Of a DNA stretch of 64,000 nucleotides, positions 1-64,000 are shown piece after piece. The notes beneath the pieces were generated by a model. That model was not told the origin of the DNA, did no database searches, and saw only the letters and a list, made by a program, of their open reading frames with translations. Every line of letters begins with the position of its first letter. Positions within the stretch are counted from its first letter, which is position 1. Both the position numbers and the translations under genes were made by a program. Origin of the DNA: Deltaproteobacteria bacterium (GTDB lineage Bacteria; Myxococcota_A; Polyangia; Polyangiales; JADJMO01); the NCBI GenBank assembly GCA_025363655.1, contig JANYDK010000008.1, positions 1 through 64,000 on the forward strand, read 5' to 3'.

Positions 1-131
1 GTAACCAACCCGGTACCCCCGGCGCCGTGCGCGCTCTACTGCTCCCTCGATCACGCGGCTCGGCTCCGCCCCGAGGCCGAATCGCAGCTCGTCGGCGTCG
101 CGTCACGCAGCTCGCGCATCCACCCAACCTC

Positions 132-338
132 TCGGAGAGCCGCTTTTTCGCTACCATCAAGGGCGAGATGATCGACCACGAGGACTACCTCACGAGAACA
201 GCCGCAATCGCCGCGATCGCTGACTATATCGATGAATTCTACAACCCTTGTCGTCGGCACTCGGCGATCGACTACGTCAGTCCAATTGAGTTTGAATTGC
301 ATTTCATGAACAAGAAAGTTACGCAGTTGGCAGCATAG
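132..338 (+). pseudogene. IS3-family transposase, C-terminal remnant
   Basis: The last 68 codons read like the end of an IS3-type DDE transposase (rve integrase core). The stretch S-E-S-R-F-F-A-T-I-K-G-E lies around the third catalytic acidic residue. It is followed by the family's closing motif, F-Y-N-P-C-R-R-H-S-A-I-D-Y with S-P-I-E-F-E. The sequence before about position 130, although open in the same frame, does not look like transposase, and the other catalytic residues are absent. I read it as a broken insertion sequence, not an active one. Codons are less GC-biased than in the core genes to the right. Confidence 0.75.
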
Positions 339-615
339 CCCCACCGTCCACGACAGCGGGGGAGCTCCAAGGGGACCAATGGCAAGATCCGCACGATCAC
401 CCGCCGCTCGTTCGGACTTCACAGCGCACGAAGCCTCATCGCGATGATCTTCCTATGCTGCTCGGGGCTCAGGCTGCGGCCAGCTCATGCCCGCTCGCCC
501 TGCCGTGCACCCACCCAACCTGATGGAGACCGAAATCTGGCGATCCCGTCGCCCTGCTGGACTCGTCAGCCAAGCCGGCGGGCTTCGTCACCGTCAATTC
601 TGCACCGCGGTGTAG
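339..615. other. Non-coding stretch after the IS remnant
   Basis: There is no convincing gene between the transposase stop and the stop codon of the leftward GH130 gene. The bases just after the transposase stop (about 339-380, C-C-C-C-A-C-C-G-T-C-C-A-C ... G-G-G-G-G-A-G-C-T-C-C) resemble the terminal inverted-repeat region of some IS3/IS150-group elements. The left end is outside the window, so this cannot be confirmed here. I see no terminator hairpin with a T-run. Confidence 0.4.
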
Positions 616-2088
616 TTAGTTCTTGGTCAGCTCGCGCAGAAGATCCGCGAGCCCGATTCGCGCGACGCCGATGCCAGCGTCGGAGAAACCATACGGCAGG
701 ATGAGCTCGTCTCCGTTGATCAAACCGCCGCAAGTATAGAGCACGTTGGGCACGTAGCCTTCGCGCTCAGTGGCGTCGGGGAGCATCAACGGTTCTTTCA
801 ATGCGCCGATGACCTTTCGCGGATCGTCGAGGTCCAGCAGGATCGCGCCGAGACCGTAGCGCCGCATGGGCCCGACCCCGTGCGTGAGCACGAGCCAACC
901 TTCCGAAGTCTCGAGCGGCGATCCGCAGTTTCCGATCTGCATCAACTCCCACGGACGGGACGGTCGCCAGAGCTCCGTGACGTCGTTCCAGAAGCGCACG
1001 TTGTCGGAGGTCGCGAGGTGGAGGTTCTCACGATCCTTGCGCGAGAGCATGACGAACATGCCGCCGATCTTGCGCGGAAAGAGCGCCATGCCTTTGTTCT
1101 GCGCGGCGAGACCGTTGAGCGTGGCGATCTTGAACGTTCGAAAGTCTTCTGTCGCGATCAGCTGCGGCATGATGTTGAAGCCGTCGTACGCCGTGTACGT
1201 CGCGTAGTAGCGCGTCGTCGCTCCGTCGGTGAACTGCACGAACCGCGCGTCCTCCATTCCGCGCGTCTCGTTCGGACCCGCGGGAAAAAGAACGCGCTCC
1301 GAAAGCGAGGAGCTTTCCGGAAACGTGGCGACGTAGTTGGACGCAGCGAGCACGCGAATCACCTTGGCGGTCTCGAACCAGATGGCCGGCGGTGGACCAT
1401 TTTGCTCCAGATCCTGGAGAGAGGCTTCGAGCTCTTCCAGCGCGAACTCCTGGGCGAGCCGGGACAGCACGCGGTCGGCAATGTCGTTCCACGCCTGCAG
1501 CTCCATGAGCTTGAGACGGAACAGATGCTTCTCGTATCGAACGGGCGCGGTTCTTTGGGTCCCAACCAAGAATGGCCCGGGTGGATCGAACGAAATGTCG
1601 CCGGAGAGCGAGATCACGCCGGTCCGAAATTCGATCGACGATAGGTGCCCCTCGCCGACGGCGCGGAGGCTCATGACGAAGCGTCGTTCTGCTTCTTTCA
1701 GACCGCTCTGATCCGGAGCGATCACGATGGACGGATTGAAAAGGGCCGCGGCCTCGACCGAATACTCGTGCGTGAAGTACGCCCCGACGAGCGACCGACG
1801 CGCGGGAGAGATCGCGTTACCGGCGGGAATGTAGCGGGCGACCACGTCGAAGTGCCGACCCAGGATGGCGTCGAAGTCGCGATGGCGCTCCGCGAAGTTG
1901 GCGAGCACCTCTTGCAAGAGCGCCCCCACTTCTTGTTCTGGAATCGCGAGCAGGCGCTCCATGAGCAGGCGTCCGCGTGACTGACCCGGCAGCAACATCT
2001 CTTCGCCCGGCAAGAAAGGCTTGGCGAGGACGCGACGCGGATCGGGCAGGATCCGATGCCGCGTGCGTGTCACTGCGATCTTCTGCAT
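616..2088 (-). CDS. GH130 family glycoside phosphorylase/hydrolase
   Basis: This 490-aa protein belongs to glycoside hydrolase family 130, whose members phosphorolyse or hydrolyse beta-mannosides. The central G-M-E-D-A-R-F motif matches the family's G-x-E-D-x-R signature, in which the Asp is the general acid. Downstream are the five-bladed propeller motifs N-K-G-M-A-L-F-P, G-N-C-G-S-P and T-H-G-V-G. No signal peptide is visible, so it is probably cytoplasmic. Its ATG directly abuts the TAG of the glycosyltransferase upstream (T-A-G-A-T-G), which implies translational coupling. The exact activity (beta-1,4- or beta-1,2-mannoside phosphorylase, or mannosidase) cannot be read from sequence. The C-terminal arm ends normally, so the gene looks intact. 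Confidence 0.85.
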   Translation of the reverse strand: MQKIAVTRTRHRILPDPRRVLAKPFLPGEEMLLPGQSRGRLLMERLLAIPEQEVGALLQEVLANFAERHRDFDAILGRHFDVVARYIPAGNAISPARRSLVGAYFTHEYSVEAAALFNPSIVIAPDQSGLKEAERRFVMSLRAVGEGHLSSIEFRTGVISLSGDISFDPPGPFLVGTQRTAPVRYEKHLFRLKLMELQAWNDIADRVLSRLAQEFALEELEASLQDLEQNGPPPAIWFETAKVIRVLAASNYVATFPESSSLSERVLFPAGPNETRGMEDARFVQFTDGATTRYYATYTAYDGFNIMPQLIATEDFRTFKIATLNGLAAQNKGMALFPRKIGGMFVMLSRKDRENLHLATSDNVRFWNDVTELWRPSRPWELMQIGNCGSPLETSEGWLVLTHGVGPMRRYGLGAILLDLDDPRKVIGALKEPLMLPDATEREGYVPNVLYTCGGLINGDELILPYGFSDAGIGVARIGLADLLRELTKN

Positions 2089-4395
2089 CTAGATCGTTCC
2101 GCTCTCCGCACCCGATGGCGCTGCTGTGTAGTCGACACTTTCACTCGCGAGTTCAAGGACCCCGAGCAACGCCAGCAAAAAGCTGAGCGTGCTCTCCGCA
2201 CCCTGGTTCTCGTTCGCTTGGCTCACACCAAGTCCGTCACGGCAACCCGCGGTCGCAAAGTCGTACAGCGAAACGCCGAGACGGTTGGCTCCTAGAAACC
2301 AGCCGAATGCTTGTCGCATGCGCTCTAGATAGTGATGATCGTTCGTTGCCAAGTACGCGCTTCGAAACGCGAGCACGAATGCGGCGGCGTCGATGGCTTG
2401 CTCGTCTGCGGCTGCTTTTTTGCCACCGCGCGAATGCCAACCCGTGCTGCCGACGAGCGAAAGGCGGTCGCCGATGAAACAGACCCCTTCGAGGAATTCG
2501 AGAGATTCACGTGCGATGCGTAGGGCGCTTCGTTCCCCCGTCACGCGATAGGCGGTGAAGAGCGCCAGGGGGATCATCGCGTTGTCGTACGTGAGGGTTC
2601 GCTCGAACCAACGCCAGTCCTCCGTGGCCTCCGCTTGGTATCGATCCACCAGTTTTTTGGCCAGTAAGGCCAGCATCCGTCGTGCGCTCTGATGCCCGGG
2701 CTCGGCCGAGAGAACGCTCGAGGCTCCAATTGCGGCGAGAGCGGTGCCACGCAGTCCCAGCTCGCCGCATGCTTGTATGGCGCGCTCGAACATGTCACGC
2801 GCCAAGAGTCGGCTTCCATCGTCCGCTGCGAGTTGCACGGTGACCCCGAGGGCCCAGACCGCGCGTCCAATGCAATCGTCCGAGCGCGGTCCGTCTTCGA
2901 GCACGCGGTTGTACCGCATGAAATTGCGGAAATGCCCGTCCTCCTCTTGGGAACACAGGAGGTAGCTGAGGTAGGTTGTCACGAGGCGCCGCGTTTCGGG
3001 TGACTGCTGGACGCGATCGGCCTGGAGCGCGACGATGAGCGCGCGCGCGTTGTCGTCGACGCAGTAGCCGCTCCGTCGTGCCGGCACGCTGAACGTGGCG
3101 TGTTGGATGATTCCCGTGTCGTCCGTCATGCGTTGCATGTGATCCAGACGGAGATCAGGCAAGCTGCTCAGTCGCGGAGCAGAGTCCTTCGGTACGGACG
3201 ACATCTCGAGCCGGGCTTTGCGATCGGCGAGGACGCTCGTTCCCAGATCGAAGTACGCCTTGCCGACCTGCGGCCAAACCATCGGCCGCGTGAACTCGAA
3301 CGCAGCGGCCCGCATGCGCTTCAGCTTTTCTCGGGACCCCAATAGCTCTCGCAGCGCACGACCAAGCGCGTTGCTGTCTTGGAATGGAAACAGGCTTCCA
3401 CGACCGTCGGCCAGTAGCTCTTGCGCGTGCCAATACGGCGTCGACACGACGGCTGCGCCGGCGCCCATCGCGTACGAAAGCGCGCCGCTCGTGACTTGGG
3501 CTTCGTTCAGGTACGGGCTTACGAAAATGTCCGCGGCCTGGAGATAGCTCGCGAGCTCTTCGCTTGTGACGAACTGATCGCGGAAGACGACGTGCTCACG
3601 AACCCCGAGTTGCTGAGCCTCTTGCTCGAGGCTGGTCCGATACGCCTCGCCGTGCCCTTTCTTGATCACGGGGTGCGTCGCGCCGACGACGAAGTAGCGC
3701 GTGTCCGGAAACTCCGCGACCACCGAAGGCAGCGCCCGGATGACCGTCTCGATCCCTTTGGCCGGGCTCAAGAGGCCGAACGTTAGAAGCATTCGCTTGC
3801 CGGCCACTCCGAACTTTCCCTTGAGCCTTTCTTGATCGCGCGGCTCCATCGTGGGAATGCCGTGGGGAATGATCTGGACCTTGGGCCCGGCCACTCCATG
3901 CGCGGTCGCCAACAGATCTTTCGCGATGCTGCTCATCACCACGACCCTCGCGCAGCATTTGGCGATGTGCCGGACGATCGCTTTTTGCGAATCGGTCGGA
4001 TTGCGCAATACGGTATGCAGGGTCGCGATCGCGGGGACGTGCAGCTGCGTCAAGAAATCGAGCAAGTAGACGCCGTCGTCTCCGCCGAAGATGCCGAATT
4101 CGTGCTGGATCGAAACCAAACGCACGCTGCTGTAGTTCACGAATTCCGCAGCGCGCGCATAGTCGCCGCGCACGCCTTGCCTGATCTCGTAGCGAACCGC
4201 CGTCGGATACTCGTACTCGCCACCCGGATCGGTCATGGCGAGGATCATGGGTGAAACGATCTTGCTAGCGGATGAGGTCGCCTCTGCGAGATCACGAGTG
4301 AATGTCGCAATTCCGCAACGACGCGGAACGTAGGTTCCGACGAATGCGATGCCGAGCTCAGCATCCACGTGCAGCCCGAAGCCTGGCTCAGGCAT
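2089..4395 (-). CDS. GT4 glycosyltransferase with C-terminal alpha/alpha-barrel domain
   Basis: About 768 aa from the ATG at 4395. The N-terminal half is a GT-B glycosyltransferase of family 4: F-V-G-T-Y-V-P-R-R-C-G-I-A at the start, a nucleotide-binding half with L-T-F-G-L-L-S-P-A-K-G-I-E, and the donor-site segment S-P-Y-L-N-E-A-Q. The C-terminal 350 or so residues look like an (alpha/alpha)6 barrel (Y-C-V-D-D-N-A-R-A, W-F-E-x-x-L-T-Y-D-N-A). The start is uncertain: GTG at 4422 and ATG at 4485 are in frame, the latter overlapping the recombinase gene. It is coupled to the GH130 gene downstream. Together they probably make or turn over a mannose-containing glycoside; the substrate is not evident. 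A recombinase gene ends just upstream, so the native promoter may be lost. Confidence 0.8.
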   Translation of the reverse strand: MPEPGFGLHVDAELGIAFVGTYVPRRCGIATFTRDLAEATSSASKIVSPMILAMTDPGGEYEYPTAVRYEIRQGVRGDYARAAEFVNYSSVRLVSIQHEFGIFGGDDGVYLLDFLTQLHVPAIATLHTVLRNPTDSQKAIVRHIAKCCARVVVMSSIAKDLLATAHGVAGPKVQIIPHGIPTMEPRDQERLKGKFGVAGKRMLLTFGLLSPAKGIETVIRALPSVVAEFPDTRYFVVGATHPVIKKGHGEAYRTSLEQEAQQLGVREHVVFRDQFVTSEELASYLQAADIFVSPYLNEAQVTSGALSYAMGAGAAVVSTPYWHAQELLADGRGSLFPFQDSNALGRALRELLGSREKLKRMRAAAFEFTRPMVWPQVGKAYFDLGTSVLADRKARLEMSSVPKDSAPRLSSLPDLRLDHMQRMTDDTGIIQHATFSVPARRSGYCVDDNARALIVALQADRVQQSPETRRLVTTYLSYLLCSQEEDGHFRNFMRYNRVLEDGPRSDDCIGRAVWALGVTVQLAADDGSRLLARDMFERAIQACGELGLRGTALAAIGASSVLSAEPGHQSARRMLALLAKKLVDRYQAEATEDWRWFERTLTYDNAMIPLALFTAYRVTGERSALRIARESLEFLEGVCFIGDRLSLVGSTGWHSRGGKKAAADEQAIDAAAFVLAFRSAYLATNDHHYLERMRQAFGWFLGANRLGVSLYDFATAGCRDGLGVSQANENQGAESTLSFLLALLGVLELASESVDYTAAPSGAESGTI

Positions 4396-4423
4396 GCGTG
4401 TCGGTTCCAAAACTACGGTCACC

Positions 4424-6229
4424 TTAGCACGTGTTTCGCGCTTGCCGTGTGCTGTCAATGGTGCTTCGAGTACTTGGCAGCGCATCGTGTTCCAGCGTGC
4501 GTAGCGCCCCCGCGCAACCATGGCTAGACCACAACTTCGAGTTGGGTTCGGCCTCTGAAGAAGACGAAGTATCGAAGTCGACGAGTCGCATCGGAAAGAT
4601 GTGGCTCTCGGCGACGTACGTGCCGTCCGGTTGCGGATGCGCGAGAAGCTGGCCGGCGTCGAAAAGGCGCCGGAGAGCTTCGCGTCCGCGAACCGGATCG
4701 GTCGTGAGGAGCTCCTCGAGCGCGATGGAGCGCCGAAGGATCTCGTCGGGCGATGGCAGGACGATCGGCTTGGCCGACGTCGCACGTAGGCCGGCGATGG
4801 CGGCACGTTCGGTCTTTGCCTGCGCTTCGAGATCGTGCAGCGCCTTGCGCACGTACTCCGAGCGGTCGCCGTCGGCGATGAACGTGACGAGCCCAGCGAT
4901 GCGCTGCTCGGTGCGTTGAAGACGCTCGGTGCGCTCGCGAACCTCGGCAGTCGCGTCCCGAGACAGCGTTGCGAGCCGATCGACGAGCTCTTGTCGGAGG
5001 AAGCGAATCGCGGCCGGCGTGCGGAACCGTTCGGCGAGCGCACCCAAGATGCATCGACGTGCGACGTCCTCGCGGAGGGCGAGCCTGTTGGGACACGTGC
5101 CACGCTTCTTGGCGTCGCTGCAGCGATAGTAGCGAGCGCTCGTGCCTGCGTGGATCGTCATCGCGGCTCCGCAGGAGCCGCAGCGCAGGAGGCCGCTCAG
5201 GAGCCACGTGTTCTGTTTGTTGCTCATCGCGCGAGCTGGGGAAGCGCCTTCGTCGCGGACGTAGCAGCGCCGAACGGCTGCGAGGCGCGCCCGCGTCTCG
5301 CTCCAGGTCGTCTCATCGACGATGCGACGGTCCGGATAGGTCGCGCAGATGACCTCGGACTCGTCACGCTTGCGTGGTCTGCGGATGTTCGTGCCGGGCA
5401 CCTTCACCCATTGTTGCCGCTTGTAGCGCCACGTTCCGACGTACGCGTCGTTGTGCAACATCGCGCGGATCGTGCTCGCGACCCAGCCCTTGCGGCGATG
5501 CCGGGTCTGCGCGCGCGGCGGTGGAACGTGTTCGTCATTCAAGAGTCGGGCGATGGCTTCCAGGGAGCGGCCGTCGAGATAGAGCCGGAAGATGCGCCGC
5601 ACGACGTCCGCGCCGTTCGCCTCGACTTCGATCCGATGACCGACCACGCGACCGTACGTGTCTGTCTCGGGGATGCTGCGGTAGCCAAGCGGTAGACCGC
5701 CCGTTGACATGCCCAGAAGCGCACGGCCTTCCAAACCTCGAAGCGTCTTGTCGCGGAGGTCCTCGAGGTAGAGGTCCGACACGAGCGACTTCATCGCGAA
5801 GGTGATCTTTGCGCCACGGGCCGCGGTGTCGACGCCGTCTCCCACGCCGATGAGTGGGATCTCGAGATACTGCAACTGCCGAAACAGGTGCGCTGCGTCG
5901 GCGAAGTCGCGCGATACCCTGGAGATGTCTTCGACGACGATCGCATCGACCTTCGGCGGCTTCGCGTTCACGAGGCTCATCAGGCGCTCGAAGGCGGGGC
6001 GGGCGAGGCTGGCTCCGCTCACGGCGGCGTCCTTGAAGATCATGTCGGGGACCACCTCGGCTCCGCGGGAGCGCGCCCACTCCCTGCAGCGCCGAACTTG
6101 ATCGTCGATCGACGCCTCGCGCGCGAGCCGCTCAGGGTCGATGTCGAGAAACGAGACCGTACGGCGCGACGACGTCGAGAAACGTGACGAGGCCACGCTT
6201 CGGTCTAGGTCGTCATCAGCTCGATCCAA
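4424..6229 (-). CDS. Large serine recombinase
   Basis: 601 aa, normal size for a large serine recombinase. In order it has a resolvase catalytic domain (to about residue 170, with E-D-I-S-R-V-S-R-D), a recombinase DNA-binding domain (about 180-310), a zinc ribbon (C-G-S-C-G-A-A-M ... Y-Y-R-C-S-D ... C-P-N-R, about 345-385) and a coiled-coil stretch (about 415-475). The catalytic serine should be S18 in R-F-S-T. However, about 12 residues separate that motif from the usual A-S-I-D-D-Q more than in relatives, and a second R-F-S-T-encoding DNA copy lies out of frame between them. The enzyme may therefore be inactive. Its start overlaps the end of the 326-aa gene by 25 bases. Confidence 0.85.
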   Translation of the reverse strand: MDRADDDLDRSVASSRFSTSSRRTVSFLDIDPERLAREASIDDQVRRCREWARSRGAEVVPDMIFKDAAVSGASLARPAFERLMSLVNAKPPKVDAIVVEDISRVSRDFADAAHLFRQLQYLEIPLIGVGDGVDTAARGAKITFAMKSLVSDLYLEDLRDKTLRGLEGRALLGMSTGGLPLGYRSIPETDTYGRVVGHRIEVEANGADVVRRIFRLYLDGRSLEAIARLLNDEHVPPPRAQTRHRRKGWVASTIRAMLHNDAYVGTWRYKRQQWVKVPGTNIRRPRKRDESEVICATYPDRRIVDETTWSETRARLAAVRRCYVRDEGASPARAMSNKQNTWLLSGLLRCGSCGAAMTIHAGTSARYYRCSDAKKRGTCPNRLALREDVARRCILGALAERFRTPAAIRFLRQELVDRLATLSRDATAEVRERTERLQRTEQRIAGLVTFIADGDRSEYVRKALHDLEAQAKTERAAIAGLRATSAKPIVLPSPDEILRRSIALEELLTTDPVRGREALRRLFDAGQLLAHPQPDGTYVAESHIFPMRLVDFDTSSSSEAEPNSKLWSSHGCAGALRTLEHDALPSTRSTIDSTRQARNTC

Positions 6230-7185
6230 ACGCCGGTCGAACGGAGGTGCTCGATTCGCTGGCGAATGTCACTCGGCGCTGTGCGCAGCCGGTCTGCCCA
6301 CGCCTTGGACAGCTTCGCCGGAGAGTCGCCGGCTGCGCTTTCGACCGCGTAGCCCCACAAAGGCCCGAGATCCATTGCTGTGGGCACTCCCAGCTTCGCG
6401 TCGGCGAACCTCCGCGCGACTTGCCGGAAGAAGATCCAAAAGCGTTCAGAGACCGGCCGGTGAAAGTCCCGCGGCGTCCGTGCCTCGTACGCGGCGACGC
6501 GCTCTTGGAGTCGCTGGACGAGGACGCCATCGTCGATGTGCGCCACTTTTCCGGCGGGGTCCATGGCACGGAGCGGAGCGACGAGCAGCGCAGCGATCGC
6601 ACTCGTCATCGGTCGGCGCCGCGCCTGCCTCGCCTTCAAACCGGCTTCGTCGGTGGCCCTCAGCATCGCCCATCCGTTGGCGGTATCGAGGAAGGTCTCG
6701 GGCGTGAGCCCGATGTCGGTGAAGACGCCGTCTGCGACCCTGCGGAGGGATTGAGGGACCGATTCCTCTGCGCGAAATATCGAGAGGCTCCACAGGAGCG
6801 GCTCCACGAGATCGAGATGCCGTTTGGGCGCGGATACGAGTCGCAAATCGCCGACGGAACTTCGCGCTGCCAGCCTGGCGACACGCACGGCATAGCGCTC
6901 GCGCACGTCCAGGATGTCGCCGGCCGCTGCGCACGTGCCCAGCAAGCGCGAGTCCTCGTCGATCGATCGCCCGGGAGGACGCTGGTCGTACAGCGCTCGG
7001 CACTTTGCCGCGACTCCTGGGTCGACGCTCAGCGTGAGGTATTCGTCGGTCTTTCGGGCCACCAAAGCGTGTGTACTTTGCGACCGACCGAGTCCCGACG
7101 CCACGTTGGGCACGTTTCTCGAAACTGCGCGGCACGTTTCTCGTGATGGCGGCAACCTTGGCCGCCCGCCACAACGCTCTCGCAC
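6205..7185 (-). CDS. Uncharacterised protein upstream of the recombinase
   Basis: 326 aa, not recognised. The sequence is mostly helical in appearance, soluble and Arg/Ala-rich, with no signal peptide, membrane segment or metal motif. The C-terminal 25 bases overlap the recombinase start, so the two genes are probably co-transcribed and coupled. A role in control or direction of recombination, or a cargo function of the same element, is possible but only inferred from position. The first 40 or so residues are low complexity and the true start may lie downstream of 7185. The gene faces away from the small ribbon-helix-helix frame on the plus strand. Confidence 0.5.
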   Translation of the reverse strand: MRERCGGRPRLPPSRETCRAVSRNVPNVASGLGRSQSTHALVARKTDEYLTLSVDPGVAAKCRALYDQRPPGRSIDEDSRLLGTCAAAGDILDVRERYAVRVARLAARSSVGDLRLVSAPKRHLDLVEPLLWSLSIFRAEESVPQSLRRVADGVFTDIGLTPETFLDTANGWAMLRATDEAGLKARQARRRPMTSAIAALLVAPLRAMDPAGKVAHIDDGVLVQRLQERVAAYEARTPRDFHRPVSERFWIFFRQVARRFADAKLGVPTAMDLGPLWGYAVESAAGDSPAKLSKAWADRLRTAPSDIRQRIEHLRSTGVWIELMTT

Positions 7186-7232
7186 CGTGTTTCCGGGGCA
7201 GAAACAGAGGTCAGTTGAAAGCGTTCCAAGCC

Positions 7233-7799
7233 ATGCTCGAAGTCGTCACGCAGTCCGTCCGGATGTCGGGGGAGACGGTGCGACGAATCGATCGCGTTGC
7301 AGCAGCACTCTCGAATGGGGCCTTGTGCGCTCGTGTGAGTCGCGCAGAAGCCATCCGCATCATCGTCGACGCAGGCCTTCGGGTGTTGGAGCTCCAACTC
7401 CGCCTGGTCCAGCCCCCGCGTGAGAGGCGGTCGAGGTTTGCGAAATGGCTGGTGCAGTGTGAACTCGTAGGGTGCGGGGAGGTTCACATCGGTGTCGTCG
7501 ACACCACGCACCGCTTCACTTCACGAGTTCGCCGCGCTTTCCGCGAACAGCTCGGCGACCTCGACGTCGAGTGCGTCTGCGATTTTCTGGAGCGAACGAG
7601 CAGGCGTTCGCGCGGCGACCCGCCTGCCGACCTTCGGAACTCCGGGAGGCTATTTCAGTACCTCCACCAATTCTGCAGTGAGCTTGCACGGAGAATCCGC
7701 CGCGAGCTTCACTCGGATCACGGGAAACCGCGCCGCCTCGGATACCAGCCGAACTCGAGGGTCACCGCGCGTCGGGCGCTCCAAGCGCTCGCGCGGTAA
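7233..7799 (+). CDS. Possible ribbon-helix-helix DNA-binding protein
   Basis: The first 55 codons from the ATG at 7233 look like a CopG/MetJ-type fold. A short strand (S-V-R-M-S) is followed by G-E-T-V-R-R-I-D-R-V-A and a second helix, V-S-R-A-E-A-I-R-I-I-V-D-A-G-L. Such proteins bind operators as dimers and often serve as antitoxins or plasmid and phage repressors. The frame stays open for 130 more codons that look unlike protein and run antisense to an XRE-type remnant, so the real gene may end early through decay. TTG at 7215 is an alternative start. No toxin partner is visible. Confidence 0.35.
   Translation: MLEVVTQSVRMSGETVRRIDRVAAALSNGALCARVSRAEAIRIIVDAGLRVLELQLRLVQPPRERRSRFAKWLVQCELVGCGEVHIGVVDTTHRFTSRVRRAFREQLGDLDVECVCDFLERTSRRSRGDPPADLRNSGRLFQYLHQFCSELARRIRRELHSDHGKPRRLGYQPNSRVTARRALQALAR
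7521..7649 (-). pseudogene. XRE-type helix-turn-helix protein, C-terminal fragment
   Basis: On the minus strand 42 codons end at the TGA at 7521 and carry L-Q-K-I-A-D-A-L-D-V-E-V-A-E-L-F, the typical last helices of a Cro/C1 (XRE) DNA-binding domain. An in-frame TAG sits just upstream at 7650-7652, and the recognition helix is not preserved above it. I read this as the tail of a lost repressor from the mobile element. Confidence 0.4.
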
Positions 7800-8410
7800 G
7801 GGTATCCGCTGCACGGAAGCACGTCCTACCGAGCTGAGTCCCCTCGCGCCATCATTAGAGCGTGAGTTGGCGACATCTCTCAGCGCGCTCCCGACTCCTG
7901 CGACGAGGGAGGCGGCACGGTGAGGCTTCCGACTTCGCGCGCGAGGTCGGTGGCATCGAGGTCCTGCCCTTTCGGCACGCAGGGCAGCTTGATGGCCGTC
8001 GGCACGACCGGGGTTACGCGCGCGTTCGCGCATCGGAGCGGCGGCGTGTGGCCTTCGAAACGGCGCGAGCCGCCACCCCCGAAGGTTGTGACGGCTCGCG
8101 CGGGCGGCGGTTGTGACAGCGTCTCAGATGGGCGCGTGCTCGCGGTGCTGGATGGTGCCATCGCCCCTGTCCCGCGATCAGCGCTTATCCGTCGAGCTGG
8201 TGCCCACTCCTCGACAAGTGGCAGTGACGGACATCGCTCACCTCGACGTGGTCAACATCGGCGCCGCGGGGACCTTTCGTCGACCGGACCGAAGTCATGA
8301 TCATCGAAGGCCGCGAGCGCATCGTGGCGGAAGAAGCATCGGCCATCTGGGCGCACGATCTCGAGACTTTCCGCTGGCGTCGGCCGGCGAAGGTCGACAC
8401 TCTCGTCGTC
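7800..8410. other. Gene-poor stretch inside the accessory region
   Basis: No frame here has family motifs, a ribosome site and sensible length at once. Open frames exist on both strands but look like compositional shadows. The stretch just before the lipoprotein (about 8200-8410) has protein-like codons in two different frames (A-H-L-D-V-V-N-I-G-A-A-G, then I-I-E-G-R-E-R-I-V-A-E-E), which could be a frameshifted gene remnant. I cannot name it. Confidence 0.35.
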
Positions 8411-8908
8411 ATGACGCCGTCCCTTCGCCGCCTCACGCTCGTCGCCGTGGTCGCGACGGTCCTCGGCGGCGCGGCCTGCTCGAGCACTTCCGCGACCACG
8501 TCCGATGCCTCGATCACGACTGACGCCGCCGATGCGGACGATGTGGACGAGGCGGCCGCAGACACCGGCGACGATACCGACGACGGCTTCGTCGCCGACG
8601 ATACGGCGACGAGCCCCGATTGTCCGCCCGCATGGACCGCACCCCCCGACGGATCGATCGCCGGGTCGCCCGAGTGCATCGCGTTCTGCAAGCACATCAA
8701 CAAGATTTGTCCCGGTCTACCGCTGCCCTGCGTGCCCTCGAAGGACTGTGCACGCAGCGTGTCCGGTGCGTGCACCGCGGCGCAACGCGCCTTGGTGGCC
8801 TGCGAGACCGAGACCGACCTTGTCACCTGCCACACGTCGCCGCCGGGTTGGGGCTCCTCCGGATCGTCGTGCCCGGGTTTCGACGAGCTCTGCGACGTCT
8901 GCCCGTGA
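8411..8908 (+). CDS. Small Cys-rich secreted lipoprotein
   Basis: 165 aa from the ATG at 8411. A lipoprotein signal (R-R-L-T-L-V-A-V-V-A-T-V-L-G-G-A-A-C, lipobox G-A-A-C) is followed by an Asp/Thr-rich linker of about 40 residues. The compact C-terminal domain has about ten cysteines, spaced to form disulphides in the periplasm or on the surface. This layout is common in myxobacterial envelope lipoproteins of unknown function. The frame extends upstream to 8297 without a signal peptide, so 8411 is preferred. No operon partner is evident. Confidence 0.7.
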   Translation: MTPSLRRLTLVAVVATVLGGAACSSTSATTSDASITTDAADADDVDEAAADTGDDTDDGFVADDTATSPDCPPAWTAPPDGSIAGSPECIAFCKHINKICPGLPLPCVPSKDCARSVSGACTAAQRALVACETETDLVTCHTSPPGWGSSGSSCPGFDELCDVCP

Positions 8909-9019
8909 CCGTGGAAATCGCTGTCGGGCGTCACCGGCAGTCGAGGAGCACGTGGCCGACCATCAGAACCCTCCTCGATATCTTCGAGACCGCGCTCGAC
9001 GCCGTGCGCCCGGAACGCG

Positions 9020-9165
9020 TCACGTTGCCGAGCATCGAGCGTCTTTGCGCGTTCGCCTTAGCACCGGAATCACGATGCGCTCTTCGGGCATGAAGCTGTC
9101 GACCTTGTCGGCCTTCTGACCGAAGAGCTGACGGCGCAACCGTTCGATCGATCGCGAGCTGCCGC
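9020..9165 (-). pseudogene. IS66-like transposase N-terminal fragment
   Basis: The minus strand encodes I-E-R-L-R-R-Q-L-F-G-Q-K-A-D-K-V-D, which resembles the conserved segment near the N-terminus of IS66-type TnpC transposases (R-L-R-R-x-L-F-G-x-K-S-E-K). The frame stops at 9020. A protein-like stretch just upstream (A-L-R-Q-L-A-I-D-R) is in another frame, so the piece is frameshifted as well as truncated. It is short, so the assignment is tentative. Confidence 0.35.
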
Positions 9166-9204
9166 AACGCGGGACTTGGGATGCTCGGGTGCGATCGTTG
9201 ATGA

Positions 9205-10140
9205 CGTCATCAAGTTGTTGACGTCAGGCGGGCCGTCGGGACCCATCAGATCCTCCGGCTTCGAGCAGCCCGCCAGCAGCTCGTCGAGGAGGTCGCGAAG
9301 CGCACGCCCGACTACCTCAAGGCGGACGAAGTGCCGCTCGTGATTCGCGCGCTCCCGTCGCACTGGCGCTCGTTCTTCACGGCGGCCATCTTCCTCGGCC
9401 TGCGCAAGGGCGAGCTCATCGCGCTCCGCAAAGGCGACGTCGATCTCGAAGCGCGCCTCGTCCACGTGCAGCGCTCGCACGATCGCGACACGACCAAGGG
9501 CGGCAGCTCCGCGAGCATCCCGATCTCGAAGGAGCTCGAACCGTTCCTCCGCTCGGCGCTCGCGACCACCACGAGCGACTACGTTTTCCCCGGCCCCGAC
9601 GGCGATCCACTCAGCCGCCACAGCAAGCTCGAGCACATCCTCCGGGCTGCTCTACGCCGCGCCGAGATCGTCACCGGCTACCGTCACCGCTGTCGCGCCA
9701 AGGGCTGCAAGCACGCCGAGACCCACCTCGACGCGTCGCTCCGCCACTGCCCGACGCACGATCACAAGCTCTGGCCCGCGGGCATCGTCCGCCCGATCCG
9801 CTTCCACGATCTCCGCCACACGACGGCGAGCCTCTTCATGATGTCGGGCGCGAACCCGGCGGCGGTGCAGAAGATCATGCGCCACTCCGATCCGCGCATC
9901 ACGACGGAGACCTACGGTCACCTCTCGCCGGGCTACCTGCGCACGGAGATCGATCGCCTCGACGTCGGCGCCGCCCCGCTTGCTGCTAGTTTGCTGCTGG
10001 GTCCGCGGAAGGCCTTCCCAGAGGCTTCGCCTGCGACTCCCGAAACCCCGGATTCCCCGGCAAATTCTCTGGCGCGCCACGTGCGATTCGAACGCACGAC
10101 CTTTGGCTTCGGAGGCCAACACTCTATCCAGCTGAGCTAG
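9205..10140 (+). pseudogene. Tyrosine recombinase/integrase, N-terminally truncated
   Basis: The catalytic domain is complete: Arg in G-L-R-K-G-E-L, Lys in T-K-G-G, H-D-L-R-H, the second His in M-R-H-S-D and Tyr in T-E-T-Y-G-H. An insertion before H-D-L-R-H carries C-x4-C-x-H ... H-C-x2-H, like a small zinc site. The frame is blocked by TGA at 9202-9204 and no core-binding (SAM-like) domain precedes it. The only start, GTG at 9331, lies close to the catalytic core. The 3' end runs through the tRNA-Arg gene on the other strand, typical of an integrase at its attachment site. It is probably inactive as an integrase because the arm and core-binding parts are missing. Confidence 0.7.
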
Positions 10141-10146
10141 TGGCGC
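10070..10146 (-). tRNA. tRNA-Arg (anticodon CCG)
   Basis: The minus strand folds as a full cloverleaf. The acceptor G-C-G-C-C-A-C pairs with G-T-G-G-C-G-C. The D-arm is G-C-T-C-A-G-C-T-G-G-A-T-A-G-A-G-T. The anticodon stem T-T-G-G-C/G-C-C-A-A carries loop C-T-C-C-G-A-A, giving anticodon CCG. The T-arm holds G-T-T-C-G-A-A-T-C, and CCA is encoded at 10072-10070. The gene overlaps the 3' end of the integrase frame in antisense. Its 3' end faces the accessory region, as expected for an integration target. Confidence 0.93.
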
Positions 10147-10224
10147 CTGCCTGCACCATACCCACGGTCACCTGCACGATGCAAGCTGACGTGCGTCTCG
10201 CGCTCCGCCTCTCGCGAGTCTCTC

Positions 10225-11067
10225 TCAGCGCCGCTTCGCCTTCGCTGCCGGCTTCCCGTCGTCGAGCAACGCATCGAGATTTCCCACGCGCCCGCGGAGC
10301 ATCTTGGCCATCACCGCCTCGACGTCACGGCCTTTCCGTTGGGCGAGCAGCGTGATGTCGAGGGCGATCTGACTGGTGGCGAGCTCGGCGATGGCCGGCG
10401 TCGCGCTGACCACGGCGCTGTCGTGCGGTTGTTGTTCGGTGGCGCCGACGAGGGTGCGGGCGTCGTCGGCGACGACGACGAGGCGGTGCTTCCAAAACGA
10501 TTCGAGGGCCTTCTCTTCGAGGCCGTAACTGAAGATTTCGCCCGGCATGTCGGGGAGGGCGGCGTGCGCGAAGACGACGACGTAGACCTTTCGCTTCAGC
10601 GCGCGTTTGGTCTCGGCGGAGAGCGCGGCGAGCTCGCGTGGCCAGCCACTCATCACGAGGCGCTCCTTGGCGCTGCTGATGAGGCGCTCGGCCTCTTCCA
10701 TCACCCGCGTGTATCCGCGGACGCTGAAGGCGTCGGGTGCCTCGGGGGTGGTGTCGACGCGTCGAAGCGCCTCCTCGAAGGTCTGCGTGGTGGCGTCGAA
10801 GCGCTTCTTCAGGAGCGCCAACAGTGACTCGGCGGGGGTCGCGGCGAAGCGCTCGGGCTCGCCGTCGGTGCCGGGGATCGAGCGCGCGGCACCGGTCTTC
10901 ACCAAGCGACGCAGCACCGCGTAGACGGCCGAGCGGGGGATCTGCGCGCGCTGTCCGACTTCGTACCCAGTGGCGGCGCCGCCTTGGGCGAGGGCGGCAT
11001 AGGCGCGCGCCTCGTTGAGGCTGAATCCGAGGGGAACCAAGGCTTCGACGACGTCCGGCTCACGCAT
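10225..11067 (-). CDS. TrmB-family transcriptional regulator
   Basis: 280 aa from the ATG at 11067. Residues 1-75 form a TrmB-type winged helix (G-F-S-L-N-E-A-R-A-Y-A-A-L, then Y-E-V-G-Q-R-A-Q-I-P-R-S-A-V-Y and V-L-R-R-L-V-K-T-G). The C-terminal half resembles the TrmB effector domain (S-A-K-E-R-L-V-M-S-G-W-P-R-E). These regulators bind sugars or other small effectors; the ligand here is unknown. It ends in a Lys/Arg-rich tail. It is divergent from a hybrid histidine kinase, with a 108-base gap that must hold both promoters. A much longer open frame continues upstream but is antisense to other genes and not credible. Confidence 0.8.
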   Translation of the reverse strand: MREPDVVEALVPLGFSLNEARAYAALAQGGAATGYEVGQRAQIPRSAVYAVLRRLVKTGAARSIPGTDGEPERFAATPAESLLALLKKRFDATTQTFEEALRRVDTTPEAPDAFSVRGYTRVMEEAERLISSAKERLVMSGWPRELAALSAETKRALKRKVYVVVFAHAALPDMPGEIFSYGLEEKALESFWKHRLVVVADDARTLVGATEQQPHDSAVVSATPAIAELATSQIALDITLLAQRKGRDVEAVMAKMLRGRVGNLDALLDDGKPAAKAKRR

Positions 11068-11160
11068 CGCCCGGAAGGGTACTCGGAGCGTGCCTCTCCT
11101 GATAGTGACGCGCGCGAACTGACCGAATTTCAGGGGTTGTGAGATGCTTGGGGCGGGGAA

Positions 11161-11173
11161 GAGGAAGAGGGAA
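11161..11173 (+). promoter_or_regulatory. Shine-Dalgarno tract deciding a TTG start
   Basis: A purine run (G-A-G-G-A-A-G-A-G-G-G-A-A) sits just before the TTG at 11176. No ATG or GTG in this frame begins nearer the PAS domain. The ATG at 11144 is in another frame. This supports TTG as the start of the histidine kinase. Confidence 0.5.
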
Positions 11174-11175
11174 GG

Positions 11176-13056
11176 TTGGGAGGCATCGACCACGAACGGC
11201 TCCTCGCGCACGTCGACGTCGGCGTATTCGTCGTCGACGTCTCGAGGACCGTCATCTACGCCAACGAGGCGATGGCCAGGCTGCTCGCGACGACGCGCGA
11301 GAAGCTCGACGGCTCGCGCATCGACGTCGACGTCGGCATCGTCTGCGAAAACGGCAGCGCGTTGCCGCGGGGCGATCTCCCGATGAACGTCGCCTTGCGC
11401 ACCGGGCAGTCGTCGCGCGACGTCCTCGGATTTTCGCGCTCGGATGGGGTGCTCGTCTGGGGCTTGCTCACGGTGAGCGTCGACGGCGAAGGGGACGCGC
11501 GACGCGCCATCTGCACGCTCACCGAGGTCGGTCGGATACGAGAGGCACATCCCGAGCGCGCGGTGCACGCGGCGCTCGAACGCAGCAACGCGCGGGTGCG
11601 CAGCCTCCTCGATGCGATGCCGGCGGTGCTCTACGAATACGAGCTTACCGACGACGGAGCCGATCGCGTGCGACACGTCGTCGGTCCCGCGCGGCAAATC
11701 TTCGGCATCGAGCCAGAGGCGCTCATGAACGGCTCGGAAGGGCTCTGGAGTCGCATCCATCCCGACGACGTCACGCCGGTCCGCGAGGCGATCGCGCGCT
11801 CGGCGATGACCATGACCGTGGTCGAGCACGAATTGCGACTCTTCTCCGACGATTTCGGCGGCTATCGGTGGCTGCGGCTGCGTGGCCGGCCGGCGCGTCA
11901 AGAGCAGAGCCTGGTCTGGACCGGCGTCGCGCTCGACATCACCGCGTCGCGCGCCCTCGAAGAGCAACTGCGGGTGGCGCAGCGGCGCGAGGCGATGGCC
12001 GAGCTCGCTGCCGGCGTCGCGCACAACTTCAACAACATGCTCGCCGCGATCATGCCGAACCTCGAGCTCGCGCTCGAAGAGGTCGCCGAAGAGACGCGGC
12101 CGCTCCTCGAGGACGCGCGCTATGCAGCCGAGAGCGCGGCCGATCTGGTGCGTCGTCTGGTCGCGCTCACGCGAGGGACGGCCAACGCCGGCGTCAGCAC
12201 CGAGCTCGTGACGATCACTCGTCGAGTCGCACAACTCTGCCGTCAGACCTTCGATCGAGCCATCACCATCGACGTCCTCGAGCCTCCGCCGCGCGCCGAC
12301 GTCGTCGGTGGCGAAAGCGATCACGAGCAGGCGATCCTCAACCTCCTCCTCAACGCCCGCGACGCGCTCCAAGGGCGCGAGGGCGCGCGCATCGTGCTCA
12401 CGATCGAACGTCTGACCGAGCGACCGGGGATGGTCACGGTCTGCGTCTCCGACAATGGCGCAGGCATGGACGAAGCGACGCGGCGGCGGCTCGGAGAGCC
12501 ATTTTTCACGACGAAATCGCCAGGGCGCGGCACGGGCCTCGGGCTCGCGATGGTCTTCGGTACCATCCGCGATCTCGGCGGCGAGGTGCATTGCGACTCC
12601 CAGGTCGGCGTCGGGACCACGTTCACGCTGACGATTCCCAGCGCGCCGGTGCCCCAAGGCTCGGCGGTGCCGGCGCCGGACGCGATGGGGACGGCGACGG
12701 GTCGAGTCCTCGTCGTCGAGGACGAGGCGCTGGTGCGGAGTACGATCGCGCGCGCGCTCCGGCGCGAGAACTTTCAGCTCGTGGAGGCGGTCGATGGCCA
12801 AGACGCGCTCGATCGACTCGAACGCGAGGTCGACACCTTCGACGCGGTGGTCCTCGATCTTTCGCTCCCGCATGTCCCTGGTCGCAACGTGCTGGCGTGG
12901 ATCCGCGCGCGGCGTCCCGAGCTCCCGGTGGTCGTGCTCTCGGGGAACATCGACCTCGCCGCTCTCGATCCCGCGCCCGACGCCACGCTCGCCAAGCCCG
13001 AAGGCGTCGCCGATCTCGCGCGGGTGCTTTCGAGCCTGATTTCTCGGTTGCCGTAG
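11176..13056 (+). CDS. PAS-containing hybrid histidine kinase with receiver
   Basis: 626 aa from a TTG start. In order: PAS domain (about 5-110, V-G-V-F-V-V-D-V-S-R-T-V-I-Y-A-N-E), second PAS (about 135-260), HisKA with phospho-acceptor H283 in G-V-A-H-N-F-N-N, HATPase_c with F-F-T-T-K-S-P-G-R-G-T-G-L-G-L, and a C-terminal receiver with phospho-acceptor D561 (V-V-L-D-L-S) and the conserved Lys in A-K-P-E. There are no membrane segments, so it is a cytoplasmic sensor. The H-N-F-N-N box in place of H-D-F-N-N is a small variation. It is divergent from the TrmB-type gene and convergent with dihydropyrimidinase. No separate output regulator lies next to it. Confidence 0.9.
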   Translation: MGGIDHERLLAHVDVGVFVVDVSRTVIYANEAMARLLATTREKLDGSRIDVDVGIVCENGSALPRGDLPMNVALRTGQSSRDVLGFSRSDGVLVWGLLTVSVDGEGDARRAICTLTEVGRIREAHPERAVHAALERSNARVRSLLDAMPAVLYEYELTDDGADRVRHVVGPARQIFGIEPEALMNGSEGLWSRIHPDDVTPVREAIARSAMTMTVVEHELRLFSDDFGGYRWLRLRGRPARQEQSLVWTGVALDITASRALEEQLRVAQRREAMAELAAGVAHNFNNMLAAIMPNLELALEEVAEETRPLLEDARYAAESAADLVRRLVALTRGTANAGVSTELVTITRRVAQLCRQTFDRAITIDVLEPPPRADVVGGESDHEQAILNLLLNARDALQGREGARIVLTIERLTERPGMVTVCVSDNGAGMDEATRRRLGEPFFTTKSPGRGTGLGLAMVFGTIRDLGGEVHCDSQVGVGTTFTLTIPSAPVPQGSAVPAPDAMGTATGRVLVVEDEALVRSTIARALRRENFQLVEAVDGQDALDRLEREVDTFDAVVLDLSLPHVPGRNVLAWIRARRPELPVVVLSGNIDLAALDPAPDATLAKPEGVADLARVLSSLISRLP

Positions 13057-13067
13057 CGCGTGCCGAC

Positions 13068-14459
13068 CTAGAGCGCGAACGTGCCGCGCTGGACGAAGCG
13101 GCCGTCGCCCTTCTTGCCGAGGTACTTGCCGTTCTCGACGACGACGCGGCCGTGCGAGAGGACGTGCGTCGGTGCGCCGACCACCTCGCGGCCTTCGTAG
13201 GGCGAGTAGTCGACACGCATGTGCAACGTCTTGTCGCTGAGCACGTGCTTCTTCTCGCCGTCCCACACCAAGAGATCGGCGTCGGCGCCGATCGCGATGG
13301 TGCCCTTCTTCGGATAGAGCCCGAAGAGCTTCGCCGGCGCGGTGCTGGTGATCTCGACGAAGCGATTCATCGAGATGCGACCTTGCCTCACGCCGCCGTC
13401 CCACAACAGATAGAGACGCGTCTCGACGCCGGGCATGCCGTTCGGGATCTTGGCGAACGAGTCCTTCCCGAGCTCTTTTTGCCCCTTCATGCAGAACGGG
13501 CAGTGGTCGGTGGAGACCACTTGCAGATCGTGCGTGCGGAGCCCGCGCCAGAGATCTTCCTGCATGTGCTTCGGGCGCAGCGGCGGCGTGCAGACGTACT
13601 TGGCGCCCTCGAAGCCCGGCTCGTCGAGGTTCTCGTCGCTGAGGAAGAGGTATTGCGGACACGTCTCGGCGTAGGTCGGCAATCCGCGATCGCGCGCTTC
13701 CACCACTTGCTTGAGCGCGCGCTCGGCCGAGAGGTGCACCATGTAGACCGGCGCGCCCGCCATCTCGGCGAGGCAGATCGCGCGATGCGTGCCCTCGGCT
13801 TCGGCGATCTGCGGACGGGTGATCGAGTGGTACTTCGGCGCCGTGTTTCCCTTGGCGATCGCTTGCCCGATGAGCACGTCGAGCGGGATGCCGTTCTCGG
13901 CGTGCATGCAGATGAGCGCGCCGATCTCTCCCGCGCGCTGCATGCCGCGGAAGATTTGTCCGTCGTCGACCATCAAGACGCCCGGATAGGCCATGAACAT
14001 CTTGAAGGAGGTGATGCCCTCCTTCACGAGCTGTCCCATCTCCTCGATGGTCCCGTCGTTGACGTCGGTCATGATCATGTGGAACGCGTAGTCGATCGCC
14101 GCCTGGCCCTCGGCCTTCGCGTGCCAAGTATCGAGCCCTTTTCGCAGCGGATCGCCCTTCGCCTGGATCGCGAAGTCGATGATCGACGTCGTCCCACCGT
14201 GCGCGGCGGCGAGGGTGCCGGTCTCGAAGTCGTCGCTCGAGGTGGTGCCGCCGAAGGGCATGTCGAGGTGCGTGTGCGCGTCGATGCCGCCCGGCATGAC
14301 GTACTTGCCGGTGGCGTCGATGGTGGTGTCGAAGGTCATGTTCGGCCCGGCGCCGTCACCGAAGATGGCGGCGATGCGCCCGTCGACGATGGCGACGTCG
14401 GCCTTGTAGGTGTCGACCGCCGTGACCACCGTGCCCCCACGAATCAGCGTCTTGGACAT
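13068..14459 (-). CDS. hydA: Dihydropyrimidinase (D-hydantoinase)
   Basis: 463 aa, usual length for the family. The cyclic amidohydrolase opens 5,6-dihydrouracil or dihydrothymine to N-carbamoyl-beta-amino acids. Metal ligands are visible: H62 and H64 in D-A-H-T-H-L-D-M, and K153 in I-T-S-F-K-M-F-M-A-Y, the Lys that is carbamylated in relatives. The later metal-site stretch is S-T-D-H-C-P-F. It is the last gene of a three-gene leftward set, 37 bases after the 266-aa protein. The ATG at 14459 gives the usual M-S-K-T-L-I-R-G-G-T start; an open extension to 14828 is not homologous. Together with the first gene of the set it covers steps two and three of reductive pyrimidine degradation. Confidence 0.92.
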   Translation of the reverse strand: MSKTLIRGGTVVTAVDTYKADVAIVDGRIAAIFGDGAGPNMTFDTTIDATGKYVMPGGIDAHTHLDMPFGGTTSSDDFETGTLAAAHGGTTSIIDFAIQAKGDPLRKGLDTWHAKAEGQAAIDYAFHMIMTDVNDGTIEEMGQLVKEGITSFKMFMAYPGVLMVDDGQIFRGMQRAGEIGALICMHAENGIPLDVLIGQAIAKGNTAPKYHSITRPQIAEAEGTHRAICLAEMAGAPVYMVHLSAERALKQVVEARDRGLPTYAETCPQYLFLSDENLDEPGFEGAKYVCTPPLRPKHMQEDLWRGLRTHDLQVVSTDHCPFCMKGQKELGKDSFAKIPNGMPGVETRLYLLWDGGVRQGRISMNRFVEITSTAPAKLFGLYPKKGTIAIGADADLLVWDGEKKHVLSDKTLHMRVDYSPYEGREVVGAPTHVLSHGRVVVENGKYLGKKGDGRFVQRGTFAL

Positions 14460-14496
14460 CGAACGATCCTCCAGGAAAACGTGCAGATTCGCTACA

Positions 14497-15297
14497 TCAA
14501 AGGACGAGAACGGTGTCTTGGTTCGGCAGGTCGCCGCGCATCCCACGCTTGCAGAGGCGTTGATCGCCTCGCACGAGGCCAGCGGCCCGCGAGAGATCGA
14601 CGTCCTTCGGCTCGGTGCCGGCCCACCAACCCGCGTGCGGCGCGGCGAAGTCGGCTTGCAGGTAGAGCACGTGATCGAAGTGCGCCGTCGGGTGCACCTC
14701 GCCGTCGTGGACGTGGACGGTGGGAAAGAAGATCGACTTCGGATCGCGCCGCGGGAAGACGAAGGCCATCGGATGAATCTCCGACGTCTCGGCTTTGTGC
14801 GCGCCGAGCAAACCTTTGACGCGGTCAACGATTCCTTTGCCGAAGTCTTTCAATTGGAAGACGGCGAACCCGAAGTCGCGATACTGCGGCAACGAATCGA
14901 AGACGCCGTCGGCCAATCGGAAGCGCGGATCGAGGCGGGAGAAGTCGGCCAGCCGAGGCACGAACGAGGCCTCGAACTTGCCGACCGTGTGCACCTCGAG
15001 GCGCTTCGCTTGCGACTGGAACATCGACCGCGTCGGCGGGCCGAAGCTCTGCGCCGCGGGCGGCGGCGGGAACGCCTTCTCGAGGTCGTCGAAGATCTTC
15101 GGATAGGCGCTGAGATCGACGAAGCGCACGGCGTCGTCTGCCGACTCCGGAGGCACCGGAATCGGCAGGATCATCGCCAGTGCCTCGTCGGCCGCGAGCT
15201 TCAAGCTATAGACGAGCGCCTGCTGCCCGTCGTCCATCGGCCGCGCGAAGATGCGCGTGCCCGAGACCTCGACGACCGTGCGAGAAAAGCAGCACAT
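14497..15297 (-). CDS. Uncharacterised protein in the pyrimidine catabolism operon
   Basis: 266 aa; I recognise the type of sequence but know no function. It starts M-C-C-F-S-R and has well-shaped conserved-looking blocks: R-I-F-A-R-P, M-I-L-P-I-P-V-P, F-V-D-L-S-A-Y-P, D-F-G-F-A-V-F-Q-L, H-P-M-A-F-V-F-P-R-R, and P-T-V-H-V-H-D-G-E-V-H. The C-terminal His cluster could bind metal. No signal peptide or membrane span is visible. Its ATG shares one base with the TGA of the upstream amidohydrolase gene (T-G-A-T-G), so translation is coupled. Dihydropyrimidinase follows 37 bases later. A role in the same pathway is inferred from this packing. Confidence 0.75.
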   Translation of the reverse strand: MCCFSRTVVEVSGTRIFARPMDDGQQALVYSLKLAADEALAMILPIPVPPESADDAVRFVDLSAYPKIFDDLEKAFPPPPAAQSFGPPTRSMFQSQAKRLEVHTVGKFEASFVPRLADFSRLDPRFRLADGVFDSLPQYRDFGFAVFQLKDFGKGIVDRVKGLLGAHKAETSEIHPMAFVFPRRDPKSIFFPTVHVHDGEVHPTAHFDHVLYLQADFAAPHAGWWAGTEPKDVDLSRAAGLVRGDQRLCKRGMRGDLPNQDTVLVL

Positions 15298-16166
15298 CAG
15301 GGCTTCACGAGGCCTTCGTAGAGGTCGGGGCGACGGTCGCGGTAGAACTGCCACGTACGGCGCACTTCCTCGATTTGGTCCATGTTCATGTCGGCGATGA
15401 CGAGCTCGTCTTTGTCCTCGCTGCCCACCGCCAGCATCTGGCCGCGCGGATCGCAGATGTAGCTGGTGCCGTAGAACTTGCCGATGTTCCAGGGAGCCTC
15501 GGTGCCGACGCGGTTGCTCGCGGCGACGAAGTAACCGTTGGCGACGGCGTGCGCCGGTTGCTCGAGCTTCCACAGATACTGCGAGAGCCCGGCGACGGTG
15601 GCCGACGGATTGAACACCACCTCGGCGCCATTCATGCCGAGCAGGCGCGCGCCCTCGGGGAAGTGCCGGTCGTAACAGATGTAGAGACCGACCTTCGCGT
15701 ACTGCGTTTGGAACACCGGATAGCCGAGATTTCCCGGGCGGAAATAGAACTTCTCGAAGAAGCCGGGGTTGACGTCGGGGATGTGCGTCTTGCGATATTT
15801 GCCGAGGTACTTGCCGTCGGCGTCGATGACGATCGCGGTGTTGTAATAGACGCCGGCCATCTCGCGCTCGTAGACGGGGACGACGATCGCCATGCCGTAC
15901 TTCTTGGCGATGGGGACGAAGACCTCGGTCGTCGGACCGGGCACTTCTTCGGCGGCGTCGTACCAGCGCACGTCCTTCGAGGGGCAGAAGTAAGGCCCGT
16001 TGAAGATCTCCTGCAGGCCGAGGATCTTCACGCCCTGCTTGCCGGCCTCGTGGACCATCGGCAGGTGCTTCTCGAGCATCGCCGCCTGGATGTCTTTGAC
16101 CGGGCGGGTCTCGTCGTTGATGGGGTTACTGCACTGGATGAGGCCGGCGCGGACGATACGGGACAT
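15297..16166 (-). CDS. Beta-ureidopropionase/N-carbamoyl amide hydrolase (nitrilase family)
   Basis: 289 aa carbon-nitrogen hydrolase. The catalytic triad is plain: E53 in L-Q-E, K126 in Y-R-K-T-H-I-P, and C164 in Y-I-C-Y-D-R-H-F-P-E. Size and the block N-G-P-Y-F-C fit beta-ureidopropionase or N-carbamoyl-D-amino-acid amidohydrolase, which releases ammonia, CO2 and a beta-amino acid. It is the first gene of the leftward pyrimidine operon, overlapping the next start by one base. The dehydrogenase for the first step is not in this window. A 142-base gap separates it from the divergent ferritin-like lipoprotein. Confidence 0.9.
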   Translation of the reverse strand: MSRIVRAGLIQCSNPINDETRPVKDIQAAMLEKHLPMVHEAGKQGVKILGLQEIFNGPYFCPSKDVRWYDAAEEVPGPTTEVFVPIAKKYGMAIVVPVYEREMAGVYYNTAIVIDADGKYLGKYRKTHIPDVNPGFFEKFYFRPGNLGYPVFQTQYAKVGLYICYDRHFPEGARLLGMNGAEVVFNPSATVAGLSQYLWKLEQPAHAVANGYFVAASNRVGTEAPWNIGKFYGTSYICDPRGQMLAVGSEDKDELVIADMNMDQIEEVRRTWQFYRDRRPDLYEGLVKP

Positions 16167-16308
16167 GTTCGATGGACTCCCCTGGGGCTCGCGAAAAGGG
16201 GGGGCAGCATGACCTCATGCGAGAAGCCCCGCAAGCGAGAGAGCACACCCTGCGCGCACTCTCTTCGAGGACGTGCCGCACCATGTCAACTCGTGTCATG
16301 CTGTCGAC

Positions 16309-17502
16309 ATGAGTCGCGTCGGCGAGCGTCATCGGCAACTTCGACGGGCGTTCGGTGCGGCAATTCTCGTCATGTCCGCGCCGATCGCGGTCGCAGCTTG
16401 CAGCGACGATGGCAGCACGACGGTGGCTCCGGCAGACGACTCGAAGGTTGACTCGACCCTGGTCGACTCGTCCGTCGACGTTCCCGATGGTGCCACTGCC
16501 GAGACCGACGACGCCGCGACCGAGACCTTCGTCGAAGAAGACACCAACATTCCTTACGACTCGCGCTGTTCGTGGTCGGTGGTCTTCGACGCGGGTCCCG
16601 ACGCCGACGTGGCGGACGACGACAGCGGTGACACGACACCGCCGATCGAGCTCTGCCGAGTCGGTCTCCTGTGCGGGCTCCCGACCGCGCTCGCCACCGA
16701 CGGTTGTGAAGTAGTGGTGGCGACCCCGGACGGCGCCATCGATCGCGACGCGGTGGTGGGGTGTCGCGTCATCGAAGGCGCCGGTTGCACGGCCGATGCC
16801 GTCCCCTTTCCCGATCGTGAGCTGTCGATGATGTGCAACTGCGATCTCTTCTCCGGCGGTGGTCGTCGCGTCGCCGGCATCGCCTCGCCGCCAAGCTGCA
16901 CTGGAAACTCCAGCCTCGGCACCTACCTCGCGACGATGGCGCACGAGGAAGCCGCTTCGATCCTCGCCTTCGACATCCTCGCCCGCGAGCTCGCGTCGCA
17001 TGGGGCTCCGAGCGAGCTCGTCGACGCCGCCCATCGCTCGCGACGCGACGAAATTCGCCATGCGCGCGCCCTCGGCACGCTCGCCCGTCGTCATCACGCG
17101 ACCCCGCCGCGCGTCCGTCATCGCCGCCATCGTCGCCCACGTTCGCTCGAGTCCATCGCCCGCGAGAACGCCGTCGAGGGTTGCGTCCACGAGACGTTCG
17201 CCGCCGTGCTCGCGCATTGGCAAGCGACGCACGCCGAAGATCCGGAGTTGCGAAAAACGTTCGCGCGCATCGCCGTCGACGAGACTCGTCACGCCGCGCT
17301 CGGCCACGCGATCGCCGATTGGATGAACGAACGCCTCGATTTCGCGGCCCGCCGTCGCGTCGCTCGCGCCCGACAGCGGGCGGTCGAGCGACTGCGCATG
17401 CGGCTCACGAACGAGCCCGCGAAAGATCTCCGCGACGTCGCCGGCCTCCCCGATCGCGACGTCGCACGTGGCCTCCTCGATCGAGTCTTCGGATCGGTGT
17501 GA
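16309..17502 (+). CDS. Lipoprotein with ferritin-like di-iron domain
   Basis: 397 aa. A lipoprotein signal (A-F-G-A-A-I-L-V-M-S-A-P-I-A-V-A-A-C) leads into an Asp-rich linker, then a Cys-containing middle region. The C-terminal helical domain has two matching halves. The first is H-E-E-A-A-S ... D-E-I-R-H-A-R and the second E-N-A-V-E-G-C-V-H-E ... D-E-T-R-H-A-A-L. Paired E and E-x-x-R-H motifs are those of a four-helix carboxylate-bridged di-iron fold. The substrate is unknown; iron handling or oxygen chemistry at the envelope is possible. Its stop codon opens a 7-base tandem repeat. Confidence 0.75.
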   Translation: MSRVGERHRQLRRAFGAAILVMSAPIAVAACSDDGSTTVAPADDSKVDSTLVDSSVDVPDGATAETDDAATETFVEEDTNIPYDSRCSWSVVFDAGPDADVADDDSGDTTPPIELCRVGLLCGLPTALATDGCEVVVATPDGAIDRDAVVGCRVIEGAGCTADAVPFPDRELSMMCNCDLFSGGGRRVAGIASPPSCTGNSSLGTYLATMAHEEAASILAFDILARELASHGAPSELVDAAHRSRRDEIRHARALGTLARRHHATPPRVRHRRHRRPRSLESIARENAVEGCVHETFAAVLAHWQATHAEDPELRKTFARIAVDETRHAALGHAIADWMNERLDFAARRRVARARQRAVERLRMRLTNEPAKDLRDVAGLPDRDVARGLLDRVFGSV

Positions 17503-17526
17503 CGCGTGACGAGTGACGCGTGACGC
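17499..17526 (+). repeat. 7-base tandem repeat at a stop codon
   Basis: Four copies of GTGACGC (second copy GTGACGA) begin on the TGA stop of the ferritin-like gene and run to just before the AraC start. Every copy contains TGA, so the stop is effectively duplicated. Confidence 0.85.
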
Positions 17527-17530
17527 CGTG

Positions 17531-18361
17531 ATGGAGTATCGCGAGCATCGACCTGCTCCGGGCCTCCGCGCGTTCGTCGCCTGCTATTGGTCACTCCGCG
17601 GCGTCGCGGGCGCCGAATCGAGCCATCGCGTCCTCCCCGACGGCTGCGTCGATCTCCTCTTCGATCTCTCCGGTCATGGTCATGAAGACGCTCCGCACGC
17701 GCGCGTCATCGGCGTGATGTCGACGGCGATCGTCGCCGAGCCGGTCGCCGCAGAGGGCAAGATCGATCTCCTCGGCGTCCGATTTCGTTCCGGCGAGGCG
17801 GCGGCGTTCCTCTCGGTCGCGGCCCGCGACATCCGCGATCGAGCGCTCGGTCTTCGCGAAGTCTGTGGCCATTGGGGTCGCGAGCTGGCCGAGCGTCTCC
17901 ACGAAATCGACATGAATTCTCGTATCGCGCTGCTCGACGAGGCGCTGCTCGGCAGGCCACGAAGGCACGCGCCCGATCGCCGTCTGCGCGCCGCGATCGA
18001 CGCCATCGATCGAGGCGAGACCAACACCGCCGCGCTCGCGACTCGAGTCGGGCTCGGCAATCGCCAGCTCCTCCGGCTCTTCGACGAGCACGTCGGCCTC
18101 GGTCCGAAGGCGCTCGCCCGCGTGCGACGCGTGCAGTCGCTGGTCGTCACGCTCGACGTCCTCGATCCAGTGCAGCCGCCTCGCTGGGCGGAGCTCGCCG
18201 TCGTACATGGCTTCGCCGATCAATCGCATCTCATCCGCGACGTCCGCGCGCTCACTGGAGCAACGCCGACCGAGCTCTGGACCGAGCGCCGCCGCGGCCT
18301 CCTCGGCGCGTCCGAATCGTCCAATCCACCAGCCGCCGTCGACGCTAACGTCGAGGCATGA
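17531..18361 (+). CDS. AraC-family transcriptional regulator
   Basis: 276 aa from the ATG at 17531; an in-frame GTG at 17513 lies inside the repeat. The N-terminal sensing part begins with P-G-L-R-A-F-V-A-C-Y-W-S-L-R and has R-V-L-P-D-G-C-V-D-L-L-F-D-L, typical of the group with an N-terminal DUF6597-like domain. The C-terminal AraC helix-turn-helix pair spans about 150-255 (L-A-T-R-V-G-L-G-N-R-Q-L-L-R-L-F and H-G-F-A-D-Q-S-H-L-I-R). Its last four bases overlap the start of the VOC gene (A-T-G-A), so it probably controls or is co-expressed with that small protein. Confidence 0.85.
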   Translation: MEYREHRPAPGLRAFVACYWSLRGVAGAESSHRVLPDGCVDLLFDLSGHGHEDAPHARVIGVMSTAIVAEPVAAEGKIDLLGVRFRSGEAAAFLSVAARDIRDRALGLREVCGHWGRELAERLHEIDMNSRIALLDEALLGRPRRHAPDRRLRAAIDAIDRGETNTAALATRVGLGNRQLLRLFDEHVGLGPKALARVRRVQSLVVTLDVLDPVQPPRWAELAVVHGFADQSHLIRDVRALTGATPTELWTERRRGLLGASESSNPPAAVDANVEA

Positions 18362-18741
18362 AGCTGAAGAAAGTCACTCCCCTCCTCATCGTCGATCGCA
18401 TCGAGCCGAGCTTGCCGCTCTACGAGAAGCTCGGGTACGCCCGCACCGTCGAGGTGCCGCACGCGGGCAAGCTCGGCTTCGTCATTCTCTCGGGAAAACT
18501 GGGCGAAATCATGCTGCAGACGACGGCCAGCCTCAAGGACGACGCCGCCGACGTCGCCGCGCGTGCCAAGGGCTCTCTCCTCTATTGCGACGTCGACTCG
18601 CTCCGCGCAGCGCGTGAAGCCGTGAAGGCTGCCGGGGGTTGCGAGATCCTCATCGAAGAGCGCGAGACCCCGTATGGCGCGCGCGAGACGTGGTTCGTCG
18701 ATCCTTCGGGCCACGTCATCGGCCTCGCCGAGCACGTCTGA
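18358..18741 (+). CDS. VOC family protein (glyoxalase/bleomycin-resistance fold)
   Basis: 127 aa, single-copy vicinal oxygen chelate fold with two beta-alpha-beta-beta-beta units: P-L-L-I-V-D-R-I-E-P-S-L-P-L-Y-E-K-L-G-Y early and E-T-W-F-V-D-P-S-G-H-V-I-G-L-A at the end. Members are metal-dependent lyases, dioxygenases or drug-binding proteins; the substrate here is unknown. The gene overlaps the AraC-type gene by ATGA, a common pairing in which the regulator controls the small enzyme. Confidence 0.85.
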   Translation: MKLKKVTPLLIVDRIEPSLPLYEKLGYARTVEVPHAGKLGFVILSGKLGEIMLQTTASLKDDAADVAARAKGSLLYCDVDSLRAAREAVKAAGGCEILIEERETPYGARETWFVDPSGHVIGLAEHV

Positions 18742-18762
18742 CGCAGGTGACACGCATCGGAT

Positions 18763-19578
18763 ATGTTGCGGCCGATGGGGCCGATGCGACCGTTGCGTCC
18801 GATGCGACCGATACGAAGGTGGTCCGCCGTTTCCCTCCTCGGCCTCGGCGCGTTCGCGTCGGCGTCGCTCTCGTCGGGCAGCGCGCACGCCCTCGGAAGT
18901 GGCTCGGGAAGCGCGGCGGCCTTCGAGGGAATCGGCTACGTCCTCGGCGTGATCTCGATCGGGGGCGTCGTCGTCCTCACCGTCGTCGACGCCAAAGCAG
19001 CCGCCGATCACAAGCCAGTGAGCAACGGTCTCGCCGCGGGTCAGGCCATCCTCGGCGGAGGGTTCGCCGCAATCGTGGCCTACGGATACGCGGGCGGCTT
19101 CGACAAGAAGCCCGACGGCTCGCCGAACCCGGTGCCGTGGTGGGGGCTCGCCATCTTCTCGGTCGGTGCGGCCGCGGGCGGGTACGGCATCGCCACGCTC
19201 GCCGCGAAAGACGGCGCGGTGTGGTGGGGATACGGCGCCGCCACCGGCACGACGACGCTCGCCTTCGCCAACGCCGTCGGCACGATCAGCGGCGCGCCAC
19301 GTTACGCCGAGACGTCGACCACGCAGGCCATCCTCGCGGTACCGGGCATCGCCGTCGGCCTCATCGACGCTGCGCGCAGCGACGGCAATCGCGCCGAACG
19401 CACCGCCGGCTTCGCGCTCACCGGCGTGTCCGGTTTGTTGGCGCTGCACGGCGTCCTCGACGCCTCGCTCGGCACGCACTTCGACGATCAGGCGCCACCG
19501 ACGAAAGCCGCGACGTGGAGCGTCTCGCCGACCTTCGGCCACGCAAGCTGCGGAGTCGCTTTTTCCGGCCTATTTTGA
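18763..19578 (+). CDS. Membrane protein of a tandem paralogous pair (first copy)
   Basis: 271 aa, function unknown. An N-terminal R-P-M repeat (several possible ATGs in M-L-R-P-M-G-P-M-R-P) precedes a signal sequence ending near A-H-A. About five glycine-rich hydrophobic segments follow, including V-D-A-K-A-A-A-D-H-K-P, G-G-G-F-A-A-I-V-A-Y-G-Y-A-G-G-F and W-W-G-Y-G-A-A-T-G. The gene downstream encodes a close relative with the same order of motifs. The stop shares its last base with that gene's start. The repeated start region makes the exact initiation codon uncertain. Probably an inner-membrane or envelope protein. Confidence 0.65.
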   Translation: MLRPMGPMRPLRPMRPIRRWSAVSLLGLGAFASASLSSGSAHALGSGSGSAAAFEGIGYVLGVISIGGVVVLTVVDAKAAADHKPVSNGLAAGQAILGGGFAAIVAYGYAGGFDKKPDGSPNPVPWWGLAIFSVGAAAGGYGIATLAAKDGAVWWGYGAATGTTTLAFANAVGTISGAPRYAETSTTQAILAVPGIAVGLIDAARSDGNRAERTAGFALTGVSGLLALHGVLDASLGTHFDDQAPPTKAATWSVSPTFGHASCGVAFSGLF

Positions 19579-20378
19579 TGCCGCGACGTCCTCGCCGACC
19601 AAGCCTCGCGTGCCTCGCGGTCCCGCTCGCTCTCGTCACCTTCGCGACGCGCCCGGCGCACGCACAGGGCTCGGGCTCGGGAAGTGGACCGGTCTTCGAG
19701 GCCCTCGCATGGATCAGCGGCGGCGCGGTCGCGATCGGCGTCGGTGCCCTCGCGTACGTCGACATCAAGGCCGCGTCCAACCACGAGCACGTCTCGCCCG
19801 AGCTCGCGTGGGGACAGTCGCTCGTCGGCGGAGGGTTCACCGCGCTCGGGATGTACGCCTACGGGGGAGGCTTTGCGCAGAAGAAGGACGGCACGCCTCC
19901 GCGCGGCGTCCCGTTCTGGGGCCTCGGCTTCTTCGTCATCTCGGCGATGGCCGGCGGCTATGGCACCGCGACCTTGCTCGCACCCGACGATCCGAAATGG
20001 TGGGGCTACGGCACCGCGATGGGGGTCACCGCGCTCGCGCTTTCTCCTGCGGTCGGTGCCCTCTCCGGCGCGCCACACACCGCCGAGACCTCCGTCACGC
20101 AGTCGTTCCTCGGCTTGCCCGGGGTCGTCGTCGGCATCGCCTTCGCGGCCCATGGTGAGGCGACGCGCGGCGAACGCATCGGCGGCATCACGCTCGCGAG
20201 CCTCTCGGGTTTCGCGGTCGTCCACGGCGTGCTCGATGCTTCGCTCGGATCACACGTCGAAGAGGTGGCAGAGGCGGCGAGCTCATCGGGGGGTTCGTCG
20301 AGCTCGGCAGTGACCTATTCACTTGCTCCGCTTCTCTCGCCGACCACGCGCGGGCTGACCCTCGCCGCGACGTTCTGA
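19578..20378 (+). CDS. Membrane protein of a tandem paralogous pair (second copy)
   Basis: 266 aa, clearly paralogous to the preceding product: V-D-I-K-A-A-S-N-H-E-H, G-G-G-F-T-A-L-G-M-Y-A-Y-G-G-G-F, W-W-G-Y-G-T-A-M-G, S-G-A-P-H-T-A-E-T-S, and H-G-V-L-D-A-S-L-G-S-H align in order. The signal peptide ends in A-H-A-Q. Start ATG overlaps the previous TGA by one base, so the pair is translated together. A Ser-rich C-terminal tail distinguishes this copy. Function unknown; subunits of one complex or a recent duplication are both possible. Confidence 0.7.
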   Translation: MPRRPRRPSLACLAVPLALVTFATRPAHAQGSGSGSGPVFEALAWISGGAVAIGVGALAYVDIKAASNHEHVSPELAWGQSLVGGGFTALGMYAYGGGFAQKKDGTPPRGVPFWGLGFFVISAMAGGYGTATLLAPDDPKWWGYGTAMGVTALALSPAVGALSGAPHTAETSVTQSFLGLPGVVVGIAFAAHGEATRGERIGGITLASLSGFAVVHGVLDASLGSHVEEVAEAASSSGGSSSSAVTYSLAPLLSPTTRGLTLAATF

Positions 20379-20534
20379 CGTCGTCCCGACGACCTCTGAC
20401 GCGTGCCGCCATCGCCCGCAGCCCCGCGTGGGCGGCCTCTTTGCCTACAAACACCCCATTTCGTCGCCTGAGGCTCGCCTTTTGTAACGGGAACGGGCGC
20501 AAATTTCCACGACCTTGAGGCGGGGCCGCCGCCG

Positions 20535-23500
20535 ATGAATTACCTCGTGATGCAATCGCCGACGACTCCCACGACTCCGCGAACGCAGCCCCATTCGCCG
20601 GGTTCTGGTAGCTTGGGTCCCTCCATGCATCCCTCGCAGATGGACGAGATCGTCCGGCGGCTCGTCGCCAATCCACACGACGAGGCCGCGCTCGCGGCGG
20701 CGCACGGCGCAGGTCAGCAAGATCCGCGTGGCTACGCGATGCTCCTCGAGCGCATCGGCGAGCTCACCACCGACGCGACCTACGCAGCGCACTGGCTCTC
20801 CGAAGCCGCCAACGTGTGGGCCATGACCATCGGCGATCAGCGCCGGGCAGCCACGTTGCTCATGCGCGCGATCGAGAAAGATCCGACCAGCGACGTCGCC
20901 AGCGATCGCCTCGCCGGGCTCTACCGCGAGAAGAACGATCACCGCGCGCTGGTGGCGCTCTACGAACGCCGCGCGAAGGCGCTCGCCCCCATCGCGGCGA
21001 ACGATCCGGCGCAGCGTCAGCGTCTCTCGATGCTCCACGAAGACCTCGGCCGCTTGTGGCAAGAGGCGCCGCTCGCCCAGCCGAAGAAGGCAATCGAGAA
21101 CTACCGCAAGGCCTTCGAAGTCGACCCTTCGGCGGTCGGCGCCATCTACGCCTGTCGCGAGCTCTACAAGGCCGAGAACAACGTCAAAGAGGCGCTGCCC
21201 CTCTACGACCTGGAAATCCAGGCCATCGTCGACACCGATCGCAAGCTCGCCCTCCTCAAAGACGAGGCGAGCCTCCGCATGTCGAGCGGTGACGGCAAGG
21301 GCGCGACCGCGACGCTGCGCGACGCCATGCGCATCGATCCCGGCGACACCACCCTCATGTACGAGGTGGCGGCGTCGATCATCCAGCGCGTCCTCGGCCT
21401 CGAGAAGGTCCCCGAGGACGAGCGCGCCGAGGCGGCTGATCTGCTGGTGCGCATGGCCGAGCAGTTCGACGGTGAGCATGGGCTCGCCTACGCCGAGTCG
21501 GCGCTCGACGCGCTCCCCGGCCACGATCGCGCGATGCAGCTCGCCCAGCACTGGGCGCAGCACCTCGGTCGCGAAGAGCAAATCATTCCCCGCTGGCTCG
21601 GCTACCTCAAGGCCAATCCCAACGGCGTTCATGCGTTCGAAGCCCGCAAGTCGGTCGCGCGTTCCTACGAAGGCACCGGAAAAATCGAAGAAGCGATCTC
21701 GGTGCTCGAGCCGCTGAAGGACGATCCCGATCCGTCGGTGGCGATGCGCCTGACCGATCTCTACCAGCGCGCCGGGAAGACCTCCGAGCTGGCGGCGCAC
21801 ATGGATCGCCAGTCGGCCTCGCTCCCGCCGGCGGAGCGTCTGCAAAAACAGCTGGAAATCGCCGCGCTTCTCGCGACCAAAGACAAGCGCGCGGCCCTCG
21901 CGAAGTACCAGGAGATCCTCACCCTCGATCCCGAGCAGCCCGAAGCCCTCACCTTCGTCGAGGACGCGCTCCGCGGTGGCAAGCAGTGGAAAGAGCTGCG
22001 CGACGTCCTCCTGGCGGCTGCGCGCGCTTCGTCGGGCAACGTCGAGACGCGCAAGTCGCGCCTCCGTGAAGCGGCGAATCTCTCCGAGACCAACCTCAAG
22101 GACGTCGACGGCGCCATCGCTGCCTACAAGCAGCTCCTCTCGCTCGATCGTAGCGACGACACCGCGCGCGCCGCCCTCCATCGTCTCCTCGAGAAGACGC
22201 AGCACTGGGACGACCTCGCCGCCCTCCTCGAACAAGAGGCGATGGCCGCGGGCGACATCGAAGAGCAAATCAGCATCGAGAAGAAGCTCGCCGAGGTCCA
22301 CGAAACCAAGCGTGGCGACAAGAAGGAAGCGGCTGATGCGCTGCTTCGCGTCGTCCAGCACGCGCCGAAAGACGAGGTCGCCCTCCAGCGAGCCATCCAT
22401 CTCCTCGTCGAGGTCGGCGATCTGCAGAAGGCCGCAAGCTCGCTCGACGACGCGCTCGGCTTCCTCGACGCCGGTCCGTCGAAGGGCACGCTCCTCCTTC
22501 GTCTCGGCGAGCTGCGCGAGGCGCTGAAAGACATCGTCGGCGCCTCCGAGGCGTTCGCCGAAGCCGGTGAAATTCTCCACGACGCAGAGGTCTGGCGCCG
22601 CGCCGAAGACGCTGCCGTGCGGGTCGAGCGTTGGGAGAACGCCGCCGTCGCGGTCGGTCGCCGTGGCGATCTCGAAAAGGACGCCAAGGGTCAGGCCAAG
22701 CTGCGCGCGGTCGAAGCGCAGTATCTCCTCAAGAGTGGCGATGGTTCGTCGGCCGTGGTCCGCCTCGAACAAGCGGTCGAGCTTGCCCCCGACGACGACG
22801 ATCTCGCGGCGCGCCTCGAGTCGCTCTACGAACAAGAAGGTCGTCTCGAAGATCTCGGCGCCTTCCTCGTCCGCCGCGCCGAGGGTGCGAGCGAACAAGC
22901 GAAAGCCCTCTCCCTCTTCCGTCGCGCAGCCCAATTCCGCCGCGAGCAGCTCCGTGACGTCGACGGCGCCCGCGAGCTCCTCGAACGCATCGTCGAGCGC
23001 ACCGAAGATCCCGACGCCCTCTCGATGCTCGCCGACGACGCCGTCGCCCGCGACGATGCGCAAGTGGCCATCGGCTACCTCGCGCGCATGGAGAAGCTCG
23101 CCGAGACGAAGGCCGACAAAACAAGGGTCGCGCTTCGTCAGGCCTCGCTCCTTGCCGACGCGATCGGTGACGTCGATCAAGCGGTCAGCCGCTATCGCGC
23201 CGTCCTCGATCAGCTCGACGAGAACTGCCGCGAGGCGCTCCAGGCGATCGCCGATCTCGAAGAGGCGCGCGATCGCTATCCCGAGGCCGCCGACGCCCTC
23301 GAGCGCGACCTCGAGCTCGCCGCCCACGGGGAAGAGAAGGCGAACATCGCCCGTCGCCTCGGTGAGATCTACGTCGATCACACCCACGAGCTCGGCAAAT
23401 CGCTGGCCGCCTACGAGACCGTCGTCCGCGAAGACCCGGACGATTTCGCCGCCCTGCAGAAGCTCCGCGAGCTCTCCGAGCGTGGCGAGAAGTGGCCGCG

Positions 23501-25784
23501 CGTGGTCGAGCTCCTCGACGCGCAAATCGAGGTCGAGGGCGACGACGAAGAGATCGCCCTCCTCGCCGGTCGCAAGGCCGAGATCCTCGCCGATCAGCTC
23601 GGCCGAGTCGAAGACGCGCTCCGTGGTCTCGCGCTCTACACCGCGCAAGGCTCGGACGCTGCCCGCGCCGCTGCGCTCGCGATCGCCGATCGTCACGCCG
23701 CGCACGCGCAAATGGGCGGGCAAATCCTCGCCTGGGCGCGCACCACGCCGGGCTCCGACGGGCAACGTCTCCTCGGCGAAGCCTTCGATCGCTTCGTCAG
23801 AGGCGCCGCCGTCGAGCGCGCGCTGGAAATCGCGCCCGATTTGCTGCGCACGCCGCGCGGCAAGGACGTGAAGTTCCTCGAAGACCTCGAGCCTTTGGCC
23901 ATCACCGCCAAGTCGGGCGACCTCGTCCTCGAGATCCACGATCGTCGCGCGGCCATCACTTCGGGTCCGGCACGCGCCGAAGAGCTCATCCGTCAGGCGA
24001 AGGTCCGCATCTCGCTCGGCATGTCGGTCGACGAGGCCCTCGGACACGGCGAAATCGGCCTCGGCGCGGTTCCTCCTTCCGAGGCCGGCGTCCTCGTCGA
24101 GCAGCTCGCCGCCCTCGCACCGAACGCGATGTTCGCCGTCGAGCTCTACGAACGACAAATCGGTCGCTGCAAGGTGCCGGTCGACAAGCTCGCGGCAATC
24201 GTCCGCGCCTACAAGCGCGCCATCGACGCCGTCGCCGCGAGCGAAGGCGGCGCGCCCGTCGAAGAGAAAGCGAAGGAGCTGGTCGAGCTCGCCCTCGCCG
24301 TCTCGGGCACCGACGATCCCTTCGACGCGCTCTGGGCCGCCGCCGCCGGCGTCGACGAGACGCGCGGAACGACCGATCTGAGGCGCGCGCTCGTCGAAGC
24401 GATGCGTACGTCGGCGACCGGTCCGCGTGACGGTGGTCGCACTCGCTCGGCCCAACTGCGCCGCGCCGCGCTCCGCATGCGTGACGAAATCGGCGATGAA
24501 ACCCGCGGTTTCGAGCTCCTCTCGCAGGCGCTGGTGGCCCACGTCGACGCCGGTGGTCTCGACGCCGTCGAAGAGGCCGCGGGCGAAGATGGTCGGCGCG
24601 CCGAGTCGGTCCTCACGCGCGCGCTCGAAGAGGTCTTCGACGGACCGCTCGTTCGTCAAATCATCGCCCGTCGCGCGCGCATCCGTCAGGAGCGCCTCCA
24701 CGACGTCGACGGCGCCCTCTCCGATCTCAAGAAGCTGCACGAGCTCGCCCCCGCCGACACCGCGGTGACCGAGCGCTACGGCAAGCTCCTCACAGAGGCC
24801 AACGACTACAAGGGCCTCATCCACCTCCTCGAAGACCAAATCCTACGCAGCAAAGATCAATCGGTCCGCGCCGATCTCGCGCGGCAGATCGCGCGCCTTT
24901 GGGAGGAGAAGCTCGGCGAGTCGCGTGAGGCCGCCGATGCGTGGCGACGCGTGCTGCGTCTGAAGACGCAAGATCCCGAGGCCACCGCCGGGCTCGATCG
25001 CGCCAAGCGCAACAAGCTCGAGTTCACCGCGGGGAAGTTTCCTCCGCAGCGTCCCCCGGCGCCCCCGAGCGTCCCGCCGCCGGGCACCGAGCGCAACGAG
25101 TCCGAGTACGGCGGCTCGACGACGCTCAAGGCCTCTCCGAAAACGACACCTGCCTCCGAGCCGCCGACCCTCATCGGAGCGAGCCCGGCGATCGAGCGTC
25201 CCGTCTCGCCCGATCGCGTCTCCAATCGTCCGCCGCCGCCCGCGCCTGCGTCGATGCCGGCCTCTCCGAAGATCACCGAGGCCTCCTCGTCGTCGCCGTC
25301 GATGCCGGACCATCACCACGACATCCCCGACGCCACCACCGAGAACCCGATCTTCAACGCGGCCGCCACCGGCGCCTTCGGCAACACCGCGACGCACGAC
25401 CAAGAGAGCGCGCTCGCCTCGCAGCCGTGGTCCGACGAAGACGAGGACATGAAGACGCTCGTCGGCGAGATGTCCGCCGACGGACCGATCATCGGCGGCG
25501 CTCCGATCGATCCCGAGGGCACGCAGATGGAAGCGCCCGCGGTCCATCCTCAGTCGCACTCGCTCGGGCAGACCGACGAGCACGCCATCGCCACCGAATC
25601 GCAATCGCACCTCGCCACCGCGACCCACGACGCCTCCGACTCGATTCCAGCCGGCGAGGCCGATGCCGAAGAGGTCGAGGACGCCGAGCTGGTCGACGAG
25701 TCCGACGTCGAAGAGGTCGAAGAGCTCGACGAAGGCGACGTCGTCGAGACGGGCCAACACGCGCCGCCGGCCGGTAAGAAGTAG
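20535..25784 (+). CDS. Giant TPR-repeat protein
   Basis: 1749 aa; ATG at 20625 is an alternative start. From about residue 60 to 1490 it is a chain of helical tetratricopeptide-like repeats (for example A-I-E-N-Y-R-K-A-F-E-V-D-P, A-L-A-K-Y-Q-E-I-L-T-L-D-P-E-Q and A-I-A-A-Y-K-Q-L-L-S-L-D). A Pro-rich linker and a strongly acidic tail (E-E-V-E-D-A-E-L-V-D-E-S-D-V-E-E) close the protein. No signal peptide or membrane span is visible, so it is probably a cytoplasmic scaffold. Such giant TPR proteins are common in myxobacteria without known function. It stands alone between two short intergenic gaps, followed by a lipoprotein gene with its own ribosome site. Confidence 0.85.
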   Translation: MNYLVMQSPTTPTTPRTQPHSPGSGSLGPSMHPSQMDEIVRRLVANPHDEAALAAAHGAGQQDPRGYAMLLERIGELTTDATYAAHWLSEAANVWAMTIGDQRRAATLLMRAIEKDPTSDVASDRLAGLYREKNDHRALVALYERRAKALAPIAANDPAQRQRLSMLHEDLGRLWQEAPLAQPKKAIENYRKAFEVDPSAVGAIYACRELYKAENNVKEALPLYDLEIQAIVDTDRKLALLKDEASLRMSSGDGKGATATLRDAMRIDPGDTTLMYEVAASIIQRVLGLEKVPEDERAEAADLLVRMAEQFDGEHGLAYAESALDALPGHDRAMQLAQHWAQHLGREEQIIPRWLGYLKANPNGVHAFEARKSVARSYEGTGKIEEAISVLEPLKDDPDPSVAMRLTDLYQRAGKTSELAAHMDRQSASLPPAERLQKQLEIAALLATKDKRAALAKYQEILTLDPEQPEALTFVEDALRGGKQWKELRDVLLAAARASSGNVETRKSRLREAANLSETNLKDVDGAIAAYKQLLSLDRSDDTARAALHRLLEKTQHWDDLAALLEQEAMAAGDIEEQISIEKKLAEVHETKRGDKKEAADALLRVVQHAPKDEVALQRAIHLLVEVGDLQKAASSLDDALGFLDAGPSKGTLLLRLGELREALKDIVGASEAFAEAGEILHDAEVWRRAEDAAVRVERWENAAVAVGRRGDLEKDAKGQAKLRAVEAQYLLKSGDGSSAVVRLEQAVELAPDDDDLAARLESLYEQEGRLEDLGAFLVRRAEGASEQAKALSLFRRAAQFRREQLRDVDGARELLERIVERTEDPDALSMLADDAVARDDAQVAIGYLARMEKLAETKADKTRVALRQASLLADAIGDVDQAVSRYRAVLDQLDENCREALQAIADLEEARDRYPEAADALERDLELAAHGEEKANIARRLGEIYVDHTHELGKSLAAYETVVREDPDDFAALQKLRELSERGEKWPRVVELLDAQIEVEGDDEEIALLAGRKAEILADQLGRVEDALRGLALYTAQGSDAARAAALAIADRHAAHAQMGGQILAWARTTPGSDGQRLLGEAFDRFVRGAAVERALEIAPDLLRTPRGKDVKFLEDLEPLAITAKSGDLVLEIHDRRAAITSGPARAEELIRQAKVRISLGMSVDEALGHGEIGLGAVPPSEAGVLVEQLAALAPNAMFAVELYERQIGRCKVPVDKLAAIVRAYKRAIDAVAASEGGAPVEEKAKELVELALAVSGTDDPFDALWAAAAGVDETRGTTDLRRALVEAMRTSATGPRDGGRTRSAQLRRAALRMRDEIGDETRGFELLSQALVAHVDAGGLDAVEEAAGEDGRRAESVLTRALEEVFDGPLVRQIIARRARIRQERLHDVDGALSDLKKLHELAPADTAVTERYGKLLTEANDYKGLIHLLEDQILRSKDQSVRADLARQIARLWEEKLGESREAADAWRRVLRLKTQDPEATAGLDRAKRNKLEFTAGKFPPQRPPAPPSVPPPGTERNESEYGGSTTLKASPKTTPASEPPTLIGASPAIERPVSPDRVSNRPPPPAPASMPASPKITEASSSSPSMPDHHHDIPDATTENPIFNAAATGAFGNTATHDQESALASQPWSDEDEDMKTLVGEMSADGPIIGGAPIDPEGTQMEAPAVHPQSHSLGQTDEHAIATESQSHLATATHDASDSIPAGEADAEEVEDAELVDESDVEEVEELDEGDVVETGQHAPPAGKK

Positions 25785-25805
25785 TCGCGGCGGGCCCACG
25801 TGTGT

Positions 25806-25810
25806 AGGAG
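25806..25810 (+). promoter_or_regulatory. Ribosome binding site of a lipoprotein gene
   Basis: A-G-G-A-G lies five bases before the ATG at 25816. It fixes the start of the lipoprotein, since the frame stays open well upstream into the TPR gene. Confidence 0.6.
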
Positions 25811-25815
25811 AGCGC

Positions 25816-26394
25816 ATGCGACTCGCGCGCTCTCTCCCGCTCGTTCTTGCCCTGCTCGGGTGCACTCTGCTCGCCGCGGGGTGCGCGCGTCCGCGTTGGA
25901 GCGTGGTGCGCAGCTCCTCGGCGACGATCCCCGCGAGCGCCACCTTCGTGCTGCAGCCGATCGACTTCACCGGGATGACGGTCGAGGGTCAGACCGAAGC
26001 GCAGTTCATCGCGCCGAAGAACGACGACCTGAAGGCGCAGTGGGAGCGCGACAAGACTTCGATGGACAGCGGCTTCGACGACCGCGTCCTCGCATCGCCC
26101 TCGTTTCACGCGGTGAAATCCTCGACACCGCCGCCCGACGGGGCCTACGTCGTCACCGTGCGCGTGCACACCCTCGAGCCGGGCGCGTTCGCCGGCGTCT
26201 CGGTCAAGGCGACCGAAGCGCGCGTCATCGTCCAGATCCTCGCGCCGGGAAACGTCCTCGTCGACGAGGTGCGCATGCGGGCGACGTTGCCCGCCGGCTC
26301 GACCGCCGCCGCCACCGGAGATCGCCTCCACGCCATCGGCAGCGACCTCGGCGGCGACGTCGTGCAGTACCTCGAAGGCCGAATCACTCGTTAG
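25816..26394 (+). CDS. Lipoprotein of unknown function
   Basis: 192 aa from the ATG at 25816. A signal with lipobox L-A-A-G-C is followed by one compact domain. It has the strand-rich look of periplasmic lipoproteins that carry a variable-ligand or DUF4410-like fold (V-V-T-V-R-V-H-T-L-E-P-G, V-I-V-Q-I-L-A-P-G-N-V-L-V-D-E-V). The C-terminus, I-G-S-D-L-G-G-D-V-V-Q-Y-L, fits that type, but the assignment is weak. It follows the TPR gene by 31 bases and converges with a Cys-rich lipoprotein gene. Confidence 0.65.
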   Translation: MRLARSLPLVLALLGCTLLAAGCARPRWSVVRSSSATIPASATFVLQPIDFTGMTVEGQTEAQFIAPKNDDLKAQWERDKTSMDSGFDDRVLASPSFHAVKSSTPPPDGAYVVTVRVHTLEPGAFAGVSVKATEARVIVQILAPGNVLVDEVRMRATLPAGSTAAATGDRLHAIGSDLGGDVVQYLEGRITR

Positions 26395-26415
26395 TCGCGA
26401 AAAATCGGCAGCAAA

Positions 26416-27081
26416 TCAGCACTTTTTGCAGCCGCACGAGTCGGCGCAGTCGACGGTCACCGCCGAGCCGACGCCGGTGCAGCTGGCGTTGCACGCGCCC
26501 TTGCCACACTTGAGTCGCGACGAGGTGCACGCCGACACGCCGCTGCACGCGAGGCTGCACGAGGCGCCATCGGCGCAGCGCATGTCGAGCCCGACGCACG
26601 ACGAAGGACTGGTGCACGACACCGCGCAGGCGCCGAACGCGCCGCAGTTGATCCTCGCGCTGTTGCAGGCGCTGATTCCGGTGCAGGCGATGGTGCAACG
26701 CATGTCGGCCGGGCAATCGAGCGCGACGCCGTTGCAGGCATTGATTCCCGAGCAATCGATGATGCACTCGTCGCCCTTGCAGCCACCGGTGCAGAGCTCT
26801 GGGCACTTCGTCGGCACGTGCGTCGAGCCCGTCGGGCAACCGGGCGGCGCGTCGATCGGCGGCGGTCGCGTGTCGGGAACGGGCGAGCCGGTGTCGGCCG
26901 AGGTCGTGCCGTCGCCGTCGCTCGTGGTGTCGAAGCCGGCGTCCGGATCGATCGCGGTGTCGCCGCCGACGTTGGTGTCGGTCGATCCACCTCCGTCGTG
27001 ATCTTCGAAGGCGCTGCTCGATGCGCTCCCACAACCGATCAACCAAAGCACGCACACGATGCCGAGCGGCCTTGCGGTCAT
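26416..27081 (-). CDS. Cys-rich repeat lipoprotein
   Basis: 221 aa. Lipoprotein signal with lipobox L-I-G-C, an Asp/Thr-rich linker (about 25-80), then a domain of about 24 cysteines in short degenerate repeats. The units C-S-G-I-N-A-C, C-T-G-I-S-A-C, C-T-S-P-S-S-C and C-S-G-V-S-A-C are each followed by a second Cys after 5-7 residues. The pattern suggests a stack of small disulphide-linked turns on the cell surface. A-G-A-G-G precedes the ATG by 7 bases. No known function. It is divergent from the thioesterase-like gene. Confidence 0.7.
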   Translation of the reverse strand: MTARPLGIVCVLWLIGCGSASSSAFEDHDGGGSTDTNVGGDTAIDPDAGFDTTSDGDGTTSADTGSPVPDTRPPPIDAPPGCPTGSTHVPTKCPELCTGGCKGDECIIDCSGINACNGVALDCPADMRCTIACTGISACNSARINCGAFGACAVSCTSPSSCVGLDMRCADGASCSLACSGVSACTSSRLKCGKGACNASCTGVGSAVTVDCADSCGCKKC

Positions 27082-27167
27082 GGGAACCTCTTCGTTTCAA
27101 TCCGCGGTCAAAGCATCCAAAGGTCGTGACGGCCGCCCGAGGATGAGGCAGTTTACTCTGTCTCTGC

Positions 27168-28112
27168 GTGGGGGAAACGAGGTCCACCGTGTTTCCTTTT
27201 CCCCCGCTGCCCGAGGTCCCCGACACCCACCGCGCCACGGGCACCATGTCGATGCGCTACGAGGATGTCGCCCAAGACGGCCGCCTCCTCCTCGACGCCA
27301 TCCCGCACGGCCTCGGCGACGTCGCCTGGGTGAAGCTCCTCGATTCGCGCGCGATGCGACAGAGCTTCGCCAGCGGGCTCGTCCCCATCCTCAGCCGCAT
27401 CGTCCTCCAAGGCTTCGACGGGCCCGTCGGCGTGCGTCGTTCGCTCGATTGCGAGGCGCGCATGCAGCTCTCGCACGTCGTCGACGATCGCGGCGAAGTC
27501 GAGCGCCTGATGCTCAACATGTGGCTCGACGTCTCCGGGCCGAAGGGTCGCACCCATGGCCCGACGCCCGAAGGCGCCGGTGAGCCAACGCACCTCGGTC
27601 GCTGCTTCGCCGAGCACGTCTTCACGCGCCCCTTCGGCCCTCCCGAAGCACGCAAGGTGCGGCGCCTCGAGATCGAGGGGGTACCGGAAATTCCAGCCGA
27701 TCGTTACGTCTTCCGCAACGGGGAAGAGCTCCTCGAGGTGCCGCCGTCCGCCGTCGATCACGACGCCGAGCTGGTCGACGACGCCATCGCGCACACCTTC
27801 TCCATCGGCCACACCGACAGCAACCAGCACGTCAATTCGCTGGTGTATCCGCGGCTCTTCGAGGAAGCGGCGCTCAGGCGCGTCGTCCATCACGGCCACT
27901 CGACCCGTTCGCTCCTGGCGCGTCACGTCGAGCTCGCCTATCGCAAGCCCTGTTTCGCGGGCGACCGAGTGCGCGTCCGGCTTCGTCTCTTCGGCATGCT
28001 GGGAGGGTTCGGCGCGGTCGGTGCGTTCGTGCCCGAAGGAGCACCCGGAGGCCGACCGTGCGCCTACGCCCGTATCCTTCTCGCTGGATCTGGCGAATCC
28101 GGACGGACCTGA
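27168..28112 (+). CDS. Double hotdog acyl-thioesterase-like protein
   Basis: 314 aa from a GTG start; GTG at 27189 is an alternative. The two halves look like tandem hotdog folds. The second half contains G-H-T-D-S-N-Q-H-V-N-S-L-V-Y, the active-site block of acyl-ACP and acyl-CoA thioesterases, with D and H/N at the usual places. The first half is more divergent. The likely reaction is release of a fatty or aromatic acyl group from ACP or CoA in the cytoplasm. It stands alone between a divergent lipoprotein gene and a 130-base gap. Confidence 0.7.
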   Translation: MGETRSTVFPFPPLPEVPDTHRATGTMSMRYEDVAQDGRLLLDAIPHGLGDVAWVKLLDSRAMRQSFASGLVPILSRIVLQGFDGPVGVRRSLDCEARMQLSHVVDDRGEVERLMLNMWLDVSGPKGRTHGPTPEGAGEPTHLGRCFAEHVFTRPFGPPEARKVRRLEIEGVPEIPADRYVFRNGEELLEVPPSAVDHDAELVDDAIAHTFSIGHTDSNQHVNSLVYPRLFEEAALRRVVHHGHSTRSLLARHVELAYRKPCFAGDRVRVRLRLFGMLGGFGAVGAFVPEGAPGGRPCAYARILLAGSGESGRT

Positions 28113-28243
28113 CGGTGGTTCGATGTACGCCAATTGACTCTCAGCCCCGGGACGACCAAGGTTCGCTCCTCTTAATCCGCACTTCAGGCGGCTCGCACGC
28201 AGTTCGGCGTCGACACTAGCCAGCGGAACGAAAGGGTTTGGCC

Positions 28244-29896
28244 ATGTCGAAGCTTTTGGGATTCGGGACGAATGGTGTGCGGGTGCTCGGCGCTTTTTCA
28301 GCGCTCTTCGTGCTGGCCGCGGCCGCCAACTGCGGTAGCAGCAGCAGCGATCCGGGCACGGTTGCCGACACTGGCGTCGGCGTCGACACCAACGTGCCGC
28401 CGGGCGAAGGTGGAACGGACACCAACAAGCCGACCGAGGGTGGCACCGACGTCAAGCCGAGCGAAGTCGGCACGCCGGACATCAAGTCCACGCTGCTCGC
28501 GGACGGCACCTTCCAGCCGCTCTCGTCGAACGGCATGACGTCCGACGACTTCTTCATCTGCTTCGACGACGCCGGCCAGGCCGTCGCGATCAACACCGCG
28601 GGCACCGCCCCGGTCACGCCCGACGTCATCGACAAGACCGGCGCCTCGATCCTCGTGTCGGGCAAGGCCGTCTTCTCGTGGCACGCGGTCGACTCGAAGA
28701 CCAGCATCGGCACCCTCGTGGTGTGGACGAAGGCCTCGGGCGCGCACGAGCTCACCAAGACCGCCGTTCTCGGCGAGGCCGCGGCGAGCGCCGACGGCAC
28801 CACCATCATCTTCGCCGACAACGCCCACGGCGGCGGCAAGACGGTCGACCTCACGGTCGCCAAGGCCGACGGCACCATCATCGCCAAGTCGGTGATCAAG
28901 GACGTCCTCGAGGACAGCACCTCGACGACCGCTCCCTGCACGCCGACCTTCGCTTGGTCGGGCAACAAGCCCCTCGTCAACTGGTGCGCGATCCCCGTGG
29001 TCGGCGAGACCGGCGCAGACGTCGGTGTCGACGCGGACGTCGCTGTCGACGTCGGTGCAGACACGGCCGACGCGGCTGCCCCGGCGGGCGCCATCGCCAG
29101 CCTCTCGCTCATCGACGGCACGACGGTCACGTCGCTCCGCTCGAACCTCCAGAACCGCCTCAGCGTCGACAAGGCGGGCGCCAAGGCGTTCGTCATCGAC
29201 TTCAACGGCGACATCCAAGTCCTGCCGATCCCGACGGGCGCGGCGCTCCCGATCGACACCAAGGGGAGCTTCGGCGACCTGCTCGCGGCCGGCGACAAGG
29301 CCATCTACGTCACGACCACGGGCGACTTCAAGATCGCCACCGTCGGCGCGACGCCGGCTCCGGTCACGCTCGGCACCAAGGTCCAGGTGTTCTTCAACAT
29401 CCCGGACGCCGCCAAGTACGTCTACTACGGCACCAACTACAACTCGAAGACGGGCGTGAGCGACCTCTTCCTCGTCCCGCTCGCGGGCGGCACGGCGCTC
29501 AACCTCGACGCCAAGCCCGACGGCGCGATCTTCGGCGACCAATTCACCGCCGATGGCACCCTCGCTCTCTATTACGTGGCCGTCTCCGCCGGCACCGGCG
29601 ACATGATGGTCGTCGACCCGACCAAGGCCGTCACGACGGCCGAGAAGCTCGCCCCGGGCGTTTGGGTCAGCTACTCGCCGAAGGGCTCTGTCGTCGTCTA
29701 CAACGACGGCTACATCGCCGGCAGCGGCGACGGTCAGGCCAACCTCCGCATCATCGACGCCAAGTCGAAGGCGAAGAACCTCGTCGCGGTCCAGGCCGAG
29801 GCGGACTTCTACATGAACCACGCGAAGACCAAGATCATCTACTCGTCGCAAGACGTGAGCGTGAAGCCGGGTCTCTACGTCGCCGACGTCCCCTGA
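28244..29896 (+). CDS. Secreted lipoprotein, propeller-like
   Basis: 550 aa from the ATG at 28244; an in-frame TTG six bases earlier is less likely. The signal sequence has lipobox A-A-N-C, then an Asp/Thr/Pro-rich linker. The rest is made of short beta-rich units (for example A-K-A-F-V-I-D-F-N-G-D-I-Q-V-L and P-D-A-A-K-Y-V-Y-Y-G-T-N-Y) like TolB/WD-type blades, but no enzyme motif is visible. An internal Asp/Val run (V-D-A-D-V-A-V-D-V-G-A-D) interrupts it. A clear intrinsic terminator follows the stop. Function unknown; a surface-exposed role is likely. Confidence 0.75.
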   Translation: MSKLLGFGTNGVRVLGAFSALFVLAAAANCGSSSSDPGTVADTGVGVDTNVPPGEGGTDTNKPTEGGTDVKPSEVGTPDIKSTLLADGTFQPLSSNGMTSDDFFICFDDAGQAVAINTAGTAPVTPDVIDKTGASILVSGKAVFSWHAVDSKTSIGTLVVWTKASGAHELTKTAVLGEAAASADGTTIIFADNAHGGGKTVDLTVAKADGTIIAKSVIKDVLEDSTSTTAPCTPTFAWSGNKPLVNWCAIPVVGETGADVGVDADVAVDVGADTADAAAPAGAIASLSLIDGTTVTSLRSNLQNRLSVDKAGAKAFVIDFNGDIQVLPIPTGAALPIDTKGSFGDLLAAGDKAIYVTTTGDFKIATVGATPAPVTLGTKVQVFFNIPDAAKYVYYGTNYNSKTGVSDLFLVPLAGGTALNLDAKPDGAIFGDQFTADGTLALYYVAVSAGTGDMMVVDPTKAVTTAEKLAPGVWVSYSPKGSVVVYNDGYIAGSGDGQANLRIIDAKSKAKNLVAVQAEADFYMNHAKTKIIYSSQDVSVKPGLYVADVP

Positions 29897-29918
29897 GCTC
29901 GTAGGTTGAGAGTGCGAT

Positions 29919-29955
29919 GGGGCATCGAGGAAACTCGGTGCCCCGTTCGCTTTTT
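29919..29955 (+). terminator. Intrinsic terminator of the propeller lipoprotein gene
   Basis: An 11-base-pair stem (G-G-G-G-C-A-T-C-G-A-G with C-T-C-G-G-T-G-C-C-C-C, one T-G wobble) closes on a G-A-A-A tetraloop. A T-rich run with five consecutive T follows. It lies 23 bases after the stop codon, between two converging genes. Confidence 0.8.
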
Positions 29956-29984
29956 GTCGCTCGGTTTCGATCGGCTCTGCGGCG

Positions 29985-30626
29985 TCAGTACGGAGGCGGG
30001 TAGCCGCCGTCACCGACATCGGGCGCGGTCGCGTCGACCGGTCCGGCGTCGCATCCGGCGACCGCTTTGCTCGGCGTCTGCGCCGACGACTCGACGATGT
30101 CTTTTTGGTTCACCCCGACGCTGAAGACGCCGATGACCCGTTCGGCGTCGTCGCCGTCGAACTTGGCGTCGGCGAAGGCGAGGCGGAGATCTTCGACCCA
30201 CGCCGCGAAGTCACCGCCGCTGATGCCGTTGCCGGCGTGCGACGACTTCATGTCGCGACAGAGGAGGCCCTTCGAGTCGGGACCGGGATACTTCACGCGC
30301 TGACCCGATTTGGTGCAGTGGAGAATCGCCGCCACCTGCATCGCCAGACACTCTTCGACGTGGGCCAAGCGCGCCGCGGGGATGGCGCTGAAATATTGCT
30401 GGATGCGGCAGTCGTTCTTCAGGCGTTCGACGTGCTTCGCTGCCACCAGTCGTGCACCGGCAAAGCCGCCGTACTCGACGTCGCAGTCGGAGGGCGGGCC
30501 GACGTCGATCGGCGCGCTGTCGACCACGGGCGACGCGTCGGCGACGGCTTTGTCGTCGAAGGTTCGCGCGCAGCTCACGCCCACGAGGAGCACGAGGCCG
30601 GCGGTGATCGAGGAAGAAAAGCGCAT
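29985..30626 (-). CDS. Truncated haemoglobin (group 1-like) lipoprotein
   Basis: 213 aa. Lipoprotein signal with C19 in G-V-S-C, an Asp/Pro linker, then a globin domain of about 115 residues. The family anchors are present: Y-G-G-F near the start, V-K-Y-P-G before the F-helix, and M-K-S-S-H-A-G-N-G-I, where H130 is the proximal haem ligand. The B-helix, normally with F-Y at the distal site, reads A-A-K-H-V-E-R-L here, so the distal pocket may lack the usual Tyr. Five extra cysteines sit in the domain. It is divergent from the kinase-cytochrome-barrel operon, which suggests a joint envelope haem role. Confidence 0.75.
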   Translation of the reverse strand: MRFSSSITAGLVLLVGVSCARTFDDKAVADASPVVDSAPIDVGPPSDCDVEYGGFAGARLVAAKHVERLKNDCRIQQYFSAIPAARLAHVEECLAMQVAAILHCTKSGQRVKYPGPDSKGLLCRDMKSSHAGNGISGGDFAAWVEDLRLAFADAKFDGDDAERVIGVFSVGVNQKDIVESSAQTPSKAVAGCDAGPVDATAPDVGDGGYPPPY

Positions 30627-30770
30627 GATCAGGAGCCTAGCAGGGCGAATTTCGGAGGCTCTCTGTATACGTCCGAGAGAAGCACTCGACTCGAATTCTT
30701 TTATTATCGCGGCGTGCGTCCACCGCACCTCGCGGGTCATCCTCGAGGGGGATAGAGTGAGGGGACCGTC

Positions 30771-32693
<1,923 letters not shown>

Positions 32694-32694
32694 G

Positions 32695-33213
32695 ATGACG
32701 CGCTCGATGAGCTTCTCACGATCGACGCTGCTCTTGCTCGCGTCGCTCGCGTGCGCGCTGCCTCTTTCGTCGCTCGGTTGCAGTCAGGTCGCGCCGCTCG
32801 TCGGCAGCGAACAGCTCCGCGATGCGGGCGTCGTCGACGTCACCGGCGCCGAGGTCGGGCAGGTCTCCTTCGCGCGCGACATCAGGCCAATCCTCGAGCG
32901 ACTCCCCACCGATCCGGCCGGTCCCGGTTGCAAGAAGTGCCACTATTCGAGCGAGGCCTCGCACATCGGGCTCGATCTCGGCGGGCTCGACCTTTCTTCA
33001 CTCGGCACGCTCCGCCAAGGCGGCGGCACCAGCGGCTCGAAGATCGTCATCCCGGGAAATCCAGCCGAATCGGCGATCATCCAGAAGCTGCGCGGCACCT
33101 ACGCGTTCGGTACGCGCATGCCGAAGAGCGGCCCGCCGTTCCTCTCCGAAGCCGAAATCGAGCTCATCAGCACGTGGATCGCCCAAGGCGCGAAGGGAGC
33201 CGACAGCGAATGA
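32695..33213 (+). CDS. Lipoprotein c-type cytochrome (first copy)
   Basis: 172 aa. Signal with lipobox S-L-G-C (C29). A single haem c site, C79-K-K-C-H83, sits in a fold like the Planctomycete-type cytochrome C domain (D-I-R-P-I-L before it, P-G-N-P-A-E-S-A-I-I and R-M-P-K-S-G-P-P after it). M142 in R-M-P is the probable sixth ligand. The ATG is one base after the kinase stop, and the next gene overlaps by ATGA. An envelope electron carrier is the natural role; the partner is probably the following cytochrome or the barrel. Confidence 0.8.
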   Translation: MTRSMSFSRSTLLLLASLACALPLSSLGCSQVAPLVGSEQLRDAGVVDVTGAEVGQVSFARDIRPILERLPTDPAGPGCKKCHYSSEASHIGLDLGGLDLSSLGTLRQGGGTSGSKIVIPGNPAESAIIQKLRGTYAFGTRMPKSGPPFLSEAEIELISTWIAQGAKGADSE

Positions 33214-33566
33214 GTCTCCGTCCGTTCGTGACCAGCGCCGCGATCGTCGCGGGCGCTGCCCTGATGACGCTCTTCTCGGCGGGTTGCCCGAGTCGACCCG
33301 CCGAAGGGCTCGATCCGTCGAAGGTGCCTGAGACGGTCCGCGCCGATTACGACGTGTTCGCCCAGCGTTGCTCGCGTTGTCACTCGCTCGCGAGGCCGCT
33401 CGACAGCGGCATCACCGAAGACGAGTACTGGCAGACCTACGTCGAGCGCATGCGTCGCATGCCGAGCAGCGGCATCTCGCAGACCGACGCCACCGTCATC
33501 CTCCGCTTCCTGCACTGGTATTCGCAGGCAAAAATCGCAGAAAAGAAGGCGAAGGCAGGCGGATGA
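33210..33566 (+). CDS. Small c-type cytochrome lipoprotein (second copy)
   Basis: 118 aa. Signal with lipobox S-A-G-C (C26) and one haem motif, C54-S-R-C-H58. Downstream R-M-R-R-M-P-S-S-G offers a Met ligand, as in small class I cytochromes. The Lys-rich C-terminus (E-K-K-A-K-A-G-G) is unusual. It overlaps the preceding cytochrome gene and the following barrel gene by four bases each (A-T-G-A), so the three are surely one transcript. Shortness makes the fold hard to assign further. Confidence 0.8.
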   Translation: MSLRPFVTSAAIVAGAALMTLFSAGCPSRPAEGLDPSKVPETVRADYDVFAQRCSRCHSLARPLDSGITEDEYWQTYVERMRRMPSSGISQTDATVILRFLHWYSQAKIAEKKAKAGG

Positions 33567-34810
33567 GCTCGCGTCGTCCGCTCTTTCGTTTCGCCAAAGA
33601 TTGCTTCGCAACTTTGGCCTCTCCCTGGATCTCCCCTTCGGGTCGGTCCGCTCGATTCGTCGGCTTCGCGCTCGGCGTCTTGCTCGCCGTCTTGAGCTCG
33701 CTCTACGCGCGTCGTGCGGCGGCCATCGAGCACCACTTCGCCGGCTCGGGACAGGTCGACTACCTCTTCATCCCGACGCAGCCGAAGGCGACGGGGCGCA
33801 ACATCGCCTTCGACGGTTTCACGACCGAGCTCGCGCTCAAGGTCGCCATCGATCTCAGCGACCACCTCTCGGCCAACGTCAAGCTCTGCTACGGCTGCCA
33901 CGGCTTCGAGGCCGACATGGCCTACTTCGACTACCGCTTCGGCGACGAGCTCAACCTCCGCGTCGGCCGGTTTTCACCGTCGTTCGGCAACTTCAACCTC
34001 CGCCACGATCCGGCCAACCATCGCCTCAGCGACAAGCCGCTCCCCTACGAGATGGGACGTCTCTTGCGGCTGCGCGAGTGGAACCTCGGCGTTCTTCCGA
34101 GCCCCTTCCCCGACAACGGCGTCGAGCTCAACGGCACGCATTGGTTCGGCGACAAGCTCCAGGTCGACTACGCCGCGTATGCGGTGTCGGGCTTCAAGGG
34201 CGACAAGTCCGGCTTCGATCTCGACTTCCAGCAGTCGCGCGCGCCCAACCTCTACTACGTCGACAACAACAGTCGCCCGACCTTCGGAGGTCGGCTCGCG
34301 GCCACGCTCAAGCTCGGCGACGCCTCCGATTTGACCTTCGGCGGCAGCGGCATGTACGGCACGTTCGACCCTGAAAATACGCTCCATTACGGCATCTTCG
34401 GCGCCGACCTGACGCTGCGCATCGATCGCACCAACGTCCGCGCCGAGTACCTCGTGCGTCGTCAGCAGTTCGACGTCAGCGATCCGACGCGCTTCAAGTA
34501 CGCCGTCCCCACGAGCGGCGGCGACTTCTTCTCCAAGCACGGCGCCTACTTCGAAATCGAACATCCGATCAGCAAGGCCGTCGATTTGATCGGTCGCTTC
34601 GACACGCTCTTCCGCGTCGGCAACGTCGCCGCTGGCAGCTCACTCTCGAAAGAGAGCTCCGTCCTCCGTTGGACGATCGGTACTGCCATCGGCATCGAAC
34701 GCGGGTTGAAGGTGAAGCTCTCGGCCGAGGCGTGGAAGTTCTCGGATGCCGACGCCAACAACAAGAAGACGGACGTCGCCGTTCACCTCGGCGTCATCGG
34801 CACCTACTGA
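33563..34810 (+). CDS. Outer-membrane beta-barrel (porin-like) with a haem c motif
   Basis: 415 aa. The N-terminus holds a long signal-like segment (F-V-G-F-A-L-G-V-L-L-A-V-L-S-S-L). The remainder is rich in alternating aromatic/polar strands of porin type (V-D-Y-A-A-Y-A-V-S-G-F, L-T-F-G-G-S-G-M-Y-G-T-F, V-A-V-H-L-G-V-I-G-T-Y at the C-terminus). Early in the barrel a full C109-Y-G-C-H113 motif occurs, which is rare in porins. The block R-H-D-P-A-N-H-R-L-S-D-K-P-L-P-Y-E-M-G looks conserved. With two cytochromes translated just before it, this could be a haem-bearing conduit through the outer membrane. Confidence 0.75.
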   Translation: MSSRRPLFRFAKDCFATLASPWISPSGRSARFVGFALGVLLAVLSSLYARRAAAIEHHFAGSGQVDYLFIPTQPKATGRNIAFDGFTTELALKVAIDLSDHLSANVKLCYGCHGFEADMAYFDYRFGDELNLRVGRFSPSFGNFNLRHDPANHRLSDKPLPYEMGRLLRLREWNLGVLPSPFPDNGVELNGTHWFGDKLQVDYAAYAVSGFKGDKSGFDLDFQQSRAPNLYYVDNNSRPTFGGRLAATLKLGDASDLTFGGSGMYGTFDPENTLHYGIFGADLTLRIDRTNVRAEYLVRRQQFDVSDPTRFKYAVPTSGGDFFSKHGAYFEIEHPISKAVDLIGRFDTLFRVGNVAAGSSLSKESSVLRWTIGTAIGIERGLKVKLSAEAWKFSDADANNKKTDVAVHLGVIGTY

Positions 34811-34813
34811 GCC

Positions 34814-36439
34814 TCAGCCGGTGATCAGTCGATCGCCGTAGAGCTCGCGCAACTTCGTCTTGAGGAACTTCCCGGTCGACGTGCGGGGGATTTGCTGGAC
34901 CACGATGTACTCGTCGGGGAGCCAGAATTTGGCGAACGACTGGGCGAGGTGATCGCGGAGCTCGTCGCTGGTGGCCGTCTTGTCGGTCTTGAAGACCACC
35001 GCTGCGAGCGGACGTTCGGCCCATTTTTCGTGCCTTCCGGCGAAGACCGCGGCCTCGAGGATGGCGGGGTGGCTCATGAGCGCGTTCTCGAGCGCCACCG
35101 AGCTGATCCACTCGCCACCGGACTTGATGACGTCTTTCGAGCGATCGGTGATGCGGACGTAGCCCTCGGCGCACAGCGTGACGACGTCGCCGGTCTTGAA
35201 CCAGCCATCTTTGGTGAAGCGATCGGCGCCGTCGTCGCCGAAGTACGACTGCGCGACCCAAGGGCCGCGGACCTCGAGCTCGCCCATCGTCACGCCGTCC
35301 CAGGGGAGAATTTTTCCTGACTCGTCGACGTGACGACACTCGACGAAGGGCGCAGCGAAGCCTTGGCTGCTGCGATAGCCGAGCTTCTGCTCGTCGGTGA
35401 GCTCGGCCATGTGGCTCTTGAGGTGTGCGACGGTGCCGAGCGGGCTCATCTCGGTCATGCCCCAGGCGTGCATCACCTCGAGGCGATGGCGGACGCGGAA
35501 GCCTTCGATCATCGCCGGCGGCGCCGCCGATCCGCCGATGAGCATCGAGCGCACGCTCGAGAGATCGAACTTGCCGGGTGACGCATCGAGGAGCGCGAGG
35601 ATGCCGAGCCAGATGGTCGGCACGCCTGCTGCGAGCGTGACCTTCTCTTGTGCCATCAGCTCGACGACCGAGGCCGCATCGAGGTGGGGACCTGGAAAAA
35701 TCAGCTTCGCGCCCGACATCACGGTCGCGTACGGGAGGCCCCAAGCGGCGGCGTGGAACATCGGCACCACCGGAAAGACGACGTCGCTCCCGCGCACGCC
35801 GAGGCAGTCGGCGCTACACGCCATGAAGGTGTGCAACGTCATCGAGCGATGGCTGAAGACCACGCCCTTGGGGTTGCCCGTCGTCCCCGACGTGTAGCAA
35901 ATCATCGCCGCGTCGTTCTCGTCGAGCTCGGGAAAGACGTACCCCTCCGTCGATTCCGCGGCGAGCACCTTTTCATAATCTAGATATCCATCACCCACCG
36001 GACCGTCATCGCCGTAGACGATCACGTGCCGAATGCTCTTCACCTCGGCGCGGAATTTCTCGAACAGCGGCAAGAGCGAGCGGTCGACGATGACCACCTC
36101 GTCTTCGGCGTGCGACGCGATGTACCCGAGCTCGGTCGGATGGAGACGGAGGTTCAACGTGTGAATCACGCGCCCCGACGCCGGCACGCCGAGGTAGGCC
36201 TCGAGGTGGGCGTGATGATTCCAACAGAGCGTGGCGACGCGCGTCCCCTTGGCGACGCCCAGGCGATCGAGCGCGCGGGCCAGCTGCACCGAACGCGCAT
36301 GGATTTGCGCGTAAGTATGGCGAAGCAGCGACTTGTCGGGCCGGCGGCTGACGACCTCGTGCGTTGGGAAGTAGGTGCGCGCGCGCTCGAGTATGTGCGT
36401 GAGCGTCAGCGGGAACGCCATCATGCGACCGGCGAGCAT
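34814..36439 (-). CDS. Long-chain acyl-CoA synthetase (AMP-forming)
   Basis: 541 aa of the ANL superfamily. Visible motifs are [11 protein letters not shown] (P-loop), [10 protein letters not shown], the hinge stretch W-F-K-T-G-D-V ... R-I-T-D-R-S-K-D, and the C-terminal Lys in [10 protein letters not shown]. It activates a fatty acid to acyl-AMP then acyl-CoA. Size and the W-N-H-H-A-H block match bacterial medium- to long-chain ligases of the FadD-like type. It converges with the barrel gene. An Mpo1-like gene lies 70 bases upstream on the same strand, so both may serve lipid catabolism. M-M-A-F may be the true start. Confidence 0.9.
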
Positions 36440-36509
36440 TCGATCCCTCCTCCTCGGTGACCTTACGTTCCGACCCTATATCGACTCTCGACGAGTCTTC
36501 ACTCGAACG

Positions 36510-36932
36510 TCAGTTGACCGTATTCGCTGCCGGTTCGCCCATCGGGCTCGGCGCCGGCGAGTCGGCTGCGGTCTGCGCGACGGACGATTCGGCCGGTTTC
36601 TCCGCGCCGCAGATGCGCTCGACCTCGGCGTCCATGGTGCCGTCGGCGATCTTCTTCCACATCACGAAATCGGCCTTCAGCGACCAGAGCGGGTGACCGA
36701 ACGTCGCGGGCCGATTGCCTTCGATGAAGTAGTGGCCGACCCACGCCGCGCCGTAGCCGACGACGGGGGCGAGCGCGAGGAGTGACCATCGACGCGTGAG
36801 GACTCCGACGCCCACGAGCGCCATCGCCGCCGAGGTGCCGACGAAGTGGAGCGTGCGCGTCGCCTTCTTCGAGTGCGCCTTCACGTAGCAAGGCCAGAAA
36901 TCTTCGAAGGTGCGGAGGGTCGGTTCGGACAT
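36510..36932 (-). CDS. Mpo1-like (DUF962) membrane protein
   Basis: 140 aa. The family pattern is clear: an N-terminal F-W-P-C-Y-V-K-A-H-S, a first hydrophobic pair with H-F-V-G-T, then G-H-Y-F-I-E-G-N-R-P-A-T-F-G-H-P-L-W-S-L. Yeast Mpo1 of this family is an iron-dependent dioxygenase in alpha-oxidation of 2-hydroxy fatty acids, and the His residues seen here are the likely metal ligands. The protein has two or three membrane helices. A 35-residue Ala/Pro tail is extra. Position next to an acyl-CoA synthetase supports a fatty-acid role. Confidence 0.8.
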   Translation of the reverse strand: MSEPTLRTFEDFWPCYVKAHSKKATRTLHFVGTSAAMALVGVGVLTRRWSLLALAPVVGYGAAWVGHYFIEGNRPATFGHPLWSLKADFVMWKKIADGTMDAEVERICGAEKPAESSVAQTAADSPAPSPMGEPAANTVN

Positions 36933-36992
36933 GATCTAGAGGATACCCGCATCTGACGGCGCGGAGCACGTCACGTCGGAACGGGCCGGCGT

Positions 36993-38492
36993 CTACTCCG
37001 GAGACGCCCCCGAGGCGCAGAGGTGGATGGCGCGGCAGAGGCCTTCCACCGAGTCGGGCTTGTCGAGGACGTGGCGCACGCCGAGCGCGAGGGCTTCGGC
37101 GCGGAGCTCATCGGACACGTAGCCGGAGACGAGGATGATCGGGAGCTCGGGGAGCATCGCGAGGGCGCGTTTGCTCAGCTCGAGACCGGTCGTCCCCGGC
37201 ATGTTGGCGTCGGTGACCAAGACGTCGAAGCGCGTCGGATCGGTCTTCAGGAGCGCAAGGGCATCGTCGGCGTCGCAGGTGGCGGTCACGTCGTAGCCGA
37301 AGCGTCCGAGCAGTCGCTCCGTCAAGTCGAGGAGCGGCTCGTCGTCGTCGACGTAGAGCACGCGTCGTCCCTCGCCGCGCGGCGGATCGATCGGCGGGGG
37401 CGTGACCGCGGGCGGGAACGTGGCGACGTGCGCGCCGAGCAGAGGAAATCGCACCTCGACGGTGGTGCCGCGACCGAGCTCGCTTCGTACCTCGACGGTG
37501 CCGTGATGTTCTTTCACCAGCCCGTGCACGACCGAGAGACCGAGCCCGGTGCCGCTGCCGCCGGTCTTGGTGGTGAAGAACGGATCGAAGACGCGCGCGA
37601 CGGTCGCCGCGTCCATGCCGACGCCGTCGTCGGTCACTTGGAGGCGCACGCAGCTCGCGAGCTCGTCGACGACGAGCGTGAGCTGACCTCCTGTCGCCTC
37701 GACCGCGCGGAGGGCGTTGGCACAGAGGTTCGCCACGACCTGCTGCAACTGTGGCCGATCGCCCATGATTTCAGGCTCATTCGGCGCTATCGAGATCACG
37801 AGCGAGACGTTCGTCGGAAGCTTCGGCCGCAGGTGCGCCGTCGCCTCTTCGACGACGATGCCGAGCTGCAGCGGCTGCTTCTCGCTGGAGGTCCGACGAC
37901 TGAAGGTGAGGATCTGCTGCACCAGCGCCGACGCGCGGCGGCCGGCTCCCGCGATCTCGTCGAGGCTCGACTCGATGGGACGGCCGCGGCCGAGATCGAT
38001 TCGTGCGAGCTCGACGTGTCCGAGGAGCGTCTGCAAGATGTTGTTGAAGTCGTGGGCGATGCCGCGCGCGAGGGTGCCCACCGCCTCCATCTTCTGCGCT
38101 TGTCGCAGCTGTGCTTCGAGACGTTGCGTCTCGCGGAGATCGCGTTGCACGGTGGCGTACGCGAGCGGCTTGCCAGCCTGATCCTTGACGATGAACGAGC
38201 TGACTTGCGTGGGAATGAGCTCGCCGGTCTGGAAGTGACGGAGCACGCCCTCGCCGCGCCACGAGCCTTTTTCGCGAAGAATCGCCGCGCGCGAGAGCCC
38301 GTCGCCGGTGTGGAAGGCGCTGAGCGGCAAAGTGGTGACGTCGGCGTCGATGGCGAGGCCGAGGAGCTCGCGGCCGGCGCGGTTGACGTAGAGGACCCTC
38401 CCGTCGAAGCCGGCCATGGCGATGAAGTCGGCGCTGGTCTCGACGAGCGCGACGAAGGTCTCGGCGACGTCGGACCGTTCGGCCATCTCCAT
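36993..38492 (-). CDS. PAS hybrid histidine kinase with receiver
   Basis: 499 aa: one PAS domain (about 12-125, F-I-A-M-A-G-F-D-G-R-V-L-Y-V-N-R-A-G), HisKA with H147 in G-I-A-H-D-F-N-N-I-L, HATPase_c with F-F-T-T-K-T-G-G-S-G-T-G-L-G-L, and a receiver with D428 in V-T-D-A-N-M-P-G and Lys in L-D-K-P-D. Soluble. The architecture matches the kinase at 11.2 kb, but that one has an extra PAS. Its start is only 25 bases from the start of the divergent amine oxidase, so their promoters must overlap coding sequence. Confidence 0.9.
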   Translation of the reverse strand: MEMAERSDVAETFVALVETSADFIAMAGFDGRVLYVNRAGRELLGLAIDADVTTLPLSAFHTGDGLSRAAILREKGSWRGEGVLRHFQTGELIPTQVSSFIVKDQAGKPLAYATVQRDLRETQRLEAQLRQAQKMEAVGTLARGIAHDFNNILQTLLGHVELARIDLGRGRPIESSLDEIAGAGRRASALVQQILTFSRRTSSEKQPLQLGIVVEEATAHLRPKLPTNVSLVISIAPNEPEIMGDRPQLQQVVANLCANALRAVEATGGQLTLVVDELASCVRLQVTDDGVGMDAATVARVFDPFFTTKTGGSGTGLGLSVVHGLVKEHHGTVEVRSELGRGTTVEVRFPLLGAHVATFPPAVTPPPIDPPRGEGRRVLYVDDDEPLLDLTERLLGRFGYDVTATCDADDALALLKTDPTRFDVLVTDANMPGTTGLELSKRALAMLPELPIILVSGYVSDELRAEALALGVRHVLDKPDSVEGLCRAIHLCASGASPE

Positions 38493-38517
38493 GACGATGA
38501 GACCACAAGTCGCTACG

Positions 38518-39975
<1,458 letters not shown>

Positions 39976-39989
39976 GCTAGTCTGCGTGC

Positions 39990-41531
39990 GTGCGCACTCG
40001 GCAGCTCTTCGGCTCGTCCCTCCTCTTCGCGCTCGTCTTCTCGTCGGTCTTCTCGTCGGGCTGCGGTCACGCGAGCGACGGGTCGACGCCGAACGACGCG
40101 GGGGTCGATGCGAGCAGTCTCGACGTCGCCGAGGTCGCGCCCCCAGAGCCTCATCCGCGCGCCGGAAAGGCCGACGCCGTCTTCGTCGAGGGAAGCACCT
40201 TCCGCGACGGGCAAGGACGACAGCTCCTCTTTCGCGGCTTCAACACCAAGGTCAATGGCATCTTCGACGTCACCTTCGCCGACGGTCGCAAACCCAACTA
40301 CACCTTCCCCGATTTCGACGAGGCCGGCGCCAAGCGCTTCGAGGAGCTGGGCTTCGACGTCATTCGACTCTGCATCAACTGGAGCGCGCTCGAGCCGCAA
40401 CCGAAGGCCTATTCGAAGGAGTTCTTCGCCAAGGTCGACGCCATTCTCGCGCTCGCCAAAGCTCATCATTTTCGCGTGCTCCTCGACATGCACCAAGATG
40501 GCTATTCGAAGGAGATTGGCGAAGACGGCGCGCCGCTCTGGGCCATCGTGCCTGCGCCCGAGAAGCTCTTGGAAGGGCCGAGCGACGATGGTCGGCGGCT
40601 CTCCGCGCAGGTGATCGCCGCCGGCACCAGCTTCTGGAACGACGCGGAGCTCCCCGACGGTCGCACGCTGCAACAGGCGTTCTTCGAAGCGGTCGGAACG
40701 ATGGTCCGTCGCTACGTCGGTGACGAGACGATCGTCGGCATCGAAGCGTGGAACGAGCCGGTCGCCTTCGACGTCGAGTCCGACACCGTGGGGCTATGGG
40801 CCTTTCATCGGCGCTTCGCCGACGTCATTCATCAACTCGACGGTGATCTGGCGGTCTTCTTCGAGCCCAATGGCACTCGCAACCAATGGGACACCGCGAG
40901 CAAACCGTACACCCCGTGGGGCAATGGTCCGGGGGTCTACGCGCCGCACATCTATACCGGGCAATTCTCCATTCCGAGCCAGAATGGCTGGGAATCGGAA
41001 GATCCGGCGAAGCTCCTTCCGAGCATGCAGAACGCGTCGGAAGAGGCCGCTGCTTGGGGCACGCCGTGGTTCGTCACCGAGTTCGGTTGCAACGAAGCCC
41101 AGCCACGCGGCATTCATTGGATTTCGGAGGAGCTCAATCTGCAAGATCGTTTCCTCGCGTCGAGCACGCTGTGGGCTTGGGAACCAGGCGATTGGAGCCC
41201 GCGCTTCGACGTCGCGGTGAAGGGGCGCCCAGAATCGATGCGCGTCGTCTCGCGCAGCTATCCACGCGCGGTCGCCGGCGATTTGCTGGCCATCGAGAGG
41301 CCGACACCGGGGACGATGAACGTGCGTTATCGCGCGACGACCCGCACCAAAGGCCTCGCCCACGAAATCTCGGCCTCGGCGGACTTCGTCACCGATTGGA
41401 AGATCTCCTGCGATGGCGTCGACGTCACCGGCTCCGTCACCAAGGCGCCCGGGCGAGCGACCTTCATCTGCCCGTGGAGCGAGGGTGAGCACACGTTCTC
41501 GCTGTTCGGCACGCCGGTGCCTCTTCCCTGA
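39990..41531 (+). CDS. GH5-family secreted glycosidase (endoglycoceramidase-like)
   Basis: 513 aa from a GTG start. Lipoprotein signal with lipobox S-S-G-C. The TIM barrel has N-W-S-A-L-E-P, the motif L-L-D-M-H-Q-D, acid/base E256 in W-N-E-P and nucleophile E364 in V-T-E-F-G-C, all GH5 marks. A C-terminal beta-sandwich follows, as in endoglycoceramidases and related GH5 enzymes that act on glycolipids. Substrate is not proven. It starts 14 bases after the amine oxidase stop, so the two are probably co-transcribed exported enzymes. Its stop opens an 8-base tandem repeat. Confidence 0.85.
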   Translation: MRTRQLFGSSLLFALVFSSVFSSGCGHASDGSTPNDAGVDASSLDVAEVAPPEPHPRAGKADAVFVEGSTFRDGQGRQLLFRGFNTKVNGIFDVTFADGRKPNYTFPDFDEAGAKRFEELGFDVIRLCINWSALEPQPKAYSKEFFAKVDAILALAKAHHFRVLLDMHQDGYSKEIGEDGAPLWAIVPAPEKLLEGPSDDGRRLSAQVIAAGTSFWNDAELPDGRTLQQAFFEAVGTMVRRYVGDETIVGIEAWNEPVAFDVESDTVGLWAFHRRFADVIHQLDGDLAVFFEPNGTRNQWDTASKPYTPWGNGPGVYAPHIYTGQFSIPSQNGWESEDPAKLLPSMQNASEEAAAWGTPWFVTEFGCNEAQPRGIHWISEELNLQDRFLASSTLWAWEPGDWSPRFDVAVKGRPESMRVVSRSYPRAVAGDLLAIERPTPGTMNVRYRATTRTKGLAHEISASADFVTDWKISCDGVDVTGSVTKAPGRATFICPWSEGEHTFSLFGTPVPLP

Positions 41532-41577
41532 GCCGCTGAGCCGCTGAGATGCCGAGATGCCGAGATGCTGACTGAGC
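41530..41577 (+). repeat. 8-base tandem repeat at a stop codon
   Basis: Six 8-base units: GAGCCGCT twice, GAGATGCC twice, GAGATGCT, then a diverged GACTGAGC. The run begins within the stop codon of the GH5 gene and lies in the gap before the PilT-like genes. Confidence 0.85.
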
Positions 41578-41662
41578 GTGAGCGCTGCGCGACCTCGTCG
41601 GCAAGACCATGGTCGCCTAGCTGTGGCTGCTGCTACTCTCCGTCGCTGGAGGGCGCGCGCGC

Positions 41663-43540
41663 ATGAAGACGATCCTCGAGCTCGTGCAGGAGCTGAAGGG
41701 GACCGACGTGACCGAGCTGGCGTTGGTGAGCGGACGCTTTCCCTGCGTTCGCATCCACGGCGCCTTCAAGCCCGTCGACGACGTCGCTGCGTCGACCGCG
41801 GTCATCTCGCGTTTGCTCAACGCGCTCGGCGGCGGCGAGCACGTCCCGAACCTCTCGCCGAAGCCCACGCAGTGGAAAAACAAGGTCGAAGGCCTCGGCG
41901 AGGTCACCGTGCTGGCGATACGCAAGGCGGACGATACCTTGCAAGTGCGCGTGCTTCCTCCCGCGGGGGGGGGCATCGCGATGCCGGGGACGGGGACGAG
42001 GCCGAAGTCGATTCGCCCCGCTCGCAAGTCGATCACGCCGAAGCCGGGCGATTCTGGCAAGCGTAAATCGTCGATGAAAATCGCGGCGCAACGTCCGATC
42101 GCGCCGCCGATGCCCGATCTGCGAGCGCCGCGCGCGCCGGCCGGCCTCGATCTCGACGCGCGTTCGGAGGACCCCGACAGCGACTCGATGCCGGCGGTGC
42201 TCCGTGGCCTGCCGTTCAAGGGTGTGGTCGCGGCGGCGGCGGGGCTTGCCGGCATCGAAGGCCTCGATGCGCCGGGCAGCAATCGCGCCGATTTCGAGCT
42301 CGATGCGGGCGCCAGCGTGCCGATCGATCTCGACGAGAGCGAAGCACGCGGCCTCGACGCGCTCCTCGCCCGCGCGCGCAAACGTGGGGCGAGCGATCTC
42401 CACGTGGTCGCGGGTCGCCCCGCGCTCTTCCGCATCGCCGGTGAGCTGGTGGCGCACGGCAATCCCTTCTCGCCCGAGGAGGCCGAAGAGATGTTGATGC
42501 CGTTCATTCCCGAGCGGCTGCGGCCGATCTTGGTCAGTGACGGGTCGGTCGACTTCGCGCTCACGCACGAGACCGGCGGTCGCTTCCGCGCCAACGTCTC
42601 GCGCCAACGCACGGGTTTCAAAGGCTCATTTCGCGTCATCCCCAACGAGATTCCGACGCTCCGGTCGCTCGCCCTCCCCGAGGACATCGGCAAGGCGACG
42701 CACCATCATCAAGGTCTCATCGTCATCACCGGGCCGACCGGTCACGGCAAGACGTCGACGCTGGCGGCGCTCGTCAACCTCATCAACTCCGACACCACGC
42801 ACCACATCATCACCGTCGAAGATCCGGTCGAGTACATCCACCCGCGCAAGAAGGCGATGATCAGCCAGCGCGAGGTGGGCACGCACACCAAGAGCTTCGC
42901 CAACGCGCTCAAGGGCTCCCTCCGCCAAGATCCCGACGTCATCGTCGTCGGCGAGCTGCGCGACACCGAGACCGTGCGCATGGCGCTCTCGGCCAGCGAG
43001 ACCGGTCACCTCGTCATCGGGACGATGAACACGCCGAGCGCGGCCAAGACCATCGATCGCTTGATCGACCTATTTCCCCCGGCCGATCAGGCGCAGGTAC
43101 GCATGACGCTCGCCGGCGGCCTCCGCTTGATCGTCGCCCAGCGCCTCCTCCCGAACAAGACCAAGACGGGGATGGTCGCGGCGGCGGAGATTCTCCCCGG
43201 CTCGATCGCGCTCTGGAACCTCATTCGCGAGAACAAGACGTACCAAATTCCCAGCCTGCAACAGCGCGGCAAGTCGGCGGGCATCCATCGCCTCGACGAC
43301 TCGCTCCTCGAGCTGGTGCAAAGCGATCAGACCACCCTCGAGTTGGCGCTGCCGTTCGCCGAGAACCCCGACGAGCTCGCGGCCAAGGCGCGTGGTCAGG
43401 CGGCGGCCAAGGCGGCGGCCATCGCGCAACCGCCCGGTCAACCTCCGCCTGGTGGGCAACCACCGCAAAAACCAGGCGATCAGAAAGATGGCGGCCTCTT
43501 CGCGCGCGCCGGTGCGCTCTTCGGAAAGAAGGGGACCTGA
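41663..43540 (+). CDS. PilT-type ATPase with N-terminal extension
   Basis: 625 aa. The last 400 residues are a type IV pilus retraction ATPase core: R-G-A-S-D-L-H, Walker A G-P-T-G-H-G-K-T (K363), Asp box E-D-P-V-E-Y-I-H, Walker B V-I-V-V-G-E-L-R-D, and a retraction-type I-A-L-W-N-L-I-R-E-N-K. An N-terminal domain (1-100) and a basic/Pro-rich linker (100-220) are extra. The linker has a Gly run encoded by a run of eight G, prone to slippage. The C-terminal tail is Pro/Gly/Lys-rich. It is followed three bases later by a normal-length PilT. Confidence 0.85.
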   Translation: MKTILELVQELKGTDVTELALVSGRFPCVRIHGAFKPVDDVAASTAVISRLLNALGGGEHVPNLSPKPTQWKNKVEGLGEVTVLAIRKADDTLQVRVLPPAGGGIAMPGTGTRPKSIRPARKSITPKPGDSGKRKSSMKIAAQRPIAPPMPDLRAPRAPAGLDLDARSEDPDSDSMPAVLRGLPFKGVVAAAAGLAGIEGLDAPGSNRADFELDAGASVPIDLDESEARGLDALLARARKRGASDLHVVAGRPALFRIAGELVAHGNPFSPEEAEEMLMPFIPERLRPILVSDGSVDFALTHETGGRFRANVSRQRTGFKGSFRVIPNEIPTLRSLALPEDIGKATHHHQGLIVITGPTGHGKTSTLAALVNLINSDTTHHIITVEDPVEYIHPRKKAMISQREVGTHTKSFANALKGSLRQDPDVIVVGELRDTETVRMALSASETGHLVIGTMNTPSAAKTIDRLIDLFPPADQAQVRMTLAGGLRLIVAQRLLPNKTKTGMVAAAEILPGSIALWNLIRENKTYQIPSLQQRGKSAGIHRLDDSLLELVQSDQTTLELALPFAENPDELAAKARGQAAAKAAAIAQPPGQPPPGGQPPQKPGDQKDGGLFARAGALFGKKGT

Positions 43541-43543
43541 GCG

Positions 43544-44632
43544 ATGGCCGAGCCCTCCACCCCGCAGCCGAAGATCGCCGAGCTGTTCGACGAGATGCTC
43601 GCGCGCAAGGCGAGCGACCTCCACCTCGGCATCGGCTATCCGCCACTCGTCCGTCAACGCGGCGACCTGGTGCCGATTCGCGAATTGCCGGTCGATGCGA
43701 AGGAGATGGAAGAGCTCCTCTTCGAGATCATCAACCCGGTGCAGAAGAAGCAAATCATCGAGGAGTACGATCTCGACTTCGCCTGGGCGTTCGGGGAAAA
43801 GGCTCGATTTCGCGCCAACTACATGAACAAGGTGACCGGCCTCGCGGCGGTCTTCCGTGTCATTCCCACGCGCGTGCTCACCCTCTCCGAGCTCGGGACC
43901 CCCGAGGCGCTGGTGAAGCTGAGCGATCGGCGCGCCGGCCTCGTCCTCGTCACCGGCCCGACGGGCTCCGGCAAGTCGACGACGCTCGCGGGGATGATCA
44001 ACCACATCAACAGAAACCGCGCCTGCCACATCCTCACCATCGAAGATCCGGTCGAGTTCGTCCACGAGCCGATCAAAGCGCAGGTGACGCACCGGGAAAT
44101 CGGGCCTCACGCGAAGGACTTCGCGACCGCGATGCGCAGCGCCGGTCGTGAAGATCCGAACGTCATCCTCATCGGCGAGCTCCGCACCAACGAGACGATG
44201 AAGTTGGCGCTGCAGCTGGCGAGCTTCGGCGTCCTCGTCTTCGCCACCGTGCACACCAACAGCGCGAGCTCGACCATCGAGCGCATCGTCAACGCCTTCC
44301 CCGCCGATGAGCAGCCGCAGGTGCGTGGCATGCTCGCCGAGTCGCTCGCCGGTATCGTCGCCCAGCAGCTCCTCAAGACCGCCGACGGCAAAGGTCGCGT
44401 CGGCTGTCACGAGATCTTGATCGGCACGCCGGCCATCGCCTCGCAGATTCGCGAAGGAAAGACCTTCCAAATCCCCAGCCTCATCCAAGCGGGCCAGAAC
44501 CTGGGCATGCAGACGATGGACATGGCCCTCGAGCGTCTCGTGGCGCAAAAGACGATCACCGCGGAGGCAGCGCTGGAAAAGGCGCTCGACAAGGAAAGTT
44601 TCGCCAAAGCCGTCGGCGTCAAGATGTCTTAG
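43544..44632 (+). CDS. pilT: Type IV pilus retraction ATPase PilT
   Basis: 362 aa, normal PilT length. It has R-K-A-S-D-L-H-L near the start, Walker A G-P-T-G-S-G-K-S (K144), E-D-P-V-E-F-V-H, Walker B V-I-L-I-G-E-L-R, a His box T-V-H-T-N-S-A, and A-I-A-S-Q-I-R-E-G-K-T, the PilT retraction motif with one change from A-I-R-N-L-I-R-E. It should power pilus disassembly for twitching or social motility as a cytoplasmic hexamer. It starts three bases after the extended paralogue, so the two are co-expressed and may form mixed or alternate motors. No PilB or PilC is in the window. Confidence 0.9.
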   Translation: MAEPSTPQPKIAELFDEMLARKASDLHLGIGYPPLVRQRGDLVPIRELPVDAKEMEELLFEIINPVQKKQIIEEYDLDFAWAFGEKARFRANYMNKVTGLAAVFRVIPTRVLTLSELGTPEALVKLSDRRAGLVLVTGPTGSGKSTTLAGMINHINRNRACHILTIEDPVEFVHEPIKAQVTHREIGPHAKDFATAMRSAGREDPNVILIGELRTNETMKLALQLASFGVLVFATVHTNSASSTIERIVNAFPADEQPQVRGMLAESLAGIVAQQLLKTADGKGRVGCHEILIGTPAIASQIREGKTFQIPSLIQAGQNLGMQTMDMALERLVAQKTITAEAALEKALDKESFAKAVGVKMS

Positions 44633-44687
44633 GCCGCTGCGGGAACCTGCCCGCGAGGCCCGTGTCGCTCGCGGGGAGGAGTCCACC

Positions 44688-46466
44688 ATGCGTCTTCGCT
44701 TCACCGCACCTGCCTTGGGTTTGCTGGCGTGCCTCTCGTTCGTCGCGCTCACCGTCGCGCCGAAGAACGCGCACGCCTTTTGCGGGTTCTACGTGGCGCC
44801 GCCGGGGGACAAGCCGCTCTATGCCGACGCTTCGATGGTGTCGCTGATGCGCGAGGGGACGCGCACCGTGCTGTCGATGTCGAACAACTACAAAGGTCCG
44901 GCAAAGGACTTCGCGATGGTGGTGCCGGTGCCCGTGGTCCTCAAGAAAGAGGACGTGAAGACGTTGCCCATGGACGTCTTCAAGAAGCTCGACACGCTCA
45001 CCTCGCCGCGCCTCGTCGAGTATTGGGAGACCGATCCGTGCGATCACCCGTGCGCCAACGCCGAGCCGGGCACCTGTGGATATGGCACCGGAAGTGGCAG
45101 CGGCTACGGCTACGGCTCGGGCGGCGGTGGCGGCGGTTCGGTGACGATCGAGGCTAAATTCTCGGTCGGCGAATACGACATCGTGGTCCTCGGCGCCACC
45201 GAGTCGGCCGGCCTCGAGACCTGGCTGCACGACAACAAATATTCGATCCCCAGCGGCGCGGCGAAGGCGCTGCAGCCGTACATCGATCAGCAGCAGAAGT
45301 TCTTCGTCGCCAAGGTCGACATCAAGAAGGTGAAGTTGGATGCGAACGGCGTGGCGGTGCTCTCGCCGCTCCGCATCGCCTACGAGTCCGCCGATTTCCG
45401 GCTGCCGGTGCGCCTCGGGCTCATCAACGCGCAGGCGAAGCAAGACCTCATCGTCTTCGTCCTCTCGAAGGACAAGCGCTACGACCTCGCCAACTATCCG
45501 AACGTCTTCATCCCCACCAACCTCGAGGTGACCGAAGCTACCGCCAAGAGCTTCGCGCCCTTCTACGCTGCGCTCTTCGACGCCGCGGTGGCGCAAGGCA
45601 ACGGCCACGGCATCGTCACCGAGTACTCGTGGGAGTCGAGCTCGTGCGATCCGTGCCCGACGCCGCCGCTGGGAACCGAGGAGCTCTCGAGCCTCGGCGG
45701 CGACGTGCTCTTTCCGAACACGCCGAAAACGCCGCTGATCATCAACGGCGTGCCGCAGAAACCGGTCAGCACCGGGATGAGCAGCTTCAACCGCTCGATG
45801 GTCATCACGCGTCTTCACGCGCGCTACGACTCGACCTCGCTCGGTGAAGATTTGATCTTCCGCGCCTCGGCGCCGATCACCGGCGGGCGTGAATCGGACT
45901 ACGTCGGTGAGGGCTACGACAAGCTCGGCACCGCCGCTTATCCCGCGGGGTACAACAATTTCCAAGCGCGCTACATCATGCGCCACACCTGGACGGGCCC
46001 GATCGCCTGCAAGAATCCCGAGCGTGGCAAGTGGGGCGACAAGCCGGCGTGGATGACGAGCAAGCCGAAGCCTGCGTCGGCGGTCGGTCTCGCTGCGGCG
46101 CCGCGTGGGAAGATCCAACTCGCGACCTACCTCAAGAGCGGGATGCCTGCGATCGAAGTGGCTGCGGTCGGTGTTCCCACCGGCCTCGGTCCCGATGCTG
46201 GACCGAGCGACGCCGGTTCACCGACGCTCAGCACGCTCACCGAGCCCGATGCGGGTGACGCGAGTGCCGAAGGTGATGCCGGGAGCGGCGATGCGTCGTT
46301 CGGAGGCACGCCTCCACCGGCGATCGACAAGGGGCCCCGCGGCTGCAGCTGCGAAATCGTCGGCGAAACAAGCGATGTTTCGCTGCCGGCGGGTGCCTCG
46401 TTCCTCGCGCTCGGCGTCGCCCTCTTCGAGCGTCGACGCAGGAACGCTCGTCGCAAGTCTACTTGA
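44688..46466 (+). CDS. DUF2330 protein with MYXO-CTERM-like tail
   Basis: 592 aa. A signal peptide ends near A-H-A, and the mature protein opens [10 protein letters not shown], a start typical of DUF2330. The fold continues with [11 protein letters not shown] and the block C-D-P-C-P-T-P-P. A Tyr/Gly repeat (about 135-150) is encoded by a short repeat. The C-terminus has G-C-S-C, a hydrophobic helix and R-R-R-R, the myxobacterial sorting tail, so the protein is probably processed and surface-anchored. Its role is unknown. The last bases overlap the convergent spoVR stop by eight bases. Confidence 0.85.
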
Positions 46467-48018
46467 TTGCCTTGCTCGTCTGCTCTTTGCCGTCGAAGCG
46501 GAGCATCACCGGCTTCTCTTCTTGCTTGGTGAGCACGTTCACCGGCCGCTTCCACACCCGCACCATCGCGCCGAGCACCTCCTTCGCATAATCGATGCGG
46601 AGGTCGACGCCTTGGTGATCGTGGCGAAGCAGGAGCTCGCCGCGGTTGTCGAAGTTCGAGTCCTCGACGTAGATGAAGGGGTTGCCGAAGTTGGTGAGCT
46701 GGAAGAGGAGCTTCTCTTTCACCGCCTTGAACTCGCGCGTCTCGATCTCGTAGCGCTCGTTGCGCTGGTTGTAGCCGAACGAGAAGAGCTTGTGCCGACG
46801 GCAGAACTCGGGCGTGAGGAACTCGTCGAGGAAGGTGACGTCGTTGTAGAGCCGACGCACCTCGAGGATTTTCTTGAAGCCGAGCCCGAGGCGCAAATCC
46901 CAGTGATGCTTCGCCTGGATCTCGTCGCACTCTTCCCAGTCTTTGCCGAACATGCCGCGGTTCCAGCGCTCTTCGATGTCGCGATAGAGCTCGACGCCGA
47001 GCTTGTAGGGATTGATGCGGCCGGGTGAGGTGGCCATGACGCCGGCGTTGCGGTCGGCGTAGTCGAGGATCTCGTCGCTGCCGGCGATCTTGGTGGTCAT
47101 GAGCTTGGAGTGCCAGAAGCTGGCCCAACCCTCGTTCATGATCTTGGTCTGCATCTGGGGGACGAAGTAGTAGGCCTCCTCGCGGATGATCTCGAGGACG
47201 TCGCGCTCCCATCGTTCGAGCGGCGCGTTCTCGAGGAGGAAGCGGAGGATGTCGCGCTCGGGTCGCTCGGGGTTCTTCTTCGGAGCGTCGCGCTTCTGCT
47301 CCATCTTCTTGCGCTGCTCTGCGATGTACTCCTCGGGATTGATGAACGACTCCATGTACCCCTTGGCGCGCAGTCGCGGCACCTCGGTGGAGCGCTCGTC
47401 TTCGTCCTCGTCGCTGACGAGGGGCGCGCGGGCCTTGAACGGATCGTACGGATCGAGCAGGTTTTCCAGGCTCAAACAGTTGTCGATGAAGGGCTCGACC
47501 TTGTCGATGCCATAGCGCGAGATGTGACGCGCGATGCGCGAGCCGTGGTTCGCCATCTTGTCGATCCACTTGCGGTTCGGATCGTAGACCCCGGCCGGAC
47601 GCGTCGGCTGCACCACCTGCCCGCGGGCGTCGAGATCGGTGGCGCGGAAGACGAAGTTGTTCTTGAAGAAGTCGACGTGCCCGCAGACGTGGCACATGAC
47701 CATCTTCTGATCGACGAGCGAGTTTCCCTCGAGCAAGTAGGCGAAGCTCGGGTTGTTGTTGATGACCATCTCGTAGATTTTCGACGCGCCGTACTCGTAG
47801 CTCTTGCTCAGCTGCTCGTACTCCATGCCGAAGCGCCAATGCGGATAGCGCTGGGGGAAGCCACCGAAGGCCGCGACCTCGTTCATCTGGTCGTAGGTGA
47901 GCATCTCGTAGACGATGGGGAAGAAGTCGAGCCCGGCCTCGCGCGCGGCGTTCTCGATGTTCTCCTGCTCCCGCCGGAGGTAGCCGGGGAGCGCCGTCTT
48001 GGTCGCGAATTGGGCCAT
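46459..48018 (-). CDS. spoVR: SpoVR family protein
   Basis: 519 aa, usual length. Family blocks include [41 protein letters not shown] and [10 protein letters not shown]. It is a cytoplasmic protein of unknown chemistry; in Bacillus it affects spore cortex, and in many proteobacteria it clusters with PrkA kinase and YeaH in stress and sporulation regulons. Here YeaH lies 5.4 kb away on the same strand with other genes between, and no PrkA is present. In a myxobacterium a role in fruiting or stress is likely. Confidence 0.93.
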
Positions 48019-48234
48019 CGACAGTCAGCCTAGCGCAAACCGGTGGGCCTTCGCGTGGGGGCGTGCGTAGCGAGGTGCGCGTCGAAATCTGCGACGGAAG
48101 GACCGTGGGCGCCGCGATTTTCGACGGTCCTCTCGCGCCACGGCGGAAGCGGAAATCCACTGCAAAGAAAGGGTACTCATGTGTGGGCTTCGTTTTTGCG
48201 AAGGGCTGCGCTCCGTAACCCGCCGGAGAAAACC

Positions 48235-49161
48235 ATGAACAAGCCCGCCCTCCTTTCTTCCTTCGCCCTCGTCCTCTCAGCCGCCTCGCTCGTGAGCTTC
48301 GCGTTCGCCGACGCCGCCAGTGACGCCAGCGACGCCAAGGCCGCCGCCGACGCCAAGGCTGCCGCCGAAGCGAAGGCCACCGAGGCCAAGACCAACACCG
48401 CCATCGTCGAGAACGGCAACAAGCCGCTCACCTCCGATGAGAAGGCGTGCATCGACGACAACCAGCCGAAGCCGATCCTCGACGCCAACGGCAAGCAGAT
48501 GATCGACAAGGACGGCAAGCCGATGTTCGAGCTCCCGCCGGCGCGCCTCTTCGATCGCAAGGGCACGTTCATCATCGGCGCGGAGAGACTCTTCGGGTAC
48601 ACCACCACCTCGACCAAGACCGCGCAGGGCGCCTTCGATCTCACCGAGAAGCGCTCGCAGTTCGGCTTCCTCTGGAGCTCGCCGGAGACCATCTACAGCA
48701 TCCCCCGCCTCGGCGCCGACTACATGCTGAGCGATCACTTCTCGATCGGCGGCACGCTAGGCGTCGCCACCAGCGCCGGCACCAACGACGCAGGCGGCAA
48801 GACCACCGATGCACCTTCGCAGACGGCGATCCTCGTCGCCCCGCGCGCGGGCTTCGTCTTCGGCTCGGGCGCGATCGCGCTCTGGCTGCGCGGCGGGTTC
48901 ACGTTCTATTCCCTCTCGCAGAAGACGACCGTCGAGGCGACGCCGACCACGCCCGGCAGCACGACCAAGCTGAGCTCCACGGGCTTCGCCTTCAACCTCG
49001 AGCCGATGATCGTGATTTCACCCTACAAACACGTGGGTTTGTACCTCGCCGGCAACGTCGATCTCCCCATCACCGGCACCCAGGATGGCGGCGCGTCGGG
49101 CTCGAACACGCAGAAGATCACCAACATCGGCGTCACCAGCGGCCTTCTGACCTGGTTCTGA
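48235..49161 (+). CDS. Secreted outer-membrane beta-barrel protein
   Basis: 308 aa from the ATG at 48235, with G-G-A-G six bases upstream. Signal peptide to about residue 25, then an Ala/Lys/Asp repeat (A-A-D-A-K-A-A-A-E-A-K-A) likely helical, and an acidic stretch. The last 200 residues have alternating aromatic strands (F-S-I-G-G-T-L-G-V-A-T, A-L-W-L-R-G-G-F-T-F-Y, V-G-L-Y-L-A-G-N-V-D-L) ending in W-F, as barrels do. The helix may bind peptidoglycan or other envelope parts. Function unknown. The 216-base gap from spoVR holds nothing obvious beyond promoters. Confidence 0.7.
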   Translation: MNKPALLSSFALVLSAASLVSFAFADAASDASDAKAAADAKAAAEAKATEAKTNTAIVENGNKPLTSDEKACIDDNQPKPILDANGKQMIDKDGKPMFELPPARLFDRKGTFIIGAERLFGYTTTSTKTAQGAFDLTEKRSQFGFLWSSPETIYSIPRLGADYMLSDHFSIGGTLGVATSAGTNDAGGKTTDAPSQTAILVAPRAGFVFGSGAIALWLRGGFTFYSLSQKTTVEATPTTPGSTTKLSSTGFAFNLEPMIVISPYKHVGLYLAGNVDLPITGTQDGGASGSNTQKITNIGVTSGLLTWF

Positions 49162-49232
49162 TCACGCGCAATCGAAGTATCGATGTGACGAAGGCGCGGG
49201 ATGAATCGGCGCGGCTCGCATGCTGACTGGGC

Positions 49233-50114
49233 ATGCGCCGCGTCACTTCCCTCCGTCGCCTCGGACTCCTCGCAACCGTCACCATCGGTTTCTCGCTCGC
49301 CACCTCGGCCTGCATGATCGGAACGGGCGGCTTCGCCCGCACGACCAAGGCTCGTTACGCAGCCGTCGACGCGCTCCAGTGTCCGGCCTCCGAGATCCAT
49401 CCGATTCACACCTACGAGCGAGAGATCGTCGTCCAAGGGTGTGGTCGAAGTGTGCGCGTCTACTGCGACATCAGCGACCAGTGCGCAGTCGTCGACGAGG
49501 ACGCGGAGAAATCGGCGGCCGCCGGAGCCTCGGGCACGTCGGATTCGACCATCGCCGTCCTTCGCACCGTCCTCCCGTCGATTCCCTATCGTGATTGCGG
49601 CGTCGGCGGAGACGGCAAGCTCGAGCTGACGATCGATCCCGACGGCTCCGTGCAGCGCGCGCAGCTCGTCGCCGGCGCCTACGACGACGCCGCGACCGAG
49701 TGCGTGCTGCAGCGCTTCTCCCAGGTGCAGATCCCCGCGTTCACCGGAAAACCAAGGACATTTCGCTGGGCTGTGCGCTTGCCGACGATCGCCGGCGGAG
49801 GCGAAGGATCGAGCGCCGAGGCGAAGGTCGAGGTCAACGACGACGGTGACGCCACTACGGTCACGTTGCGCGCCGTCCTCTCGTCGATCCCCTATCGCGA
49901 TTGCGGCAAGGGCGGCGCGGGCGCGGTCTCCCTCAGCGTCGACGGCGCCGGCACGACGAAGAAGGTCAGCGTCGACGGCAAGGGCTACGGCGCCGCCACC
50001 AAGAAGTGCCTCGAGCAACGCTTTGCCTCCGTCCACGCACCGGCGCCCGGCGGCCAAGGAGCCGTGATTCGCTGGGAAATCAGCCTCCCCGACGCGAGTG
50101 GCAGCGATTGGTGA
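49233..50114 (+). CDS. Lipoprotein with duplicated AgmX-like domain
   Basis: 293 aa. Lipoprotein signal with lipobox T-S-A-C. After a Cys-bearing region (about 45-90) come two copies of one domain (about 110-185 and 210-290). Each opens S-I-P-Y-R-D-C-G, continues with a G-x-L/V-x-L-x-I/V-D stretch and a single later Cys, and ends with a F/I-R-W-x-x-x-L-P strand. The Cys pairs probably form disulphides. The layout resembles the C-terminal domain of the kinase at 30.8 kb. Function unknown, periplasmic or outer-membrane face. Confidence 0.7.
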   Translation: MRRVTSLRRLGLLATVTIGFSLATSACMIGTGGFARTTKARYAAVDALQCPASEIHPIHTYEREIVVQGCGRSVRVYCDISDQCAVVDEDAEKSAAAGASGTSDSTIAVLRTVLPSIPYRDCGVGGDGKLELTIDPDGSVQRAQLVAGAYDDAATECVLQRFSQVQIPAFTGKPRTFRWAVRLPTIAGGGEGSSAEAKVEVNDDGDATTVTLRAVLSSIPYRDCGKGGAGAVSLSVDGAGTTKKVSVDGKGYGAATKKCLEQRFASVHAPAPGGQGAVIRWEISLPDASGSDW

Positions 50115-50131
50115 ACGAAACTCGCCTCAAC

Positions 50132-50587
50132 TCAACGCGACGGCGGCGGGCGCTTCGTGTGCACGGGCGGCGTGATGGGGACGCCCGTGAGCGTCGCCAG
50201 CTTCTCGAGGAGAGAGGCGAGCTTGAACGGCTTCGTCAGGTAGTGCTTCGCACCGGCGTTGATGCCCTGCACGAGGTCGAGCGCGCCCGCCTTGGCGGTG
50301 AGGAAGATGATCGGAATCGACTTCAACGTCGCGTGTTGCTTGACGCGTTTTGCGAATGCATAGCCGTCGAGCCCCGGCGTCATCACGTCGACGACCAACA
50401 CCGACGGCGCGGGGATGGTCTGCAGGAGGTTCCACGCCTCGAGGTTGTCGCTCGCGACCCAGAGCTGAAAATAGGGCGCGACGCCGGCGACGAGTAGATC
50501 GCGGATGGCCGGATCGTCGTCGATGACCATCACGGATCGATCGCTGGCACCGGGGCGGACGATGTGGTTGACGGACGCACTGCTCAT
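50132..50587 (-). CDS. Stand-alone response regulator receiver
   Basis: 151 aa: one receiver domain with acidic pocket D-D-D, phospho-acceptor Asp in V-V-D-V-M-T-P-G, Thr in F-L-T-A-K and Lys in L-T-K-P-F. No output domain is attached, so it acts through protein contacts or phosphotransfer. A short basic tail follows. Start ATG at 50587 gives a 17-residue lead before the domain. It lies alone, convergent with the lipoprotein gene, and could be a partner of the orphan hybrid kinases. Confidence 0.85.
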   Translation of the reverse strand: MSSASVNHIVRPGASDRSVMVIDDDPAIRDLLVAGVAPYFQLWVASDNLEAWNLLQTIPAPSVLVVDVMTPGLDGYAFAKRVKQHATLKSIPIIFLTAKAGALDLVQGINAGAKHYLTKPFKLASLLEKLATLTGVPITPPVHTKRPPPSR

Positions 50588-50755
50588 GTCTCGGCTTCCT
50601 GTCTCTCCGAAGATTGCATCGCGACTTCGGCTCTTGGCTGGACTCGCCTCTCGGCCCGTCCGCTGACTACATTCGTGAACCGGCAGCTTGCCCACGGACG
50701 CGGCGGTCGTCGACCCTCCGAGCAGATGGACGGACCAGATGGCAAAAATCTTCGC

Positions 50756-51463
50756 TCAAGCGCGTAGACGAAACACCGACGCCACGCTGAGAGATGCACC
50801 TTCGACGTCATCCGATACGGGCACCTCGTAACGCGCCAGCGGCTCGAGGTCGGCTCCTGTGACCAAGTATGCGCGGCCCGGATCGCCGACGAGCACGGTT
50901 TTTCCGGCCCTCGCTTGGGCTCGCAGCCAGGGCGTGACGCGCGTGGCCATCGCGTGCTCGTAGCAGACGTCGCCTGCGAGGATGACCTCGACGTCGTCGT
51001 CGAGCGTATCGTTCGAGAGGACGTCGCTCGCGTCGGCATCGACGACGACCTCGTTGAGGGAAGCGTTGCGCAAGGTGGCGACGACGGCGAATGGATCGAC
51101 GTCGGTGGCGCGTACCCGAAGGGCGCCCGCTCGCGCCGCGGCGATCGCGACGAGGCCCGATCCACAGGCGAAATCGAGGACGCGGCGGCCCGCGACGATC
51201 GCCGGATGATCGAGCACGTGACGCGCGAGCGCCTGTCCGCCAGCCCAGGCGAACGCCCAGAACGGCGGTGGAGCTCCATGCTGCGCGAGGTAGGCCTCGC
51301 TCGCCTGCCAGAGCGGCGTGATCTCGGTGGCGAGGTGTAGGCGCAGCTCGGGGAGCAAAGCCGTCGACGTGACCGCCGTCTGCTCGGTGATGAATCGAGC
51401 GATGCGCTCGGCCTCTCTCGCGGGATCGGTCTCTGCCACGCCAGACCTGATCGTAGCGCACAC
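50756..51463 (-). CDS. ETF-beta lysine methyltransferase-like enzyme
   Basis: 235 aa class I SAM methyltransferase. It has F-W-A-F-A-W-A-G-G-Q-A-L-A-R and V-L-D-F-A-C-G-S-G-L-V-A-I-A-A-A, then a D-V-D-P-F acidic loop, A-G-D-V-C-Y-E and the late motif G-D-P-G-R-A-Y-L. These blocks are those of METTL20-type enzymes, which methylate lysines of the electron transfer flavoprotein beta subunit; relatives act on ribosomal proteins. No ETF gene lies in the window. Cytoplasmic. It is divergent with only 34 bases from the next gene. Confidence 0.8.
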   Translation of the reverse strand: MCATIRSGVAETDPAREAERIARFITEQTAVTSTALLPELRLHLATEITPLWQASEAYLAQHGAPPPFWAFAWAGGQALARHVLDHPAIVAGRRVLDFACGSGLVAIAAARAGALRVRATDVDPFAVVATLRNASLNEVVVDADASDVLSNDTLDDDVEVILAGDVCYEHAMATRVTPWLRAQARAGKTVLVGDPGRAYLVTGADLEPLARYEVPVSDDVEGASLSVASVFRLRA

Positions 51464-51497
51464 GCGTCACGCTCGAGCCCGGTGATATCGTTCGGAG

Positions 51498-52034
51498 ATG
51501 GGTCGTCCCGGCCAGTCCAAGCTCGCGCTCGTGCTCTTTGCGGCGTTGCTCGTCGGCTTCGACAAGCCGAAACCGACGACGTCGAAGGAGCCCGAGGTCG
51601 AAGCGCCGACGCCTCCACCCGCGACGCCGACCGTCGCCGAGCCTGCCACCGGCATCGACGTCGTCGAGAAGGACAAGTGCGTCGCTCATTGGTCCGACGG
51701 CGCTTCGGCCCCGGTCGATTGCCCGATCGAGCTCGCGGGTGCCGACGTCGGCTCGAACATGGCGAAGGAGAGCGGAGACTGCTTCGTCCACCGCGCGGAA
51801 GCGGGCGCACGGAAGAACGCCAAGTGCCCCGAGGTGATGACGAAGAAGGCGACGCCAGGACAGTTGCCGCCGAGGTCGAGTGGCCGTTCGCGCTCGTGCG
51901 GAACCTGCGCGATCGGCGCGCGTGATGACGCCCATGACGCAGGTGACGCGCGCGAAGACGTCTACGCGGTCGTGCTCGCGGCGGGCATGGTGCTCCTCGT
52001 TCGAGGTCGCGCAACGTCACGTCGACGTCGCTGA
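51498..52034 (+). CDS. Small secreted protein with MYXO-CTERM-like tail
   Basis: 178 aa. A signal-like N-terminus (L-A-L-V-L-F-A-A-L-L-V-G-F) leads to a Pro/Thr linker and a small domain with four cysteines (K-C-V-A-H-W-S-D-G, D-C-P-I-E-L, D-C-F-V-H-R and K-C-P-E-V). The C-terminus has S-C-G-T-C-A, a hydrophobic run (V-V-L-A-A-G-M-V-L-L-V) and R-R-R-R, which resembles the sorting tail of other exported myxobacterial proteins. The tail is less regular than usual because an Asp-rich stretch intervenes, so the frame near the end deserves care. Confidence 0.5.
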   Translation: MGRPGQSKLALVLFAALLVGFDKPKPTTSKEPEVEAPTPPPATPTVAEPATGIDVVEKDKCVAHWSDGASAPVDCPIELAGADVGSNMAKESGDCFVHRAEAGARKNAKCPEVMTKKATPGQLPPRSSGRSRSCGTCAIGARDDAHDAGDAREDVYAVVLAAGMVLLVRGRATSRRRR

Positions 52035-52180
52035 TGTCGTCGATGTGGGGCTCGACGTGAGCGTCGATGTGATCGCCGCGTCGCGCTCACGCGCTCGTCG
52101 TTCACGTGTGCCGCGACGAATGCGCTGAAAATCAGGTTCATTCGCGCGAGGCATCGTCGATGCAATGAAAGCCCACCGAG

Positions 52181-53290
52181 GTGGTCGGGTTGAAGCAGCG
52201 CACGCATCACTGGCTCGCATCGCTCGCGTTCGCTCTCGGCGTGACGACCACGCTCGGGTGTGGCGCCAGTGTCGCGGACGCGTCCGGCGGGGACGTTCCC
52301 GCTTCGGACACGGGTGCTCCCGTTCCGCAGCACGACGGCGCACCGGTCGACGCTCCACCCTCGATCACGATCAATCCGTGCAATGGCACGACGCCGACCG
52401 CGCTCGTCGCCTCGTCCGACACCGCGCGCTCCGTCGCCACCGACGGCGTGTCGATGTACTGGACCACGTGGCCGACGGCGCGCTCGAAGGGCAAGGTCTT
52501 CGTCGCTTCGCTCGCCGCGCGCACGCCCATCCTCCTCGCCGACGACGAGGACGAGCCGACCGAGATCGGCGTCGACGGCGGACGCGTCTACTGGGTCGAT
52601 CACGGCCGCAGCCTGCGCTCGGTCGCCACTTCGGGGGGCGCGATCACCACCGTCTTCGAAGGCACCGTCGAGCACCTCGCGATCGCGTCCGCGAACGACG
52701 CCCATCACGTCGTCTTCAGCGCCGACACTTCGATCTACCGCGTCTCTTCCGGCGGTGACGTCGCCGAGCTCTTCAGCGCGGACGCGCACGCCGACGCGCT
52801 CACCGTCGACGCCAACGCCGTCTACTGGGTGCGCCAAGACGGCTCCGCCTCGGTGCATCGACGAGCGTTCGACCTCGGTCGTGACGAGACGCTCGCCCTC
52901 GGGCTCGGCGTCTCACGCCAAACGAGCCTCGCCGTCGACGCGCAGAACGTCTGGGTCGCCTCGATGGACAGCGGAATGCTCTGGAAAATAGGCCTCGCCG
53001 ACGCACGTACGACCATCGCCGCGTCGGGTCTCCATTGCCCCGACACCGTGCGTGCCGACGGCGCATCGGTGTTCCTCGCCAACAGCTCCGTCGCCTGCGC
53101 GCCGAGCTTCGATCTCTCGACGCGGGCCATCCTCCAATACTCCGCAGCCGACGTCCGCGCGAAGCCGCTCGGCATCGCACCTGCCGAGCACACCGGCATC
53201 GACGGTCGCTTCGCGGTCGACGATCGCAACGTCTACTGGGCCGGGAGGGACGGCGCGCAGAGCTACGTCTATTGCGTCGCCAAACGTTGA
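52181..53290 (+). CDS. Propeller-type secreted lipoprotein
   Basis: 369 aa from GTG at 52181, or TTG at 52190, which has G-A-G-G upstream at a better distance. Lipobox T-L-G-C. After an Asp/Pro linker, beta-propeller-like units repeat: V-A-T-D-G-V-S-M-Y-W-T-T, I-G-V-D-G-G-R-V-Y-W-V-D, L-T-V-D-A-N-A-V-Y-W-V-R, L-A-V-D-A-Q-N-V-W-V-A-S and F-A-V-D-D-R-N-V-Y-W-A-G. The V-D-x-x-x-V-Y-W pattern is frequent in myxobacterial surface lipoproteins of unknown role. No enzyme motif is seen. Its stop opens a 9-base duplication. Confidence 0.75.
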   Translation: MVGLKQRTHHWLASLAFALGVTTTLGCGASVADASGGDVPASDTGAPVPQHDGAPVDAPPSITINPCNGTTPTALVASSDTARSVATDGVSMYWTTWPTARSKGKVFVASLAARTPILLADDEDEPTEIGVDGGRVYWVDHGRSLRSVATSGGAITTVFEGTVEHLAIASANDAHHVVFSADTSIYRVSSGGDVAELFSADAHADALTVDANAVYWVRQDGSASVHRRAFDLGRDETLALGLGVSRQTSLAVDAQNVWVASMDSGMLWKIGLADARTTIAASGLHCPDTVRADGASVFLANSSVACAPSFDLSTRAILQYSAADVRAKPLGIAPAEHTGIDGRFAVDDRNVYWAGRDGAQSYVYCVAKR

Positions 53291-53305
53291 GTCACCTGAG
53301 TCACC
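53288..53305 (+). repeat. 9-base direct duplication at a stop codon
   Basis: TGAGTCACC occurs twice in direct succession, beginning exactly at the TGA stop of the propeller lipoprotein gene. Confidence 0.75.
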
Positions 53306-53398
53306 GAGCGCACAGGCAACCACGGCGTGACGAAATCGGAGGCCTGCTCCCCCTCGAATCCGATGGAGCTCGCCATGGTTGCTTGTGCCCTCGGCGAG

Positions 53399-54511
53399 TC
53401 ACTTCCCCTTGCCGAGGAACTCCTTGATCGAGCCGACGATCGCGTCCTTGTCGCGAATTTCGCTGGTGATCACCTTCTCTTCGGTGCCGAAGTGCTCGCG
53501 CAAATCTTTGATGAATTGCCCGCTTCCGTAGGGGCTCTCGACTTGGCCATAGGAGAAGACGTTCGACGCCGGCAGCAGCTGCTGCTTCATGATCTCCACG
53601 CACTGCAGCGTGTCGTCCATCGACCAGTTGTCGCCGTCGCTGAAGTGGTACGGATAGATGTTCCACTCCGCTGCCGGATAGCTCTCTTCGATCATCCGCG
53701 CGCAGAGCTTGTAGGCGCTGCTGATCATCGTTCCGCCCGACTCGCGGGTGTGGAAGAAGGTGTCGCGATCGACCTCGCGCGCGGTGGCGTCGTGGATGAT
53801 GAAGCGGCTCTCGAGGCCCTTGTACTGGCTGCGTAGCCAGGTATCGATCCAGAAGCTCTCGATGCGGACGATCTCTTTCTGCTCGTCGCCCATCGAGCCC
53901 GACACGTCCATCATGTAGATGATGACCGCGTTGGCGACCGGCTCGTTCTCGGTCTTCCACGAGCGGAAGCGACGGTCGTCTTTGATCGGGATGATGATCG
54001 GATCGTCCTTGTCGTAGCTCCCCGTCGCGACTTGCCGCTTGAGAGCCTCGCGGTACGTGCGCTTGAAGTGTCGCAGCGACTCGGGGCCGACGCGTCGGAT
54101 GCCGGTGTAGCGATCCTTGGCGTTGATGATCTTCGCTTTGCCCTTGTTCTCGATGTCCGGCAGCGCCAGCTCTTCGCCGAGAATTTGGGCCAATTCGTCG
54201 AGTGCGACGTCGACCTCGAGCACGTGCTCGCCGGCGTCTTTGCCTGCCTTCTTCCCACCGTCGCCCTTCTGATCGCCGTCACCGCCGAGCGAATCACCCG
54301 GCTCGCCCTCACCTTGCCCTGCGCCACCCGTCTGCTTGTCGCCATAGCGGAAGCGCGGAATGTCGATCTGCGGGATGGGGATGCTGACGACGTCCTTGCC
54401 CTTGCGACCAAGGAGCTCGCCTTGCGAGATGTAGCGCCGGAGGTTCTCGCGAATCTTCCCGCGGACGATGGCGCGAAAGCGGGCGTGATCCTGGTCGATG
54501 CGGAGGGACAT
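53399..54511 (-). CDS. yeaH: YeaH/DUF444 family protein
   Basis: 370 aa. Opens [11 protein letters not shown] and has R-E-N-L-R-R-Y-I-S, then a Gly/Asp/Lys-rich spacer (about 65-95). A vWA-like domain follows with a MIDAS motif D202-V-S204-G-S206 and G-G-T-M-I-S-S-A near the end. In bacteria it forms a conserved trio with the PrkA kinase and SpoVR, acting in nutrient stress or sporulation. SpoVR is 5.4 kb away in the same direction; the gene immediately upstream is a GNAT protein and not prkA, so the operon is broken here. It is likely cytoplasmic. Confidence 0.92.
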
Positions 54512-54572
54512 GCGTCGGTGAAGCGTAGCAGAGGAGCCGGTCCTTGGCGGGAGGGTGCATTCGGCGAAGCGA

Positions 54573-54623
54573 GAAGGTTCAGAAGTGAAGGCTCAGAAGT
54601 GAAGGTTCAGAAGTGAAGGCTCA
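54573..54623 (+). repeat. 14-base tandem repeat overlapping a gene end
   Basis: GAAGGTTCAGAAGT and GAAGGCTCAGAAGT alternate for three full copies plus nine bases of a fourth. The last copies cover the stop and final codons of the leftward GNAT gene, so extra TGA-containing units lie downstream of its stop. Confidence 0.9.
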
Positions 54624-55452
54624 TCTCGCGCTGCGTGAGCTCGGCCTTGACGAAGCCCATGCGTCGCATCGCCTCGGCGCCGACGTCCTCGGGCCACACT
54701 TGCGGAATCGAGAGGCTACGGCCCTCGAACCTGGCGGCGACGGCGGCGAGGAGCCTGCGCGCGTAACCGCGGCGACGGTGCTCGGGGATCGTGAGCAAGG
54801 CGGCGACGTTGACCGTGGTCTCGCTCGCGCCGCCGACGAGGACGAAGGCGCGCTCTTCGAGGTGGAAGCACTGCGTCGGCGCGGTCGTCTGCATGAGGGT
54901 CGCAGGCTCGAGCTGCCAAGGGAGGTCCTGGAGCTCGCTGCGTCCGGCGATGCGACCGAGCGTGTCGGGCGGACATCGTTCGATGCCATCGTCGCCGGGG
55001 CCGAGGTCTTTTCCCGTCCAGCCGACGAGCTGGCGCATCGGCTCGAATCCCGCGTGCGTGTAGAGCGCGACCGCGGCGGCGTTGGACTCGATCACTTCGA
55101 GCGTCATCCGCGCGTCGCCGCGCGTACGTGCGTCCGCGAGGAGCTGGCCGACGACGGCGCTGCCGACGCCCATTCCCCGTGATTCCTTGATGATTCCCAT
55201 CGTCGCGAGCCGGCTGCGGTTGCCGCGCAAGGCGATGAGGGCGAGCGCGATCGGCGACGTCGGCGAATCGTCGCGAGAGACGACACGGGACGCAGCCAAG
55301 TCGATGCTCTCTTTTCGCACGTGACGAGCGAGCGTCACTCGATCGACGTTCGCCACCGGCACGATGTAGTTCTCGAAGCCCCGCGTGAAGAGCTCGGCGA
55401 GCAGGTCCAACGGGTATTCGGCGGCCGAGGCGAAGCGCAATCCCTGGGACAT
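54607..55452 (-). CDS. Tandem GNAT-fold acetyltransferase
   Basis: 281 aa with two GNAT-like halves. The first has I-I-K-E-S-R-G-M-G-V-G-S-A-V-V-G (acetyl-CoA-binding R-G-x-G-x-G/A form) and N-A-A-A-V-A-L-Y-T-H-A-G-F. The second has I-P-E-H-R-R-R-G-Y-A-R-R-L-L, also a good CoA loop, ending A-M-R-R-M-G-F. The pattern is common in acyltransferases whose substrate cannot be guessed. Cytoplasmic. Its 3' end lies in a tandem repeat. It is divergent from a SAM methyltransferase gene. Confidence 0.85.
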   Translation of the reverse strand: MSQGLRFASAAEYPLDLLAELFTRGFENYIVPVANVDRVTLARHVRKESIDLAASRVVSRDDSPTSPIALALIALRGNRSRLATMGIIKESRGMGVGSAVVGQLLADARTRGDARMTLEVIESNAAAVALYTHAGFEPMRQLVGWTGKDLGPGDDGIERCPPDTLGRIAGRSELQDLPWQLEPATLMQTTAPTQCFHLEERAFVLVGGASETTVNVAALLTIPEHRRRGYARRLLAAVAARFEGRSLSIPQVWPEDVGAEAMRRMGFVKAELTQREMSLHF

Positions 55453-55541
55453 CGCCCGATGCTGTGCGCGCCGCCCTCCTCCGTAAAGTGACCCTCACGA
55501 GTGCGCACGAGCTCCAAGGTATGAGAAGCTCGCGAACCCCC

Positions 55542-56399
55542 ATGAGCACACCCGCCAACGCCGAAGCGATCGAAGCCTGGAACACGGTTCTGTTCGACAA
55601 ATTCGTGCGTTTTCGTCACATCGTCATCGGCGGCTTCACCGGCCTCGGGCACGCCGTCCTCGAGAGTCATCCGATCGCCGAAGGGGCGCGCGTCCTCGAC
55701 GTCGGTTGCGGCTTCGGCGACACCACGATCGATCTCGCGCGCCGCGTCGGATCGAAGGGCTCGGCGGTCGGCGTCGATGCAGCCCCGCGCTTCATCGAGA
55801 GCGCGCGCCGCGATGGCGAGGTCGCCGGTGTCTCCAACGCGCGCTTCGTCGTCGCCGACGTCGAGGCCGACGATCTCGGCGGTCCCTACGACCGCGTCTT
55901 CTCGCGCTTCGGCACCATGTTCTTCGCCAGCCCGGTGGCGGCGATGCGCAACCTCCGCAAGTCGCTCGTCCCTGGCGGGCTCCTGACGATGGCGGTGTGG
56001 CGTCGCAAGGACGAGAACCCGTTCTTCTACGAGTGCGAGCAGCGCGTCCTCTCGCTGGTCACGCACCACGAAAAGGGCGACCAAGTCACCTGCGGCCCCG
56101 GCCCCTTCTCGATGTCCAGCCCCGACGTCGTCAGCGCGCAGCTCAAGGCCGCCGGCTTTCACAAGATCACTTTCGAGCGCGTCGATCTCGGGCTCAGCCT
56201 CGGCGACTCGGTCGAAGCCGCGATCGACTTCTGCACCTCGCTCGGACCTGCGGGCGAGGTCATCCGGCTCGCCGGCGCCGAGGCCGAGGCGAAGAAGCCG
56301 CAGATCATGGCGGCCCTCCACGATCTACTCTCCGGGTACCTGGTCGAGGGCAAGGTCATCGGTCATTCGAGCGTTTGGATCGTCAGCGCCCGAGCTTGA
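55542..56399 (+). CDS. SAM-dependent methyltransferase
   Basis: 285 aa from ATG 55542 (ATG 55521 also possible). Class I Rossmann motifs: V-L-D-V-G-C-G-F-G-D-T-T (motif I), G-V-D-A-A-P (motif II), L-R-K-S-L-V-P-G-G-L-L (motif IV region). The N-terminal N-T-V-L-F-D-K-F-V-R-F-R-H looks like members that methylate small molecules of the UbiE or ubiquinone/menaquinone type; the substrate is unknown. The aldo/keto reductase gene follows after two bases, so the pair forms a small operon. Confidence 0.85.
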   Translation: MSTPANAEAIEAWNTVLFDKFVRFRHIVIGGFTGLGHAVLESHPIAEGARVLDVGCGFGDTTIDLARRVGSKGSAVGVDAAPRFIESARRDGEVAGVSNARFVVADVEADDLGGPYDRVFSRFGTMFFASPVAAMRNLRKSLVPGGLLTMAVWRRKDENPFFYECEQRVLSLVTHHEKGDQVTCGPGPFSMSSPDVVSAQLKAAGFHKITFERVDLGLSLGDSVEAAIDFCTSLGPAGEVIRLAGAEAEAKKPQIMAALHDLLSGYLVEGKVIGHSSVWIVSARA

Positions 56400-56401
56400 A
56401 C

Positions 56402-57304
56402 ATGCCGACCCTCACCGATCGACGCGCGCTCGGCCGCACGGGCCTCATGGTCTCGCCCCTCGGCCTCGGCGCTGGTCCCCTCGGCGATCTCTCCTTCGAC
56501 GAGGGCGCGGCGGTGCGGCTGGTGCACGAGGCCCTCGAGCACGGGATCAACGTCCTCGACACCGCCCCGAGCTATGGCGCCTCGGAGGCGCGTCTCGGGC
56601 TCGCCCTGCGCGATCGCCGTGCTCGTCGACAAGACGTGGTCCTCGTCACCAAGGGCGGCTACGGCGTGCCCGGCGTCGGCGATTGGACGCCCGAGGTGAT
56701 GACGCGTGGTATCGATCAGGCGCTCGCCCGTCTCGGCACCGACTACCTCGACGTCTTTCTCCTCCACTCCTGCGACCGCGCACGCCTCGGCCTGGGCGAT
56801 CTCTTCGAGCCCCTCGTGCGCGCACGATCGGCCGGAAAAATAAGGGCCGTTGGCTATTCGGGCGACGGCGAGCCGCTCGACTATGCGATCGCCTGCGGCG
56901 TCTTCGACGTCGTCGAGTGCTCGGTCAACGTCGTCGATCAACAGGCGCTCTCGACGTCGATTCCGCGCGCCATCACCCGCGGCGTCGGGGTCCTCGCCAA
57001 GCGTTCGCTCGCCAACGCTGCCTTCCGCGCCGACGCCGCGCTCGAACGCGACGACGTTCGCACCTATCGTCGTCGCTTCGAGGCGATGTTCGACGGCGAT
57101 CTCTCCAAGGTCACGCAGTCCGACGCGCTCCGCTTCACGGTCTTCACGGAAGGCGTCACCTGTGCGCTCCTCGGTACGCGCAGCTCCTCGCACCTCTCCC
57201 ACGCCGTCGCCGACGTCGGGGCCGGACCTCTCTCCGCGCACGACGCGGCAGAGATTCGTGCTCGGTTCGCGCGACACGGCGACGGCTGGCCGGGCCTCGT
57301 CTGA
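56402..57304 (+). CDS. Aldo/keto reductase
   Basis: 300 aa, TIM-barrel NADPH oxidoreductase. It opens L-G-R-T-G-L-M-V-S-P-L-G-L-G, with catalytic D and Y in N-V-L-D-T-A-P-S-Y-G, Lys in L-V-T-K-G-G and the fourth residue His in F-L-L-H-S. The family reduces aldehydes or ketones. Start ATG at 56402 is the first in frame after the methyltransferase stop; the longer open frame to its left is antisense or shadow. Co-expression with the methyltransferase is implied by the 2-base gap. Confidence 0.9.
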   Translation: MPTLTDRRALGRTGLMVSPLGLGAGPLGDLSFDEGAAVRLVHEALEHGINVLDTAPSYGASEARLGLALRDRRARRQDVVLVTKGGYGVPGVGDWTPEVMTRGIDQALARLGTDYLDVFLLHSCDRARLGLGDLFEPLVRARSAGKIRAVGYSGDGEPLDYAIACGVFDVVECSVNVVDQQALSTSIPRAITRGVGVLAKRSLANAAFRADAALERDDVRTYRRRFEAMFDGDLSKVTQSDALRFTVFTEGVTCALLGTRSSSHLSHAVADVGAGPLSAHDAAEIRARFARHGDGWPGLV

Positions 57305-57373
57305 AGGCATACGCTGAGGGGTCCAAGGGGGGGCGACGATGCGTAGAGGCGACGGCTGTTGCGAGGTCGCAGG

Positions 57374-59215
57374 ATGACGGAAGCCGAAGAGACTTCCCCG
57401 CTGCGCCGGCAATGGAAGGGCGTCCGCGTAGGCCCCTACCAAATCGAACGCGTGCTCGGGCACGGCGCGACGTCGACCGTGTTCGAGGCCAAGCACGTCG
57501 CGCTCGGCCGCCCGGTGGCGGTCAAGCTCCTCCACGAGCACCTCGCCGGCGACGAGCGTCTTCGTCAACGCTTCCTCCGCGAGGGGCGCATCGCTTCGCA
57601 GATTCGTCATCCCAACGTGGTCGACGTCCTCGACGTCGGTGAGCACGACGGCATCCCCTTCCTCGTGATGGAGCTCCTCGACGGCGCCGACCTCGCCAGT
57701 TGGCTCCGCGCGCACGGACGCCTCAGCCCGAGTGAGGCCGTCGGCACCGTGCTCCCGCTCGCCTCGGCGCTCGTCGCCGCGCACACGATGGGCACGTTGC
57801 ACCGAGATTTGAAGCCTGGAAATGTCGTCCTCTCGCACGACGCGCGCGGCGACCTTCTGCCCAAGCTCGTCGACTTCGGGCTCAGCAAGCGGCGCGGCGG
57901 CGACTCGTCGATTCAACTCACGCAAGGTGACGCGGTGCTCGGTACGCTCGGCTACATGGCGCCCGAGCAGCTCATCGGTGGGCTCCACGCCGACGAGCGG
58001 AGCGATCAATACGGCCTCGCCGCCATCCTCTACGAGTGCCTCGTCGCCTCGCCGCCCTACAGCGGCGCGACGGTGCAAGATCTTCTCGAGACCATCCGCG
58101 CGCGCGCCGTCGAGTCCACGCGCATCATCGCGCCGGAGGTGCCGCCCGAGCTCGACGTCATCGTCCTCCGCGCCCTCTCGCACGATCGGGAAGCGCGCTT
58201 CGACGACGTTCGCGAGTTCGGTGCCGCGCTCCTTCCCTTCGCCGATTCGGCGACGCGGCACCTCTGGGCGCGCGATTTCGTCGGGCGCGCCGAGCTCCAC
58301 CGGCGTCCCTCGGATGGCGCCGTCGTCTCCGCCACCCCGACCGTCGTCGATCGCGAGCCGGCGAAGACGCCGAGCGTGTCGGAAGTGAAAATCGTACGTG
58401 AAAAGCTGGTCGATTCGCCGCCGCCGTCACCGCCGAAGCCGAGCGAGAAGGTGATCGCGCGGGGGCTGCCCCCGACCATGCCGGTGTCGACCACGCCGGT
58501 GACGACGACGACTCCGCAGCCGCCTCCCGTCTCTCTCCGTCGCGCGACCTCGACGCCGGAGCTTCGGGCGGTCGACCCGGTCGTCTCTGGGCCGAGGTTC
58601 GCGGTGGCGCCGCTCCCGGTGCCCGCGGGAACGAGCAAGTTTCGCATGAAGGGCGTCCTCTATCGCGGGCTCGTCCTCGGTATCGAACACCGCGTGCCAG
58701 GCGGTATCGAAGCCTTCGCCGAGGGTTTCGCCGACGCCTCCCTCCGCGCCTTCGTGCGGCAGTCGTTCCTCGCATCGAGCTTCTACGACGCGCTCCCGAT
58801 GTACCCGCTCATGCAGGCGATGTCGGTGGCGCTGCACGTGCCTTTCGAGCGCTTCATCGTCGAGACCTCGGCCGCGCAGGCCCGCCTCGACGCCAAGGGC
58901 GTCTATCGGACGATGCTCTCCGACAGCAACGGCGACCTCCGCGGTCGTCTCGTGCGTTGGGCGCAACGTCACTACGACTTCGGTCAGTCCGAGGTCGAGC
59001 AAGTGCAGCCGGGATACGTCATCCTCCGGCGCATCGGCTACCCGACGTACATTTTGCCGTGGTTCGTCGCCTCCCAGGCCGAGTACATCGCCGAGGTCGC
59101 CCGCCTCAGCGGTCTACCGTCGGTCGCCGTGCGCACCTTCGGCATCTCGTCGGTCGAACGCTTCGCCGACTTGCCCGTCTCGCAGTTCGAGACCGAAGTG
59201 ACCTGGAAACTCTAG
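57374..59215 (+). CDS. Ser/Thr protein kinase with C-terminal DUF2378-like domain
   Basis: 613 aa. Kinase domain about 22-285: G-H-G-A-T-S-T-V-F, K51, catalytic D145 in H-R-D-L-K-P-G-N, D167 in D-F-G. Pro/Ser/Thr linker (about 310-410). The last 190 residues (M-K-G-V-L-Y-R-G-L, then A-S-S-F-Y-D-A-L-P-M-Y-P-L, G-V-Y-R-T-M-L and V-R-W-A-Q-R-H-Y-D-F-G) resemble the TIGR02265/DUF2378 domain restricted to myxobacteria. There is no transmembrane helix, so this kinase should be cytoplasmic, unlike the 30.8-kb one. It converges with a small membrane protein gene, the stops sharing C-T-A-G. Confidence 0.9.
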   Translation: MTEAEETSPLRRQWKGVRVGPYQIERVLGHGATSTVFEAKHVALGRPVAVKLLHEHLAGDERLRQRFLREGRIASQIRHPNVVDVLDVGEHDGIPFLVMELLDGADLASWLRAHGRLSPSEAVGTVLPLASALVAAHTMGTLHRDLKPGNVVLSHDARGDLLPKLVDFGLSKRRGGDSSIQLTQGDAVLGTLGYMAPEQLIGGLHADERSDQYGLAAILYECLVASPPYSGATVQDLLETIRARAVESTRIIAPEVPPELDVIVLRALSHDREARFDDVREFGAALLPFADSATRHLWARDFVGRAELHRRPSDGAVVSATPTVVDREPAKTPSVSEVKIVREKLVDSPPPSPPKPSEKVIARGLPPTMPVSTTPVTTTTPQPPPVSLRRATSTPELRAVDPVVSGPRFAVAPLPVPAGTSKFRMKGVLYRGLVLGIEHRVPGGIEAFAEGFADASLRAFVRQSFLASSFYDALPMYPLMQAMSVALHVPFERFIVETSAAQARLDAKGVYRTMLSDSNGDLRGRLVRWAQRHYDFGQSEVEQVQPGYVILRRIGYPTYILPWFVASQAEYIAEVARLSGLPSVAVRTFGISSVERFADLPVSQFETEVTWKL

Positions 59216-59400
59216 AGCCGAAGGCCGTTCTTCACCCGGTGACGCCACCAGTCCCAGCCGAGAACGGCCGTGGGAATGGCCCCGACCACTGCCAGCGGCC
59301 ACGCCACCACCACGCCGACGGTGACGGCGGCGGCACCGACCACGGTGGTCACCACCGCTTTTCGCTTCGACTCTGCCTGCGCATCTTTTCGACTAGCCAT
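59212..59400 (-). CDS. Small membrane protein
   Basis: 62 aa. A basic N-terminus (A-S-R-K-D-A-Q-A-E-S-K-R-K) is followed by one or two hydrophobic helices (V-V-T-T-V-V-G-A-A-A-V-T-V-G-V-V and P-L-A-V-V-G-A-I-P-T-A-V-L-G) and W-D-W-W-R-H-R at the end. Function unknown. It lies downstream of a DUF4388 gene, same direction, after 77 bases. The stop overlaps the kinase stop on the other strand. Confidence 0.5.
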   Translation of the reverse strand: MASRKDAQAESKRKAVVTTVVGAAAVTVGVVVAWPLAVVGAIPTAVLGWDWWRHRVKNGLRL

Positions 59401-59477
59401 CTCCCGAAGAAGAGTGCGTCCGCCAAGGCCGTTGCGCAATCCCAGGGGCGCCGGCGACGGCCGGGGATGAGGCAGCC

Positions 59478-60905
59478 CTACCGATGGCGAAGTACCAGTA
59501 GGTAGTAGGCGAGCAACACCAGCGTGGCGGCGACGACCATTGCCGTTGCCAAGCCGACGTACGAACGAGGTGGCGGCGGTGCGCCATCGCCGATGCGCGA
59601 GTGCAACGCCGGCGGGACGGGGGAGGGCAGGGGGGTGAAACCGCGCCGCGCGACCGGATTTCCCCGCACGCCGCTCTGTCGCAGCGCACGCGCCGCTTCG
59701 GAGTTGGTGGCGTTGATCCCCTGCGCCGCGCGATAGTCGGCGCGCGCGGCCTCGACGCGTCCGGCGCATTGGTGGAGCGACGCGCGATAGACGAGCGCAC
59801 GATCGTCTTGGGGATCGTCGGCGATCGCCGAATCGAGGAGCGCGAGCGCCCGTCCGTCGGCATCTTCGGGCTTGCGCACCGCGAGGATGTGGCCGAGGAG
59901 CGCGCGAAAGGACGGCGTCTCCGGATCGTTCTCGGTGGCACGCGTGGCCAGCTCTTCGGCCTCTTCCAGCTTGCCCGCCCGCAACAAGAGCTCGGCCTCG
60001 CGCGCATCGTCGGCGGCGCCGACCTGCCTCTTGACGACGTCGGTGCGCGCCTTCCCGACGCCGCGCCCGAGGGAGCTGTCGCGCAACGAAGACGTCGATT
60101 CGGGCGGCAATTCGACGTCGAGCGGATAGCTCCCGCGTCCATCGTCGAGGTGATGCGAAACCCCGAGCGCATAGAGCAGCGCGCGGATCGTGTCGGTCGG
60201 TGCCAACGTCGAATGAAGGAGCGAACCGTACGTCGCCGTCGACTGCTTGATTCGTTCGAGGACCGCGAGCTCGGCGTCCGCGAGCTCGAAGCGTTCGGGC
60301 TCGGCGGCGCCATGGAGCTTTGCGGGGAGCTCGGCGCGCTCTTCGAGGAAGGCATCGACGCGGCGGCGATCGGGCCAAGCGCGCACGAGCGCGAGGAGCG
60401 CGGCGAGCGGATCGCACATCGTCGCGTTGGTCGGCGCACCGTCGTCGAGGAGGTCGCTGTTGCTGTGGAACTCGTAGCTGCCACCTTCCGGCACCGTGGC
60501 GACGCGGCGCAATCGCACCATCGTCTGCTCACGGAGCGCCTCGAGGAGCACGCGTCGATCGATGATGCGCTCGCTCACGAGTTGCTGACCGATGCGCGCT
60601 TTCGCCGCGGCTGCGCGCGAGACGGCGGCCTCGATGTCGACGTTGGCGAGGACGCCATAGCGCACCAACATCTCGCCGAGCGGGGCGACCAACTTCGCGG
60701 TGCGGACTCGCGTCGGCGCTCCTTCCGAGAAGACCACCACGTCGACGTCACCGCTCGGCGCGATGAGCACCAGCGAACCGCTCAGACGGTGATCGATGAT
60801 GTCGACGAAGAGGAGGGGCAACGGCCACGAAGCGAGCTTGCCGGTGGGGCCGCGTTCGCCGTGCGCGATGCGATACGAAGGACGATTTTCGACGAAACCG
60901 CTCAT
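59478..60905 (-). CDS. DUF4388-TPR protein with C-terminal membrane anchor
   Basis: 475 aa. N-terminal DUF4388-like domain (about 20-150: L-L-F-V-D-I-I-D-H-R-L-S-G-S-L-V-L, then L-V-R-Y-G-V-L and I-G-Q-Q-L-V-S-E), a helical middle, TPR-like repeats (A-E-L-L-L-R-A-G-K-L-E-E-A-E-E-L-A, about 320-410) and a C-terminal transmembrane helix (G-L-A-T-A-M-V-V-A-A-T-L-V-L-L-A-Y-Y). Similar proteins occur in deltaproteobacteria near motility and kinase genes, but a function is not known. Its start overlaps the VanZ-like stop by ATGA. Confidence 0.8.
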   Translation of the reverse strand: MSGFVENRPSYRIAHGERGPTGKLASWPLPLLFVDIIDHRLSGSLVLIAPSGDVDVVVFSEGAPTRVRTAKLVAPLGEMLVRYGVLANVDIEAAVSRAAAAKARIGQQLVSERIIDRRVLLEALREQTMVRLRRVATVPEGGSYEFHSNSDLLDDGAPTNATMCDPLAALLALVRAWPDRRRVDAFLEERAELPAKLHGAAEPERFELADAELAVLERIKQSTATYGSLLHSTLAPTDTIRALLYALGVSHHLDDGRGSYPLDVELPPESTSSLRDSSLGRGVGKARTDVVKRQVGAADDAREAELLLRAGKLEEAEELATRATENDPETPSFRALLGHILAVRKPEDADGRALALLDSAIADDPQDDRALVYRASLHQCAGRVEAARADYRAAQGINATNSEAARALRQSGVRGNPVARRGFTPLPSPVPPALHSRIGDGAPPPPRSYVGLATAMVVAATLVLLAYYLLVLRHR

Positions 60906-61306
60906 CGCGCACCAGGCTCGGCGCGCAGGCTTCCGCGAGCCCACGCGCGACTCTCGACGAGCAGGACCACCGAGAGCGCCACCATGTCGACGCAGAGGTC
61001 GAAGAGCTCGGGCTTGCCGAGGAGACGGTGCCCACTCGCCGCCTGCGCGCTCTCTTGCAGCAAGCCGACCAGCGCGACCCCCGCGAAGGCGACGAGGCGA
61101 CGACGACCCGACGCCATCAGGAGAATCACCGCGAGGCTGCCGTAGAGCACCAGATGCGCGCTGATGTGGAAGACCTCGGAGGCGATCATGGTCCCGAGGA
61201 TTCGGTTGGTCGGTCGGAACGACTGTAGCCAGATCGCGCCACCGATGATCGCCAGCCCGAGAGCGGCTGCGATCGAGAAGAGTCCGGTGCGGCGCGGCGT
61301 GGCCAT
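60902..61306 (-). CDS. VanZ-like membrane protein
   Basis: 134 aa from ATG 61306 (ATG 61399 adds 31 unhydrophobic residues). Four hydrophobic segments with the VanZ-type block L-L-Q-E-S-A-Q-A-A-S-G-H-R and D-L-C-V-D-M-V-A-L near the end. VanZ-type proteins are small integral membrane proteins sometimes linked to glycopeptide tolerance, but this short form cannot be assigned a role. It overlaps the DUF4388 gene by four bases. Confidence 0.65.
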   Translation of the reverse strand: MATPRRTGLFSIAAALGLAIIGGAIWLQSFRPTNRILGTMIASEVFHISAHLVLYGSLAVILLMASGRRRLVAFAGVALVGLLQESAQAASGHRLLGKPELFDLCVDMVALSVVLLVESRAWARGSLRAEPGAR

Positions 61307-61486
61307 CCGATCGACAACCTCCCAAGGCGGCGCCCCGTCGGCAAGTCGCCCCGAGTTTTCGGCGAGAAACGCTCCAGAAGCGGGGAGCGCCGTCGGCACG
61401 AAGTGAATCCTTCGTCGCCCGCTCGCAACGTAGTGGGCAGCGAGGACGCACGGTGCGTCCGCCTCATTCCATGCCGCCTACGCGGT

Positions 61487-61492
61487 AGGAGG
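61487..61492 (+). promoter_or_regulatory. Strong Shine-Dalgarno site
   Basis: A-G-G-A-G-G lies five bases before the ATG at 61498 and fixes the start of the small secreted protein. Confidence 0.65.
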
Positions 61493-61497
61493 TCGAG

Positions 61498-62046
61498 ATG
61501 CGTGCACGAAAGCTCGGACTGGCGACTTGGATCATGGTCGGACTCGGACCGCTGGCGATGGAGGCTTCGGCGGCGCCTCCCGAGGGCACGGTCAGCGTCG
61601 CCGCGAAGCCCCCGCCGCCGTCGGTCGATGCAGCCGAAGCGGCCGTCGCGCGCGTCGACGGCGCCAAGGCTCGCGTGCGTCACATGCTCGACGAAGCGCG
61701 CCGCGAGAAGGACGTCGTCAAGACGGTTTGTCTGAGCGACAAGCTCGCGCAGCTGCAGGTGGCGTCGAAGTCGATGCGCGATCGGACGAGCTCACTGAAA
61801 TCGGCGATCACGCGCGGCGACATCGATCTCGCGAACCACGAGACGTCGGTTCTCGCCGTGCTTCGTCAGCGTGGTGAGGTGCTCGAGGGCGAGGCGAGCG
61901 TGTGCATCGGCGAACCGATTCTCCGGGCCGGCAGCTTCGACAGCAAGGTCTACGTCGACCCCAACATCGCGCCTGTCGACCCGGGATTGCCGGGCGAATC
62001 GATCGTCGTCATCGTCCCGCCGCTGCCGGCGAGCGGCTTCAAGTAG
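61498..62046 (+). CDS. Secreted helical protein
   Basis: 182 aa. Signal peptide with cleavage near A-S-A, a Pro-rich spacer, then a long amphipathic helix region (A-E-A-A-V-A-R-V-D-G-A-K-A-R-V-R, M-L-D-E-A-R-R-E-K-D) with C-L-S-D and C-I-G-E-P, so one disulphide is possible. It closes with P-L-P-A-S-G-F-K. Function unknown. The strong ribosome site suggests high expression. It converges with the Cys-rich surface protein gene after a 63-base gap. Confidence 0.7.
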   Translation: MRARKLGLATWIMVGLGPLAMEASAAPPEGTVSVAAKPPPPSVDAAEAAVARVDGAKARVRHMLDEARREKDVVKTVCLSDKLAQLQVASKSMRDRTSSLKSAITRGDIDLANHETSVLAVLRQRGEVLEGEASVCIGEPILRAGSFDSKVYVDPNIAPVDPGLPGESIVVIVPPLPASGFK

Positions 62047-62109
62047 CTTCGGCAACCTCGCGAAGCGAGATGGATCGAAGCGGCCGAAGTTGCGCAGCAA
62101 CCTTTGGCT

Positions 62110-64000
62110 TCAACCCGTGCGCTGACGACGGCGACGCAGCGCGAAGGCCGCGGCGCCGAAGAGGAAGACGAGCCCGTCCGTGGCCGCGTTCGAGCGACCC
62201 GTCGTGCGACAGGCGCAGTCGCCGTTCTCGTTGAGGCCGTCGTCGCCGCCATCGGCGCCGCCCTCTCCACCACCGCCGTCGGCCGTCGACGCATCGCCGG
62301 CAGCATCGGCCCGTGCGCCGTCGGGAGCGCCGCCGTCGGTGCCGCCGCCATCGGGCGGACCCGAGTCGGGGGCCACGGCGGTGTCGTCGACCGCAGTGTC
62401 CGGCGTGATGAGACCCGTGTCGGCGGGACCCGCGTCACAAGCGGCCGGCGTGCAGTTGGCCGGATCGGACCCGTCGCACGTCGTCGGGCAACCGTCGCTG
62501 TCGCCGCAAGCCTTGCGAGCGCCGTGCGGCGGGCCGGTGATCGTCAGGCAGGTGCCGAGCTTGACGTCGCAAGCTTCGCACTGCGAATTGCAGGCCCGAT
62601 CGCAACAGACGCCGTCGACGCAGAAGCCCGTCGTGCACTCCTTGTCGCCAGCGCACGAGGCGCCGACGATCGAGCGCGGGACGCAGGCGCCGGCGTCGCA
62701 GAAGTATCCAGCCGAGCAATCGCCGTCGATGGCGCAGGTGGCGTTGCAAGCCGTGGAGGCCGCGTTGCACCCGAAGGGCGTGCAGACCTGGACCTTGGGG
62801 AGCGGGCAGTTGCCCTTGCCGTCGCAGCTGGCCGGCAGCGTGGCGACGCCGCTCGAGCAGTTGCCCGTTCGGCAACTGGTGCTCGGGTAGGCGCAGAGCG
62901 CTAGGGTCGCGCCGTCACAAGCGCCGCCGCACGCCGTGCCGTCGGTGAGGCAAGGCGGACGACCACCGACGGGCGCGCCGGTGACCGCCGAGCAGGTGCC
63001 CTTGGTCGCCGCGAGATTGCAGGAGCCGCACTGCTCGGGGCAGTTGGTGTTGCAGCAGACGCCATCGATGCAGAAGCCCGAGGCGCACTGATTGGCGCCG
63101 GTGCAGGCGGTGCCGAGGGGGTTCTTCGGCGTGCAGGCGGCGCCGAGACAGTAGTAAGCCGCGATGCAGTCGCCATCGCCGGAACAGCCTGAATTGCAGG
63201 CCGTTTTCGCGACGTTGCAGGTCGACGGTGCGCAGTTGATCTGCGCTTGCGGGGTGCATCCACCGCCGCCGTTGCAGAGAGACGCCGGCGTCGCCTTGTC
63301 GCTGACGGTGTCGCAGGTCGGCGAGGAGCAGGTCGTCGTCGCGCCGGGGAAAGAGCAGTTCGAGCTCGACCCGCTGCACGAGCCGACGCACGAGCCGGTG
63401 CCGCCGCAGGATGCGCTGGTGCGCGTCAGGCCGGTGGTGAAGCTGCACGTGCCGCCCGTTCCCGCGCACGTCTCGCAGGCGCCGGCGCATGCACGGTTGC
63501 AACAGTTGCCGTCGACGCAGCTGCCCGAAATGCAGATCGAAGAAGAGCCGCAGCCGGTGCCGTTTCCGCAGCGCGTCTTGAGGTTGATCGACGTGCGGAT
63601 CGCGAAATTCTTCGTGTAGTCGTCGGTCGTCTGGTTGACGATCGTGTTGCCCCAGCCGTAGAGAATCGAGTCCGCGCAGTTCTTGTTCGGGGAATGCCAG
63701 ACGAAGCGGAAGCTCGCGGTTCCGCCGGCGCCGATGTCTTGTTTGATGGTGTGCGAGACCTGCGTCGTGCTCGCCGAGCAGCCCGGAGGCGAGGGCGTCG
63801 ACAGGTCGGAGCAGATCTGGTGGACGATGCCCGACCCTGATTTCAGGAGCCCGACGTCAGGTCCGTTCTCGGCCACGTTGAAGCCGACCCACGCGTGGTA
63901 GTTCGGCGTGACGTGGAAATCGATCGTCACGTCGGTGTTCGCGTCGACGTAGGTCGCGCCGCCGACAGCCACGGGATTGCCGCCGCTGATGACGTTGAAC
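62110..64000 (-). CDS. Cys-rich surface protein with MYXO-CTERM tail (partial)
   Basis: At least 629 codons are in the window and the frame continues past the right edge, so the N-terminus is missing; an in-window M at 63972 is not the start. A beta-rich segment (D-F-H-V-T-P-N-Y-H-A-W) precedes a long series of Cys-rich units. These include C-V-D-G-N-C-C, C-I-D-G-V-C-C and C-V-D-G-V-C-C, typical of myxobacterial disulphide-bonded surface proteins. The C-terminus has an Asp/Gly/Ala linker, then D-C-A-C-R-T-T, a hydrophobic helix and R-R-R-R. Function unknown; probably sorted to the cell surface. Confidence 0.85.
   Translation of the reverse strand, partial: FNVISGGNPVAVGGATYVDANTDVTIDFHVTPNYHAWVGFNVAENGPDVGLLKSGSGIVHQICSDLSTPSPPGCSASTTQVSHTIKQDIGAGGTASFRFVWHSPNKNCADSILYGWGNTIVNQTTDDYTKNFAIRTSINLKTRCGNGTGCGSSSICISGSCVDGNCCNRACAGACETCAGTGGTCSFTTGLTRTSASCGGTGSCVGSCSGSSSNCSFPGATTTCSSPTCDTVSDKATPASLCNGGGGCTPQAQINCAPSTCNVAKTACNSGCSGDGDCIAAYYCLGAACTPKNPLGTACTGANQCASGFCIDGVCCNTNCPEQCGSCNLAATKGTCSAVTGAPVGGRPPCLTDGTACGGACDGATLALCAYPSTSCRTGNCSSGVATLPASCDGKGNCPLPKVQVCTPFGCNAASTACNATCAIDGDCSAGYFCDAGACVPRSIVGASCAGDKECTTGFCVDGVCCDRACNSQCEACDVKLGTCLTITGPPHGARKACGDSDGCPTTCDGSDPANCTPAACDAGPADTGLITPDTAVDDTAVAPDSGPPDGGGTDGGAPDGARADAAGDASTADGGGGEGGADGGDDGLNENGDCACRTTGRSNAATDGLVFLFGAAAFALRRRRQRTG

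What the first reader, a model, noticed from the sequence alone, without database searches (positions are those of the whole stretch)
29985..34810. Candidate envelope haem module with its own kinase
A secreted truncated-haemoglobin lipoprotein lies divergent from four genes that abut or overlap: a membrane Ser/Thr kinase with an external AgmX-like domain, two c-type cytochrome-like lipoproteins, and an outer-membrane barrel carrying CxxCH. The tail overlaps (1-base gap, ATGA, ATGA) imply one translation unit. Three haem c motifs plus one b-type haem protein in 4.8 kb look like a haem or electron-transfer path across the envelope coupled to kinase signalling. I know of no described system with this set.
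Basis: partly seen in the sequence, partly recalled or inferred. Interest (0 to 1): 0.75.

Follow-up and report, generated by a model that had tools for sequence, protein, structure and literature searches.

The report
Haem-motif porin operon with kinase
Many uncultured myxobacteria carry a short, tightly linked gene set that encodes an outer-membrane pore with a conserved haem-attachment motif, one or two haem lipoproteins and a membrane kinase with a TonB-like tail; it looks like an undescribed way to pass or sense electrons at the cell surface.

Summary
In detail: five ORFs at the stated coordinates, a 1-base gap and two ATGA overlaps, and three CxxCH motifs. The core is real and conserved. 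In 53 loci from other genomes plus 7 independent ones, nearly all Myxococcota, a Ser/Thr kinase with an AgmX/TonB-like tail, one or two monohaem cytochrome lipoproteins and the barrel lie together, while flanking genes differ. The barrel is a predicted 16-strand OprP/OprO-type porin; its CxxCH, at the β3-β4 hairpin, is kept in 60 of 61 barrels and absent from its distant porin relatives. It is not Cyc2: no N-terminal cytochrome domain and no Cyc2 motif. The kinase tail folds like a TonB C-terminal domain behind a Pro-rich linker. In one locus of another phylum the porin and cytochromes sit without a kinase beside respiratory genes (Rieske, cytochrome b, multihaem cytochrome), which favours electron transfer. 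The globin is a remote truncated globin but not part of the core: only 2 of 26 readable loci have it nearby, both close kin. Best reading: an outer-membrane redox relay (direction unknown) coupled to a kinase. Haem attachment, substrate and signalling are inferred, not shown.

The parts
30771..32693 (+). Hanks-type Ser/Thr kinase, 640 aa: kinase domain, one TM segment, Pro-rich linker of about 126 aa, TonB/AgmX-like C-terminal domain
   Evidence: PF00069 E 2.2e-45; TM and linker by hydropathy; HRD and DFG present in 33 of 34 orthologous kinase domains
32367..32690 (+). C-terminal periplasmic tail with two invariant Cys; predicted TonB-CTD-like fold
   Evidence: AF2 pLDDT 93; the 17 best VIA rows are all TonB, TolA or FusB C-terminal domains, best Z 7.7, rmsd 2.1 over 81 residues; 11 of 12 members hit NF033768, window copy 25.2 bits, below cut-off
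32695..33213 (+). cytA: monohaem c-type cytochrome lipoprotein (CKKCH at 32929-32943), PSCyt1-like
   Evidence: PF07635 29.1 bits over cut-off 22; orthologues in the module of nearly all relatives
33210..33566 (+). cytB: monohaem c-type cytochrome lipoprotein (CSRCH at 33369-33383)
   Evidence: sub-threshold cytochrome c family hits; CxxCH in 41 of 41 orthologues
33563..34810 (+). 16-strand OprP/OprO-like porin with embedded haem c motif
   Evidence: AF2 pLDDT 86, 16 strands; VIA best 2o4v OprP Z 28.8, 4rjw OprO Z 28.5
33887..33901 (+). CYGCH (residues 109-113) at the beta3-beta4 hairpin of the barrel
   Evidence: C109, C112 and H113 invariant in the 50-row alignment A2; 53 of 54 barrels; absent in 10 distant porins
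29985..30626 (-). truncated-globin-like exported protein, divergent; neighbour, not a conserved member of the module
   Evidence: profile match to a PF01152 relative; near the module only in the window, L044 and L055
33586..33655 (+). dispersed palindromic repeat lying in frame in the N-terminal coding part of the barrel gene
   Evidence: 46 matches in the genome counting this one; hairpin z -3.05; absent from relatives L044, L045 and L051

Best explanation
An outer-membrane redox relay with a kinase read-out. A 16-strand OprP-type porin carries one covalently bound haem c at the tip of its beta3-beta4 hairpin, facing the lumen under the conserved loop L3. It exchanges electrons with a soluble extracellular partner and hands them to, or takes them from, the monohaem lipoproteins cytB and cytA on the envelope and from there the respiratory chain. 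An inner-membrane Ser/Thr kinase reaches across the periplasm with a Pro-rich linker and a TonB-like domain that has a conserved Cys pair, and reports the state of this complex to the cytoplasm. Shown by computation: gene linkage, motif conservation, porin fold, TonB-like tail fold. Inferred: haem attachment, lumen position, electron flow, direction (uptake slightly preferred by analogy with Cyc2), contact between tail and complex, signalling.
For: The CxxCH is kept in 53 of 54 barrels and 7 of 7 further independent loci, is invariant in A2, and is absent in 10 distant porins that fall outside the haem-barrel group, one split of the tree at 100/100. At least one c-type cytochrome lies beside the barrel wherever the locus is intact. 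The fold is OprP/OprO, the porin type also reported for Cyc2. In L095, from another phylum, the order is two PSCyt1 lipoproteins, barrel, cytB, Pyr_redox/Fer4, Rieske, cytochrome b N- and C-parts, multihaem cytochrome, all on one strand. The genome has three c-haem maturation proteins of PF01578. A kinase or its tail lies next to the module in all Myxococcota loci with enough sequence, and the tail resembles TonB/TolA C-terminal domains.
Against: No biochemical evidence for haem. One haem near the outer face leaves a long gap to periplasmic cytochromes, and an OprP-like pore is too narrow for a cytochrome domain, so the electron path is not explained. cytA has CxCH instead of CxxCH in 18 of 52 orthologues. 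cytA or cytB is missing in some loci. No donor or acceptor gene recurs in Myxococcota. Contact between tail and complex is untested, and L063 has a degenerate kinase.
Confidence: 0.5

Rival explanations
1. A surface redox or gas sensor rather than a conduit: the porin haem and cytochromes sense redox state, O2 or NO, and the TonB-tailed kinase is the output; no net electron flow serves metabolism.
For: The kinase with its tail is next to the module in nearly all Myxococcota loci; the tail has two invariant Cys; monohaem proteins only; no recurrent respiratory genes in Myxococcota neighbourhoods.
Against: L095 has the haem barrel and cytochromes without a kinase, inside a respiratory gene run; the L063 kinase domain has lost its HRD and DFG motifs.
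Confidence: 0.27
2. The CxxCH binds no haem and is a structural disulphide or metal site in an ordinary anion porin; the cytochromes serve another enzyme.
For: Fold and marginal Pfam hit of phosphate-selective porins; haem on a barrel hairpin has no precedent known to me.
Against: The His is kept as strictly as the two Cys; the motif travels with c-type cytochromes; the distant porins lack it.
Confidence: 0.1
3. Haem or iron handling: the porin imports or exports a haem- or iron-related ligand and the kinase uses its TonB-like tail to energise or report transport.
For: TonB-like tail; a ferritin-like gene directly after the barrel in L092/L034 and L094; a globin neighbour in the window, L044 and L055.
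Against: No TonB-dependent receptor plug, no siderophore or haem uptake genes; the tail belongs to a kinase, not to ExbBD-driven TonB; the ferritin-like and globin genes are rare additions.
Confidence: 0.08

Closest known systems
Cyc2 / Cyt572 fused monohaem cytochrome-porin (PMC8406198, PMC10654088)
   Same: single CxxCH in a 16-strand porin related in fold to phosphate porins; outer membrane; monohaem
   Different: here the motif is at the beta3-beta4 hairpin inside the barrel, not in an N-terminal cytochrome domain; the AXPXFAR motif is absent; found with monohaem lipoproteins and nearly always with a TonB-tailed kinase
OprP/OprO phosphate-selective porins (PF07396)
   Same: 16-strand fold, VIA Z 28.8 and 28.5
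   Different: about 15% identity; invariant CxxCH; in an operon with cytochromes and a kinase
Porin-multihaem cytochrome conduits (MtrAB, MtoAB, PioAB, Geobacter conduits)
   Same: an outer-membrane barrel encoded with c-type cytochromes
   Different: 16 strands and only monohaem proteins; no multihaem wire inside the barrel in Myxococcota
AgmX/GltJ-PglI tail (NF033768) and TonB/TolA C-terminal domains
   Same: TM, Pro-rich linker and a C-terminal periplasmic domain of TonB-like fold
   Different: the cytoplasmic part is a Hanks kinase; the window copy scores below the family cut-off
Truncated haemoglobins (PF01152)
   Same: the neighbouring P0001 keeps the DMKxxH proximal-His motif and aligns with a PF01152 lipoprotein
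   Different: exported, with extra Cys, no aromatic residues at the usual B9-B10 sites, no direct Pfam hit

Membership tests
Cyc2 fused cytochrome-porin | single CxxCH plus 16-strand porin | tested here: met
Cyc2 fused cytochrome-porin | N-terminal cytochrome domain before the barrel | tested here: not met
   CxxCH at residues 109-113 after strands beta1 and beta2 of the barrel
Cyc2 fused cytochrome-porin | AXPXFAR[Q/K][T/Y] motif | tested here: not met
   0 of 54 barrels; motif defined in PMC8406198; no DNA match in own genome
Cyc2 fused cytochrome-porin | Fe(II) oxidation | not testable with these tools
   needs biochemistry
OprP/OprO porins (PF07396) | 16-strand porin fold | tested here: met
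   VIA Z 28.8 with OprP against about 24 for general porins
OprP/OprO porins (PF07396) | Pfam gathering score | tested here: inconclusive
   21.7 against 20.9 bits, a short stretch of 54 residues only
OprP/OprO porins (PF07396) | arginine ladder, trimer, phosphate selectivity | not tested
   no coordinates or assay available
Porin-multihaem conduit (MtrAB type) | multihaem cytochrome in the operon | tested here: not met
   one CxxCH per protein in the window; a multihaem gene is seen only in L095
c-type cytochrome PSCyt1 (cytA) | PF07635 score and CxxCH | tested here: met
   29.1 against 22 bits
Hanks-type Ser/Thr kinase | PF00069 with HRD and DFG motifs | tested here: met
AgmX/PglI tail NF033768 | curated score 40 bits | tested here: not met
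   25.2 bits for the window tail; 11 of the 12 tails scanned match at E up to 0.01
TonB/TolA C-terminal domain | fold | tested here: met
   17 best VIA rows are TonB, TolA or FusB; best Z 7.7, a middling score, against 5.4 for the first unrelated row
Truncated haemoglobin PF01152 (P0001) | Pfam score | tested here: not met
   no Pfam hit
Truncated haemoglobin PF01152 (P0001) | profile relation to a PF01152 member and proximal His | tested here: met
   98.7%, E 4e-16; DMKSSHAG

The most novel reading that the evidence does not exclude
A new class of outer-membrane metalloprotein: a porin with haem c fixed to its own barrel wall near the outer mouth, read out by a TonB-tailed Ser/Thr kinase, so that surface redox chemistry is transduced directly from the outer membrane to cytoplasmic phosphorylation.
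Probability: 0.3. Interest if true: 0.87.

Novelty: new variant of a known kind. Interest (0 to 1): 0.64.

Why it matters
If the barrel carries haem c, it is a second, structurally different solution to the monohaem porin known from Cyc2, found in a phylum of mostly heterotrophic predators with no such described pathway, and it comes with a dedicated kinase. That would make surface electron exchange in uncultured Myxococcota, and kinase sensing across two membranes, directly testable. At least one carrier genome (G360) is nearly closed (two contigs).

Tried and rejected
Globin as a module member: rejected as general (2 of 26 loci), kept as an addition in the window's nearest subgroup. Cyc2 membership: rejected. 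Sequence search of solved structures with the barrel profile: no real hit; with the globin: none. Viral contigs and plasmids: no relatives. Pfam scan of the tails: no useful family, one weak TonB_C hit. Promoter/terminator scan: one weak site, terminators not above shuffles. A literature search on CXCH haem motifs with cytochrome maturation found nothing. A search for barrels in the phylum of L095 found only that one among 5 genomes. The second upstream gene shared by L044 and L055 has no homologue in the window.

Full report
What is there. The five ORFs, the 1-base gap, the two ATGA overlaps and the three CxxCH motifs are exactly as reported. The kinase has a clear PF00069 domain; cytA passes PF07635; cytB gives only sub-threshold cytochrome hits; the barrel gives a marginal phosphate-porin hit. 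The AgmX-like tail is sub-threshold for NF033768. The globin has no Pfam hit, but a tandem-globin lipoprotein from another genome that is related to it hits PF01152 at 4e-18, and the profile comparison gives 98.7% probability, with the proximal-His motif kept. It is therefore a remote, exported truncated globin.

Is it conserved. A barrel search of 141 Myxococcota genomes gave ten strong orthologues besides the window's. A scan of genome contigs with the alignment gave 53 loci, nearly all metagenome-assembled Myxococcota. A wider search found the barrel in 30 of 379 Myxococcota genomes, one match each, spread over many families, including one 11 Mb genome in two contigs. HMMs built from the first ten loci show the order kinase with tail, cytA, cytB, barrel in most of the 53 loci. 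Variants have only cytA, only cytB, an extra DUF7482-like lipoprotein, or cytA and cytB after the barrel. Seven further loci on contigs not in that set (L101-L105, L107, L110) gave the same picture: CxxCH 7 of 7, a kinase or its tail 7 of 7, cytB 7 of 7, cytA 6 of 7. Of the 53, only L061, L068, L081 and L095 show no kinase or tail near the barrel; in the first three at most about 0.5 kb lies upstream of the first module gene before the contig ends, and L095 lacks the kinase. L046 has the kinase, but its tail match is only marginal. Neighbouring genes differ between lineages, so linkage is under selection rather than simply inherited.

The haem motif in the barrel. C109, C112 and H113 are invariant in the 50-row alignment. 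CxxCH is found in 53 of 54 barrels; the exception is L083, whose barrel ORF is broken. Ten distant porins of Myxococcota, which fall outside the haem-barrel group (one split, 100/100), have no CxxCH and nine of them no cysteine at all in the compared part. The predicted structure (pLDDT 86) has 16 strands; the motif ends strand beta3 and forms the very short loop to beta4. With short turns, long loops and a C-terminal aromatic residue, standard porin topology puts this loop on the outer side. K107, C109 and the polar residues of beta3 alternate with hydrophobic ones, so C109 should face the lumen, under the long conserved loop 138-183, which holds H148, H153, M164 and M167; this step is inference. 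The best structural matches are OprP and OprO, Z 28.8 and 28.5 against about 24 for general porins.

The kinase. 33 of 34 readable kinase domains keep HRD and DFG. After one TM segment most have a linker of about 90-295 residues, Pro-rich in most loci. The tail model (pLDDT 93) matches TonB, TolA and FusB C-terminal domains in the first 17 rows, best Z 7.7; Z in this range is middling, but these rows stand apart from the next, unrelated ones at 5.4. One tail also hits the TIGR01352 TonB family. The tail has two invariant cysteines. The genome has 34 AgmX-like tails at E up to 0.001, so the domain itself is common; its fixed place beside this barrel is not. L063 has lost HRD and DFG but keeps the tail.

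The informative outlier. L095, from a small phylum (five genomes held), has the haem barrel between two PSCyt1 lipoproteins and a cytB-transglutaminase fusion, followed on the same strand by a Pyr_redox/Fer4 protein, a Rieske protein, cytochrome b N- and C-terminal parts and a multihaem cytochrome. It has no kinase. This supports electron transfer as the older, core role.

The globin. Within the loci, clear globin homologues occur only in L044 and L055 besides the window. In the tree L044, L051 and L055 form a clade within the window's 13-row group, and L044 is the window's nearest row; L051 is cut off upstream. In L044 and L055 the gene points the same way as the kinase; in the window it is divergent. 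It may be a local accessory, but it does not define the system.

Mechanism. The best-supported reading is an outer-membrane redox relay made of a haem-bearing porin and monohaem lipoproteins, with an inner-membrane kinase that touches the complex through a TonB-like arm. Haem attachment is very likely from the motif, its strict conservation and the company of cytochromes, and the genome has c-haem maturation proteins; it is not shown. The electron path is the weakest step: one haem near the outer mouth and a narrow pore leave a gap to periplasmic cytochromes, a difficulty like that discussed for Cyc2 in PMC8406198. A pure sensor role is the main rival.

Comparison. Cyc2 works most like it but fails as a family on two defining tests: no N-terminal cytochrome domain and no AXPXFAR motif. 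MtrAB-type conduits need multihaem proteins, absent here. No paper found in the held library describes this gene set; the library lacks most subscription journals. Verdict: real, conserved, undescribed as far as could be checked; a new variant of monohaem porin systems, with an unusual kinase partner.

Noticed in passing
window 33586-33655: A dispersed palindromic repeat (hairpin CCAAAG...CTTTGG) with 46 matches genome-wide, counting this one, lies in frame in the signal-peptide-coding part of the barrel gene; close relatives lack it.
   Followed up: partly
cytA orthologues, e.g. L086, L089, L092, L057, L101: In 18 of 52 cytA orthologues the haem motif is CxCH (CGCH or CSCH) instead of CxxCH, in several lineages and also in a two-contig genome (L101); no paper was found on haem attachment to such a motif.
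   Followed up: partly
L027:7486-8487 (-), L028:7527-8540 (+), and similar genes in about 16 of the loci L056-L088: A lipoprotein of about 330-360 aa, weakly like DUF7482, is a further linked member of the module in Kofleriaceae-type and related loci; absent in the window.
   Followed up: partly
L034:8545-9165 (-), L094:1890-2513 (+): A TAT/lipoprotein-like gene overlaps or directly follows the barrel; the L034 copy is a Ferritin_2 protein (PF13668), the L094 copy looks alike.
   Followed up: no
L063:3665-4495: The module kinase has lost the HRD and DFG motifs (pseudokinase) but keeps the TonB-like tail.
   Followed up: no
L045, L052, L056 after the barrel: A kinase gene directly follows the barrel; in L056 it bears the TonB-like tail while the upstream kinase has none.
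   Followed up: no
L040:1465-2412: An exported protein with two tandem truncated-globin domains (PF01152, 4e-18); exported globins occur scattered in Myxococcota.
   Followed up: partly
L095:7655-8818: cytB is fused to a transglutaminase-like domain (PF01841) in the kinase-free version of the module.
   Followed up: no
L080:2182-2829: A lipoprotein-like gene with a CIECH motif near its C-terminus follows the barrel; possibly another c-type cytochrome.
   Followed up: no
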